Below are positions 1 through 43,985 of a stretch of 43,985 bases of DNA, piece after piece; positions within the stretch are counted from its first letter, which is position 1; every line of letters begins with the position of its first letter. The translations under genes and the position numbers were made by a program. Source of the stretch: Bacillota bacterium (GTDB lineage: Bacteria > Bacillota > Dethiobacteria > DTU022 > UBA8154); NCBI GenBank assembly GCA_012728375.1, contig JAAYFF010000023.1, positions 1 to 43,985 of the forward strand. Reading direction: 5' to 3'. The notes under the pieces were generated by a model, which saw only the letters and a program-made list of their open reading frames with translations, was not told the DNA's origin and made no database searches.

Positions 1-17
1 ACCTTTTGTGTATCCAT
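1..17 (-). CDS. 5' end of a gene running off the left edge
   Basis: Read on the minus strand, an AAGGAG ribosome-binding site (positions 30-25) stands seven bases before an ATG at 17-15, and the reading continues Met-Asp-Thr-Gln-Lys to the window edge. Only five codons are visible, so nothing can be said about function. The gene is divergent from the ankyrin/STAS pair. The call rests only on the ribosome site, spacing and start codon. Confidence 0.45.
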
Positions 18-37
18 ACAATCACTCCTTATCTTTA

Positions 38-76
38 GGTTGAAAAAGTTGGCCTACTTTTTCAACTTTTTCAACC
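38..76 (+). repeat. Hairpin with two competing 3' arms
   Basis: GGTTGAAAAAG at 38-48 is complementary both to ACTTTTTCAAC at 56-66 (11 pairs from position 39, loop TGGCCT) and to CTTTTTCAACC at 66-76 (11 pairs). The 3' arm is therefore present in two near-tandem copies and only one can pair at a time. It lies just downstream of the divergent start at 17 and before the ankyrin coding repeats. It could be a leader or attenuator structure. Its presence argues that this stretch is untranslated. Confidence 0.5.
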
Positions 77-111
77 GCTTTTATGGTGATTGTACTACCT
101 TCAAATCTTTT

Positions 112-456
112 ATGCTATGTGCCGGTATCTTTTACGCTTACGAATCTACCGATAGGTTTGGCCGAACATCTCTGCATCTCGCTTCATTAAGGGGAGATAC
201 TGAAATCGTCGAGATGTTACTGGAAGCCGGTGCAAACGTCAATATAAAAAACAAATTCGGGTGGACTCCGCTGCATCTCGCAGCACGGGAGGGACATATT
301 GACATTGTCCAAATGCTTCTGGAAGCAGGCGCGAATATCGGGGCTAAAAATAAATTTGGGCGGACTCCGTTGGACTATGCGGTAAAACACCGGCATACAG
401 ACATAGTTCGCATGCTGGTCAGTAACAAATACCAGAGGGACGAAAATGAAAGTTGA
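112..456 (+). CDS. Ankyrin-repeat protein
   Basis: The product is a small protein made almost wholly of three ankyrin repeats. Each repeat has the pattern G-x-T-P/S-L-H/D-x-A followed by IVxMLLxAGAN or a close variant, and the repeats occupy the last 100 or so residues. Ankyrin repeats bind partner proteins; no catalytic domain is present. The start is uncertain. The frame stays open from a TTG at 40, but no Shine-Dalgarno sequence precedes either that codon or the ATG at 112, and codons 40-76 lie in a hairpin, so 112 is preferred. The final codons overlap the downstream STAS gene by 11 bases, which suggests translational coupling. The first residues do not resemble a repeat, so the gene may be 5'-truncated. 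Confidence 0.7.
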   Translation: MLCAGIFYAYESTDRFGRTSLHLASLRGDTEIVEMLLEAGANVNIKNKFGWTPLHLAAREGHIDIVQMLLEAGANIGAKNKFGRTPLDYAVKHRHTDIVRMLVSNKYQRDENES

Positions 457-754
457 GAAAAAAGACAATCTAACAGCCGTTGTTGTTCCTGCAGGTAAAA
501 TTGATGTTACTAATTCAAACCTTTTTAAAGAAAAACTTACCCAACTTTGTGATGAAGGCTTTAAAGACATTATTATTGATTTTACAAATGTAAATGCATT
601 GGATAGCTCAGGGATAGGGAAACTGCTTGTATTTTATAAAAAATTAAAGGATAAAGGCGGTACATTGAGCATTATTAATATTAAACACGAAAACGTTCGC
701 AACCTTTTAGACATGATTTGTCTCGATAAAGTAATTAATATCGTTTGGAACTAG
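446..754 (+). CDS. STAS-domain anti-sigma factor antagonist
   Basis: This 102-aa protein is a single STAS domain of the SpoIIAA/RsbV type. Such proteins bind an anti-sigma kinase and release a sigma factor until a serine is phosphorylated. The phosphorylation loop reads D-S-S-G-I-G at residues 53-58, so the phosphoacceptor serine is present. The ATG at 446 has an AGAGGG site about nine bases upstream and overlaps the ankyrin gene, so the two are probably co-translated. No kinase or sigma gene lies beside it, so the partner must be elsewhere. It is not in a spoIIA-type operon, so a stress or signalling role is as likely as sporulation. Confidence 0.9.
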   Translation: MKVEKKDNLTAVVVPAGKIDVTNSNLFKEKLTQLCDEGFKDIIIDFTNVNALDSSGIGKLLVFYKKLKDKGGTLSIINIKHENVRNLLDMICLDKVINIVWN

Positions 755-784
755 CCGGTTCCGGGTAGGCAGAAGAGTGAAATT

Positions 785-3049
785 CTACGAAAAGAATTCA
801 GGAATCTCGCTTCCTTTTTCTTCATTACAGAGCGGTTGGTCATGCAGATCGTACAAGATTCTGCAAAGCTCCAGCGGTTCCCGGGTAAAGTCGTAAAAGC
901 AGATAAAAAGAAGATCCAGACCTTTTATGCATGCGGCAAGGTTTTTCTCCCAGATAAGTGTTTGCTTGGGTGTCAGGGAAAGACTGGAAGTATCCAAAAT
1001 AACCCGCAGCGAGGTAAAGTTATTCTTTGTGGTTTCGTCCAGGTTGGACTTTAAATTTTTTTTTGTTTCAAACTCCAGCATTGCCCGTTTCTCAATATAA
1101 TACAGCAATTTCTTCAAATTTTCCCATCGCGTTAACTGGTTTTCTTTAATTATAAACTTTGCAGTAGATTTGACGTTTAAATATTCGGGAAGTTTTTCCA
1201 GAAATATTTTTTCAGTTTCTTCATTAAAATAATAAAGAATCCTTTCGTTATTCAACACTCCGGCTGCACTATAAGAAACAGCTTTTATTGCTAAATGGGC
1301 ATTTCCGCTATAAAACTCACCGTAGTGCCCTCCGGTTAACAAAAATCCGGGAAGATATCCAGCCGGGACAAGCTTGCAGAGGTCCCGGGGCCATTCCAGC
1401 ATTCTGGAAATGGTTTTATACTTGTTTAAGCATGATACAAAGTGATCAATGATCAGAGGGTCATAGTGAGTCCCCTTTTTTTTGAGTAACAAATCAATGC
1501 TTTGATCAATGGTTCTACCTTTGTCTTTTATCCGACCGGTTGTCATAAGGTCAAAAGCATTGGCAACGGCCAGGATTCGAGCTCCTAAGGGTATTTCCTC
1601 ACCTTTAAGGCCATCGGGGTAGCCGCTTCCGTCAAACCTTTCATGGTGATGAATAATGATGGGCAAAAGCGCTTCCGTTTTTTTTAACGGTTTAATTATC
1701 TCCGCACTCCAGAGAGGATGTTGTTTATAGATATTCCATTTCTCTTCGGGCAGTGGGTGCGGTTCATTCAAAATATCTTTGTCAATTTCGATTTTTCCGA
1801 TATCATGCAGCAGGGCGGCATATTCCACCCGAATTGTTTCACGCCGGGATAATTGTAATGATTTACAGAGTAATTGAGCGTAAACCAAAACCCTTTCGCT
1901 GTGGCCGTATGTAAATTTGTCTTTGGCATGGATAACGGCCATTAATGTTTTTATAGTATCCAAAAATTCCTTTTCAGTTTTTAATTTTTCTCCGCTGATG
2001 CGATCAAAAATAGAATAATAAAGTTGAACCCTATTGCCCCTTGTTATTTTAACTTTGTCAAGCGCTTCGTTAGCTTTTTGGAGAAGGCTTTGTGAATCTT
2101 CTGCCTGGTCGGGGAAGAGGGCGACTCCAAGGGATGCGGATACTTTACGGTCAGAACCGGGAATAACACTGTGAAAAGCCTCAATTGCTTTTCTTATTTT
2201 TTCCGCCTTAGCGATTATCTGAGTTGTTTCACGTGCCGGAGTTAGAATTACAAAAGTATCTCCTCCAAAGCGAGCGGCAAAATCGCTCTCCTCCAAAAAA
2301 AGTTGAATGGTTTCGGAAACCCTCTTTAGAACCAAATCCCCGGAATAAAAACCGAGTATCTCGTTGTACATGCTAAAATTATCAAGATCCAGCATGATTA
2401 AGCCCAATTTTCCTTCAGATTTGTGAAATTCTTGCATTGTTTTCCCCAGTTGCTCTTGAAAAAAACGGCGGTTATATAGTCCTGTCAGTTCATCCCGTTT
2501 AATAAATTCTGTAAGTTGTTTTCTCAGGGAACGTTCTGCTGCGCCCATTTCTCCAAGCAACCAGCTAAATAGAAAAAATAATGGAATGAGTACTAGATCA
2601 ATATGAAGAAAATTTATTGGTTCCTCGTTGATAAAAAATAAACTTGTGGAAACGAATGTATTTATTAAAGAACTAATGTAACCTGTTTTTGCACCAAAGC
2701 GGAGGCTATACAGAATTACCGGCAAAAGTAACAGTATTTTTAAACCGCTCTTTATGGGACCGCCGGAAAAAATGAATAAAATTATTACAACTTGGAGTAT
2801 TAACATTTCTGCATGTTCCGGGATAAGGGAATGGAACTTCGCCATTTTATCCAACAGTATACTTACGAAGTAAAGAATTAAGTTGAGTACAAGGGGAGCG
2901 CAGAAAATAAAACAAATATAATAGTAGGGCAAATCCCAATTAAAGTAATTAATTACAATGGCAAGCGTGGAAAATAGGATAATGAAAATTCTTACTATAG
3001 GGATAAAGTCAGTTGCTGCCGGAGGTTCTTCATAATTGGGAGAATGCAT
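785..3049 (-). CDS. Membrane GGDEF/HD-GYP cyclic-di-GMP signalling protein
   Basis: This 754-aa protein has several membrane segments in residues 15-165, a GGDEF domain (about 180-345) and an HD-GYP phosphodiesterase domain (about 360-510). An uncharacterised region of about 240 residues follows. The HD-GYP motifs are complete: HDIGK with H415-D416, HHHERFDGSGYP at about 467-478, and further metal-ligand histidines. The GGDEF signature is GGDTF at 262-266, with the catalytic glutamate replaced by threonine, so cyclase activity is doubtful. The domain may instead bind GTP as a regulator. The likely role is c-di-GMP degradation in response to a membrane signal. An ATG follows a GGAGG site. The gene is convergent with the STAS gene. 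Confidence 0.9.
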   Translation of the reverse strand: MHSPNYEEPPAATDFIPIVRIFIILFSTLAIVINYFNWDLPYYYICFIFCAPLVLNLILYFVSILLDKMAKFHSLIPEHAEMLILQVVIILFIFSGGPIKSGLKILLLLPVILYSLRFGAKTGYISSLINTFVSTSLFFINEEPINFLHIDLVLIPLFFLFSWLLGEMGAAERSLRKQLTEFIKRDELTGLYNRRFFQEQLGKTMQEFHKSEGKLGLIMLDLDNFSMYNEILGFYSGDLVLKRVSETIQLFLEESDFAARFGGDTFVILTPARETTQIIAKAEKIRKAIEAFHSVIPGSDRKVSASLGVALFPDQAEDSQSLLQKANEALDKVKITRGNRVQLYYSIFDRISGEKLKTEKEFLDTIKTLMAVIHAKDKFTYGHSERVLVYAQLLCKSLQLSRRETIRVEYAALLHDIGKIEIDKDILNEPHPLPEEKWNIYKQHPLWSAEIIKPLKKTEALLPIIIHHHERFDGSGYPDGLKGEEIPLGARILAVANAFDLMTTGRIKDKGRTIDQSIDLLLKKKGTHYDPLIIDHFVSCLNKYKTISRMLEWPRDLCKLVPAGYLPGFLLTGGHYGEFYSGNAHLAIKAVSYSAAGVLNNERILYYFNEETEKIFLEKLPEYLNVKSTAKFIIKENQLTRWENLKKLLYYIEKRAMLEFETKKNLKSNLDETTKNNFTSLRVILDTSSLSLTPKQTLIWEKNLAACIKGLDLLFICFYDFTREPLELCRILYDLHDQPLCNEEKGSEIPEFFS

Positions 3050-3372
3050 TAGCGTGCCTCCTTTTAGCGAAGAAAACGGTCGATTTTAACGGCATAGGAA
3101 ATGTAAGGGGTGAAAGGAGTAGCGAAAATATATTAAAAAAAGAATTTTCCGCTTTGAATTCACAAAAAATTTGAAAAGTAATTCTGCTGGTTTATTCTAC
3201 CTGAAAGGAGAAAAATCCTTTTTATAAAGAAAAGCTGTCTTCAACAATTTTTCTGAAATAGAACGCATCTTTTATTTTTTTTGTTGAATATTTTCTTCAG
3301 CCTTGGAAAAAGTATAAAGGGTGAAAGCAGGGAGGAAACCACTGAGGAAACCACTAGTAAAGGAGACGGAAT
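3050..3372. other. Divergent intergenic region
   Basis: This AT-rich spacer lies between the divergent HD-GYP and Hsp20 genes. A weak hairpin, AAAGGA/TCCTTT with a six-base loop, lies near 3204-3220. A TGAATA box at 3285-3290 resembles the -35 element of forespore sigma factors, but no matching -10 box is convincing. I see no ORF or RNA gene in it. Confidence 0.4.
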
Positions 3373-3984
3373 ATGTATACAACAACAATGAGCCCCTGGC
3401 AAAGCGGTTCTTTTATGCCCCAGCAAAGCTTTGCCTCCCAGTCGTTTTTACCGTTGCAGTTCTCTCCCCAAATTCAAGGCTACAGCATACCTTTGCAAAC
3501 AGGGGCAATAAATTTTTCCCCTTGGGCTTATCAGGTTCCCTATGCTAATGCCATGATCTCTCAGGCCGGAATACCGGTCTGGCAATCTCCCTCTCCCGTT
3601 ATGAGCGGACAATACAGGCCGTTAAGCTTCTTCATGGGACAAAGCCAGCTTTCTTACAGTCCCAGTGGTATGACGACTGGTATTAATACGGTATCAGGCC
3701 TGGCACAACCAAGGGTAGAATTGGCGGAAACTAATAACGATGTTATTGTAACAGCTGATCTCCCCAATGTGGATCCCAATAATATTTATATTACGGTAAC
3801 GGACGATTCCCTTTCTATCTCCGCTCTTTCCATGATGGGCGGCAGCACCAGCAGTCTGCACCGTACTATTGCTCTTCCGACCAGCGTCAGGGCAGAACAT
3901 CTAGACGTTAGTTATACAAACGGTATCCTTGAATGCCGTTTGCCCAAATCTGACCTGGTTGCCAGGCGGAGAGTAAAAGTATAA
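3373..3984 (+). CDS. Hsp20/alpha-crystallin protein with Q/S/P-rich N-terminus
   Basis: This 203-aa protein has about 105 N-terminal residues rich in Gln, Ser, Pro, Met and aromatic residues, followed by an alpha-crystallin domain. The domain begins near PRVELAETNNDVIVTADLP and contains the VSYTNGILECRLPK strand motif. Small heat-shock proteins hold unfolded clients. In spore-formers some, such as CotP/CotM relatives, are coat proteins, and the low-complexity N-terminus here would fit a coat or aggregate-forming role; that is inference. The C-terminal anchor is only R-V-K-V. An AAAGGAG site precedes the ATG. A second Hsp20 gene follows after 69 bases, probably in one transcript ending at the 4542 terminator. 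Confidence 0.85.
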   Translation: MYTTTMSPWQSGSFMPQQSFASQSFLPLQFSPQIQGYSIPLQTGAINFSPWAYQVPYANAMISQAGIPVWQSPSPVMSGQYRPLSFFMGQSQLSYSPSGMTTGINTVSGLAQPRVELAETNNDVIVTADLPNVDPNNIYITVTDDSLSISALSMMGGSTSSLHRTIALPTSVRAEHLDVSYTNGILECRLPKSDLVARRRVKV

Positions 3985-4053
3985 ATACGACCGTTTAAGT
4001 AATTCTTCTTTCCTTTCCTGCTTCACCCATTTCATTTAAAGTGAGGTTAAAAA

Positions 4054-4509
4054 ATGTATTACCAGGTTCAACCGAGAAACGCGGGAAATCCTGTAGAAAA
4101 TTTTCATTTAGTCCCAAAGATCGATATCCTGGAGTCTTCTGATGAAGTTATTTACATATTTGAAATGCCGGGAGTCGAAGAACAGTCCGTAAATGTTGAA
4201 GTGAAAGACGGTATGCTTTATGTAGATGGAGATGCCGTTTCAGGATTAGAAAATAAATCTTACAATATTCTCTATCAAGAAAGAGAAAACATTAGAAAGT
4301 ACAGAAGGGTCGTGTCATTGCCCCTGGAAGTAGATTCAGAGCAGGCGGCAGCTATTGTTAAAAATGGTATGCTGACTGTCCGGTTCCCAAGGAAAAAAGG
4401 GGGAAAACGCTTACCAATCAATCAGCCACAGCAATATTCTGCTCAAAATCCCTATAATCAAGCTTTGAACATGCAGAACGTTCAAAACGTCCAAACCCCG
4501 CAAAGTTAA
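4054..4509 (+). CDS. Hsp20/alpha-crystallin small heat-shock protein
   Basis: This 151-aa protein is an alpha-crystallin domain from about residue 22 (PKIDILESSDEVIYIFEMPG) to about 120. It includes the VKNGMLTVRFPRK strand and an L-P-I anchor of the I-x-I type. The tail is rich in Gln and Asn with a repeated Q-N-V motif. It is more canonical than the Hsp20 just upstream, with which it probably forms mixed oligomers (inference). A weak GAGG ribosome site precedes the ATG. A strong factor-independent terminator lies 32 bases after the stop. Confidence 0.88.
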   Translation: MYYQVQPRNAGNPVENFHLVPKIDILESSDEVIYIFEMPGVEEQSVNVEVKDGMLYVDGDAVSGLENKSYNILYQERENIRKYRRVVSLPLEVDSEQAAAIVKNGMLTVRFPRKKGGKRLPINQPQQYSAQNPYNQALNMQNVQNVQTPQS

Positions 4510-4541
4510 TTAATCAGGTTAAAACTAAACATAAACTTTTA

Positions 4542-4566
4542 AAAACCAGGTATTAAACCTGGTTTT
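4542..4566 (+). terminator. Terminator after the Hsp20 pair
   Basis: A perfect 10-bp inverted repeat, AAAACCAGGT and ACCTGGTTTT, encloses a five-base loop and ends in a T run. It follows the second Hsp20 gene directly. Confidence 0.8.
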
Positions 4567-4589
4567 AAAGTTGTGTTTTAAAGTAGACC

Positions 4590-4800
4590 ACTTTTTATTT
4601 CCTGTTGTTCGACGATAACCAAATGGTTTTTGGCTTCAAAGAAAAACGGCTTTAGGTAGATATCCGGTAGATAACCGGATGAACCATCAAGATGGCGATA
4701 GCAATTCAATGCTCCGGTTATGGAAAATTCACGGCAACTGTTGCTTTTCTTTTTGACTGTAAATGTAATGGTTTTTCCCCTGCCTTTTTTGTATTAAGGT
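4590..4800. other. Unexplained structured intergenic region
   Basis: Between the Hsp20 terminator and the convergent protease gene lie about 210 bases with no ORF. They contain two adjacent hairpins, ATCCGGT/ACCGGAT (4662-4668 with 4674-4680) and CCAT/ATGG (4684-4687 with 4692-4695). A further CCGGTTATGG-containing stretch follows. I could not match it to a known riboswitch consensus. It may be a structured RNA or a decayed gene. Confidence 0.3.
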
Positions 4801-4806
4801 ATGTTA

Positions 4807-5808
4807 TTAGCTTTTTACATGTTTCCATTTCTGACTAATTATTTCCATTCTTACCGGAGGAGCATTATTTCCCTGTTGGGCGAGGCGTATTACCCTTCCT
4901 TCAAAGATAAAAGCATCAAGCCTTTCCAAGCTTTCAATAATCCCGCCTGTGGCCTCAAAATCAACCTGCCGTTCATGGTCTTCAAGTAAAAGAGCAGGGT
5001 TAAAAGGTTCGGTTAGCTGCAAATCTTTCTCATAGTTTTCATAGAGAGTCCACATGGCTTTTTCTACTGAAGGAGGCGGCACCGAAACATTAAGGTTAAT
5101 TCTATTTTTCGCTTCTGAACGGGGAATCATATAACTGTGAGCATATAATTTTTCTGTTAAATTTTCGATAATACTATCTACATGTTCTGAAGATACGTCC
5201 CCTTGATGCATTTCCAACAGTTTTCTGCCCAGGGAGCGTATCAGAGCATAATTCCTGTAAACATTGCCCAGTGCCAGAGGATGAACTTCTCTGGATAAAC
5301 GCAGAAATACCTCCAGAGCTTGTTCGGCATTGCTTAATCCCGCCATTTCTTTCGCTAAAAGTATATAAGAAGATACGTCTTCCACACTGACCGGTATTCT
5401 GGCGGTTGGATGCTGCGGGTCTTTGGGATTAAAAGCATTTGCTACGCTGGGATCAATTGGGCTTAGCTCCGACAGTTTTCCCATGATAATTTCATCCGCT
5501 CCCAGAGATATTAGAGTTCCCGCACTATAAGCCCTAAAAGGAATTAGCACTTTAAAAACTGAACAGTATTCACGAATTAAACTTACCAACCGGTAAGGGG
5601 TTAAAAGGTCGCCTCCACGGGTGTAAAGAAAAAGAGTTATCGTCTTTCTTGGTCCTATTAGCTCCAGGTGGCGATAAAAGACCCGGATAATATCGGGGGC
5701 GATACGGGTGCCGAGATTTTCTCTGTCTCCGGTTATATAACAGATTATTGCGGTTTGAAGTTGTTCTTCCAGTTGTGCAATTAAATTTATACGATTATTA
5801 TGTCCCAT
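4807..5808 (-). CDS. SDH_sah-type serine protease of the ClpP/SppA fold
   Basis: This 333-aa protein belongs to the serine dehydrogenase proteinase family (SDH_sah, Pfam PF01972), soluble or membrane-peripheral relatives of SppA and ClpP. Signature stretches are LYTRGGDLLTPYRL at about 61-74 and the nucleophile region FRAYSAGTLISLGADEI, with catalytic Ser95. The S-x-I-D-P segment at about 116-120 also matches the family. There is no signal peptide or clear membrane segment. The substrate is unknown in most members. The ATG has a modest AAGGAA site. The gene stands alone and is divergent from the cortex hydrolase at 6124. Confidence 0.8.
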   Translation of the reverse strand: MGHNNRINLIAQLEEQLQTAIICYITGDRENLGTRIAPDIIRVFYRHLELIGPRKTITLFLYTRGGDLLTPYRLVSLIREYCSVFKVLIPFRAYSAGTLISLGADEIIMGKLSELSPIDPSVANAFNPKDPQHPTARIPVSVEDVSSYILLAKEMAGLSNAEQALEVFLRLSREVHPLALGNVYRNYALIRSLGRKLLEMHQGDVSSEHVDSIIENLTEKLYAHSYMIPRSEAKNRINLNVSVPPPSVEKAMWTLYENYEKDLQLTEPFNPALLLEDHERQVDFEATGGIIESLERLDAFIFEGRVIRLAQQGNNAPPVRMEIISQKWKHVKS

Positions 5809-6123
5809 TTTATTCCTTTTCTTAGTTGATACATTTTATTTTTCCCCAGGGAAAAGCAAAATATTTAACAAAGGGTTTGGCTAATCATTCCATGGGAAAG
5901 GAAAACCTGCAAGTTTATATAAAAATTATCTATCGTTGACTACTGCTGGCTAATACATAAATGAGAGGTATAACAATACTCAATAAACAATATATACGAT
6001 ATTTGCGTCAACTTATTTCTTGCTTTATAATAAGCAAAAAATTTTAAAGGCATTTTTGCATACAGTCATGCCATTCCTCAGCTTCCCATCGTAAAAATAC
6101 TGTGGAAAGAGAGGAGGAGTAAA
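5809..6123. other. Divergent intergenic region
   Basis: This 315-base AT-rich spacer lies between the protease and cortex-hydrolase genes. It holds the candidate housekeeping promoter listed at 6003. There is also a CATACAGT box at 6059-6066 that closely resembles a sigma-E -10 element, with a partial -35 (AAATTTT) 13 bases before it. No ORF or RNA gene is seen. Confidence 0.4.
6003..6031 (+). promoter_or_regulatory. Candidate promoter for the cortex hydrolase gene
   Basis: TTGCGT, 17 bases, and a perfect TATAAT lie about 95 bases before the start codon. The -35 box is poor. A sigma-E-like CATACAGT box at 6059-6066 is an alternative, which would suit a spore-cortex gene. Confidence 0.4.
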
Positions 6124-6699
6124 ATGATGAAAAATAAATTTTTTGTGTTATTAATCAGCTTATTGTTCTTATTAGGCAGCAGCACGGTAGATGCTGCTGC
6201 GTACAAACAGCAGCCCAATGGTGAAGGAACGGCAATAGTATCTTCAATAATTAAAGTAAGGGCAAGAGGAGAGATAAAACCGAAAACAAAGATGCGAAAA
6301 GAAGAAAATAAGGATAGTAAGGAATGTATGGAGCTGTCTCCTGAGGAAATCGACCTTTTGGCCCGATTGGTTCGTGCAGAGGCTGAGGGTGAACCATTTC
6401 TGGGGAAGGTGGGAGTTGCAGCGACTGTATTAAACAGGTTAGAAAGCGATCAATATCCGGATACCATTCCGGAAATTATTTATCAGCATGATCATGGTTT
6501 TCAGTATTGCCCGGTCCGGAACGGGCAAATTAATAAAGCCGCTGATAATATTTCGGTAAAAGCAGTAAAAGAGGCAATCAAAGGCAAAGACCCCACCGGC
6601 GGAGCGCTTTCTTTTTATAATCCCGCCAAATCCGGCAATTACTGGATTAGGACGAGGATTTTCTGTAAGCAAATTGGTAACCATATTTTTGTTAAATAA
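6124..6699 (+). CDS. Spore cortex-lytic/cell wall hydrolase (SleB/CwlJ family)
   Basis: This 191-aa protein has an N-terminal signal peptide (about residues 1-25, ending near VDAAA) and a linker. A Hydrolase_2 domain of the SleB/CwlJ type covers about 72-191. The catalytic region is LARLVRAEAEGEP, with E86 as the likely catalytic glutamate, followed by VGVAATVLNRL and the conserved DPTGGALSFYNP and IGNHIFVK blocks. Family members cleave cortex peptidoglycan muramic-lactam bonds during germination. No peptidoglycan-binding repeat is present. GGAGGAG precedes two adjacent ATG codons, of which the first is used here. Exported secretion fits the signal peptide. Confidence 0.9.
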   Translation: MMKNKFFVLLISLLFLLGSSTVDAAAYKQQPNGEGTAIVSSIIKVRARGEIKPKTKMRKEENKDSKECMELSPEEIDLLARLVRAEAEGEPFLGKVGVAATVLNRLESDQYPDTIPEIIYQHDHGFQYCPVRNGQINKAADNISVKAVKEAIKGKDPTGGALSFYNPAKSGNYWIRTRIFCKQIGNHIFVK

Positions 6700-6707
6700 G
6701 TTGAAAA

Positions 6708-6744
6708 AAATGCCCGTGTACCTTATCAGGTATATCGGGCATTT
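6708..6744. terminator. Bidirectional terminator
   Basis: AAATGCCCG-TGTACCT pairs with AGGTATA-TCGGGCATTT (16 pairs, one bulge, tight TATC loop). A-rich flanks on one side and T-rich on the other allow it to end both the hydrolase transcript and the convergent mreB transcript. Confidence 0.85.
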
Positions 6745-6750
6745 CAAATT

Positions 6751-7767
6751 TTACGAAATTTTTTTTAGCAAGGCCATATCGGTAAGCATCTTTCCTGTTC
6801 CCAGAGCAACGCTATCCAAGCAATTTTCTGCCAAAAGCACCGGCATTTTTGTTTCTTCAGCTATTAAATGCTGAAAACCTCTTAATAGAGCTCCGCCGCC
6901 GATAAGAATAATACCATTTTCTAAAATATCCGGTATCAATGATACCGGCGTTTCTTCCAATGTCATCATTATTGCTTTTCGTATAACCGAGATTCGTTCA
7001 CCCAAAATTTTTCCGATTTCAGGAAACTTAATATCTATTTTTCGCGGCAGCCGGGTAACAAGGTCGTTTCCGAGTACTTCAAGGTAATTTTGCTGAAACG
7101 AAGGAGGAGCCAAACCAATTTTAATTTTGATATCTTCGGCTGTCCTTTCTCCGATTAAAAAGTTATACTTTTTTCTGATATAATTAATGACGGCGTTGTT
7201 CAAGTCATCTCCACCTACGCGGACTGAATTCCAGCAGACTATCCCTCCCAAAGATATAACGGCTACTTCCGTTGTTCCACAACCGATATCCACGATCATA
7301 CTGGCGCTATTTTCTTCAATGGGCAGATTAGTACCAAGAGCTCCGGCAATAGAATTTTCTACGAGATAGACCTCTTTTGCACCTGCTTGTTTAACAGCTT
7401 CAATAACAGCTCTTTTTTCAATCTCCGTTACCTGGAGCGAAACGTTGACAACAACCCGCAGTGGAAGAAAGAGCGAATGGCCGCTAAAAATTTGCGCAAA
7501 AAAATGCTTCAGCATTATTTTTGTATTATGGAAGTTAGAAACTACACCGCGCCTTATAGGTTTGACAAGAATTATATCTTCAGGTGTCCGCCCAATCATT
7601 TTTCGAGCGCTTTCTCCGACTGCCAAAACTTTTCCTGTTCTTTTTTCTATCGCCAGAACAGAGGCTTCTCTTAAAATAATTCCTTTACCTTTCATATAAA
7701 TCAGAGTATTGGCGCTTCCTAAATCAATGCCTATACTTCTGGAAAGGTAATCATAAGAAAAGGCCAT
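6751..7767 (-). CDS. mreB: MreB/Mbl-family actin-like protein (solitary paralogue)
   Basis: This 338-aa actin-fold ATPase has phosphate-1 (GIDLGSANT, 13-21), phosphate-2 (VDIGCGTTEVAV, about 159-170), VGGDDLN at 184-190 and an adenosine motif ILIGGGALLRG. MreB-family filaments guide cell-wall synthesis at the membrane. The gene is not followed by mreC/mreD, so it resembles the solitary Mbl or MreBH paralogues. The usual V-C-V-P segment after phosphate-1 is V-N-V-S (105-110), a noticeable departure. The ATG has a strong GGAGGAA site. It converges on the cortex hydrolase across a shared terminator. Confidence 0.9.
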   Translation of the reverse strand: MAFSYDYLSRSIGIDLGSANTLIYMKGKGIILREASVLAIEKRTGKVLAVGESARKMIGRTPEDIILVKPIRRGVVSNFHNTKIMLKHFFAQIFSGHSLFLPLRVVVNVSLQVTEIEKRAVIEAVKQAGAKEVYLVENSIAGALGTNLPIEENSASMIVDIGCGTTEVAVISLGGIVCWNSVRVGGDDLNNAVINYIRKKYNFLIGERTAEDIKIKIGLAPPSFQQNYLEVLGNDLVTRLPRKIDIKFPEIGKILGERISVIRKAIMMTLEETPVSLIPDILENGIILIGGGALLRGFQHLIAEETKMPVLLAENCLDSVALGTGKMLTDMALLKKIS

Positions 7768-7803
7768 GGCAGAGATTTCCTCCTTATTCCAGCTTTTTGT
7801 TAA

Positions 7804-7832
7804 ATTATATCAGCCTGCAAATGGTGCTACAA
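7804..7832 (-). promoter_or_regulatory. Candidate promoter for mreB paralogue
   Basis: On the minus strand TTGTAG, 17 bases and a perfect TATAAT with an extended TGA step lie about 40 bases before the mreB start. Confidence 0.5.
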
Positions 7833-8039
7833 CAAGAAGGTTTTCCCAAGAGGACTTATCATCCTAAAAAGAATAAACGTGTTTGTAATGGTATTTATTT
7901 CTTAGCTTGCAGGAAACAGATAAATGTTAATAGAATATGCAAATAATAAAATACTTCTGCAAATTTATTTCATCTATAACTCAAATGATCAATTTTTCCA
8001 ACTGGTTTGAAAGCTTTTATTTTGAGAAGAGGTGAAAGA

Positions 8040-9380
8040 TTGCTTTCTGACTCCCATTATCAGAAGTTAGATTCTGCATATCAAAGATTAACTGACTTAG
8101 CAGATAAAGCAAAACGATTGCCGGAGGAAGCACGAAAAGTTGTTCAAGCTGCCTTAAGTGAATTATCTTTAATTCATCTGGAGATGCAAACTCTTTTAGA
8201 AGAGTTCAGCCATCATAATGATGAATTGGCTGCCAGCCGCGCTGCACTTGAAGATGAGCGGCGCCGCTATCAAGAACTATTCGAGTTTGCTCCGGACGGT
8301 TATCTCGTCACTGACAAAAATGGAATAATTCTGGAAGCAAATAGCGCGGCTATTGATCTTTTACAAATAGATCGCCAATTGATAGCTGGAAAGCCTTTGT
8401 CCTCTTTTGTAGTTGATGAAGAAAAAGAAGCCTATCATCGTAAATTAAAGGAACTGCAAAAAGGTAAGATAAAAAAAACAGTCGACTGGCAGATATCCTT
8501 AAAACCGTGGAAAAGTGAGCCCTTCCCCGCTTCATTTACTGCCGGGGTTGTCTGTAATACAGAAGGGAAAGTGACCGGACTCCGTTGGCTTTTTTCTGAT
8601 ATTTCCTGGAGAAAGAAGATGGAAGAAGAGATCCTTAAAACCGACAAGCTTGAGTCAATCAGCCTTCTTGCAGGGGGGATCGCTCATGATTTTAATAACC
8701 TTCTGGCAAACCTGATGGGGCATATTTCTTTGGCCAGGCTTTGGAAGGATAATCCTGAAAAAGTAGCCCAAAAATTGGATCTTTCGGAAAAAGTTATTGT
8801 GCGGGCAAAGGAACTTCTTCAGCAGCTTTTTCAGTTTTCAAAGAAAGATTATCCCCATTGTAAAGTTTTTGCCTTAAGCAAAATTATTTATAATATTCTG
8901 GATTTATCTTGTGACAATTCTCAGATTAAATATTTTTGCAATTTGCCTGCTGACTTGTTGCCGTTGGAAGCTGATGAAGCCCAAATCAGCCAGGTAATTC
9001 AAAATATTATTATTAATGCTAAGCAGGCAATGCCGGACGGCGGGATCATTACGATCACTGCTGAAAATATTTTTACAGAAGCAATGGAAAACTATTTTTT
9101 GCCTCTTGCGAAAAGGGATTATTTGCGAATATCTATTTCAGATACCGGCATCGGGATTCCGGAAGAGTTAAAAATGAAAATTTTTGATCCTTTTTTCACA
9201 ACAAAAGAAGAAGGAACAGGTCTGGGTTTGGCAACTTCTTATTTCTTAATTAAAAAAAACGGTGGCTATATTACGGTGGATTCAAAGCCCGGAGTTGGAA
9301 CGATTTTTTATCTTTATCTTCCTGCCTGGCGTCAAAAAAACGAACATATTGAAAAGAAAGAAGAGGACTTTACCAATTAA
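8040..9380 (+). CDS. Orphan PAS-domain sensor histidine kinase
   Basis: This cytoplasmic kinase has an N-terminal helical, probably coiled-coil region (about 1-75). A PAS domain follows (about 77-190, with FEFAPDGYLVTDKNGIILEAN), then an H-box LLAGGIAHDFNNLLA with phosphoacceptor H216. The HATPase domain has the N-box IIINAKQAMPDGG, G1 ISDTGIGIP, F-box FDPFFTTKEEG and G2 GTGLGLA. The AHDFNN type of H-box is common in kinases that pair with separate regulators. No membrane segment is visible, so the signal is probably cytosolic. The TTG at 8040 is chosen because AGAGGTGA precedes it by about eight bases; the frame stays open to TTG 8007 but without a site. No response regulator is adjacent. 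Confidence 0.9.
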   Translation: MLSDSHYQKLDSAYQRLTDLADKAKRLPEEARKVVQAALSELSLIHLEMQTLLEEFSHHNDELAASRAALEDERRRYQELFEFAPDGYLVTDKNGIILEANSAAIDLLQIDRQLIAGKPLSSFVVDEEKEAYHRKLKELQKGKIKKTVDWQISLKPWKSEPFPASFTAGVVCNTEGKVTGLRWLFSDISWRKKMEEEILKTDKLESISLLAGGIAHDFNNLLANLMGHISLARLWKDNPEKVAQKLDLSEKVIVRAKELLQQLFQFSKKDYPHCKVFALSKIIYNILDLSCDNSQIKYFCNLPADLLPLEADEAQISQVIQNIIINAKQAMPDGGIITITAENIFTEAMENYFLPLAKRDYLRISISDTGIGIPEELKMKIFDPFFTTKEEGTGLGLATSYFLIKKNGGYITVDSKPGVGTIFYLYLPAWRQKNEHIEKKEEDFTN

Positions 9381-10522
9381 AACCATCGCTTTAGAAAATC
9401 CCGTTCGATAGTTTTTTTTGCCCATGAAGCAATTTTTAACGGTTTGGTCATTTTTATCATGGGCATTGTTTTTTTGTAGTAGTTTACCGATAGGTAGCGA
9501 GCTTGGCCGGATCCGGTATAGTATATGCAAACCCCTTTTCCTGTATAGCGGAAACGTTCTTTTTTCCCCTGGATAATAGAAGCGAGGTTCCTTGCGACTA
9601 CCTCGGCCTGAAAATGGGCAAAAACACCTGCTTTAGGGGCAAGGACCCTGGAGACAGGAATGCGCAGCGCTGTTGCATCTCCAATAGCGTAGATGAGTTT
9701 ATTTCGTGTTTGAAGGGTCTGGGGACTTACCTCCACCCAGCCGTCTGCGTCCAGAAGGCCGGAACCGGCTAAAAAGGAAGGGCCCCAGTGGGATGGGATG
9801 CCGAGGAAAAGATCTGCCTTAATGTTAATTCCTTGGTCAAGGCGGAGGTTACCCTCCCTTAGGTCAAGCACTTTTGCCCCTGAATACAGTCCTATTTGGC
9901 GCTGTTGCATCATTTTCCTGATGCTTTCCCCCACCAGCGGATGGGCAACAGGATTGGGATATGGCTCCGGAGTAACCATCAAAAGTTCTATTTTCTCCCT
10001 CAAACCCCTGTTTCGGAAATAATCGTCCAAAAGAAAAACAATTTCATATGGAGCTGTCGGACATGTAAACGGAAGGCTGGAGATGAAGAGGACAATTTTC
10101 CCGCGATGAAATGTCTTTAGACGTTTGTTTAGAGAAATATTGCTCTCCAGGTCATAGACATTATATGCCCCTTCCCTGAAACCCGGAACGGTCTCAAGGT
10201 GGTGCTCAGCCCCGGGGGATAAAATTAAATAATCGTAATCTATGGTACCGCTTTCTGTTTGCACTTTAAACTCCTGCGGATTTACGGATTTGACCTCCGC
10301 TCTAATGAATTCAATCCCTTTTTGTGATAACTTATTGAGGTTTCTGATGATCTGTCCGGGTTTTCTCCTTCCAATGATAAGAAGGGGATATGAGCCTGCA
10401 TAGTAATAATTTTCTTTGCGATCCAGCAAGATAATTTTATGCTTTTTCCCCAGAGCTCTTCGAAGCACGTTGGCTGCAACAACTCCTCCTGTTCCGCCAC
10501 CTATTATTAAAGTTGTCGTCAA
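9377..10522 (-). CDS. SQR-like FAD-dependent NAD(P)/quinone oxidoreductase
   Basis: This 381-aa flavoprotein of the sulfide:quinone oxidoreductase/NDH-2 superfamily has an N-terminal dinucleotide fold, LIIGGGTGGVVAANVLRR, and an FAD-binding AIGDATAL motif at about 279-286. C154, in FTCPTAPYE, and C332 match by position the two cysteines that form the redox disulfide of SQR enzymes. A cysteine matching the third SQR cysteine is absent. It may oxidise sulfide, polysulfide or a related thiol and pass electrons to quinone (inference). It starts at TTG with an AGGGGG site. It is convergent with the kinase gene by a four-base overlap. Confidence 0.8.
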   Translation of the reverse strand: MTTTLIIGGGTGGVVAANVLRRALGKKHKIILLDRKENYYYAGSYPLLIIGRRKPGQIIRNLNKLSQKGIEFIRAEVKSVNPQEFKVQTESGTIDYDYLILSPGAEHHLETVPGFREGAYNVYDLESNISLNKRLKTFHRGKIVLFISSLPFTCPTAPYEIVFLLDDYFRNRGLREKIELLMVTPEPYPNPVAHPLVGESIRKMMQQRQIGLYSGAKVLDLREGNLRLDQGINIKADLFLGIPSHWGPSFLAGSGLLDADGWVEVSPQTLQTRNKLIYAIGDATALRIPVSRVLAPKAGVFAHFQAEVVARNLASIIQGKKERFRYTGKGVCIYYTGSGQARYLSVNYYKKTMPMIKMTKPLKIASWAKKTIERDFLKRWF

Positions 10523-10644
10523 AATGTCCCCCTCTTTCTTGTAACCGGTAGTATTCCTAGCTTTCCTGGAAATATGTCCTTTATTCCAAAATCAAAGGTT
10601 TAAAAAAATGTTTAATGTAAACACTACCATTGGAGGTGGTAAAT

Positions 10645-10815
10645 TTGGATTGGTTAAAAATTGTAGCTACTGCTCAAAAATTAAGGGAAGGTCTTTCTTT
10701 AATGGCAAAAACGGAAAAAGATGCTTCCAACCAGAAAATAATAGAAAAAGGATATGAGCTGGAACAAGCGCTGAGCGGTTTTATTGAAGCTCTGGAAGAA
10801 AATACCAAAAGATAG
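10645..10815 (+). CDS. Small hypothetical protein, 56 aa
   Basis: I do not recognise the family. The protein is mostly amphipathic helix, rich in Lys, Glu and Leu, with no cysteine or membrane segment. The TTG at 10645 is chosen because a strong GGAGGTGG stands five bases before it; the upstream TTG at 10630 would put that site inside the coding region. It is the first gene of a same-strand run that continues with the DUF421 gene after 68 bases. Confidence 0.65.
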   Translation: MDWLKIVATAQKLREGLSLMAKTEKDASNQKIIEKGYELEQALSGFIEALEENTKR

Positions 10816-10883
10816 TCGTCGGTTTACTCCATGAAAAACAAGGGCGTAAGGTGTTCAGGTTTCTTTAACGGGAGGAGTTTTCT

Positions 10884-11591
10884 TTGTTAACCGTAATAAT
10901 TAGGACTCTGATCTTGTATGCATTGGTTTTTGCTACGATGCGCTTGACCGGTAAGAGGCAAATTGGGCAATTGCAGCCTTATGAAGTAACCGTGGCCATC
11001 ATGATTTCCGCCCTTGCAGCTATTCCCATGGAGGATGTCAGCATACCTTTAACTAACAGCATTATACCAATATTACTGCTTCTCAGCGGTCAGGTTCTTG
11101 TTTCAATGTTGTCAATGAAAGTTAACAAGGTTCGGGCTTTTTTGTGTGGCAAACCGAGCATACTCGTTGAAAACGGAAAGCTGGTGGAACAGGAATTAAA
11201 AAAGAGTCGCGTTAACCTTAATGATTTGCTGGAACAGCTTCGTTTGGCAGGTTTCCATAATATTGCTGATGTTGAATTTGCCATTATGGAAAGTAACGGA
11301 GAGTTCAGCGTTATTCCCAAATCACAAAAAAGGCCCGTAACTCCTGAAGATTTAGGCGTGTCAACTAAATATGAAGGCATTACCCAAACTTTAATTATCG
11401 ATGGCCGGGTTGACCATGATAATTTGTGCCGGACCGGGCTTACTGAAGAATGGCTTGCCCGGGAACTATCCAAGTTTGGTATCCATAATGTAAAAGATGT
11501 TTTATTAGCCAGTCTTGATACATCCGGCAAATTGTATTTTCAAGTAAAAGGCAAAACAAATCAGAAAAGTAATTGTGGTGAAAGTACTTGA
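10884..11591 (+). CDS. YetF-like DUF421 membrane protein
   Basis: This 235-aa protein has three hydrophobic segments in residues 1-80 (the conserved RTLILYALVFATMRLTGKRQIGQL start). A cytoplasmic DUF421 domain follows, with the signatures LVENGKLVEQELKKSRVNLNDLLEQLRLAG and SVIPKSQKRPVTPED. B. subtilis YetF relatives and SpoVA-linked relatives act at the membrane, with poorly defined roles. It starts at TTG after GGGAGGAG. The stop overlaps the next start by four bases (TTGA), so the DUF4363 gene is translationally coupled. A paralogue lies at 21109. Confidence 0.88.
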   Translation: MLTVIIRTLILYALVFATMRLTGKRQIGQLQPYEVTVAIMISALAAIPMEDVSIPLTNSIIPILLLLSGQVLVSMLSMKVNKVRAFLCGKPSILVENGKLVEQELKKSRVNLNDLLEQLRLAGFHNIADVEFAIMESNGEFSVIPKSQKRPVTPEDLGVSTKYEGITQTLIIDGRVDHDNLCRTGLTEEWLARELSKFGIHNVKDVLLASLDTSGKLYFQVKGKTNQKSNCGEST

Positions 11592-11971
11592 GAGGTTTGT
11601 TTATCGGTATTATTGTCCTGCTGGCAATAATTACGGCTTTTTCCATTTACACGTATAATCTAACCTCCGAAATATCCCAGGATCTCCTCTCTAATTTAAA
11701 GCAGTTAAGGCAGGTAGTGGAAAAGGAACAATGGGATGAGGCAATGTTGAAATTGAAAGAGTTGGATGAAAATTGGGACAGGGCTGATACATGGTGGACG
11801 CCTCTAATGGATCATCGCGAGCTTGACCATCTTGACCAAACGATTGTCAGGATCATTGGTTTTGTTCACCAGTGCCGCACTGGAGACTCTCTTATAGAAA
11901 TAGACGCCGCCACAAGATTAGTTGAGAGGGTTCGCGCCAGAGAGAGTTTAAACGTAAAGAATATTTTTTAG
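11588..11971 (+). CDS. DUF4363-family protein
   Basis: This 127-aa protein has one N-terminal membrane segment (about 4-26) and an extracytoplasmic helical domain. The pattern KEQWDEAMLKLKELDENWD plus WWTPLMDHRELDHLD is characteristic of DUF4363 proteins, which are regularly found next to YetF-type DUF421 proteins in spore-formers. The TTG start overlaps the previous stop. The role is unknown, but the coupling implies a membrane complex with the DUF421 protein (inference). Confidence 0.75.
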   Translation: MRGLFIGIIVLLAIITAFSIYTYNLTSEISQDLLSNLKQLRQVVEKEQWDEAMLKLKELDENWDRADTWWTPLMDHRELDHLDQTIVRIIGFVHQCRTGDSLIEIDAATRLVERVRARESLNVKNIF

Positions 11972-12071
11972 GATGTTTTGCAAACTAAATGTGAAGAAAC
12001 ACGAATTGATCTAATAAATTCGGGTGCAAAATATTCGCTGCTGCAGAAAAAATTTCTTATGGAGGATTACA

Positions 12072-12272
12072 ATGGAACAAGAAAACATGATCAACCAAAT
12101 CATAAACTTTGTTCAGCAACACCATGAATCTACAGCAAGCAGGGCCGTTTACAGGCGGATGCTTGGTTCTTATCCGGGCGCTTTTAATCGCAATGCGTTG
12201 TCTGAGCTGCGGAATAGTTTAGAAACTGCCAATCCTGAAGAAATCGAATCCTTATACTATATAATCAAATAG
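12072..12272 (+). CDS. Small hypothetical protein, 66 aa
   Basis: I do not recognise this protein. It is hydrophilic and helical, beginning MEQENMINQIINFVQQHHES, and has no cysteine or membrane segment. The ATG at 12072 follows TATGGAGG by seven bases; an upstream in-frame start at 12024 lacks a site. It is followed after 32 bases by another small gene with a strong ribosome site. Confidence 0.65.
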   Translation: MEQENMINQIINFVQQHHESTASRAVYRRMLGSYPGAFNRNALSELRNSLETANPEEIESLYYIIK

Positions 12273-12304
12273 GGGTTAATGCCGTAGAGAAGGAGGTTAG
12301 GCGG

Positions 12305-12514
12305 GTGTTTAAATTTAATAGTAACAAGGCAAAAAAATATAGAAAAAAACCCCTCGTTGTTGAAGCATATCAAATTGACAGGGAGGTCATGATTCCAACA
12401 TTGGAGGGAAACGTCCTGGCAAGCCCGGGAGATTATATAATTCGCGGCATTGATGGGGAATGTTATCCCTGCAAACCTGACATATTTAACGAAACATATG
12501 AACTTTTAGAATAG
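12305..12514 (+). CDS. Small phage-like PGDYII-motif protein, 69 aa
   Basis: After a basic start (KAKKYRKKPLVVEAYQ) comes the segment PGDYIIRGIDGECYPCKPD followed by I-F-x-E-T-Y-E. This is the core of a small protein common in phage and Firmicute genomes and of unknown function. It starts at GTG 12305 with a strong AAGGAGG site. No other phage gene is nearby, so it may be a domesticated or free-standing member. Confidence 0.7.
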   Translation: MFKFNSNKAKKYRKKPLVVEAYQIDREVMIPTLEGNVLASPGDYIIRGIDGECYPCKPDIFNETYELLE

Positions 12515-12606
12515 CTTAGGCTGCCGGAATGTATTTGGTTTTTAATAATAAGCCTTATTACTTTTAAAAAATTAAAACTAGCATACTATACCCTGCAACT
12601 TTTTTC

Positions 12607-12615
12607 TGGTATACT
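12607..12615 (+). promoter_or_regulatory. Extended -10 element before the selenoprotein gene
   Basis: TGGTATACT is an extended -10 box about 46 bases before the start codon at 12661. The matching -35 region is weak (TATACC), as is usual for extended -10 promoters. Confidence 0.45.
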
Positions 12616-12660
12616 ATTAGGCATAGTAACAAAGCAATAATAGAAAGGGTTGGTTAATGA

Positions 12661-12981
12661 ATGCTGACAGTAACTCCGGCAGCAGTAGAAGAATTTAAAT
12701 CATTTTTAAAACAGGTGGATAAGGAAGATTGCTACATTCGAATTTTTATTAATGGTATGGGCTGAGGCGGGCCTAGTTTCGCTCTGGCTCTGGAAGAGTC
12801 GGTAAAAGGGCAGGATCATCTGGAGGAAAAAGATGGGATTTCTTTTATTTACGATAACAAAATTTCTCCACATTTAAATGATGTAATTATTGATTTCCAT
12901 CTTGCTCCGCAGCGAGGTTTTTCCATTCGAAGGGTAGGGCAGGATTCACCGGGTTGCGGATCTTGCAGCAGTTGTGATTGA
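12661..12981 (+). CDS. HesB/IscA-like selenoprotein (UGA = Sec35)
   Basis: Reading from the ATG at 12661 gives an open frame of 106 residues if the TGA at 12763-12765 is decoded as selenocysteine. The context is I-N-G-M-G-U-G-G-P-S-F-A-L-A-L, the exact pattern of known HesB-like selenoproteins. Translation continues without break to a C-terminal P-G-C-G-S-C-S-S-C-D with C99, C102 and C105. In IscA/HesB proteins the corresponding three cysteines hold iron or an Fe-S cluster, so Sec35 replaces the first ligand. A hairpin with SECIS features follows the TGA. AAAGGG precedes the start by 11 bases. An ordinary gene finder would split or miss it. Decoding needs SelA, SelB, tRNA-Sec and SelD elsewhere in the genome. 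Confidence 0.88.
12786..12800 (+). promoter_or_regulatory. Candidate bacterial SECIS hairpin
   Basis: GGCTCT (12786-12791) pairs with AGAGTC (12795-12800), including one G-U pair, around a three-base GGA loop. The loop starts 26 bases after the UGA and has a G first, which fits the accepted bacterial SECIS pattern. An alternative hairpin, GGGCC/GGCTC (12769-12790, bulged U74), is closer to the UGA (loop 11 bases away) and fits less well. Confidence 0.6.
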
Positions 12982-13023
12982 CATTTCCAATTAATTAAAA
13001 AATGAATTGATTTTCATTATGCA

Positions 13024-13059
13024 GGAAGGAGTTTTGATTTCATCTAGAAAGCTCCTTCC
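13024..13059. other. Hairpin between convergent genes
   Basis: GGAAGGAG (13024-13031) and CTCCTTCC (13052-13059) form an 8-bp stem around a 20-base loop. It lies between the selenoprotein and livF stops. It lacks an adjacent T run, so a terminator role is only possible. Confidence 0.35.
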
Positions 13060-13125
13060 CGCTGTATTATCAGGTTTTTTGAAAACAGTCCTTAAATTTA
13101 TTAGTAAGAGTAACTTGAAGGACAA

Positions 13126-13830
13126 TTATTCGCCCAGATACGATTTCCGGACATCATCATTTTCCAGCAGGGAGGAAGCATTATCCTGCATGACAATTCT
13201 GCCTGTTTCCAAAACATAACCCTTCTGCGCGGTTTTAAGTGCCATCTGGGCGTTTTGTTCCACCAGGAGTATGGTAGTTCCCTGGCTATTTATTTCTTCG
13301 ATTATCTGAAAAATTTCTTTAACGATCATTGGGGCAAGGCCCATGGACGGCTCATCGAGGAGCAAAAGCCTGGGCCTGGACATAAGAGCGCGTCCCATGG
13401 CGAGCATTTGCTGTTCGCCTCCGCTGAGCGTTCCTGCCAGTTGCTTTTCACGACCCTTTAGCTGGGGAAAAATATGAAAAACCTTTTCCAGGTCGTTTTT
13501 AATTTCACGTTTATCAGTCCTGCTGAAAGCTCCCATTTCCAAGTTTTCCATAAGCGTCATCTGGGGAAATATTCGTCTTCCCTCGGGCACATGGGAAATT
13601 CCCATTTTGACGATATTATGAGGAGGGACCCCCGTAATATCCCGGGAGCAGAAAGTAACCCTCCCCCGGGCTGGTTTTAAAAGGCCGGAAATTGTTAACA
13701 AAGTAGTTGTTTTTCCTGCTCCGTTAGAACCTATCAGAGTAACAATTTCTCCCTCCTCGACTTTTAAATTAATTTCTTTCAAAGCCTGGATATTGCCATA
13801 ATATGTGGATATTCCTTCAACTGTAAGCAA
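13126..13830 (-). CDS. livF: Branched-chain amino-acid ABC transporter ATPase LivF
   Basis: This 234-aa ABC ATPase is of the LivF type. It has Walker A GSNGAGKT at about 34-41, a Q-loop region, signature LSGGEQQML, Walker B LLLLDEPSMGLAP and switch histidine-like LLVEQNA. It powers import with LivG through the LivHM channel. The TTG at 13830 is chosen because GGAGGAGG stands about 10 bases upstream and the length then matches the family; the open frame continues 42 codons further without homology. It is the last gene of a five-gene operon. Confidence 0.92.
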   Translation of the reverse strand: MLTVEGISTYYGNIQALKEINLKVEEGEIVTLIGSNGAGKTTTLLTISGLLKPARGRVTFCSRDITGVPPHNIVKMGISHVPEGRRIFPQMTLMENLEMGAFSRTDKREIKNDLEKVFHIFPQLKGREKQLAGTLSGGEQQMLAMGRALMSRPRLLLLDEPSMGLAPMIVKEIFQIIEEINSQGTTILLVEQNAQMALKTAQKGYVLETGRIVMQDNASSLLENDDVRKSYLGE

Positions 13831-13864
13831 GTTGCTTTTGCCTCCTCCAATTATTAAATGCAGC

Positions 13865-14650
13865 CTACACTGAATCCCCCAGGTAAGCCCTAATAACTGC
13901 TTCGTTTCTCTGAATTTCACTTGGCCGGCCTTCGGCGATTTTTTTCCCGTAATCAAGCACTGCCACTTTTTCAGAAATACCCATTACTACTTTCATATCG
14001 TGTTCAATGAGCAAAATGGTTTTTTCCATTTCGTCCCTGATACGTGAGATGAGTTTCATTAACTCCATTGTTTCCTGCGGGTTCATACCGGCTGCAGGTT
14101 CATCCAGCAGCAAAAGCTCCGGTTCAGCCGCGAGAGCTCGGGCAATTTCCAGAAGCCGTTGCTCACCATATGGCAGGTTGCGTGCTTTCTCTTTTTCTTT
14201 ACTGCCCAAACCTACGAAAGCCAGCAGCTCGCGGGCTTTTTTTCTGGCTTCGGCTTCCTCCCGTTTGTTTCCGGGGAGGCAAAAAACGGTGGAAACAAGT
14301 CCTCCGTGCAGGCGAGCATGCATTCCAAGCAGGACATTATCCAACACGCTCATCATCCCGAATAAGCGGATATTTTGAAAGGTTCTCGCTATACCTTTTT
14401 CCGTAATCTTGTAGGGCTTCAGCCCATTTATTTTTTCATTTCGAAAATAGAGAGACCCGCTGGTGGGCTCGTAATGACCGGTAATCAAGTTAAAAAGAGT
14501 GGTTTTCCCGGCTCCATTTGGACCGATTAACCCCACAATTTCTTTCTTGCTGATATCGAGGTTAACGCTGTCCACCGCTTTCAGGCCGCCGAAATGGCGG
14601 CTCACTTCATTAATTTCGAGAATTGTGCTATTCTTTTCAGCAGGCTGCAT
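13865..14650 (-). CDS. livG: Branched-chain amino-acid ABC transporter ATPase LivG
   Basis: This 261-aa ABC ATPase of the LivG type has Walker A GPNGAGKT, the LivG-specific GIARTFQNIRLF segment, the signature NLPYGEQRLLEIARAL, Walker B LLLLDEPAAGMNP and switch LIEHDM. It partners LivF at the cytoplasmic face of LivHM. The ATG at 14650 follows AAAAGGGG by 10 bases; an open extension upstream to 14692 has no better site. The gene is 34 bases before livF. Confidence 0.92.
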   Translation of the reverse strand: MQPAEKNSTILEINEVSRHFGGLKAVDSVNLDISKKEIVGLIGPNGAGKTTLFNLITGHYEPTSGSLYFRNEKINGLKPYKITEKGIARTFQNIRLFGMMSVLDNVLLGMHARLHGGLVSTVFCLPGNKREEAEARKKARELLAFVGLGSKEKEKARNLPYGEQRLLEIARALAAEPELLLLDEPAAGMNPQETMELMKLISRIRDEMEKTILLIEHDMKVVMGISEKVAVLDYGKKIAEGRPSEIQRNEAVIRAYLGDSV

Positions 14651-14758
14651 GCACAAACAACCCCTTTTCCAAGCATTGCCGCTAAGGCTCAAAATCTTTT
14701 TTCTAGATCTAGATATTGATATATAAAAAGTTAATGCCCGTTCTTTTGTAATGTTTCT

Positions 14759-15646
14759 TTACTTATTGCGGCGAAAAAGTTTAATTTTTGTAAATAACGT
14801 TTTCCTTCTTTTTAAAGAACGGCCTCCGGTTTGCCCGATGCTTTCACCCAGCAACCCTTGCGGTCTTGCCCGCATCATCAGCACCAGGATCGCACCGTAA
14901 ACCAGTAGCCGGTATTCGGCTCCGGCTCTGAGCAGCTCAGGAATGGCAGTTAATGCGGTGGCACCAATTATGGCTCCCCACATATTTCCCAGCCCCCCAA
15001 GTACTACCATGCATAATTGTTCGATGGAGCGCATAAAACCGAAGACGTTTGGATGAATATAACGGAAATAGTGGGCAAACAGCCCGCCGCCAAGACCTGC
15101 AAAAAAGGCCCCGACTCCAAAGGCCAGAGTTTTATAATAGGTTGTGTTTATTCCCATAGATTCCGCTGCAGTCTCATCTTCCCTGATAGCAATCAGGGCA
15201 CGCCCAACCCGGGAATTTATAATACGCTGCAGGACGAAAAGTGAAAGGAGGGTAACACCTATTACCCATAAAAGAGTCGTCTCTTTAGGAATTCCCCGCA
15301 GTCCGACAGCTCCGCCGGTAATCTTCAGGTTTAAAAAAATTATCCTAATAATTTCGCCGAAGCCAAGGGTCGCGATTGCCAGATAATCTCCTTTTAGCCG
15401 TAGAGTGGGGATGCCAATCAGAATACCAAATAATCCGGCGACTGCTGCACCCAAAAGCAGAGAGACTATAAATGGCAGACCCGTCTGCAAAGTGACAATT
15501 GCCGAAACATAAGCACCCAGGCTCATAAAAGCAGCATGTCCGATGGATAATTGGCCTGTATAACCAACAACCAAATTCAAGCTTGACGCCATAATAATAT
15601 TAATCCCGACCAGAATAATTATTTGCAAATAATAAGCACTTATCAA
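14759..15646 (-). CDS. livM: Branched-chain amino-acid ABC transporter permease LivM
   Basis: This polytopic permease of about 295 residues carries the LivM motifs LVVGYTGQLSIGHAAF near the N-terminus and LRLKGDYLAIATLGFGEI, the family EAA-like cytoplasmic region, and VVLGGLGNMWGAIIGA. The start is uncertain: TTG at 15646 has AGGTGG eight bases upstream, while GTG at 15658 lies inside that site. A Lys/Arg-rich cytoplasmic tail of about 25 residues is present. The gene lies between livH and livG. Confidence 0.9.
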   Translation of the reverse strand: MISAYYLQIIILVGINIIMASSLNLVVGYTGQLSIGHAAFMSLGAYVSAIVTLQTGLPFIVSLLLGAAVAGLFGILIGIPTLRLKGDYLAIATLGFGEIIRIIFLNLKITGGAVGLRGIPKETTLLWVIGVTLLSLFVLQRIINSRVGRALIAIREDETAAESMGINTTYYKTLAFGVGAFFAGLGGGLFAHYFRYIHPNVFGFMRSIEQLCMVVLGGLGNMWGAIIGATALTAIPELLRAGAEYRLLVYGAILVLMMRARPQGLLGESIGQTGGRSLKRRKTLFTKIKLFRRNK

Positions 15647-15710
15647 CTGCCTTTCCACCTACTTTATCATTAAAATCGGCAACAAGCATGCTTTTAAAGA
15701 AGAAAAAATG

Positions 15711-16583
15711 CTAAACTTTTTCCTGAATGGCGCTGCCCACCAGGCCGGCGGGTTTAAATAACAGGACAAGTATAAGAATGGCAAATGCAGCAGCATCGCG
15801 GTATTGTGAAGAAATATATGCTGCGGCCATAACCTCGGCGATACCGAGTAAAAGTCCTCCAAGCATGGCTCCGGGAATTCTTCCAATACCTCCTAATACC
15901 GCAGCCACAAAACCCTTTAAGCCAGGCATCAGGCCCATAGTGGGTGTTACTGTCCGGAAGTAAATTCCTACCATTACTCCTGCTGCCGCTCCCAGGGCTG
16001 ACCCAATTAGAAAGGTAATGGAGATGATTTGATTGACATTTACCCCCATCAGACTTGCTGTATCTATATCCTGGGCAGCAGCACGCATTGCTTTCCCGAT
16101 TTTTGTCTTTTGAATAAAAAAAGTTAGGCCTATCATAAGCAGGAATGAAATAGCAAGGATTATAATTTCGAGCTTAGAAATGGTCAGTAACGTAGATTGG
16201 TAAACCCGAGGAGTGAAAGGACTTGGAAAAGTATAAGGCCGGGCGCCCATAATTAACAGTGCCAGATTCTGCAAGAAGATGGAGGCACCGATAGCGCTGA
16301 TTAAAGCCGCAAGACGTGTAGAGCGGCGAAGGGGCCTGTAGGCTAAATACTCTAAAGTAAGGCCGACAAGACCTGCAAAAGCCATGGCCAGTAAAAAGGC
16401 CAGAAAAAAAGGAACGTCGTAGAAAACAACCAGGATCATGCCGGCAAAGGCTCCAAACATGTAAATTTCACCATGCGCGAAATTTATTAACATGATGATT
16501 CCATAAACCATGGTATAGCCAAGAGCAATAAGGGAGTAAATACTCCCGAGGATAATACCGTTAACGAGCTGCTGTACAAACAT
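15711..16583 (-). CDS. livH: Branched-chain amino-acid ABC transporter permease LivH
   Basis: This 290-aa permease has about eight membrane segments and the LivH signature GYTMVYGIIMLINFAHGEIYM, plus MRAAAQDIDTASLMGVNVN and VLGGIGRIPGAMLGG. With LivM it forms the import channel. The ATG has a GGTGGGG site three bases upstream of CAATG. It is followed after 64 bases by livM and preceded by livK across a terminator-like hairpin that may reduce transcription of the membrane genes relative to the binding protein. Confidence 0.92.
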   Translation of the reverse strand: MFVQQLVNGIILGSIYSLIALGYTMVYGIIMLINFAHGEIYMFGAFAGMILVVFYDVPFFLAFLLAMAFAGLVGLTLEYLAYRPLRRSTRLAALISAIGASIFLQNLALLIMGARPYTFPSPFTPRVYQSTLLTISKLEIIILAISFLLMIGLTFFIQKTKIGKAMRAAAQDIDTASLMGVNVNQIISITFLIGSALGAAAGVMVGIYFRTVTPTMGLMPGLKGFVAAVLGGIGRIPGAMLGGLLLGIAEVMAAAYISSQYRDAAAFAILILVLLFKPAGLVGSAIQEKV

Positions 16584-16621
16584 TGCCCCACCTCAATATT
16601 TTTATAAAAGCTTGTTTTCCG

Positions 16622-16660
16622 AAAAGAGGGGCAGGGTAAAAACTAACCTGCCCCTTTTCC
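16622..16660 (-). terminator. Hairpin after livK
   Basis: On the minus strand GGGGCAGG and CCTGCCCC pair perfectly, extended by AAAAG and CTTTT around an 11-base loop. It stands between livK and livH. It may be an intercistronic attenuator or mRNA stabiliser that yields more binding protein than permease, a common arrangement in such operons. Confidence 0.65.
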
Positions 16661-16667
16661 TTAATTA

Positions 16668-17846
16668 TTAGCGCAGCCGCTGGAAGGTGCCATTCTCGAC
16701 TTTAAGAATTAGCACGTCTTTAATTGTATCTCCTTCTTCGTCAATACTCGTTAAACCGGTAATTCCGGGAAAATCTTTTGTTTGTGCCAAACCCTCCCGG
16801 ATACTTTCACGATCCGTACCGTATTTCTTCATGGCTTCAATGACAATGCGCGTTGCATCGTAAGCTTGAGCTGCAAACATATCGGGTTCTTCGCCAAAAA
16901 GTTCTGTGTACCTGGTTACAAAAGATTGAACGACAGGGTTCGGATCTGCTGAAAAGAAACCGGCTGTAAAAATGGCCCCTTCAACAGCTTGTTCACCGAT
17001 TTCCACTAAAACAGGAGAATAGAAACCGTCCGCACCAAGGAGCTGCGCTGAAATGCCCTGCTCAGCCGCCTGTTGCGCTATCTTGCCTGCTTCCGTATAA
17101 TAACCGGCAATGAAGATAGCATCCGGATTTTTTTGCTGGATAGATGTCAGCTGGGGACGGAAATGCTCATCGCCGTCCATAAAAGCTTCCACGGCAACAA
17201 CTTCGGCTTTCTCTTTGGCTGTTGCTTCAAAGGCATCCTTCAAAGCCACGCCGTAGTCATTGTTGGTATAAAGGATAGCGAAGCGTTTAAAGCCAAGTTC
17301 CGCAATTGCGTATTCAGCCAGCTGAGAAGCTTGGACCTCGTCGGAAAGACAGTTGCGGAAAAGATAAGGGTTGCCCACCGTCAGGTCTGTGGCTGTGGAG
17401 GAAGGTGAAATTGTCGGCACTTTACCTTCCATAACGATTGGGCCTCCTGCAGCTGTTTCCGAACTTAAAACAGCGCCGACTATTACATTGACACCGTCCT
17501 GATCAATAAGTTTGGAAAAAGCGTTGGCTGCCTTGGACCAGTCACCTTCGCTGTCTTCGGAAACAAGAACAAGGTTTACTCCCGGTATTTCTTTGTTTTC
17601 GTTTGCTTCTTCCAAAGCAATTTGTACTGCGTTGCGAACGCTCTCTCCATACGTTGCCGCGCCACCGGTTAAAGGACCTACTGTGCCGACTTTAACATCG
17701 ACTGTTTCTTCTGAAGTGCCTTCGGATGCCTCATCTCCTGCTCCCTCCGGCTCGGAAGCAGGCTGTGAAGTACCGCATCCAGCGGCAAGCATCAGAATCA
17801 TGCTTAAAGCAACCATAATAACTAGTGCCAAACGATACTTTTTCAC
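16668..17846 (-). CDS. livK: Branched-chain amino-acid binding lipoprotein LivK/LivJ
   Basis: This 392-aa periplasmic-binding-protein type I (Peripla_BP_6) lipoprotein has a signal peptide ending in the lipobox LAAGC (Cys24). An acidic Ser/Glu linker follows, then the receptor domain beginning VKVGTVGPLTGGAATYGESVRNA. It captures the ligand outside the membrane for LivHMGF. The family also includes binders of amides, urea or aromatic acids, so Leu/Ile/Val is the likely but not proven substrate. It starts at GTG after a GGGGG run. It is the first gene of the operon. Confidence 0.93.
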   Translation of the reverse strand: MKKYRLALVIMVALSMILMLAAGCGTSQPASEPEGAGDEASEGTSEETVDVKVGTVGPLTGGAATYGESVRNAVQIALEEANENKEIPGVNLVLVSEDSEGDWSKAANAFSKLIDQDGVNVIVGAVLSSETAAGGPIVMEGKVPTISPSSTATDLTVGNPYLFRNCLSDEVQASQLAEYAIAELGFKRFAILYTNNDYGVALKDAFEATAKEKAEVVAVEAFMDGDEHFRPQLTSIQQKNPDAIFIAGYYTEAGKIAQQAAEQGISAQLLGADGFYSPVLVEIGEQAVEGAIFTAGFFSADPNPVVQSFVTRYTELFGEEPDMFAAQAYDATRIVIEAMKKYGTDRESIREGLAQTKDFPGITGLTSIDEEGDTIKDVLILKVENGTFQRLR

Positions 17847-18162
17847 TTTTTTTAACCCCCTTTTTTTTATTCAATAACAGCAACAGCACTCTACTAATTA
17901 AAATTTTATATTAAAAGTTAACACCCCCTCGACAGAGAAGTAAAGACCCTGGAGTATTGATTTTTTTTTTACATCAATAAATATCAATAAAACTTCCGGG
18001 TCGTTTATCATAAAATTAATTCCACCAAATAGAGAAAAAACCTCTTTAACTTGAAGAAAAAAAAATCTTTTCGCGAGGAAATTGTGGTAAAAAGTAAAAG
18101 GGAATTAATACTTAAAAATAACCCTCAAAAATAACCCATCTCTATCGGCAAGGAGTGCAACA
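17847..18162. other. Divergent intergenic region upstream of livK
   Basis: This 316-base AT-rich spacer lies between livK and the SET-domain gene. An inverted repeat TATTGAT/ATCAATA (17955-17961 and 17973-17979) with a third ATCAATA at 17983-17989 lies about 110 bases before livK and could be a regulator site. I found no convincing -35/-10 pair, riboswitch or T-box. The ribosome site of the SET gene is at about 18151. Confidence 0.35.
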
Positions 18163-18918
18163 ATGAAAAAAATGCCAAAAACTTTACCATTTCTTGAATT
18201 CCGTCGACAGGGTGTTTTCGCAGCTGAGAAAATAAAAAAAGGGGAATTGCTTGAATGTTCGCCGGTTATTCCTATTCAACCCAGCGAATGGAAGTCGGTT
18301 TCTTATACTGTACTGCGCCATTATGCCTTTGCCTGGGGAGAGGATAACAGGGATGCAGCCATAGCTCTGGGTTATGGATCATTTTTTAACTCTTCACCTG
18401 AACAGCCCACTGCTTATTATGTCAATAATATTAAAGACCTGGTTATAGAATTTTTCGCGGTAAGGGATATTGAAAAAGGTGAAGAGATAACCGTAAAACG
18501 CCGAAACCGGGAGGGTTTAAATCTTCAGGCCAGGAGGAATATTATGATTTTTATCGGTAACTGTCTGAATAAAGGTAGGGGAGTCTTTGCCCGTAGAAAG
18601 ATAAATGGGGGAGAATTGATTGAAAGCGCGCCGGTATTGCTTGTGCCGTCGGATGAATGCAGTTATCTTAAGAATACTATTTTGGAAAACTACTGCTTCC
18701 GCTGCGGTCCGAATCAGGAGCATGCCGCTATTGCCATGGGATATGGCTCGCTGTATAACCACTCCTATACTCCCAATGCCGTCTATGAAGTTAAAGATGA
18801 GGAAATGGCGGTGCAGTTTCGCGCCTTAAAGGAAATTCAGGCAGGTGAAGAAATTACCGTTAATTATAATCGCGATCCCGGGGACAGATCTGCAGTGTGG
18901 TTTGAAGTTCTGCCTTGA
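18163..18918 (+). CDS. Tandem SET-domain protein
   Basis: This 251-aa protein is built of two SET domains in tandem, residues 17-112 and 139-236. Both copies share G-V-F-A, K-x-G-E-L-x-E-x-x-P-V, A-A-I-A-x-G-Y-G-S and G-E-E-I-T-V. The second copy keeps the SAM and catalytic motifs NHSYTPN (199-205) and ITVNYN (232-236). In the first these are FNSSPEQP and ITVKRR, so the first copy is probably inactive. SET proteins methylate lysines of proteins; the target here is unknown. The ATG has an AAGGAG site. A small hairpin terminator overlaps the stop codon. Confidence 0.85.
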   Translation: MKKMPKTLPFLEFRRQGVFAAEKIKKGELLECSPVIPIQPSEWKSVSYTVLRHYAFAWGEDNRDAAIALGYGSFFNSSPEQPTAYYVNNIKDLVIEFFAVRDIEKGEEITVKRRNREGLNLQARRNIMIFIGNCLNKGRGVFARRKINGGELIESAPVLLVPSDECSYLKNTILENYCFRCGPNQEHAAIAMGYGSLYNHSYTPNAVYEVKDEEMAVQFRALKEIQAGEEITVNYNRDPGDRSAVWFEVLP

Positions 18919-18932
18919 GAAGGCATATTTTT
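18911..18932 (+). terminator. Short terminator overlapping the SET gene stop
   Basis: TGCCTT and AAGGCA pair around a GAG loop and are followed by TATTTTT. The hairpin includes the stop codon of the SET-domain gene. Confidence 0.55.
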
Positions 18933-18957
18933 AACCCTTCTGCCGTGGCGATCTAGC

Positions 18958-18986
18958 TTGATCTTTTGTTTTTTTTATGCTATATT
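18958..18986 (+). promoter_or_regulatory. Promoter of tRNA-Leu(GAG)
   Basis: TTGATC, exactly 17 bases, and TATATT end 15 bases before the mature tRNA 5' end. Confidence 0.75.
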
Positions 18987-19001
18987 TATTTTGCTGTGAA
19001 T

Positions 19002-19086
19002 GTCGGGGTGGCGGAACAGGCAGACGCGCACGTTTGAGGGGCGTGTGGTGAATACCATGTGGGTTCAAGTCCCATCCCCGACACCA
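19002..19086 (+). tRNA. tRNA-Leu (anticodon GAG)
   Basis: The acceptor stem GTCGGGG pairs with CCCCGAC, with encoded A-CCA. The anticodon stem CACGT/GCGTG carries loop TTGAGGG with GAG. A long variable arm (GTGGTGAATACCAT) marks a class II tRNA. The T arm reads GTGGGTTCAAGTCCCAT. Confidence 0.95.
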
Positions 19087-19091
19087 TAAAG

Positions 19092-19130
19092 AAAAGCGCT
19101 TTTCGGTTTGACTGCTGAAAAGCGCTTTTT
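19092..19130 (+). terminator. Terminator of tRNA-Leu
   Basis: AAAAGCGCTTTTC and GAAAAGCGCTTTT form a 13-bp stem around a 12-base loop, followed by a T run. Confidence 0.85.
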
Positions 19131-19188
19131 GTTTATTTGATGTCAGTGATCATAAAAAAAACAGAATAAAATAATTTTTGCATCACAA

Positions 19189-19218
19189 CAAAATCCCCCT
19201 GTTACCAGGGGGATTTTG
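19189..19218 (-). terminator. Terminator of the 59-aa membrane protein gene
   Basis: CAAAATCCCCCTG and CAGGGGGATTTTG form a perfect 13-bp stem with a TTAC loop. It lies 24 bases beyond the stop of the small minus-strand gene at 19243 and can also back up the tRNA terminator. Confidence 0.75.
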
Positions 19219-19242
19219 CTTTACTTTTCTGTAATTAGTTGT

Positions 19243-19422
19243 TCATGATTGATTTACATCGACACTTTTCCTGCCGAAGAGGTAAAATGCGTTGTAAACC
19301 GCCACGATGACACCTAAGATAATGTTGTTCCATGCCAGAGAAGTTGGCTCCATTATGGGAGTAAAGTTGACAATTGCTAACCAGATACCTACGATAATGT
19401 GAATAATATGAAATGTAGTCAT
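19243..19422 (-). CDS. Small SPW-like membrane protein, 59 aa
   Basis: This 59-aa protein begins MTTFHIIHIIVGIWLAIVNF and has two hydrophobic segments (about 5-20 and 33-49). They are separated by a short loop with S-L-A-W-N-N-I-I-L-G, close to the SPW-repeat pattern of small membrane proteins. The ATG has an AAAGGAGG site eight bases upstream, and a strong terminator follows. These two signals make it a real gene despite its size. The function is unknown. Confidence 0.75.
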   Translation of the reverse strand: MTTFHIIHIIVGIWLAIVNFTPIMEPTSLAWNNIILGVIVAVYNAFYLFGRKSVDVNQS

Positions 19423-19513
19423 TATTTATATCCCTCCTTTCTCTGGCATAGCATAACCCTTTTTCAAAATAATATACTCTGGAAAGGCAAAAAATATCAA
19501 AGCTGGTTTTTTA

Positions 19514-19542
19514 TTGTTTGATGCTTCTTTTTATGCTAAAAT
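19514..19542 (+). promoter_or_regulatory. Candidate promoter for the MBL-fold gene
   Basis: TTGTTT, 17 bases and TAAAAT lie 21 bases before the start codon at 19564. The -35 box matches weakly. Confidence 0.4.
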
Positions 19543-19563
19543 AATTGTGGTTGGAGGAGAAAG

Positions 19564-20394
19564 ATGACAACACCAGTAGATTTGGAAAAGCACCGGGAGG
19601 ATTTTCTAAAATTTTTGGGAACAGCCGGTGCCCGTTTTGTTGTTTCAAGGCAATTAAGAGCTTCAGGAGGACTGTGGCTCTCTGCAGGTGACGTTAATAT
19701 CCTCATTGACCCAGGTCCGGGTTCGCTAGTTAAATGTTTTTCTTCTAAACCGAAGCTAAATCCGTCCTCTTTAAATGGAATAATCCTCACTCACCGTCAT
19801 CTTGATCATTCCAATGACGTTAATATTATGATTGAAGCAATGACAGACGGTGGAAAAAATCAAAAAGGTTTTTTACTGGCCCCCCGTGATGCTTTAGAAG
19901 GAAAAGATCCTGTTGTTCAATTTTATCTTCGCGAATTTCTTAATAACATCGATTATCTTCAGGAGAAAAAAGAATATGCATTCCCGTCATTTACCATGGA
20001 AACGTCTGCAAAACACCATCACCCGGTGGAAACTTACGGTTTGAAGTTTGCTTTCCCTTATGGAAAAATATTTCTCATCTCCGATACCGCGTTTTTCCCT
20101 GATTTAATAGATTTTTATAAAGATGCGGATATACTTATAATAAATGTGGTTATTTTTAAAATTCAGGAACAGGGTAAAATTTATCATTTAGATTTTGAGC
20201 AGGCTAAGGAGATAATTAAGGGAATAAAACCTAAAATAGGGGTTTTAACTCATTTTGGGATATCCATGCTTCAACATAAACCATATCTTCTGGCTGCCAG
20301 GCTGCAGGAGGAGCTGGGCATAAAAATAATCGCGGCCTATGACGGTCTTAAACTGTCTTTGCCCGGCTTACTGGCGGCTTATAAGGAGAGTTAA
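19564..20394 (+). CDS. MBL-fold metallohydrolase
   Basis: This 276-aa metallo-beta-lactamase-fold protein has the metal motif T-H77-R-H79-L-D81-H82, a further histidine (KHHHPVE region), D of the SDTAFFPD segment and a late TH. It resembles RNase Z-like and ComEC-like hydrolases that cut phosphodiesters or thioesters, but the substrate cannot be told. The N-terminal LGTAGARFV segment matches the RNase Z-like subgroup. The ATG has a strong GGAGGAG site. The DUF503 gene follows two bases after the stop, so the two form an operon. Confidence 0.85.
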   Translation: MTTPVDLEKHREDFLKFLGTAGARFVVSRQLRASGGLWLSAGDVNILIDPGPGSLVKCFSSKPKLNPSSLNGIILTHRHLDHSNDVNIMIEAMTDGGKNQKGFLLAPRDALEGKDPVVQFYLREFLNNIDYLQEKKEYAFPSFTMETSAKHHHPVETYGLKFAFPYGKIFLISDTAFFPDLIDFYKDADILIINVVIFKIQEQGKIYHLDFEQAKEIIKGIKPKIGVLTHFGISMLQHKPYLLAARLQEELGIKIIAAYDGLKLSLPGLLAAYKES

Positions 20395-20396
20395 TA

Positions 20397-20684
20397 ATGT
20401 TGGTGGGGGCGTGCAAAATTGATTTATTGATTGCCGAAGGTCATTCGCTAAAAGAGAAAAGACAGGTTATAAAAAGCCTTGTGCATCGTCTTCAAAATCG
20501 ATTTAACATTTCTGTAGCTGAGACAGGGTATTTGGATATGTTAAGGAGATCAGAGATTGGTTTCGCTTTAGTCAGCAATGAATCAGCTTATCTGGACAAA
20601 ATACTATCCGAAGTTCTCTCTTTCGTTGAACGGGACAGCAGGCTAGAGGTAATTAACATAGAAAGAGAAGTTTTTCTTTGTTGA
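20397..20684 (+). CDS. DUF503 (YlxP-like) protein
   Basis: This 95-aa protein starts with the DUF503 signature MLVGACKIDLLIAEGHSLKEKRQVIKS (shown in part here: L-I-A-E-G-H-S-L-K-E-K-R). It continues with a ferredoxin-like alpha/beta pattern including VAETGYLD. In many Firmicutes such genes sit in the nusA-infB-rbfA operon; here it is instead coupled to an MBL-fold gene, so it is likely a second copy or a relocated one. The ribosome site AAGGAG lies within the end of the previous gene. Confidence 0.85.
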   Translation: MLVGACKIDLLIAEGHSLKEKRQVIKSLVHRLQNRFNISVAETGYLDMLRRSEIGFALVSNESAYLDKILSEVLSFVERDSRLEVINIEREVFLC

Positions 20685-20694
20685 CTGGTAAAAC

Positions 20695-20973
20695 TTAGTA
20701 ACGGATAGTAAAATCTTGAAATTTTTCTGTCCCAGTATAATCTGTTACGGTAATGCCGTCTATTCTCCCGCGAGGGGAATTATTAAGCAACTCTATAAAT
20801 TGTTCAAGCTTTTGCGGAGTATCATAGATTACGCATTCAACTCTGCCGTCCGAAAGGTTGCGAACATATCCCGACAAGTTAATTTTTTGGGCAATACTAT
20901 TGATATAATAACGCATCCCTACTCCTTGCACTACTCCGGAAAGACGAATGCAAAAATATTCTTTTTCATCCAT
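20695..20973 (-). CDS. acyP: Acylphosphatase
   Basis: This 92-aa acylphosphatase hydrolyses the carboxyl-phosphate bond of acyl phosphates. The phosphate loop reads GVVQGVGMRYY, with catalytic R21, and the second motif is GYVRNLSDGRVE with catalytic N39. The usual phenylalanine before the arginine is methionine. The length is typical. It is convergent with the DUF503 gene and its start faces the second YetF-like gene. Confidence 0.93.
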   Translation of the reverse strand: MDEKEYFCIRLSGVVQGVGMRYYINSIAQKINLSGYVRNLSDGRVECVIYDTPQKLEQFIELLNNSPRGRIDGITVTDYTGTEKFQDFTIRY

Positions 20974-21108
20974 AAAACGTTTCTCTCCTTATTTTCTGGA
21001 TCCTTAATCAATTTTATGCCAGCGAACTGTGCATGTCAACCCGCTATCGCCTGCTTTAAATTGGTTTATGAATCATCCGTTATTTTCTGTTTTCCGGGAG
21101 AAAATATA

Positions 21109-21807
21109 ATGGGTGATTCTTTTATGTTGTCAAATGTTATCTTAAGAACAATAATTATTTATTTAACTGTTCTTATAGTTATGCGTCTTATGGGAAAGCG
21201 GGAAGTTGGACAGCTTTCCACCTTTGATCTTGTAGTAGCCATTATGATTGCGGAAATAGCCGTTTTCCCCATGGAGGAACTGGATATTCCCATATATATA
21301 GGACTTATTCCCATGTTTATCCTTGTGGGAGGAGAAATATTAATTTCTTACTTATGTCTTAAAAGTCGCTTTTTAAGAAAAATTATCGACGGCGGGCCAA
21401 GTATTATTATTTCCAATGGAATTATTTTAGAAAATGAGATGCGCAGACAGCGCTATAATCTGAACGATTTGCTGGCACAGCTCAGGGAAAAAGGCATTTT
21501 TGATATCTCAGAGGTGAAATATGCCATTCTTGAAACATCAGGTAAAATAAGCGTTATGCCAAAAACTTCCAAAAGACCTTTGACACCCGAAGATATGAAT
21601 CTCAGCCTTCCGGAAGAAGATATGCCTCTGCCCATCATTTTTGATGGGCAAGTAATGCAGCAAAATCTTGGCTTGTTAGGTTTGACAAATGAATGGCTGG
21701 ACGGCGAACTGAAAAAATATGATTTGCGAACCGAAGAAATTCTCTATGCCAGCGTAGATTCGCAGGGAAAACTTTTTATTAGTGAAAAAGTCCGCAAGAA
21801 AAGTTAA
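21109..21807 (+). CDS. YetF-like DUF421 membrane protein (second paralogue)
   Basis: This 232-aa paralogue of the protein at 10884 has the same start pattern (LRTIIIYLTVLIVMRLMGKREVGQL), three membrane segments and a cytoplasmic domain with ENEMRRQRYNLNDLLAQLREKG and SVMPKTSKRPLTPED. The ATG at 21109 is preceded by GGGAG. The open frame runs upstream over the acylphosphatase gene in antisense and is not coding there. No DUF4363 gene follows; the gene instead converges on the YerB-like gene with a four-base overlap. Confidence 0.87.
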   Translation: MGDSFMLSNVILRTIIIYLTVLIVMRLMGKREVGQLSTFDLVVAIMIAEIAVFPMEELDIPIYIGLIPMFILVGGEILISYLCLKSRFLRKIIDGGPSIIISNGIILENEMRRQRYNLNDLLAQLREKGIFDISEVKYAILETSGKISVMPKTSKRPLTPEDMNLSLPEEDMPLPIIFDGQVMQQNLGLLGLTNEWLDGELKKYDLRTEEILYASVDSQGKLFISEKVRKKS

Positions 21808-22862
21808 GACGACCAGTTTACTTTCCCATTTTGCGGGACAAGATGAATCCACGTATTACCGGGAGATAAAAGAAGTTCACCTTTATCTCCGCTAAAAACA
21901 GTTTTGCTTTGCTCGTTTTCTTTTTTCCAGTTAATCTCTTCAACAGTTCCTCCTGAAAAAAGAAACCCTGAACCTTCTCCGGTAAGCTTAATGCTTAAAT
22001 GCCCTTCTGAAGTAAAAGTACGGATATTTACAAACTGGACAATAATATTTTTTACAGCAATTCCTTGTGTTGTTTCTTCATCAAGAAAAGGTTCCCCGTT
22101 ATTATATCTGATATAGTCACCTTGAAGATTTTTACGGTATTCCACAGAGTTGGTGGAACTGAATTCTATTTCAATTTTTGACGCAGTTTGCTCCCGCTCC
22201 CTTTCCTGTTCTTGAAGAGAATCGTCAAAAGAGAAAAAAGGCTGCGGCTGCTCTTCCTTGTCTTGCAGAAAATTTTTGTCTTCCGCTCCTTGAAAAAGTT
22301 TTTCCAGCGAAGTATAAAGATTGTGAGGCTTCTTTCTGCTTTTTTCTCTTCTGTAGTAAAGGGGGTTAAAGCGTTCATCAAGGTATTTTAAATTAATTTC
22401 TTTTAAAACCTCTTCGGTATGGATAGAGTAGCCACAATGGGCCATTATTCCATTATGCTCTTTAACAAGATAGGCAAAGTACGGCCTGGAACTGCGAACA
22501 GGACCGATTTCTCCCCCATAGGGGGAAGCGTACAGGGCAAGAAAACGAGTATATCCGCCTTCAACAGGTACTTCATAAACAAGGTCGGCATCTGCCAGGC
22601 CTTTTTGAGGTCTGGCCTTGGGATGGTTTTCGATTAATACACAAAAAGGAACCGTAAATAATTCATCGACGCTGGTTCCGGTGTAGGGGGAAAGGGGTCC
22701 TCGCTGGACCGGTTCCTCCTTCAATTTCATATTTTCCTTTTCTTCCATGTTATATTCTTCCGGGAGAGAGCCTTGTTTTTCAGGCCCTTTACATCCTGAT
22801 ATAAAAAAGGCTACAATAGTAATTATACAAGCAAACAGGCAAAAAGTACTTTTTATTTTCAT
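21804..22862 (-). CDS. YerB-like DUF3048 lipoprotein
   Basis: This protein of about 352 residues has a lipoprotein signal ending F-I-S-G-C (about Cys24). It carries the DUF3048 domain: PFCVLIENHPKARPQKGLADADLVYEV, then GEIGPVRSSRPYFAYLV and HCGYS. A C-terminal DUF3048 part includes NTWIHLVP. B. subtilis YerB is a surface lipoprotein of unknown function. The ATG at 22862 is preferred because GAGGAG lies eight bases before it; a TTG at 22868 is too close to that site. The gene is divergent from the methyltransferase at 22906. Confidence 0.88.
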   Translation of the reverse strand: MKIKSTFCLFACIITIVAFFISGCKGPEKQGSLPEEYNMEEKENMKLKEEPVQRGPLSPYTGTSVDELFTVPFCVLIENHPKARPQKGLADADLVYEVPVEGGYTRFLALYASPYGGEIGPVRSSRPYFAYLVKEHNGIMAHCGYSIHTEEVLKEINLKYLDERFNPLYYRREKSRKKPHNLYTSLEKLFQGAEDKNFLQDKEEQPQPFFSFDDSLQEQEREREQTASKIEIEFSSTNSVEYRKNLQGDYIRYNNGEPFLDEETTQGIAVKNIIVQFVNIRTFTSEGHLSIKLTGEGSGFLFSGGTVEEINWKKENEQSKTVFSGDKGELLLSPGNTWIHLVPQNGKVNWSS

Positions 22863-22905
22863 TATCAAAACTCCTCGCTTATATTTTACGGCTGGAGGGC
22901 TTCAA

Positions 22906-23478
22906 TTGACAACAATAAAAAAACCTCTTCTTATGGCACGAGAACTCGTATCGGGATATGTTTCTCCCGGAGATACAGTTGTCGACGCTACAGCTGGTAA
23001 TGGGTATGATACTCTTTTTCTGGCTGAACTGGTCGGTGAACAGGGAAAGGTTTATTCGTTTGACATTCAAAGTGAGGCAATTTCCAGGACTACCAGCAAA
23101 CTACTTGATGCGAATTTATTGCCGCGAGTCCGTTTAATCTGTTCGGGACATGAAAATCTGGCTTCTTATCTTAAAGAAAAGGTTTCTGCCGTTATGTTTA
23201 ACCTTGGTTATCTTCCGGGATCCGATCACAGTCTCGTTACCAGACCTGAGACAACGTTGACCGCACTTAAAGCAAGCCTGGAAAAGCTCACTCCGGGCGG
23301 AATCATTACCATTGTTCTCTATTCAGGCCATGCAGGAGGGGAAGAAGAAAAAAAAATAATCTTAGACTACTGTTCAAAGCTCGATCAAAACTTTTATACC
23401 GTGCTTTTTTATGGAATGATTAACTGGAAAAATCATCCTCCTTCTTTACTGGCTATTGAAAAAAAATATATTTCATAA
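22906..23478 (+). CDS. mnmM: tRNA mnm5U methyltransferase MnmM (YtqB family)
   Basis: This 190-aa class I SAM methyltransferase has motif I VVDATAGNGYDTLFLA at about 25-40 and the YtqB-specific MFNLGYLPGSDHSLVTRPETT. Relatives in Gram-positive bacteria complete the mnm5 side chain at wobble uridine 34 of tRNAs. The TTG at 22906 follows GGAGGGC by about seven bases; the open frame upstream overlaps the divergent lipoprotein gene and is not counted. The C-terminal NWKNHPPSLLAIEK is also family-typical. Confidence 0.87.
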   Translation: MTTIKKPLLMARELVSGYVSPGDTVVDATAGNGYDTLFLAELVGEQGKVYSFDIQSEAISRTTSKLLDANLLPRVRLICSGHENLASYLKEKVSAVMFNLGYLPGSDHSLVTRPETTLTALKASLEKLTPGGIITIVLYSGHAGGEEEKKIILDYCSKLDQNFYTVLFYGMINWKNHPPSLLAIEKKYIS

Positions 23479-23636
23479 ATATAGTATTTTTTCGGAAATT
23501 AGTTTATCATCTGTATCCTGTAAAAGCAAGCTTTGAAAAATAATTAACTTAATTTACTGAACAATTTGTTATAATTCAAAAATTCTCCCGCATATATTTT
23601 TATGTTACAATAGTATTTGTAAGGAGGATACCAAAT

Positions 23637-24179
23637 ATGATACCATTTCTATCTGTTATTGGTCGGGGGAATACAGGTAAAACAACACTCATAAGGAATT
23701 TGATCCGTGAACTGGGAATATTGGGTTATAGTGTCGCAGTAATAAAACATGATCCGGAGGAACACGGGACTGTTGACCGTAAAGGAAGTGATACATGGCT
23801 TTTTCGGGAAGCAGGAAGTCGGGCGGTAATTCTGGCATCACCTTCAAGAATTACGCTTTTTCGTACCACCGAAAAAGAACAATTCCCGGAGGAACTGTTC
23901 CAACTTTGCGGAGATGTGGATTTGATTATCTTGGAGGGGTATAAAAAAAGGGATTATCCCAAGATATTTCTGTGGACCGAAAAAAAAGAAAAATTGGATG
24001 TTGATCCTCTTTGGAATTTGCTCGCTATCATCTATACGAAAGAAGAGGAAAAAGAAGCGTTAAAACGTTTTGGAGATACTGCTATCCCCCTTTTTTGCAG
24101 AGATGATAGCGTAAAAATTGCACAGTTTGTTGAGCAATATATCTTTAAAACAAAGGAGAGGGATAAAGGAGGAAGATAA
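23637..24179 (+). CDS. mobB: Molybdopterin-guanine dinucleotide biosynthesis protein MobB
   Basis: This 180-aa GTP-binding protein has P-loop GRGNTGKTT at 9-17, IKHDPEEH and the ELILEGYKK-like LIILEGYKKRDYPKI motif. MobB assists MobA in attaching GMP to molybdopterin. AAGGAGG precedes the ATG. The stop is directly followed by the rex start codon, with rex's ribosome site inside the end of mobB, so the two are co-transcribed. This links a molybdoenzyme cofactor gene to redox control. Confidence 0.9.
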   Translation: MIPFLSVIGRGNTGKTTLIRNLIRELGILGYSVAVIKHDPEEHGTVDRKGSDTWLFREAGSRAVILASPSRITLFRTTEKEQFPEELFQLCGDVDLIILEGYKKRDYPKIFLWTEKKEKLDVDPLWNLLAIIYTKEEEKEALKRFGDTAIPLFCRDDSVKIAQFVEQYIFKTKERDKGGR

Positions 24180-24806
24180 ATGGGGCGAAAAAGTGCACCA
24201 AAATCCGTTATTCGAAGATTGCCTGTTTATTTACGCATCTTAGATAACCTTCTTACCAATGAGGTTGATATTATTTCTTCCAAAGAATTAAGCGATGAAA
24301 CAGGCTTTACAGCAGAACAAATTCGCAAGGATCTGGCTTTTTTTGGTGCTTTCGGCACCAGAGGGACAGGCTATAATACGAGCTTTTTACGGGATAAAAT
24401 TTTAAAAATAATTGGCCTCGATAAACAAACCAATATTATAGTTGTTGGCGCAGGACATCTCGGCATTGCATTAACGCGTTACAATATTACAAAAAATCCA
24501 TATGTTAATGTTGTAGCTGTTTTTGATGTCGATCCAAATATTATTGGTGAAAAAATTATTGATGTCGAAGTAGTACCTATTTCCAAAATAAAAGAAATTG
24601 CAGTTAAACATTCGGTAAAAGTCGCCCTTTTAACTGTACCGTCGGAACAGGCTCAAATTGCAGCGGATGAAATTGTTAAAAGCGGTATTACAGTAATATT
24701 TAATTTTTCACTGAGCAAACTTCGCGTTCCGGATAATGTTTATGTCCATAATGCCGATCTTAGCATTGAGCTGCAGAGCTTAATCTACTATGCAACAAGC
24801 AAATAA
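24180..24806 (+). CDS. rex: Redox-sensing transcriptional repressor Rex
   Basis: This 208-aa protein has an N-terminal winged helix (RRLPVYLRILDNLLTNEVDIISSKELSDETGFTAEQIRKDL region) and a Rossmann domain with VVGAGHLGIALTRY. Rex senses the NADH/NAD+ ratio and represses fermentative or anaerobic genes at low NADH. It starts at the base after the mobB stop, with GGAGG in the mobB end. I saw no convincing Rex operator palindrome upstream of mobB. Confidence 0.95.
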   Translation: MGRKSAPKSVIRRLPVYLRILDNLLTNEVDIISSKELSDETGFTAEQIRKDLAFFGAFGTRGTGYNTSFLRDKILKIIGLDKQTNIIVVGAGHLGIALTRYNITKNPYVNVVAVFDVDPNIIGEKIIDVEVVPISKIKEIAVKHSVKVALLTVPSEQAQIAADEIVKSGITVIFNFSLSKLRVPDNVYVHNADLSIELQSLIYYATSK

Positions 24807-24848
24807 CAAAGGCTATATTTTTTACATCACGAAATTTTTTCCTAAGAG

Positions 24849-24877
24849 TTGACTTTTCAAGTTCTTTTGTGTATACT
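24849..24877 (+). promoter_or_regulatory. Promoter of the five-tRNA operon
   Basis: TTGACT, 17 bases and TATACT end 15 bases before the mature tRNA-Asp. Confidence 0.8.
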
Positions 24878-24892
24878 TATAACCGATCGACG

Positions 24893-24970
24893 GGAGCCGT
24901 GGTGTAGTCCGGTCAACATGCCGGCCTGTCAAGCCGGAGATCGCGGGTTCAAGTCCCGTCGGCTCCGCCA
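24893..24970 (+). tRNA. tRNA-Asp (GTC)
   Basis: GGAGCCG pairs with CGGCTCC; anticodon loop CTGTCAA carries GTC; encoded GCCA end. First gene of the cluster. Confidence 0.95.
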
Positions 24971-24976
24971 GATCTT

Positions 24977-25052
<76 letters not shown>

Positions 25053-25057
25053 TTTTT

Positions 25058-25132
25058 GCGGAAGTGGCTCAGTGGTAGAGCATCGCCTTGCCAAGGCGAG
25101 GGCCGCGGGTTCGAATCCCGTCTTCCGCTCCA
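25058..25132 (+). tRNA. tRNA-Gly (GCC)
   Basis: GCGGAAG pairs with CTTCCGC; anticodon loop TTGCCAA carries GCC; encoded TCCA end. Confidence 0.95.
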
Positions 25133-25140
25133 TTTTTTAT

Positions 25141-25214
25141 GGCGACATAGCCAAGTGGTAAGGCAGAGGACTGCAAATCCTTTACCCCCGGTTCGAATCC
25201 GGGTGTCGCCTCCA
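25141..25214 (+). tRNA. tRNA-Cys (GCA)
   Basis: GGCGACA pairs with TGTCGCC; anticodon loop CTGCAAA carries GCA; encoded TCCA end. Confidence 0.95.
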
Positions 25215-25223
25215 TTTTTTTTT

Positions 25224-25314
25224 GCCGGAGTGGCGGAACAGGCAGACGCAAGGGACTTAAAATCCCTCGATCTTTAATAAGATCGTACCGGTTCAAGTCC
25301 GGTCTCCGGCACCA
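25224..25314 (+). tRNA. tRNA-Leu (TAA)
   Basis: GCCGGAG pairs with CTCCGGC; anticodon loop CTTAAAA carries TAA; a long variable arm (CGATCTTTAATAAGATCG) and encoded ACCA end are present. Last gene of the cluster. Confidence 0.95.
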
Positions 25315-25341
25315 TAAAATTGAGCTTTGCAGAAATTTAAA

Positions 25342-25368
25342 GACCGCTTCAAGAGTAGCGGCCTTTTT
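25342..25368 (+). terminator. Terminator of the tRNA operon
   Basis: GACCGCT and AGCGGCC pair with one mismatch around an 8-base loop and are followed by TTTTT. Confidence 0.7.
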
Positions 25369-25370
25369 GT

Positions 25371-25570
25371 TCTTTAGTGCCCAATTTTTTTAGCGGTAAT
25401 GTTGGTAAGTCCGGGAAAGGTCGTCTGACTTAGTGGGTGAACCCATCATCTGGTAAGGCTTGGCTGGTTTTCCGCGACTTTTTTCCCGTAAAAATGATTT
25501 ATACTGCATGATTAGGAGCTGTCCTGGAGGGCGGTTTTTTTTAAGCAAAAAAAATTAAAAAGGCTCGGAT
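25371..25570. other. Non-coding stretch opening the accessory islet
   Basis: No ORF or tRNA is seen. A small hairpin TGGG-TGAA-CCCA lies near 25434-25445 within a GC-richer patch (about 25400-25480). I cannot assign it. It may be a remnant of a lost element or a small RNA. Confidence 0.3.
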
Positions 25571-25725
25571 TTAGGGTTTGTCATGGATGCCGAGATGTTC
25601 TTTTAAGGCAGCTTGCAATATCTGCGAAAAATTAACATGGTTTTCTTCAGCGATTTTATTTAACCATTGTGGAATAGTCAGCGTCTTTTTAACCGATTGA
25701 TTTCTATAGCATCCCTGAAATATAT
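25571..25725 (-). pseudogene. Remnant of a HicB-like antitoxin
   Basis: On the minus strand, a frame ending in TAA at 25571 encodes S-V-K-K-T-L-T-I-P-Q-W-L-N-K, then A-E-E-N-H-V-N-F-S-Q-I-L-Q-A-A-L-K-E-H-L-G-I. This is the C-terminal DNA-binding part of HicB-family antitoxins. The N-terminal HicB domain, a start codon and the hicA toxin are absent, and the upstream gene ends in another frame immediately before it. It is a decayed fragment, probably from a toxin-antitoxin locus that was overwritten. Confidence 0.7.
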
Positions 25726-26364
25726 TTATTTAAAAAGTCTTGGGAAATCATGAATTCCATTCCATTGTTTAAATTTCTTTACCGCATTCTCAAATTCTTC
25801 GTCTTTTACCGGTTCAGCCAGATTAAAAAATTTGCTGTTTGCCGTGCATCCTCCCCTTCCTTCTCCTATATATATCATCATGCAATCAGGATTGATACTT
25901 CTCATTGTTTCTAATACTTCTGTTGCTACGTTGTTCATAAACGGCCACGATAAGATAATTATATCTGTTTCCCTTCCATACTTTTTTACCGCACTAACAG
26001 CATCGATTTTTTCCACTTCCAGCCACATTATACCATCTTCTTTCCAAAAATAATGAAAATTATCATCGCCGGAAAAATTATCCGTCGGAATAATTTTTAC
26101 ATTTTGCTTCCTTAAGGCATAAGCTAATGCTCCGGAACCTGACATCACTTCAAGACATTTTCTATCGCCTATCCATAAACTTAATGGAACTATCCAATCA
26201 TTCGCTATTAGGGCATATCCCATGTGATTAATCACAATATCCCTCAATCCATAATTGTCTATTTTCGGATCATATCTGCTTAGCAGCGACTCTGGGTAAG
26301 AATCCGGAATTTTCTTATTTTTTATCATCTCTATAATCTTATTAACTTCCTCGGGGAAATGCAT
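25726..26364 (-). CDS. Orphan SAM-methyltransferase-like protein
   Basis: This 212-aa protein has a SAM-binding-like region CLEVMSGSGALAYALRKQNVKIIPTD at about 70-95 and a DIIILSWPFMNN segment resembling a catalytic loop. The fold looks like a class I methyltransferase with an N-terminal helical extension. I do not recognise its substrate. Proteins of this type are scattered in accessory and phage regions. The ATG has an AGAGGTG site. No restriction enzyme or modification partner is adjacent. It directly precedes the HicB remnant, consistent with insertion into an older toxin-antitoxin locus. Confidence 0.6.
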   Translation of the reverse strand: MHFPEEVNKIIEMIKNKKIPDSYPESLLSRYDPKIDNYGLRDIVINHMGYALIANDWIVPLSLWIGDRKCLEVMSGSGALAYALRKQNVKIIPTDNFSGDDNFHYFWKEDGIMWLEVEKIDAVSAVKKYGRETDIIILSWPFMNNVATEVLETMRSINPDCMMIYIGEGRGGCTANSKFFNLAEPVKDEEFENAVKKFKQWNGIHDFPRLFK

Positions 26365-26544
26365 GGTTTCACCTCTGTTTACCTCGGCCTTATTTTGTCA
26401 GGCTAATATATTCAACATCAGCATGTTTTCATCCTTTTATGATAACAGGCGTTTCCGGTTGCAACAACACGCAGGCAAATGTAAACGACTTGTAAAAATT
26501 ATCACAAGTTGAAAGAGGGTAAATGCTGTTTATTAGGTAAGTAA

Positions 26545-26564
26545 CCTGGGCTGCGAGAGCCCAG
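26545..26564 (-). terminator. Hairpin after the small minus-strand gene
   Basis: CCTGGGCT and AGCCCAGG form a perfect 8-bp stem with a 4-base GCGA-type loop, six bases beyond the stop at 26571. No long T run follows, so termination is likely but not certain. Confidence 0.5.
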
Positions 26565-26570
26565 GCAGGG

Positions 26571-26750
26571 CTACCGGAATCTCATTCCTGAACTGAATTT
26601 CGCAAGGTTGCCCAGAACAATATGAGCCAGACCGTAGCCCATTATACCGGCACCAATTCTGCCGCCCACAAGCCTGCCGAAACGTCTGACAATACGGCCC
26701 AGGACTATGAGGGTTTTGCCGGCAGTAGATGCCTTTTTCCTCGTAAACAA
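26571..26750 (-). CDS. Small membrane protein, paralogue of 27525
   Basis: This protein of about 59 residues has two moderately hydrophobic helices separated by a basic/Gly-rich stretch. Its G-x-G-I-M-G-Y-G-L-A-H-I-V-L-G-N segment matches K-A-G-M-T-G-F-G-L-A-H-L-L-L-G-A of the gene at 27525, and both begin near M-F with KKAS. The TTG at 26750 puts the GGGGG site eight bases upstream and gives the best match to the paralogue; a GTG at 26759 overlaps that site. The function is unknown. Confidence 0.65.
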   Translation of the reverse strand: MFTRKKASTAGKTLIVLGRIVRRFGRLVGGRIGAGIMGYGLAHIVLGNLAKFSSGMRFR

Positions 26751-26924
26751 AGCATTCACCCCCTAAAGTTATTTTTCCTATTGGAGGTAGGTATTATAGG
26801 CCCCTTTTATTCATCATAGAAATAATAACCTCCGGGTGAGGGCTGTTTTTTCATGCTGAGCATGGACATTCGTTCGAACTGTGTGTTACAATAAATTTAT
26901 CAATTGCTGAAGAAAACTTACTAG

Positions 26925-26951
26925 AAAGCTGGCACACTAAGGGCCGGCTTT
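26925..26951 (+). terminator. Terminator-like hairpin before the zinc-ribbon gene
   Basis: AAGCTGGC and GCCGGCTT (one G-T pair) enclose a 9-base loop and end in TTTT, about 10 bases before the GGGGGAAG ribosome site of the gene at 26975. It may be an upstream transcript's terminator or an attenuator of that gene. Confidence 0.5.
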
Positions 26952-26974
26952 TAAAAATTGGGGGAAGATAGCGT

Positions 26975-27331
26975 ATGTTTAAGAAATATTTAATGTACCT
27001 CATCAGATGGCAGTTATCTACTCCTATATTAGCTATTTGCATGTATTACATGACATTTGATGTTACGACGAAAACGATTTTGGCAAATTTAATTGGGGGT
27101 TTAATCTTTTTTTGGGTTGATCGCTATATTTTTAAATCAACAATATTTTCAGCCCTTTGGGAAATAAAAGAAGAAATAGTATGTGTTGATTGCGGCACCG
27201 TTTCCAAAGGGTTCAGGCTGGTTAAAACAAAAAACTATGACAGGTTGGAAGATAAACATCCGGAATTTAGATGTGAAACCTGTTCAAAGAAGAAATTGGA
27301 ACAATTGAAGGCAAAAGGAATACACGTATAG
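26975..27331 (+). CDS. Membrane protein with C-terminal zinc ribbon
   Basis: This 118-aa protein has two membrane segments (about 8-28 and 34-52) and a cytoplasmic part with C-V-D-C (about 70-73) and C-E-T-C (about 101-104), a likely zinc ribbon. I do not recognise the family. A GGGGGAAG site precedes the ATG. It lies between the two paralogous small membrane proteins, in an accessory region. Confidence 0.65.
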   Translation: MFKKYLMYLIRWQLSTPILAICMYYMTFDVTTKTILANLIGGLIFFWVDRYIFKSTIFSALWEIKEEIVCVDCGTVSKGFRLVKTKNYDRLEDKHPEFRCETCSKKKLEQLKAKGIHV

Positions 27332-27524
27332 TAAGATAAATCTGGTAGATATGTTTGCTAAAAACGGTTATTTCCCGGGCAACCGCAAGTTTCGACGATA
27401 AAATAAAAATTCTCCTTTAGGCAATGTTTTTCTGGCCGTTTCACTTTTTGGGAGTTTTTCTCAAGGATTTTGGTCTTTGCCTTGGGGAAACTATTATGGA
27501 ACTGAAAAGTCAGGAGGTGCCTGC

Positions 27525-27728
27525 ATGTTTTTAACAAGCATATTTAATTATGACAAGAAGGCTTCAGCGACAAGCTGGTCTGTTATTGCTTTAGGGGCTT
27601 TTGTAACATTAGCCGGCATGTTGTTGGCAAACTCTGAGAAAATAAAGGCCGGAATGACTGGATTTGGTCTTGCACATCTTTTGCTGGGCGCGCTGGATCT
27701 CTTTCGCCTCTCCAAAAGAAGATATTAA
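27525..27728 (+). CDS. Small membrane protein, paralogue of 26571
   Basis: This 67-aa protein has two hydrophobic segments (about 16-34 and 42-58) and the G-M-T-G-F-G-L-A-H-L-L-L-G motif shared with the minus-strand gene at 26571. The ATG at 27525 is chosen because AGGAGG stands about eight bases upstream; earlier in-frame starts lack a site. The function is unknown. It is followed by the tRNA-Val promoter. Confidence 0.7.
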   Translation: MFLTSIFNYDKKASATSWSVIALGAFVTLAGMLLANSEKIKAGMTGFGLAHLLLGALDLFRLSKRRY

Positions 27729-27756
27729 TTCTCTAGAAACAATTCGCTTAAAGAGC

Positions 27757-27785
27757 TTGATTTTTTTTTTAAGGTCTGCTACAAT
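27757..27785 (+). promoter_or_regulatory. Promoter of tRNA-Val
   Basis: TTGATT, 17 bases and TACAAT end 12 bases before the tRNA. Confidence 0.75.
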
Positions 27786-27797
27786 AATGGCGTTGAA

Positions 27798-27872
27798 GGG
27801 TCCTTAGCTCAGTGGGAGAGCGCTTCCTTGACGCGGAAGAGGCCGTGTGTTCGATCCACACAGGACCCACCA
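27798..27872 (+). tRNA. tRNA-Val (GAC)
   Basis: GGGTCCT pairs with AGGACCC; stem CTTCC/GGAAG carries loop TTGACGC with anticodon GAC; encoded ACCA end. Confidence 0.95.
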
Positions 27873-27881
27873 GAAGAATAA

Positions 27882-27917
27882 AGTCCTCTGTATAATGTAT
27901 AATACAGGGGCTTTTTT
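27882..27917 (+). terminator. Terminator of tRNA-Val
   Basis: AGTCCTCTGTAT pairs with ATACAGGGGCT (one G-T pair) and is followed by a T run. Confidence 0.75.
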
Positions 27918-27939
27918 ATTTGCCTTTTGAGCTGCAGTC

Positions 27940-27968
27940 TTGACAGGCTTTGCATTAAGAATTATGAT
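27940..27968 (+). promoter_or_regulatory. Promoter of thrS
   Basis: A perfect TTGACA, exactly 17 bases, and TATGAT. Transcription would start near 27975, which rules out coding starts upstream. The leader is about 40 bases, too short for a T-box. Confidence 0.85.
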
Positions 27969-28013
27969 TTACTAAGCGTAAAGGAGCAAGGAAGCGGAAA
28001 GGGGTCAAAAACT

Positions 28014-29945
28014 TTGGATGAAGAAAAACAAGCTCATAAAATAAAAGTCCTTGTGAAGGATTGGGGATTACGGGAAGTTGAACCCGGGACAACTATTTTG
28101 GATCTTCTTCGCGAAATTGGCGGAAAGCTGGCAAAGGAAGCCCTCGCCGCAAAAATAGATGGGAAAGTGATCGATTTGAACACACCTGTCTATAATGATC
28201 TGGAACTGGCTGTTTTAACCTTTGACGACCCGGAAGGGATGCAGGTTTACCGCCATACAGCCAGCCATGTTCTTGCCCAGGCCGTAAAAAATCTTTATGG
28301 CAATGTCCGTTTGGGGATTGGTCCGGCCATACGGGACGGCTACTATTATGATTTTGATTTTGACCGGCCCATTAGCCCTGAAGAATTGACAAAAATTGAG
28401 GAGCAGATGAGGTTAATAATAAAGGAAGATCTGCCTTTAGAAAGAATTGAGCTGGACAGGGAAGAAGCCATCGGCTTATTTAGCGAAATGGGAGAAAAGT
28501 ATAAAGTTGAGCTGGTAGAAGGCCTGGATGAAAGCAGCACTATTTCTTGTTACCGTCAGGGCGATTTTATTGATCTTTGTGCCGGGCCCCACCTGCCTTC
28601 AACGGGAAAGCTCAAAGCTATTAAGCTTTTAAACCTGGCAGGGGCTTACTGGCGCGGCGATGAAAGACGCCCAATGCTCCAGCGCATTTATGGAACTGCC
28701 TTTCCTAAAGCAAAACAACTGGAAGAATACCTGCAGCGCCTTGAGGAGGCCAAAAAGCGGGATCACCGCAGGTTGGGCAGAGAGCTTGACCTTTTCTCCT
28801 TTCGCGAGGAGGGTCCGGGCTTTCCTTTCTTTCATCCCAAGGGTATTATTATCAGGCGGGAGCTGGAAAACTTCTGGCGTGAGGAACACCGTAAAGCAGG
28901 CTATCTGGAGATAGAAACGCCGGTTATTTTAAACCGTCAGCTCTGGGAACAGTCGGGTCACTGGGATCATTACCAGGAAAACATGTACTTTACCAAAATT
29001 GATGAACAGGACTATGCCATAAAACCGATGAACTGCCCGGGAGCTATGCTGATTTATAAATCGGGGATGTACAGCTACAGGGATCTTCCCCTGCGTTTAG
29101 CGGAGATGGGGCTGGTTCACAGGCATGAAAAATCGGGGACACTTCATGGATTAATGAGAGTGCGCAGTTTTACTCAGGACGATGCACATATTTTTATGCT
29201 TCCCGAGCAAATTGAGGATGAAGTGGCCGGAGTAATTGATCTTGTGAATCATTTTTACGATGTTTTTGGTTTTAAGTATCTTGTTGAGCTCAGCACCAGG
29301 CCGGAAAAATCCATGGGTTCTGATGAGATGTGGGAAAAAGCCACAGCTGCCCTGCATAACGTCCTCATTAAGAAAGGCATTCCTTATACGATTAATGAAG
29401 GAGACGGGGCTTTTTATGGTCCAAAGATTGATTTCCACCTACAGGATTCCCTGGGACGGACCTGGCAGTGCGGGACAATCCAGCTGGACTTTCAAATGCC
29501 TGAAAAATTTGATCTGCATTATATTGCCGCTGATGGACAAAAACACCGCCCGGCAATGATTCACAGGGTTGTTTACGGAGCCATGGAACGATTTATTGCC
29601 CTGCTTATTGAACACTACGCCGGGGCGTTTCCCCTCTGGCTTTCTCCTGTTCAGGTCAGCGTTATTCCAATTACCGAAAGGCAGCATGAATATGCCGCGG
29701 GAATCAGTAAGCGCCTGCAAAAAGATTCGATCAGGGTAGAGCTTGATAACAGAAATGAAAAAGTAGGGTATAAGATTCGAGAAGCCCAAGTTAAAAAAGT
29801 TCCTTATATGCTGATTGTGGGAGATCGTGAAGCTGCAGACGGAACTGTTTCTCTCCGCCAGCGTGAGAAAGGTGACCTTGGTCCGGTTCTTCTAGAAAAT
29901 TTTATTGAAAAAATCAAGAATGAAATACAGCAAAAAACGAAATAA
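28014..29945 (+). CDS. thrS: Threonyl-tRNA synthetase
   Basis: This 643-aa class II synthetase has TGS (about 9-70), the SAD editing domain and the class II core. The core shows MNCPGAM, the RDLPLRLAEMG...GLMRVRSFTQDDAHIF segment and RPAMIHRVVYGAMERF, with the zinc-binding Cys and His residues. The C-terminal anticodon-binding domain is present. The TTG at 28014 is chosen over an open frame from 27927 because AAAGGGG lies nine bases upstream and a promoter at 27940 lies inside the longer frame. Unlike many Firmicute thrS genes, no T-box leader is present. Confidence 0.96.
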   Translation: MDEEKQAHKIKVLVKDWGLREVEPGTTILDLLREIGGKLAKEALAAKIDGKVIDLNTPVYNDLELAVLTFDDPEGMQVYRHTASHVLAQAVKNLYGNVRLGIGPAIRDGYYYDFDFDRPISPEELTKIEEQMRLIIKEDLPLERIELDREEAIGLFSEMGEKYKVELVEGLDESSTISCYRQGDFIDLCAGPHLPSTGKLKAIKLLNLAGAYWRGDERRPMLQRIYGTAFPKAKQLEEYLQRLEEAKKRDHRRLGRELDLFSFREEGPGFPFFHPKGIIIRRELENFWREEHRKAGYLEIETPVILNRQLWEQSGHWDHYQENMYFTKIDEQDYAIKPMNCPGAMLIYKSGMYSYRDLPLRLAEMGLVHRHEKSGTLHGLMRVRSFTQDDAHIFMLPEQIEDEVAGVIDLVNHFYDVFGFKYLVELSTRPEKSMGSDEMWEKATAALHNVLIKKGIPYTINEGDGAFYGPKIDFHLQDSLGRTWQCGTIQLDFQMPEKFDLHYIAADGQKHRPAMIHRVVYGAMERFIALLIEHYAGAFPLWLSPVQVSVIPITERQHEYAAGISKRLQKDSIRVELDNRNEKVGYKIREAQVKKVPYMLIVGDREAADGTVSLRQREKGDLGPVLLENFIEKIKNEIQQKTK

Positions 29946-29968
29946 TGGCAATAAATATTAAAAAGTGT

Positions 29969-29997
29969 TTGACGAATATCTGTCTTTGTGGTATATT
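29969..29997 (+). promoter_or_regulatory. Promoter of the infC operon
   Basis: TTGACG, 17 bases and TATATT. It lies about 20 bases before the structured leader. Confidence 0.8.
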
Positions 29998-30009
29998 TAC
30001 TTGCGGAAA

Positions 30010-30127
30010 AAGAAGAAGCTCAGCTTCTCACCTTGCGACGCGTTTTAGCTGTTACCAGGGTTTTCATGGCGAAGATTCGTAACCAGCGATTTTTATGCAG
30101 GTGAGGTATGGCCTGCATTTTTATTTT
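30010..30127 (+). ncRNA. L20-type leader of infC-rpmI-rplT
   Basis: The leader contains GAAGAAGCTCAGCTTCTCACC and nearby GC-rich helices typical of the Firmicute infC leader, where free ribosomal protein L20 binds and stops its own operon. It ends in a terminator stem ATGCAGG/CCTGCAT (30095-30118) followed by a T run, upstream of the infC ribosome site. This supports control by premature termination. Confidence 0.75.
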
Positions 30128-30155
30128 TAAAAAGATAGCCGGAGGTGAAATAAAG

Positions 30156-30662
30156 ATTAATAAGGAATTGCTTATTAACCACAAGATTAAGGCTCGGGAG
30201 GTCAGAGTTGTTGGAACTGACGGGGAGCAACTTGGTATTATGCCTTTGGAAGAGGCACTGAACTTGGCACGGGAAAAAAATTTGGATTTGGTTAATATTG
30301 CTCCCCAGGCCAAGCCGCCCGTTTGCAGAATCATGGATTTTGGAAAATACAAATTTGAACAGAGCAAGCGGGAAAAAGAAGCTCGTAAAAAACAAAAGAC
30401 GACCTCTGTTAAGGAAGTTAAGATGCGTCCTAACATTGAACACCACGATTTCCAGGTCAAAGTTCGCAGCGCCCTGCGTTTTCTGCAAAACGGAGATAAA
30501 GTAAAGGCTTCAATTATTTTTCGTGGTAGAGAAATTACGCATCCTGAACTGGGCCGAGATCTTTGCATGAAATTTGCTGAGGAGCTTCAGCAAATTTGCA
30601 CTGTGGAAAGGGAACCAAGAATTGAGGGAAAAAATATGGTGATGATTCTTTCCCCCAAATGA
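30156..30662 (+). CDS. infC: Translation initiation factor IF-3 (ATT start)
   Basis: This 168-aa IF-3 has N-domain (INKELLINHKIKAREVRVVG), linker and C-domain with the PEDLGR-like and KMIL-like surfaces. IF-3 binds the 30S subunit and discriminates the start codon. The start is read as ATT at 30156, eight bases after GGAGGTGA. ATT is the rare infC start used for feedback in E. coli and B. subtilis, since IF-3 itself rejects it. The open frame continues upstream through the L20 leader, which is not coding. It is the first gene of infC-rpmI-rplT. Confidence 0.93.
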   Translation: MNKELLINHKIKAREVRVVGTDGEQLGIMPLEEALNLAREKNLDLVNIAPQAKPPVCRIMDFGKYKFEQSKREKEARKKQKTTSVKEVKMRPNIEHHDFQVKVRSALRFLQNGDKVKASIIFRGREITHPELGRDLCMKFAEELQQICTVEREPRIEGKNMVMILSPK

Positions 30663-30699
30663 CAATATATAACTATTAACGAAAAAGGGGACATAAGAC

Positions 30700-30894
30700 A
30701 TGCCGAAAATGAAAACACATCGCGGAGCGGCGAAGCGGTTTAAAAAGACAAAAACCGGTAAAATTAAAAGATTTCATGCCTTTCACAGCCATATTCTGGA
30801 GAAGAAAAGCCCCAAAAGAAAAAGAAAATTGCGCGGTTCTTCTCTTGTAGCAAAAAGTGATCTTAAACGGTTCAGCACTTTACTGCCGTATTAA
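30700..30894 (+). CDS. rpmI: Ribosomal protein L35 (bL35)
   Basis: This 64-aa, strongly basic protein starts [17 protein letters not shown], the bL35 signature, and ends in the usual RFSTLLPY. It belongs to the 50S subunit. The ribosome site is AAAGGGG. It lies between infC and rplT in the conserved order. Confidence 0.97.
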
Positions 30895-30917
30895 CTAACC
30901 GATAAGGAGGGTTTAAG

Positions 30918-31274
30918 ATGCCCAGAGTAAAAAATAGCGTTGCAACCAGGAAACGAAGGAAAAAAATTCTTAAACTTGCTAAAGGATATTTTGGCTCAAA
31001 AAGCAAACTTTTTCGAGTCGCCAATCAGCAGGTAATGAAATCTTTGTCTTATGCCTACCGCGATCGTAAAGTGCGTAAGAGAGATTTTCGCAGGCTCTGG
31101 ATAGCGCGGATTAATGCTGCAACTCGGAATAACGGACTTTCATACAGCAAATTTATGAACGGATTAAAAAAAGCGGGAATAGAAGTAAACCGGAAAATGC
31201 TTGCTGAACTTGCCGTCAGCGACCCTAATGCTTTCAAAAGAATGGTAGAAGTCGCACAAAAGTCTCTCTCCTAA
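30918..31274 (+). CDS. rplT: Ribosomal protein L20 (bL20)
   Basis: This 118-aa basic protein starts [22 protein letters not shown] and carries the bL20 core. It binds 23S rRNA and is essential for early 50S assembly. It is also the expected repressor of the leader at 30010. GGAGG precedes the ATG. It is the last gene of the operon; a hairpin follows. Confidence 0.97.
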
Positions 31275-31320
31275 AAAGAAGGCAGAAAGAAAAAGCTTGT
31301 TAAGATTTAAAGGGAATCAC

Positions 31321-31363
31321 AATAGCGCTCTCACTTCATTAGTATATGGTGTTAGCGCTTATT
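31321..31363 (+). terminator. Hairpin after rplT
   Basis: AATAGCGCT and AGCGCTTATT pair with one bulge around a loop of about 24 bases that itself contains CAC/GTG. A T-rich stretch follows. It probably ends the infC operon. Confidence 0.5.
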
Positions 31364-31408
31364 ACTTTATTTTGGAATCGTACGGAAATATGGGGATAAT
31401 ATAATATT

Positions 31409-32200
31409 ATGATTGCCGATGTCTCTCTTCCGCTTCGTTTACTGAAAGAATACCGCAAGTTATCTATGAGGAAGTTCAGGAATAAGAATGGGAAAATGAT
31501 TTTAGAGGGAAACCAGCTTCTTGAAGAAGCACTGTCAGCCGGTGTAACACTGGAAAGTCTGATTTATACTGCTCAATTTGCATCAAAACCCGGAGCGGAG
31601 GGATTAATAACAAAGATTGATAAAAACAGAATTTTCCGGGTAGACACCTCAACCTTTGCCAAAATTGCCCAAACGGACACACCCCAGGGAGTAGCAGCGA
31701 TCGCCCGCATTCCTGAAAAACAGTACGATGCTTTTTATAAAAAGGGGTTCTTTCTTATCTTGGACCGTATACAGGATCCGGGCAATTTGGGTACTATTAT
31801 CAGAACAGCTGCTGCTGCAAGGGTAAACGGTATTATTCTTTTGGAAGGCACGGCTGATCCGTATAACCCCAAAGCTTTACGAGCTTCCATGGGAGGTATC
31901 TTTTACGTTCCTATTGTTTCGGAGGTTGAACTGCCCGATTGGTTTGACATTATGAAAAGGCAGGGTATTCAATTAATTGCCGCCGACCCCGGAGGCAACA
32001 CTGCCTATTACAATGTTGATTTTAACATGCCCAGTGCAGTAATTATCGGCAACGAAAGCAGGGGAGTGAGGAAAGCTTTACTGGAAAAAGCAGAAATTAA
32101 AGCTTTTATTCCCTTACATGGTAAGTTTAATACCCTTAACGCTGCTGTTGCAGCGGCGGCTTTTGTCCTGGAAAACGAACGTCAGAAAAATTTCCAATAA
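31409..32200 (+). CDS. ysgA: TrmH-family RNA 2'-O-ribose methyltransferase (YsgA/RlmB-like)
   Basis: This 263-aa SpoU/TrmH-family enzyme has an N-terminal L30e-like substrate-binding domain and a knotted SPOUT domain. Motifs are NLGTIIRTAAA, IIGNESRGV and IPLHGKFNTLNAAVAAA, the three hallmarks of the family. It transfers a methyl group from SAM to a ribose in rRNA or tRNA. In many Firmicutes this gene (ysgA) stands directly before pheS, as here. The start ATG at 31409 has only a GGGGATAA site. It follows rplT after 134 bases. Confidence 0.92.
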   Translation: MIADVSLPLRLLKEYRKLSMRKFRNKNGKMILEGNQLLEEALSAGVTLESLIYTAQFASKPGAEGLITKIDKNRIFRVDTSTFAKIAQTDTPQGVAAIARIPEKQYDAFYKKGFFLILDRIQDPGNLGTIIRTAAAARVNGIILLEGTADPYNPKALRASMGGIFYVPIVSEVELPDWFDIMKRQGIQLIAADPGGNTAYYNVDFNMPSAVIIGNESRGVRKALLEKAEIKAFIPLHGKFNTLNAAVAAAAFVLENERQKNFQ

Positions 32201-32211
32201 TTACTTCAACA

Positions 32212-32240
32212 TTGTCATTTTAAATGAATTGTGCTATAAT
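32212..32240 (+). promoter_or_regulatory. Promoter of yqzL-T-box-pheST
   Basis: TTGTCA, 17 bases and a perfect TATAAT. Its transcript would begin near 32247 and include yqzL, the T-box and pheST. Confidence 0.8.
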
Positions 32241-32282
32241 TGATACAGGTTCCTGAAAGATTTTAGGAAAGGGGTCATTTTT

Positions 32283-32378
32283 ATGTTGACCGCCGAATTT
32301 TTCTGGAAATTGTTTGAAAGTACAGGATCAGTAGCTGCTTATTTATTATATAAATGCCTTTGCTCGTATCACAACTAA
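32283..32378 (+). CDS. yqzL: YqzL-like small protein, 31 aa
   Basis: The ORF reads MLTAEFFWKLFESTGSV followed by A-A-Y-L-L-Y-K, matching the short YqzL family (pattern: ...W-x-x-F-x-x-T-G-x-x-x-A-Y-L-L-Y-K). An AAAGGGG site lies about 10 bases before the ATG. The function is unknown. It is placed between the pheST promoter and the T-box, so it is transcribed whether or not the T-box reads through. Confidence 0.75.
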   Translation: MLTAEFFWKLFESTGSVAAYLLYKCLCSYHN

Positions 32379-32387
32379 ATAATGCTA

Positions 32388-32626
32388 AGACCATGAAGGG
32401 GAAGAGTAATCATGTGCTCAATCTGCAGAGAGGGGGGCCCTGGCTGAAAGCCTTCTGAAGAGGCCTTGACGAAGTTCGCCCCGGAGTTAACGGTTGAAAG
32501 GCCAAGGCCGTGTAAGCCGTTTCGGAATATACCGTTATCGCTTTGGAGAGAACTCCTCAGTGAGTTAATAAGGGTGGTACCGCGGAAAACTTTCGTCCCA
32601 TACAAGATAAGGGCCGAAAGTTTTTT
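32388..32626 (+). promoter_or_regulatory. T-box riboswitch (phenylalanine specifier)
   Basis: Conserved elements appear in order: an AGTAA-containing 5' specifier-loop side (about 32408), AGAGAG, the distal loop, then GAAGTTCG with specifier TTC (Phe). The TTC sits just before the CCCC that pairs with GGGG at the base of stem I. The T-box sequence AGGGTGGTACCGCG is at 32571-32584. A terminator stem AAAACTTTCG/CGAAAGTTTT with a T run ends at 32626. Uncharged tRNA-Phe would stabilise the antiterminator and induce pheST. Confidence 0.93.
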
Positions 32627-32704
32627 AGTTTAACTTGAGGTAAAAAGGTTAAAAATACAGTTATTAATAATTTTACCAGTTCGTTACAGGGAGGTTAAAT
32701 TTTG

Positions 32705-33739
32705 ATGCAGGAAAATATTCATGAAAAGATCGAGGAATTGCGATCACAATTCCAGCAAAGCATTAATGGGGCACTTGATCTCGAAGCATTGGAGAAACTT
32801 AGGATAAAGTTTCTGGGGAAGAAAGGAGAGGTAACCGCCTTAATGCGCACAGTGGGCCGGTTACCGGCTGAAGAGAGGCCTTTATTTGGAAAATTGCTGA
32901 ATGAATTTAAAAATGCCGCTGAAGAAATGCTCGAAAGCCGAAAGAAGCAGCTTAAAGAAAAAGATGCTTCTTTGCGCTGGGAAAAAGAGCGCCTGGATAT
33001 GACACTCCCTGGGAAGCCTTTTCAACTTGGCAGAAAACATCCGCTGACCCTTATTTCTGAGGAAATTGAAGAGATTTTTTCGTGTATGGGTTTTCAAATT
33101 GTTGAAGGTCCTGAAGTTGAACTGGACTATTATAACTTTGAGGCGCTTAATATGCCTAAAGAACACCCTGCCAGGGATATGCAGGACTCATTTTACATAA
33201 ATTCGGAAGTCCTTTTGCGTACACATACTTCTCCTATGCAAATCAGGGCTATGGAAGCCATGGCGCCGCGGCTTCCTGTCAGGATTATCTGCCCGGGAAA
33301 AGTTTTTCGCCGGGATGACGACATGACACATTCACCCATGTTTCATCAGGTTGAGGGTTTGGTAGTGGACAAGGGGATCACAATGGCCGACTTGAAAGGA
33401 ATTTTGTTGCTTTTTACAAGGGAAATGTTCGGCGAGGGAAGAGAGCTTCGTTTTAGGCCGAGTTTTTTCCCATTTACGGAACCCAGCGCTGAAGTGGATA
33501 TTTCCTGTATTATTTGCGGAGGGAGCGGGTGCAGGACTTGCGGAGGCACTGGATGGCTTGAGATACTGGGATCAGGAATGGTTCATCCGCGAGTGCTCGA
33601 AGTATCAGGTTACAACCCCGAAGAAGTAACAGGTTTTGCTTTTGGAATGGGCATCGAACGCATTGCCATGCTCAAGTACGGAATAGAAGATATCCGCCTT
33701 TTCTATCAAAATGATCTTCGCATGCTGCAGCAATATTGA
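32705..33739 (+). CDS. pheS: Phenylalanyl-tRNA synthetase alpha subunit
   Basis: This 344-aa class II catalytic subunit has an N-terminal coiled-coil for tRNA binding (about 1-90). The catalytic core follows, with motif 2 [18 protein letters not shown] and the cysteine-containing [23 protein letters not shown] segment near the end (shown in parts). Motif 3 is [14 protein letters not shown]. It pairs with PheT as an (alpha-beta)2 enzyme. GGGAGG precedes the start; the TTG at 32702 is a close alternative. Confidence 0.97.
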
Positions 33740-33757
33740 ATGAAGGGAGACGTTTGC

Positions 33758-36184
33758 ATGAAAGTACCTTACAACTGGCTCCGGGATTACGTTGAAATTG
33801 AATTATTACCGGAAGAACTGGCAGAACGCTTGACTATGGCTGGGCTTGAAACGGGGGCAGTTAATGTTTTTGCCCCTTTGGGCGAAAAATTTGTTGCCGG
33901 CCGGATCGAATCGCTTCGGCAACACCCTTATGCTTCCAACCTCCAATTAGTCAAAGTCGACATAGGTAACGAATTTTTGGAAGTTGTCTGTGGAGCTAAA
34001 AATATTAAAAAAGGAGATATGGTTCCCGTAGCCCTTACCGGCGCCGTGCTTCCGGGGGGAGCCGTCATCCGAGAGGCAGAAATTAAAGGAATCGTATCTC
34101 CGGGCATGCTTTGCTCCGGCGAAGAACTAGGGGTGGAGATTGCTGAAGACGAAGCGGGTATTATGCTTCTTGATATAAAATGTTCACCCGGAGACAGAAT
34201 AATCGACCTTCTTCCTTTTAATGAACCGGTCCTGGAAATAGATCTCACTCCCAACCGGGGTGACTGCTTGGGAATGCTGGGCATTGCCAGAGAAGTAGCT
34301 GCCATTACCGGGAAAAAAATAGTTCTTCCTCCAAATGAAGTCCAAGAGGAGGGAAAAGAGATTGATGAGCTGGCTGCTGTAGAAATAAAGGATCCGGACC
34401 TGTGTTTTCGTTATACCGCCAGAATAATGGAGGGTTTCTCCATTAAGCCGTCCCCCCTGAAAATGCAGTTTAGACTTCTCGCCGCAGGAATCCGTTCGAT
34501 CAATAACTTGGTTGATGTAACTAACTACGTTATGTGGGAAACCGGCTTTCCAATGCATGCTTTTGATTATGACAAACTTGCCGGTGGGAAAATTATCGTG
34601 CGCCGGGCAAAGCAAGGAGAAGAACTCGTTACCCTGGACGGAGTAAAAAGAATTCTCGATCCGAACGTACTCGTTATCGCCGATACCCGGGAACCCGTAG
34701 GTCTTGCCGGTGTCATGGGCGGGGAAAACACCGAGATTACCGCTGAAACGAACCGTCTTTTGCTGGAAGTGGCTTCCTTTAAACCAGTTAATATACGTAT
34801 GACAGCCAGAAAAATGAATCTTCCTTCGGAAGCTTCCCAGCGATATGAAAAGGGGGTAGACCCTGAAGGGGCCATCTTCGTCCAGAACAGGGCTGTTCGT
34901 TTGATAAATGAAATAGCCGGTGGAAAGATACTCCGCGGTATTATCGATAAATATCCGTATCCTATGCAAAAACGGGAGATAACCCTGCGAAAATCAAAGG
35001 TTCAAGAGATACTGGGGTATTCCCTGCCGGAAGATAGAATTAAAGAAATCCTTACAGGTTTAAGCCTTGTGGTTAAAAAGAAAGATATTCTTGAACATGA
35101 TGTTTCTTTTCATGTTGAGATTCCTTCTTTCCGCAATGATCTGCATATCGAAGTGGACTTAATTGAGGAACTGGCCAGGATTAACGGTTACGATAAAATA
35201 CCGATCACCTTGCCGGCCGGGGTTTTAACTTCCGGGAGGCGTTCTTTCGAGCAAAGGGTTATCTCCAAAATCAAAGAGACGCTTTTATCCTGCGGCCTTC
35301 AGGAGGTTATTACTTTTTCTTTCATCAATCCAAAACTCTTTGATCTATTGCAACTTCCCAGCGATGATATACGGCGTAATACCGTTAAATTGCAAAACCC
35401 CCTTACCGAAGACCAGTCGGTTTTGCGCACTACTTTAATACCCGAATTACTTAAGCTTTTGCAATATAATTTTAATCACCAGACTCAGAATCAATTTATC
35501 TTTGAAATAGGCAAGGTCTTTTTTCCATCAGAAAAAAATAAACTTCCCTTGGAAAAGAAATTTCTTGCACTTGTACTCAGCGGGAAAAAACCCCTTGGGG
35601 ATTGGCAAAATCCCCCGAAACCTCTCAGCTTCTATGAAATTAAGGGTATTTTGGAAACATTAATGCAAAGTCTTGGAATTAAAGAAACCCGCTGGGAAGA
35701 AGCAAGCTTGCCTTTACTGCATCCGGCAAGGGGATGCAAAATTTTAGTTCAGGGAAAAGAAATAGGTTTCGCCGGCTGCCTGCATCCTTTTCTGCAGGAA
35801 AAGCTGGACTTCAAGCAGGAAGTCTTTCTTGCAGAGTTAATGCTGGAACCTCTGTTGGAAGCATGTACATTAATACCTAAATTTCGTTCGCTTCCCCGTT
35901 TCCCCTCGGTACTCCGGGATGCGGCTTTTATTGTTTCCCGAAAAGTTAAAGCGGAGGATCTTTTGCAGACTATACGGACGCATGGCGGTGAGCTTCTGGA
36001 GGAAGTTGTTCTTTTCGACGTTTATGAGGGGAAACAAATTCCCGAAGATTGCCTCAGCATTGCCTTTGCCATGACATTCCGCCATCCGGATAAAACCCTG
36101 ACCGATGAGGAAATTGATCAGATCCTAGAAAAGGTGGCAATAGCGCTGCAGGAGAAGTTCAATGCGACTTTGCGCAAAAGTTAA
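33758..36184 (+). CDS. pheT: Phenylalanyl-tRNA synthetase beta subunit
   Basis: This 808-aa subunit has the tRNA-binding OB fold (about 40-150), the B3/B4 editing domain, B5, the non-catalytic core and a C-terminal FDX-ACB domain (about 715-808). The start MKVPYNWLRDYVEIEL and the ending IDQILEKVAIALQEKFNATLR are family-typical. The ATG at 33758 lies eight bases after AAGGGAGA, itself 18 bases after the pheS stop, so the two are co-transcribed under the T-box. An open extension to 33740 is not used. Confidence 0.96.
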   Translation: MKVPYNWLRDYVEIELLPEELAERLTMAGLETGAVNVFAPLGEKFVAGRIESLRQHPYASNLQLVKVDIGNEFLEVVCGAKNIKKGDMVPVALTGAVLPGGAVIREAEIKGIVSPGMLCSGEELGVEIAEDEAGIMLLDIKCSPGDRIIDLLPFNEPVLEIDLTPNRGDCLGMLGIAREVAAITGKKIVLPPNEVQEEGKEIDELAAVEIKDPDLCFRYTARIMEGFSIKPSPLKMQFRLLAAGIRSINNLVDVTNYVMWETGFPMHAFDYDKLAGGKIIVRRAKQGEELVTLDGVKRILDPNVLVIADTREPVGLAGVMGGENTEITAETNRLLLEVASFKPVNIRMTARKMNLPSEASQRYEKGVDPEGAIFVQNRAVRLINEIAGGKILRGIIDKYPYPMQKREITLRKSKVQEILGYSLPEDRIKEILTGLSLVVKKKDILEHDVSFHVEIPSFRNDLHIEVDLIEELARINGYDKIPITLPAGVLTSGRRSFEQRVISKIKETLLSCGLQEVITFSFINPKLFDLLQLPSDDIRRNTVKLQNPLTEDQSVLRTTLIPELLKLLQYNFNHQTQNQFIFEIGKVFFPSEKNKLPLEKKFLALVLSGKKPLGDWQNPPKPLSFYEIKGILETLMQSLGIKETRWEEASLPLLHPARGCKILVQGKEIGFAGCLHPFLQEKLDFKQEVFLAELMLEPLLEACTLIPKFRSLPRFPSVLRDAAFIVSRKVKAEDLLQTIRTHGGELLEEVVLFDVYEGKQIPEDCLSIAFAMTFRHPDKTLTDEEIDQILEKVAIALQEKFNATLRKS

Positions 36185-36225
36185 AAAGGATTTAGGAAAC
36201 CTCCGAAGAATAATATTTCTTGAAC

Positions 36226-36276
36226 AGAATAATATAATGCATCCCTGCTTGGCAACAATCAGGGATGCATTATTCT
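36226..36276 (+). terminator. Terminator after pheT
   Basis: A perfect 12-bp stem, AATGCATCCCTG with CAGGGATGCATT around a 12-base loop, is extended by AGAATAAT and ATTATTCT. It ends the T-box-controlled transcript. Confidence 0.75.
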
Positions 36277-36371
36277 AATTGACCTCATTGGGGCAGAATC
36301 ATTTACGCTTTTTCTATTTCGAAATGAAATGATGAGCTCAAGCGAAAATGCTTGAAAGGTGATAAGAGTTG

Positions 36372-36923
36372 ATGAACTGGCTTGATTATGTTCTCATCTT
36401 TATTTTTATACTCAATTTGTACAATGGTTTTCGAGACGGGTTTATCCGGCAGGTTGTAGGGTTGGCCAGTTTTTTTATTGCTCTTTATCTTTCTCTTTGC
36501 TGGAGCGGCGATATCAGCAATTATCTTCAGAGTTTTTTAAAGCTGGACCAGATAATTGGCGCTCTCTCTAAAGACGGGATTCCTGCAATATGGCTGGCAG
36601 AGGCGCTTCTAAATATTATTGCTTTTTTACTTGTTTTTTCACTGGTTGCTTTTTTATTAAAAATAATTACCAAAAAGCTTAAGATCTTAAACAAAATTCC
36701 AGTCATCGGTGCGGTTAATATTCTTCTTGGCGGAGCTTTCGGCATAATAAAAGGATTTTTGGTTATTTCCCTTGTTGTAGCCCTTATCTCGTTAATTAAA
36801 ACTCCCTTCTGGAGCAATACGGTGGAAGCATCCGTTGTTGTCGCCCTTTCGCAGCATTATTTGGCACTGCTTTTTAATTATGTTTTCCATCATGTGGTTG
36901 ATAACCTAGGACAGCCGGTGTAA
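36372..36923 (+). CDS. cvpA: CvpA-family membrane protein
   Basis: This 183-aa CvpA-family protein has four membrane segments (about 3-35, 60-85, 100-120, 125-150). The start MNWLDYVLIFIFILNLYNGFRDGFIRQ (shown in part) is typical. In E. coli CvpA is needed for colicin V secretion; in Firmicutes the gene usually stands before mutS2 and its role there is not defined. The ATG at 36372 follows AAAGGTGAT by seven bases. The zapA and polX genes often found here are missing. Confidence 0.85.
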   Translation: MNWLDYVLIFIFILNLYNGFRDGFIRQVVGLASFFIALYLSLCWSGDISNYLQSFLKLDQIIGALSKDGIPAIWLAEALLNIIAFLLVFSLVAFLLKIITKKLKILNKIPVIGAVNILLGGAFGIIKGFLVISLVVALISLIKTPFWSNTVEASVVVALSQHYLALLFNYVFHHVVDNLGQPV

Positions 36924-36943
36924 AAGGGAGGGGCTCTTTTATT

Positions 36944-37534
36944 GTGATCGATTATGAACCGCTGCCGGAGAAATATTTTGACAAGGATGCTTTGACCCTG
37001 GCACAGGCGCTTCTCGGCCGGGTGTTAGTGCATCATTCCCCGGAAGGCACGACCGCGGGGATAATTGTGGAGACAGAAGCTTACCTTTCCAAAAACGACC
37101 CGGCTTGCCATGCATCAAGGGGAAAAACAAAAAGAAATGCCGTCATGTTCGGCCCTCCCGGGAGGGCTTATATTTACTTCATTTATGGGATGTATTATTG
37201 TTTCAATGTGGTTGCCAATGCTCAAGAAATCGGCGAAGCCGTCCTTATCAGAGCTCTGGAACCGGTAGAAGGGCAGGAACTGATGAGAAAAAGACGAAAG
37301 AAAAGCCGGTCTTTTCTCGATTTAACTAACGGCCCGGGGAAACTTTGCATGGCCATGGGAATTGATTTGCAACTGAACGGCTTTCCCCTTTTTAAATTTC
37401 CCTTTTATCTGGGTAAAGGAATTGACATTGAGCTTGACATGATTAAAAGTTCGGGGCGTATCGGAATTAACCAGGCTCAAGATAAACCCTGGCGTTTTTT
37501 TCTGCAAGGTAACCAATTTGTATCCAGGAGATGA
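36944..37534 (+). CDS. 3-methyladenine DNA glycosylase (AAG/MPG family)
   Basis: This 196-aa AAG-type glycosylase removes 3-methyladenine, hypoxanthine and related damaged purines. Motifs are VETEAYL with the catalytic glutamate, D-P-A-C-H-A-x-R-G-K-T-K-R-N, MFGPPGRAYIYFIYGMYYCFNVV (in parts) and NGPGKLCMAMGI. It starts at GTG with a GGGAGGGG site. It lies between cvpA and mutS2 with gaps of 20 and 4 bases, forming a repair-centred operon that is unusual compared with the B. subtilis order. Confidence 0.93.
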   Translation: MIDYEPLPEKYFDKDALTLAQALLGRVLVHHSPEGTTAGIIVETEAYLSKNDPACHASRGKTKRNAVMFGPPGRAYIYFIYGMYYCFNVVANAQEIGEAVLIRALEPVEGQELMRKRRKKSRSFLDLTNGPGKLCMAMGIDLQLNGFPLFKFPFYLGKGIDIELDMIKSSGRIGINQAQDKPWRFFLQGNQFVSRR

Positions 37535-37538
37535 TAAT

Positions 37539-39944
37539 TTGATAAAAGCGATAGTTGCTCTTGAACTCCCCAAAATAATCGAGCAGCTGGAAAAATTTAC
37601 TAGAACCTCCCTGGGGAGGCAATTGGCTTCTTCATTAAAACCTTCTCTTTCTCCGGAGAAAGTTAACAGGCTTCAGGATGAGACATCGGAAGCGGTGGAA
37701 ATCATACGTGAAAATAAACTTTCCTTTGCACCCTGCGATGATCTTTTTCCCTATTTGCAACGGGCATCCAGAGGAGGAATACTCTCTGCCAAGGAACTGG
37801 TCGAGATCGGCTCTTTCTTAAAAGCCCTGGAAGCGGTGAAAACTACTTTTTTGAAATATGAATATGCCGCGGAAAGGTTTCCCCTGTTTCAAAAATATAT
37901 TGGCGCTCTTACTCTGTTTCCCTCTCTGTGCCATCAATTGCAGAAAACATTTCTGGAGAGCGGAGAGATTAGAGAAGATGCCACCCCGGTCCTTTACTCC
38001 CTTCACAGGGAGGAGAAGAATTTACAGGAACGGATTCATAAATGTATGGAATCCTACCTGCGCTCGCAACATTATCGCAAGTACCTGCAGGAGAACGTTA
38101 TTACTATTAGAAACGAACGTTATGTCCTTCCCGTTAAGCAGGAATACCGCAATTTTCTACCCGGGTTGGTTCATGACCAATCCGCCAGCGGCCAGACTCT
38201 TTTTATCGAGCCTTTCCCGGCCGTTGAATTAAATAATCAGCTTCAAATGGTAAAAAAACAAATTAATGAGGAGATTGAGCGTCTTTTATATCAACTTACC
38301 CTTTTAGTAGCCGGGAAAAGCGATGCCATCAGAGAGTCTCTGGAAATTTACGGTAAACTCGATTTTATTTTAGCCCGGGGGTACCTCAGTATAGCTCAGG
38401 ACGCGATAAGGCCTGTGGTGAACAATAGGGGATATATCCGGATTGTTCAGGGACGGCATCCTCTGATTCCCAACGAAAAAGTAATTCCCATCGACCTGCA
38501 TCTGGGCAGCGATTTTAACACCTTGATCATTACGGGACCCAACACGGGAGGCAAAACGGTAACATTAAAAATTATCGGCCTTTTCGTTCTGATGGCCCAA
38601 TGCGGCCTGCACCTTCCGGCGGAAAGCGGAACAGAGACGGCGGTGTTTGACGGTATTTGGGCGGATATAGGTGATGAGCAGAGTATGGAACAGTCTTTAA
38701 GTACTTTTTCCGGCCACATGAAAAACATTATTCAAATCGTTGAGGAAGCCTCGTCATCTTCCCTTGTTCTCCTCGATGAGATCGGTGCAGGAACCGATCC
38801 ATCGGAAGGTTCGGCACTGGCCATGGCAATCCTGGATGAACTTCATTTGCGGGGCGTAAAAACTGTTGCCACAACTCATATCAATGAATTAAAGATTTTT
38901 GCCCACATGAGGGAAGGAATGGAGAATGCTTCGATGGAATTCGATTCCACAACCATGGCTCCCACGTTCCGGCTTATGATCGGCGTTCCCGGTCAGAGCA
39001 ACGCTTTTGCTATCGCCGAAAGGCTGGGCCTTCATTCCCAAATAATCTCCAAGGCCCGTTCTTTTGTCCGCAAGGATTTTCTTGACCTGGATGAGGTTGT
39101 TAGCGGTCTTGTAGAGGAAAAACGGAAATTTGCCGAGAACAGCCGTGAAATTGAAGAAATTAAAATAGATATACAAGCCAACCTTCAAAAACTGGAAGAA
39201 GAAAAGAAAAAGCTTGAAAAACAGCGCAAGGATATTTTGCAAAAGGCCCGGGATGAAGCTTACAGCATTATCAGAAAAACAAAAAGAGAAACTGAAGGCA
39301 TTCTGAAAAAACTTTACCGTGCAGAAAGGGAACGGGAAAAAAGTACTACAGAAGCCCTTGCCCTTGGCGAAGAGGCCAGGAGCAGCCTTAAAAAATTGCA
39401 AGAGGACCTTTCTCTGAATAATGAAAGCACAGAGGCACGGAGGTCCTTAAAGGCAGAGGAGCTGCAAGAAGGTTTGGAGGTATATATAAACAGTCTTCGC
39501 AGCTACGGTCGTATAATTCGAATTTATACCGAAGAAGAAATACAGGTGCAGGCCGGATTGTTAAAGGTTAACACCCGTCTGAAGGATCTTTCTTTGCCTC
39601 TGGAAACAAAGAAAGCAGGAGAAAAGGGCAAGAATAGGGTTGTTTCCTCCCAAAAAAGCGAACAAATGGATCTTATTCGAGAAAAAAGCAATACCCTCAG
39701 GCCGCGGCTGGACCTGAGGGGGATGACCCTGGAAGAGGCTGTCTTAAAGCTGGATAAATATCTGGATGATGCTCTTCTAACCGGTCTGGATACTTTTGAT
39801 ATTATTCATGGGAAAGGTACAGGCAGGTTGCGCCAGGGAGTTCACCACTATTTAAAAAATTTGAACCAGGTGGCCGCTTTCCGGTTGGGTGGTGAAGGTG
39901 AAGGAGGTTCGGGCGCAACCATTGTTCAATTAAGAAAAAATTAA
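37539..39944 (+). CDS. mutS2: Endonuclease MutS2
   Basis: This 801-aa protein has an N-terminal clamp/lever region and a MutS ATPase with Walker A GPNTGGKT (about 333-340) and Walker B LVLLDEIGAGTDPSEGSALA (in parts). A long coiled coil covers about 505-640, with a C-terminal Smr nuclease domain (LDLRGMTLEEAV and HGKGTGRLRQGV, about 722-801). MutS2 acts on recombination intermediates and stalled, collided ribosomes rather than mismatches. The TTG at 37539 lies eight bases after AGGAG; the ATG at 37518 precedes that site. It ends 13 bases before the convergent PBP stop. Confidence 0.95.
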   Translation: MIKAIVALELPKIIEQLEKFTRTSLGRQLASSLKPSLSPEKVNRLQDETSEAVEIIRENKLSFAPCDDLFPYLQRASRGGILSAKELVEIGSFLKALEAVKTTFLKYEYAAERFPLFQKYIGALTLFPSLCHQLQKTFLESGEIREDATPVLYSLHREEKNLQERIHKCMESYLRSQHYRKYLQENVITIRNERYVLPVKQEYRNFLPGLVHDQSASGQTLFIEPFPAVELNNQLQMVKKQINEEIERLLYQLTLLVAGKSDAIRESLEIYGKLDFILARGYLSIAQDAIRPVVNNRGYIRIVQGRHPLIPNEKVIPIDLHLGSDFNTLIITGPNTGGKTVTLKIIGLFVLMAQCGLHLPAESGTETAVFDGIWADIGDEQSMEQSLSTFSGHMKNIIQIVEEASSSSLVLLDEIGAGTDPSEGSALAMAILDELHLRGVKTVATTHINELKIFAHMREGMENASMEFDSTTMAPTFRLMIGVPGQSNAFAIAERLGLHSQIISKARSFVRKDFLDLDEVVSGLVEEKRKFAENSREIEEIKIDIQANLQKLEEEKKKLEKQRKDILQKARDEAYSIIRKTKRETEGILKKLYRAEREREKSTTEALALGEEARSSLKKLQEDLSLNNESTEARRSLKAEELQEGLEVYINSLRSYGRIIRIYTEEEIQVQAGLLKVNTRLKDLSLPLETKKAGEKGKNRVVSSQKSEQMDLIREKSNTLRPRLDLRGMTLEEAVLKLDKYLDDALLTGLDTFDIIHGKGTGRLRQGVHHYLKNLNQVAAFRLGGEGEGGSGATIVQLRKN

Positions 39945-39957
39945 AGTTTATGTTATA

Positions 39958-42711
39958 CTATGGGAAAATTATTTCCTCTTTCTTTTTCTCTTCATTTTCA
40001 TGTTCATCTTCGTCTCTTCCGTTTTCATGCTCCCCGTTATTATCCCTGTGATCCCTCCGGGAATGTGGGGGGACAGCAAGCACTATCTCGGCTGCCTCTG
40101 ACTTTAATCCTTCTACAGTAACGGCGATCAGCTTATAAACGTAAACTTTTCCCTCTTCAATGTTGTTATCAAGAAACTGATTGGTATTACCGGGTAAATT
40201 CCGCATCAAAGCAAATTCATCTTCATTATCAAGCCTTCTGTAAAGCAGATATTCTTGGACATTTTCCTTTTGGTTCCACCAGAGATGAGCCCTGAGGGGG
40301 TTTTCCAGCAAATAGGCCACAAATCCATCAGGTTTGGGACCGGACAGCAAATGATCCTGGCAGTATTCCTGGGGAGGTTGAAGTGAGGCATCTTCGGGTG
40401 CCCTCCCGGCCCCTCCCCTCCAGCGCCCGTCTGTTACTTCATATTCGGGTCTTAAAAGAAAAACCTTTTTTTCGACACTTTGCGGGGGACAGAATTCACC
40501 AACTAGAAGGCCGCTTAAGGAGCATACTTCCATTTCAACATGTAAATTGCACGTTTCTTGCGGTACCTGGGATGTAGGGAATATTTCGCTGGTAATTGAT
40601 CCTGCAGAGCAATACGGGCCCGGCCTCAGGCCGGATTTGCTGCAAATACTTACGGGCCCGGTAATACCCGAAGGCCTGCTGAAGTCGGACGGTTCTTTAT
40701 CCTTCAAAGCATAGCTTAAGATGGCATTCATAAAAGGAATAGTTGTTCCGCTCCCGCCGCTAACTTTTCCTGTTGTGGGAATATCATGTCCCATCCAGAA
40801 AGATACGACAAGATCCGGTGTATAGGCAACCAGGTAGGCATCCCTGTTGTCGCTGGTTGTTCCTGTTTTGGCTGCGACCGGCCTTCCAATTCTGAGCCTG
40901 GAGGCTGTCCCTCTCCTGACTACGTCTTTCAAAATATCCGTAATCATATAAGCGGTTTGTGAAGAGAGGACGGCTTGCGGTTCGCTGCGGTGCTCATATA
41001 TAACCTGTCCGCTGCGGTCTTCAATTCTTTTAACTGTATGGAGTTTTACTTTAATTCCCTGATTGGCCAAAACAGCGTAAGCTTGGGCCATATCCAGCGG
41101 ACTTACTCCTAGTGTCATACCTCCGATACTCGTAGCCAGATTATAATCGTCCTCTTGTATAGAACTTACACCCATTTTTTTGAGATAATCAAGGCCGATT
41201 TCCGGAGTTAGTTGAGCAAAGGTTTTTACAGCCGGGACATTCAGCGAGGGAACCAATGCCTCCCGGACTGTAACCAGTCCGCGAAAACGCCTGTCAAAAT
41301 TTTCCGGTGCCCAGCTTCCTCTGACAAAAGGAGCATCGTCAATAATAGAGCCAGGGGTAATAAGATTTTCTTCCATTGCCGGCGCATAAACAACGATAGG
41401 CTTAATAGCGGAACCTGGTTGTCTACGGCTGAGATACCTGAGATCTTGATTGCTTTTGCTGTATTCCCTGCCGCCAACAAGAGCTAATATTTCTCCAGTA
41501 ACCGGATTGGCCACTACTGCAGCAGCCTGGGGCTGGAGTAATCCGTCCTCTTTTAAAACTTCCTTGGGGTAGCTTTTTAAACTTTTCTCCTTCATCATCT
41601 CTTTAAGGAGAGTCATGTCTACCCTTATATTTTGCGGAAAGAGGCTTTCATCATTGATAATGCGTTCCGTTTCCTTCTGGATATCGCTATTCAGTGTGGT
41701 GAAAACTTTTAAACCCATATTGTAAATGGCTTCGTATGCTTCTTCTTTTGTATTATACTGCGGGAGAGATGTCAGGATATCGATAAGTTCGTGATGCAAC
41801 ACATAATCTACAAAATAAGGATAGTCATACTGACGTGAGGGCGGCTCGCCAAGCTTGATTTTTTCCTCTTTGGCAGCAGTCATTTCCCGGTGAGAGATAA
41901 ATCCCAGTCTGTACATATTTTGCAGGACTAGGGCTTGACGCTGTTTTGCCGCTTCAAAGTTGATAAAGGGCGAGTAATAATTGGGAGCCCGTGGAATTCC
42001 TGCGAGCAGGGCGGCCTCGGAAAGCGTTAAATCTTTAGCAGGTTTGTTAAAATATGTATTTGCCGCTGCTTCTATTCCATAAGCTCCGTGGGCAAAAGGA
42101 ATTTGATTAAGATAAATTTCCAGTATCTCACTTTTTGAGTATTGCCTCTCCATTTTAATTGACAGCCATGCTTCCTGAATTTTCCTTTTAAAGGTTTTTT
42201 CAGGGGTGAGAAACGCAGTTTTAATTATTTGTTGGGTAATGGTACTTCCTCCCTGGTCAGTCCAATCGCGTTTTTTTAAATTGCTGAGCAAAGCGCGCAG
42301 TATTGCCAGAGGATCGACACCAAAATGTTTATAAAACCTCTCATCTTCAATGGCTATAAAAGCCTGCTGCACGTGAAGAGGAATAGATTCAAGAGAAACT
42401 TCCACGCGGTTCTGATCGTAAAAAAGATTTGCGACTTCTTTTCCTGAGCTGTCAAAAATGTAAGAAGTTACCGCAGGCATGAGCAGATGAGGGTCAAACT
42501 CGGGAACATCCTTGATATATGAAAAAACAATAGCAAGTGTACCTGCTCCTAGAAGTACTACAAAAATTAATCCCGAAAGAAACAAGGCTTTGAAAGCGCG
42601 CCAGACTTTCTTCTTACGCTTTCTTTTTTTCCCTTGCGCCCTGCTATCTCTGTTATTTAAATTCTTCGCAGATTTTCCCCCGCTTCCCCTAATCCCTAAT
42701 TTTTCCGGCAT
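39958..42711 (-). CDS. Class A penicillin-binding protein (GT51 + transpeptidase + FN3-like)
   Basis: This 917-aa bifunctional peptidoglycan synthase has a basic cytoplasmic N-terminus and one membrane anchor (about 42-64). GT51 has E122 in IEDERFYKHFG and the GGSTITQQ motif. The transpeptidase has SxxK in PGSAIKPI (Ser about 433), SLN and KTGTT (about 613). After the transpeptidase come a Cys-containing region, an FN3-like domain (about 790-880) and a His/Asp/Glu-rich tail. The ATG at 42711 follows GGGGG; an upstream ATG at 42735 is less likely. It converges with mutS2. Confidence 0.94.
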   Translation of the reverse strand: MPEKLGIRGSGGKSAKNLNNRDSRAQGKKRKRKKKVWRAFKALFLSGLIFVVLLGAGTLAIVFSYIKDVPEFDPHLLMPAVTSYIFDSSGKEVANLFYDQNRVEVSLESIPLHVQQAFIAIEDERFYKHFGVDPLAILRALLSNLKKRDWTDQGGSTITQQIIKTAFLTPEKTFKRKIQEAWLSIKMERQYSKSEILEIYLNQIPFAHGAYGIEAAANTYFNKPAKDLTLSEAALLAGIPRAPNYYSPFINFEAAKQRQALVLQNMYRLGFISHREMTAAKEEKIKLGEPPSRQYDYPYFVDYVLHHELIDILTSLPQYNTKEEAYEAIYNMGLKVFTTLNSDIQKETERIINDESLFPQNIRVDMTLLKEMMKEKSLKSYPKEVLKEDGLLQPQAAAVVANPVTGEILALVGGREYSKSNQDLRYLSRRQPGSAIKPIVVYAPAMEENLITPGSIIDDAPFVRGSWAPENFDRRFRGLVTVREALVPSLNVPAVKTFAQLTPEIGLDYLKKMGVSSIQEDDYNLATSIGGMTLGVSPLDMAQAYAVLANQGIKVKLHTVKRIEDRSGQVIYEHRSEPQAVLSSQTAYMITDILKDVVRRGTASRLRIGRPVAAKTGTTSDNRDAYLVAYTPDLVVSFWMGHDIPTTGKVSGGSGTTIPFMNAILSYALKDKEPSDFSRPSGITGPVSICSKSGLRPGPYCSAGSITSEIFPTSQVPQETCNLHVEMEVCSLSGLLVGEFCPPQSVEKKVFLLRPEYEVTDGRWRGGAGRAPEDASLQPPQEYCQDHLLSGPKPDGFVAYLLENPLRAHLWWNQKENVQEYLLYRRLDNEDEFALMRNLPGNTNQFLDNNIEEGKVYVYKLIAVTVEGLKSEAAEIVLAVPPHSRRDHRDNNGEHENGRDEDEHENEEKKKEEIIFP

Positions 42712-42866
42712 AAAGTTTCCCCCTTTTCTCTTCATAAATTATATCACAACTATTCTTCAGAAATAATCAACCTTATACATTAACCTCTTTAGCAGTTATT
42801 CTTTTTAGTATTTCTAAAAGTTTACAATAAACATATTTATAGTTGTAAATGGAGGTTTAGTTTTTT

Positions 42867-43550
42867 ATGCAACAACGAAAGCTTGTGCGTTTTTTAAAAA
42901 AAAACCTGTCTCATTACCGCATGTTTCCTTTTATAATTATTTGTCTTATAATTTTTTTTCTTCTTCAGGGCATGTTATTTATGGAACGGCGTATGCGCCC
43001 CGCCATACTCTCCATTGCAGAGTTGAAGACGCATCATATTGCTACAGAAGCCATTAACAATGCTATTATAGAAAAAGTTACAAAGGGAATCCTATATAAG
43101 GATTTAATAAATTTAAAGCTTAATGAAGAGGGGCATATCATTATGGCTCAGGTTAACACAATGGCAATTAACCGGTTGATATCGGAAACAATCTTAGCTA
43201 CTAAAAATGCCCTTATTGAAATAAGTAGTGAACCTATAAAAATCCCCCTGGGAGAAATACTGGACAATTACTTTTTAGCCACGTATGGGCCATCTATTCC
43301 TATAAGACTTATTCCCATGGGAAGAGTTAATACAACTCTTATTGATTCTTTTGACGATGCAGGTATCAATCAGGTTCGCCATAAAATCTATCTTAACGTA
43401 ATAACTGAGGTCCGTATAGTCATTCCTTTCCTTTCGTCTTCTGTGGAAGTGCATACAACAGTGCCCCTTGCCGACACAATTTATGCGGGAGAAGTACCTG
43501 AAACCGTCATTAATTTTAGTCTTTCCAACCAGGGCACCCCTCTAAAATAA
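42867..43550 (+). CDS. yunB: Sporulation protein YunB
   Basis: This 227-aa protein has one N-terminal membrane segment (about 21-38) and an extracytoplasmic domain typical of YunB, with ILSIAELKTHHIATEAIN, IPLGEIL, and IPIRLIPMGRVNTTLIDSFDDAGINQVRHKIYL (in parts). In B. subtilis YunB is made in the mother cell under sigma-E and is needed for normal spore formation. GGAGG precedes the ATG. It is divergent from the class A PBP. Confidence 0.9.
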   Translation: MQQRKLVRFLKKNLSHYRMFPFIIICLIIFFLLQGMLFMERRMRPAILSIAELKTHHIATEAINNAIIEKVTKGILYKDLINLKLNEEGHIIMAQVNTMAINRLISETILATKNALIEISSEPIKIPLGEILDNYFLATYGPSIPIRLIPMGRVNTTLIDSFDDAGINQVRHKIYLNVITEVRIVIPFLSSSVEVHTTVPLADTIYAGEVPETVINFSLSNQGTPLK

Positions 43551-43803
43551 TTTCTGTAAGAGGCAATAAATGACGGTAAAACAAATTATTGGTCGAATAA
43601 AATGATTTTATGTGATTAATTAAGTATTTTGCAGTATTCAGGTGATATTATGATTAGTTCATTACCTATTAATTAATGTAGTTATTGTCTCTTTGTGATA
43701 ATCATGCTAAACTAAATAACCACGATGCAAGTTTCGCGGACATATAGCTAAAAAAGGCTGAGCAGCTACAAAAAAGATTTTTGATAAAAAGTCTATTATC
43801 CTC
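43551..43803. other. Non-coding stretch after yunB
   Basis: This AT-rich region has no ORF. A weak stem TAGCT/AGCTA (43745-43749 and 43764-43768) is the only structure seen. I could not fit it to a riboswitch family. Confidence 0.35.
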
Positions 43804-43832
43804 TTGACAATATTGATGTTTTATTATATGAT
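43804..43832 (+). promoter_or_regulatory. Near-consensus promoter at the right edge
   Basis: A perfect TTGACA, exactly 17 bases, and TATGAT. It points right toward a short ORF and the window end. Confidence 0.8.
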
Positions 43833-43897
43833 AAACATTGTTCGTCAAAAAGAGTTCTTTGATAACTAAACGAGGTAAGAAGAGGAGTCTTTTGTCA

Positions 43898-43957
43898 ATG
43901 ACTTCGATTTTAGCCTGTATTGATTATGTTAGAAGCGTAATCGAAACAAAGCGTTAA
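43898..43957 (+). CDS. Short ORF, 19 aa, possible leader peptide
   Basis: ATG at 43898 to TAA at 43957 encodes MTSILACIDYVRSVIETKR. GAGGAG lies about 12 bases before the ATG, or four before an in-frame TTG at 43892. It lies 66 bases downstream of a strong promoter. It could be a small protein or a leader peptide for a gene beyond the window. The coding claim rests on promoter and ribosome site only. Confidence 0.4.
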   Translation: MTSILACIDYVRSVIETKR

Positions 43958-43985
43958 AACAAGCTGGGAAGAACTTAGTTAAAGA

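Follow-up and report, generated by a model that had tools for sequence, protein, structure and literature searches.

The window (the whole 43,985-nucleotide stretch of DNA that was analyzed) contains a gene for a small protein of the IscA/HesB kind in which selenocysteine (Sec) is predicted to replace a metal-ligand Cys (Table 1). Judged by comparison with its relatives, this is a real gene, and its product is almost certainly a HesB-like selenoprotein. We consider it best explained as a stand-alone A-type Fe-S carrier with Sec in place of the first metal-ligand Cys, and Fe-S carriage is its probable function, based on the modeled fold. The nearest named record is from a Dethiobacter alkaliphilus MAG (G004), and the window therefore comes from a Dethiobacteraceae-type Bacillota.

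The reading frame starts with the ATG at 12661, passes through an in-frame TGA at codon 35 and ends with a TGA at 12979-12981, so the natural stop codon of the gene is UGA too. Read-through translation gives MLTVTPAAVEEFKSFLKQVDKEDCYIRIFINGMGUGGPSFALALEESVKGQDHLEEKDGISFIYDNKISPHLNDVIIDFHLAPQRGFSIRRVGQDSPGCGSCSSCD, with GMGUGGPSF surrounding the UGA and GCGSCSSCD at the C-terminus. The HesB/IscA domain (PF01521) is recognized at 30.0 bits (cut-off 26.3). In a 16-member alignment of the close family, Cys99 never varies and Cys102 hardly does, and a GAAAGG-like stretch is found 5′ of most homologues.

Table 1. Features of the selenoprotein locus, in window coordinates
Feature	Position	Strand	Evidence
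Ribosome-binding site (Shine-Dalgarno) GAAAGGG, 11 nt 5′ of ATG	12643..12649	+	Sequence
HesB/IscA-like selenoprotein gene, 106 aa, predicted Sec at residue 35	12661..12981	+	Read-through translation; Pfam PF01521; homologues with the same UGA
UGA predicted to encode Sec35, aligned with the first ligand Cys of IscA	12763..12765	+	Codon counts in homologues; alignment to AQ_1857 and HI1723
bSECIS hairpin CUGGCUCU-GGA-AGAGUCGG, 8-bp stem, GGA apical loop at 12792-12794	12784..12802	+	Homologue comparison
C-terminal Cys99-GS-Cys102-SS-Cys105, presumed metal/cluster co-ligands	12955..12975	+	16-member alignment

Of 23 genomes from the same family, 17 contain homologues (19 genes), each homologue having a single internal TGA at the equivalent of codon 35. 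Named genomes were scanned with patterns that leave the Sec codon free, and among the best 80 relatives the codon is TGA in 67, TGT in seven and TGC in six (13 Cys). The original observation, that conserved residues lie on both sides of the UGA, is borne out by these homologues, all of which have UGA or Cys at this codon, with no other stop or residue, followed by conserved protein downstream. An in-frame UGA at the first conserved Cys, together with Cys homologues, is characteristic of HesB-like selenoproteins. Across eight homologue pairs, pN after the UGA is 0.04-0.23 and pS is 0.30-0.75, much like the values before it, and by this measure purifying selection acts upstream as well as downstream of the UGA. 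On the protein tree the Sec/Cys label requires six changes (counted without direction), and at least four of these changes are forced by well-supported branches.

Standard ORF calling (table 11) omits the gene, since the frame ends at 12765, as would be the case if the UGA were an ordinary stop, leaving a pseudogene or a 34-amino-acid peptide with a downstream frame that is open by chance. We rejected this reading as extremely improbable; it is refuted by the conservation data (UGA or Cys in all homologues, purifying selection after the UGA and a conserved SECIS element), and the genome has complete Sec machinery. A sequencing or assembly error that turned UGU or UGC into UGA would fit the 13 of 80 homologues that have one of these Cys codons. 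This explanation was also rejected, with only a minute probability left to it, because the same UGA recurs in 17 genomes of the family and is accompanied by a hairpin that Cys homologues tend to lose.

The hairpin has a 3-nt loop with G first, a spacing of 26 nt from UGA to loop, and a folding energy of -8.2 kcal/mol. All of its values are within the published ranges for bSECIS elements (a 4-16 bp stem, a 3-9 nt loop with G within its first two positions, a distance of 16-37 nt to the UGA and energy <= -7.5 kcal/mol; PMC13188914). Taken alone it is only moderately unusual, as an equal energy is attained at 1.3% of the window's TGA triplets and in 2.7% of synonymous recodings of the peptide. 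The whole 53-nt stretch folds no better than shuffled sequences (z +0.73), and the case for a SECIS element therefore rests on comparison. A qualifying hairpin of <= -3 kcal/mol is found in 65 of 67 Sec homologues versus two of 13 Cys homologues (Mann-Whitney p ~2e-6; these counts, like the stem-codon counts below, ignore relatedness), and nine of the 13 have no qualifying hairpin. A hairpin with a G-first loop 26 bases 3′ of the UGA had been noted in the window, and it was found as described and is kept in nearly all Sec homologues.

The apical loop is GGA in all 68 Sec sequences, including that of the window, and in Sec genes the stem shows almost no variation at synonymous sites (GCT or ACT, CTG, GAG). 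Eleven codons past the UGA, every one of the 68 Sec sequences has GAG for Glu, whereas the third base of this codon is A (GAA) in seven of 13 Cys homologues. In the nine sequences that have Thr ACT where others have Ala GCT, base pairing is always preserved, as A-U. As compared across relatives, the joint conservation of the UGA, the downstream protein and the hairpin is far beyond chance. Two Cys homologues, L049 (6001-6323) and L052 (6001-6345), are from Peptococcaceae and Desulfosporosinus. L049, one of the two Cys homologues at <= -3 kcal/mol, and weakly L052 (-0.7) have the same GGA-loop hairpin. These look like remnant SECIS elements and suggest conversion from Sec to Cys; a remnant SECIS was reported earlier for Desulfitobacterium hafniense (PMC1794560). 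The Rfam model SECIS_1 has no match in the genome, and none in the control genomes either, and cmscan of the locus gave chance matches only. A scan of the window for UGA read-through with a SECIS-like hairpin returned four more frames, none convincing as protein by eye.

The genome encodes the machinery for Sec decoding. On contig C72, profile searches found selB (389 bits, above its cut-off) in one cluster with selA (600 bits) and a tRNA-Sec gene with anticodon TCA (72.9 bits versus a gathering score of 47), which was also called independently by ARAGORN. The selD gene is on contig C66 (367 bits; locus L117, 45781-46710, - strand) and has one in-frame TGA; the selenophosphate synthetase SelD is probably itself a selenoprotein. 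The claim that the organism decodes UGA as Sec had pointed to the sel genes, with selB and selC as the decisive ones. We found selA, selB, selC and selD, the set that goes with a HesB-like selenoprotein. It is therefore highly probable that UGA is read as Sec in this genome, and Sec decoding by the organism is strongly supported. At the UGA (12763), SelB bound to the GGA-loop hairpin would deliver Sec-tRNA(Sec) to the ribosome, and translation would then continue to 12978.

HesB-like selenoproteins were catalogued in 2006 with 11 members (PMC1794560) and are also covered in PMC13188914; mutagenesis combined with 75Se labelling identified one from Methanococcus maripaludis (PMC11097638). The window clade resembles them in having Sec at the conserved HesB Cys followed by a GGP motif, a bSECIS element within the coding region, hosts among anaerobic Bacillota and deltaproteobacteria, and Cys homologues with remnant SECIS elements. 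It differs from them in falling under the curated thresholds. The window protein scores 65.4 with NF038090 (IscA_HesB_Se; cut-off 85) and 44.9 with TIGR01911 (HesB_rel_seleno; cut-off 66.35); a deltaproteobacterial homologue scores 121 with NF038090, and all 16 clade members match this model at E <= 1e-5. Given scores below both curated NCBI cut-offs, the clade forms, on present profiles, a divergent Bacillota (Dethiobacteraceae) branch, related to the curated set but outside it; it belongs to a known kind and does not constitute a new one. The window protein also misses all A-type equivalog cut-offs.

Three relatives in the same bacterial family encode a second, paralogous Sec A-type subfamily with the motif DSVTUGGPSxSLALEEP (L032, 1480-1770, - strand; L033, 1216-1509, + strand; L034, 1501-1797, + strand). 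It shares the Sec position (VTUGGPS) and the SECIS hairpin with the window protein, to which it is 28-29% identical, but has lost the C-terminal cysteines, and Sec is its only conserved metal-ligand candidate.

An AlphaFold2 model of the window protein, made from the 16-member alignment, has a mean pLDDT of 84, with a low-confidence C-terminus. In the PDB it matches E. coli IscA best (1s98 and 1r94), with SufA (2d2a) close behind, and the TM score for the best match, 1s98, is 0.77-0.84. The predicted fold of the Sec protein is that of IscA. In alignments with the solved A-type proteins AQ_1857 and HI1723, Sec35 falls on their first conserved Cys, which, with the predicted fold, agrees with the proposal that Sec occupies the first metal-ligand Cys position of IscA. 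The protein is thus like IscA, SufA and ErpA (E. coli; PDB 1s98, 1r94, 1x0g and 2d2a) in fold and first-ligand position. Unlike them, it has Sec for Cys and a C-terminal CxxCxxC (CGSCSSC) instead of CxC, so that the A-type three-Cys ligand set C-x(n)-CxC is absent. It is also ~20-24% identical to them in structural alignments, and its gene lies outside any isc or suf operon.

The neighboring genes are a DUF421 and a DUF4363 gene upstream and, on the opposite strand downstream, a branched-chain amino acid ABC transporter. The neighbors are conserved only with the closest relative (G004) and provide no functional link; in a synteny check of G003, a genome of the same genus, the DUF421 gene had only a 35% identical copy. 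The transporter set (13126-17846, - strand), with two ATPases, two permeases and a binding protein, is unlinked to the selenoprotein. Elsewhere in the window are a cluster of five tRNAs (Asp, Phe, Gly, Cys and Leu; 24893-25314, + strand), a tRNA-Leu at 19002 and a tRNA-Val at 27798.

In the whole genome, PF01521 and TIGR00049 detect only the Sec gene, and both give positive controls in well-known genomes. No Cys-type A-type carrier was found in the 23 genomes of the family, where every A-type hit contains a TGA; these assemblies are incomplete (the window's own genome is 96% complete), so single gaps are possible. The Sec protein thus appears to be the bacterium's only A-type carrier. The SufB/D core domain was not detected in the window's own genome, the only one searched for it apart from the controls, in which the same model was positive in 14 of 14. 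Two full-length IscU/NifU_N proteins are encoded. With two IscU proteins present and both SufB/D and a second A-type carrier missing, the Sec protein most likely covers the entire A-type carrier step. In G003 (97% complete), selB is present but no A-type gene could be detected, and therefore the function is dispensable or the gene lies in an assembly gap.

We propose an IscA-like fold for the protein, which is probably a dimer. Iron or an Fe-S cluster received from an IscU scaffold would be bound by Sec35 together with the C-terminal cysteines and then passed on to client proteins. A role in iron, Fe-S or selenium chemistry, as originally suggested, is inferred from the fold and from the absence of another A-type carrier. 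The C-terminal CxxCxxC in place of CxC, the apparent lack of the gene in G003 and the poorly conserved neighborhood weigh against the carrier reading. The usual role of Sec is in redox chemistry, and it seldom acts simply as a metal ligand. The protein could accordingly be a selenoprotein that carries no Fe-S cluster, with Sec35 and the C-terminal Cys acting in redox or thiol chemistry, or binding selenium, mercury or another metal. The Sec subfamily that keeps Sec while lacking the C-terminal cysteines is compatible with such a role. So is the M. maripaludis result, in which disruption of the HesB-like gene of this archaeon left nitrogen fixation normal (an unpublished observation cited in PMC11097638), and a 2026 review calls the function of HesB-like selenoproteins largely uncharacterized (PMC13188914). 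Nevertheless, the IscA fold, the ligand position and the C-terminal Cys are all kept, Sec and Cys exchange at this position, and the genome has IscU and no other A-type carrier, all of which make a non-carrier role the less expected outcome, though a real possibility.

HesB-like selenoproteins have appeared in catalogues since 2006, with their function still to be proven. In public genomes, genes of this clade have probably gone unannotated or been cut short at the UGA, because the clade falls under current annotation thresholds. As the only detectable A-type carrier, alongside IscU and in the absence of Suf, the Sec form offers a clean setting in which to test Sec as an Fe-S ligand. We suggest only tentatively that the whole A-type carrier step in a bacterial family rests on a selenoprotein. 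If this is true, general Fe-S protein maturation in an organism without Suf would hinge on the supply of selenium and on Sec decoding.
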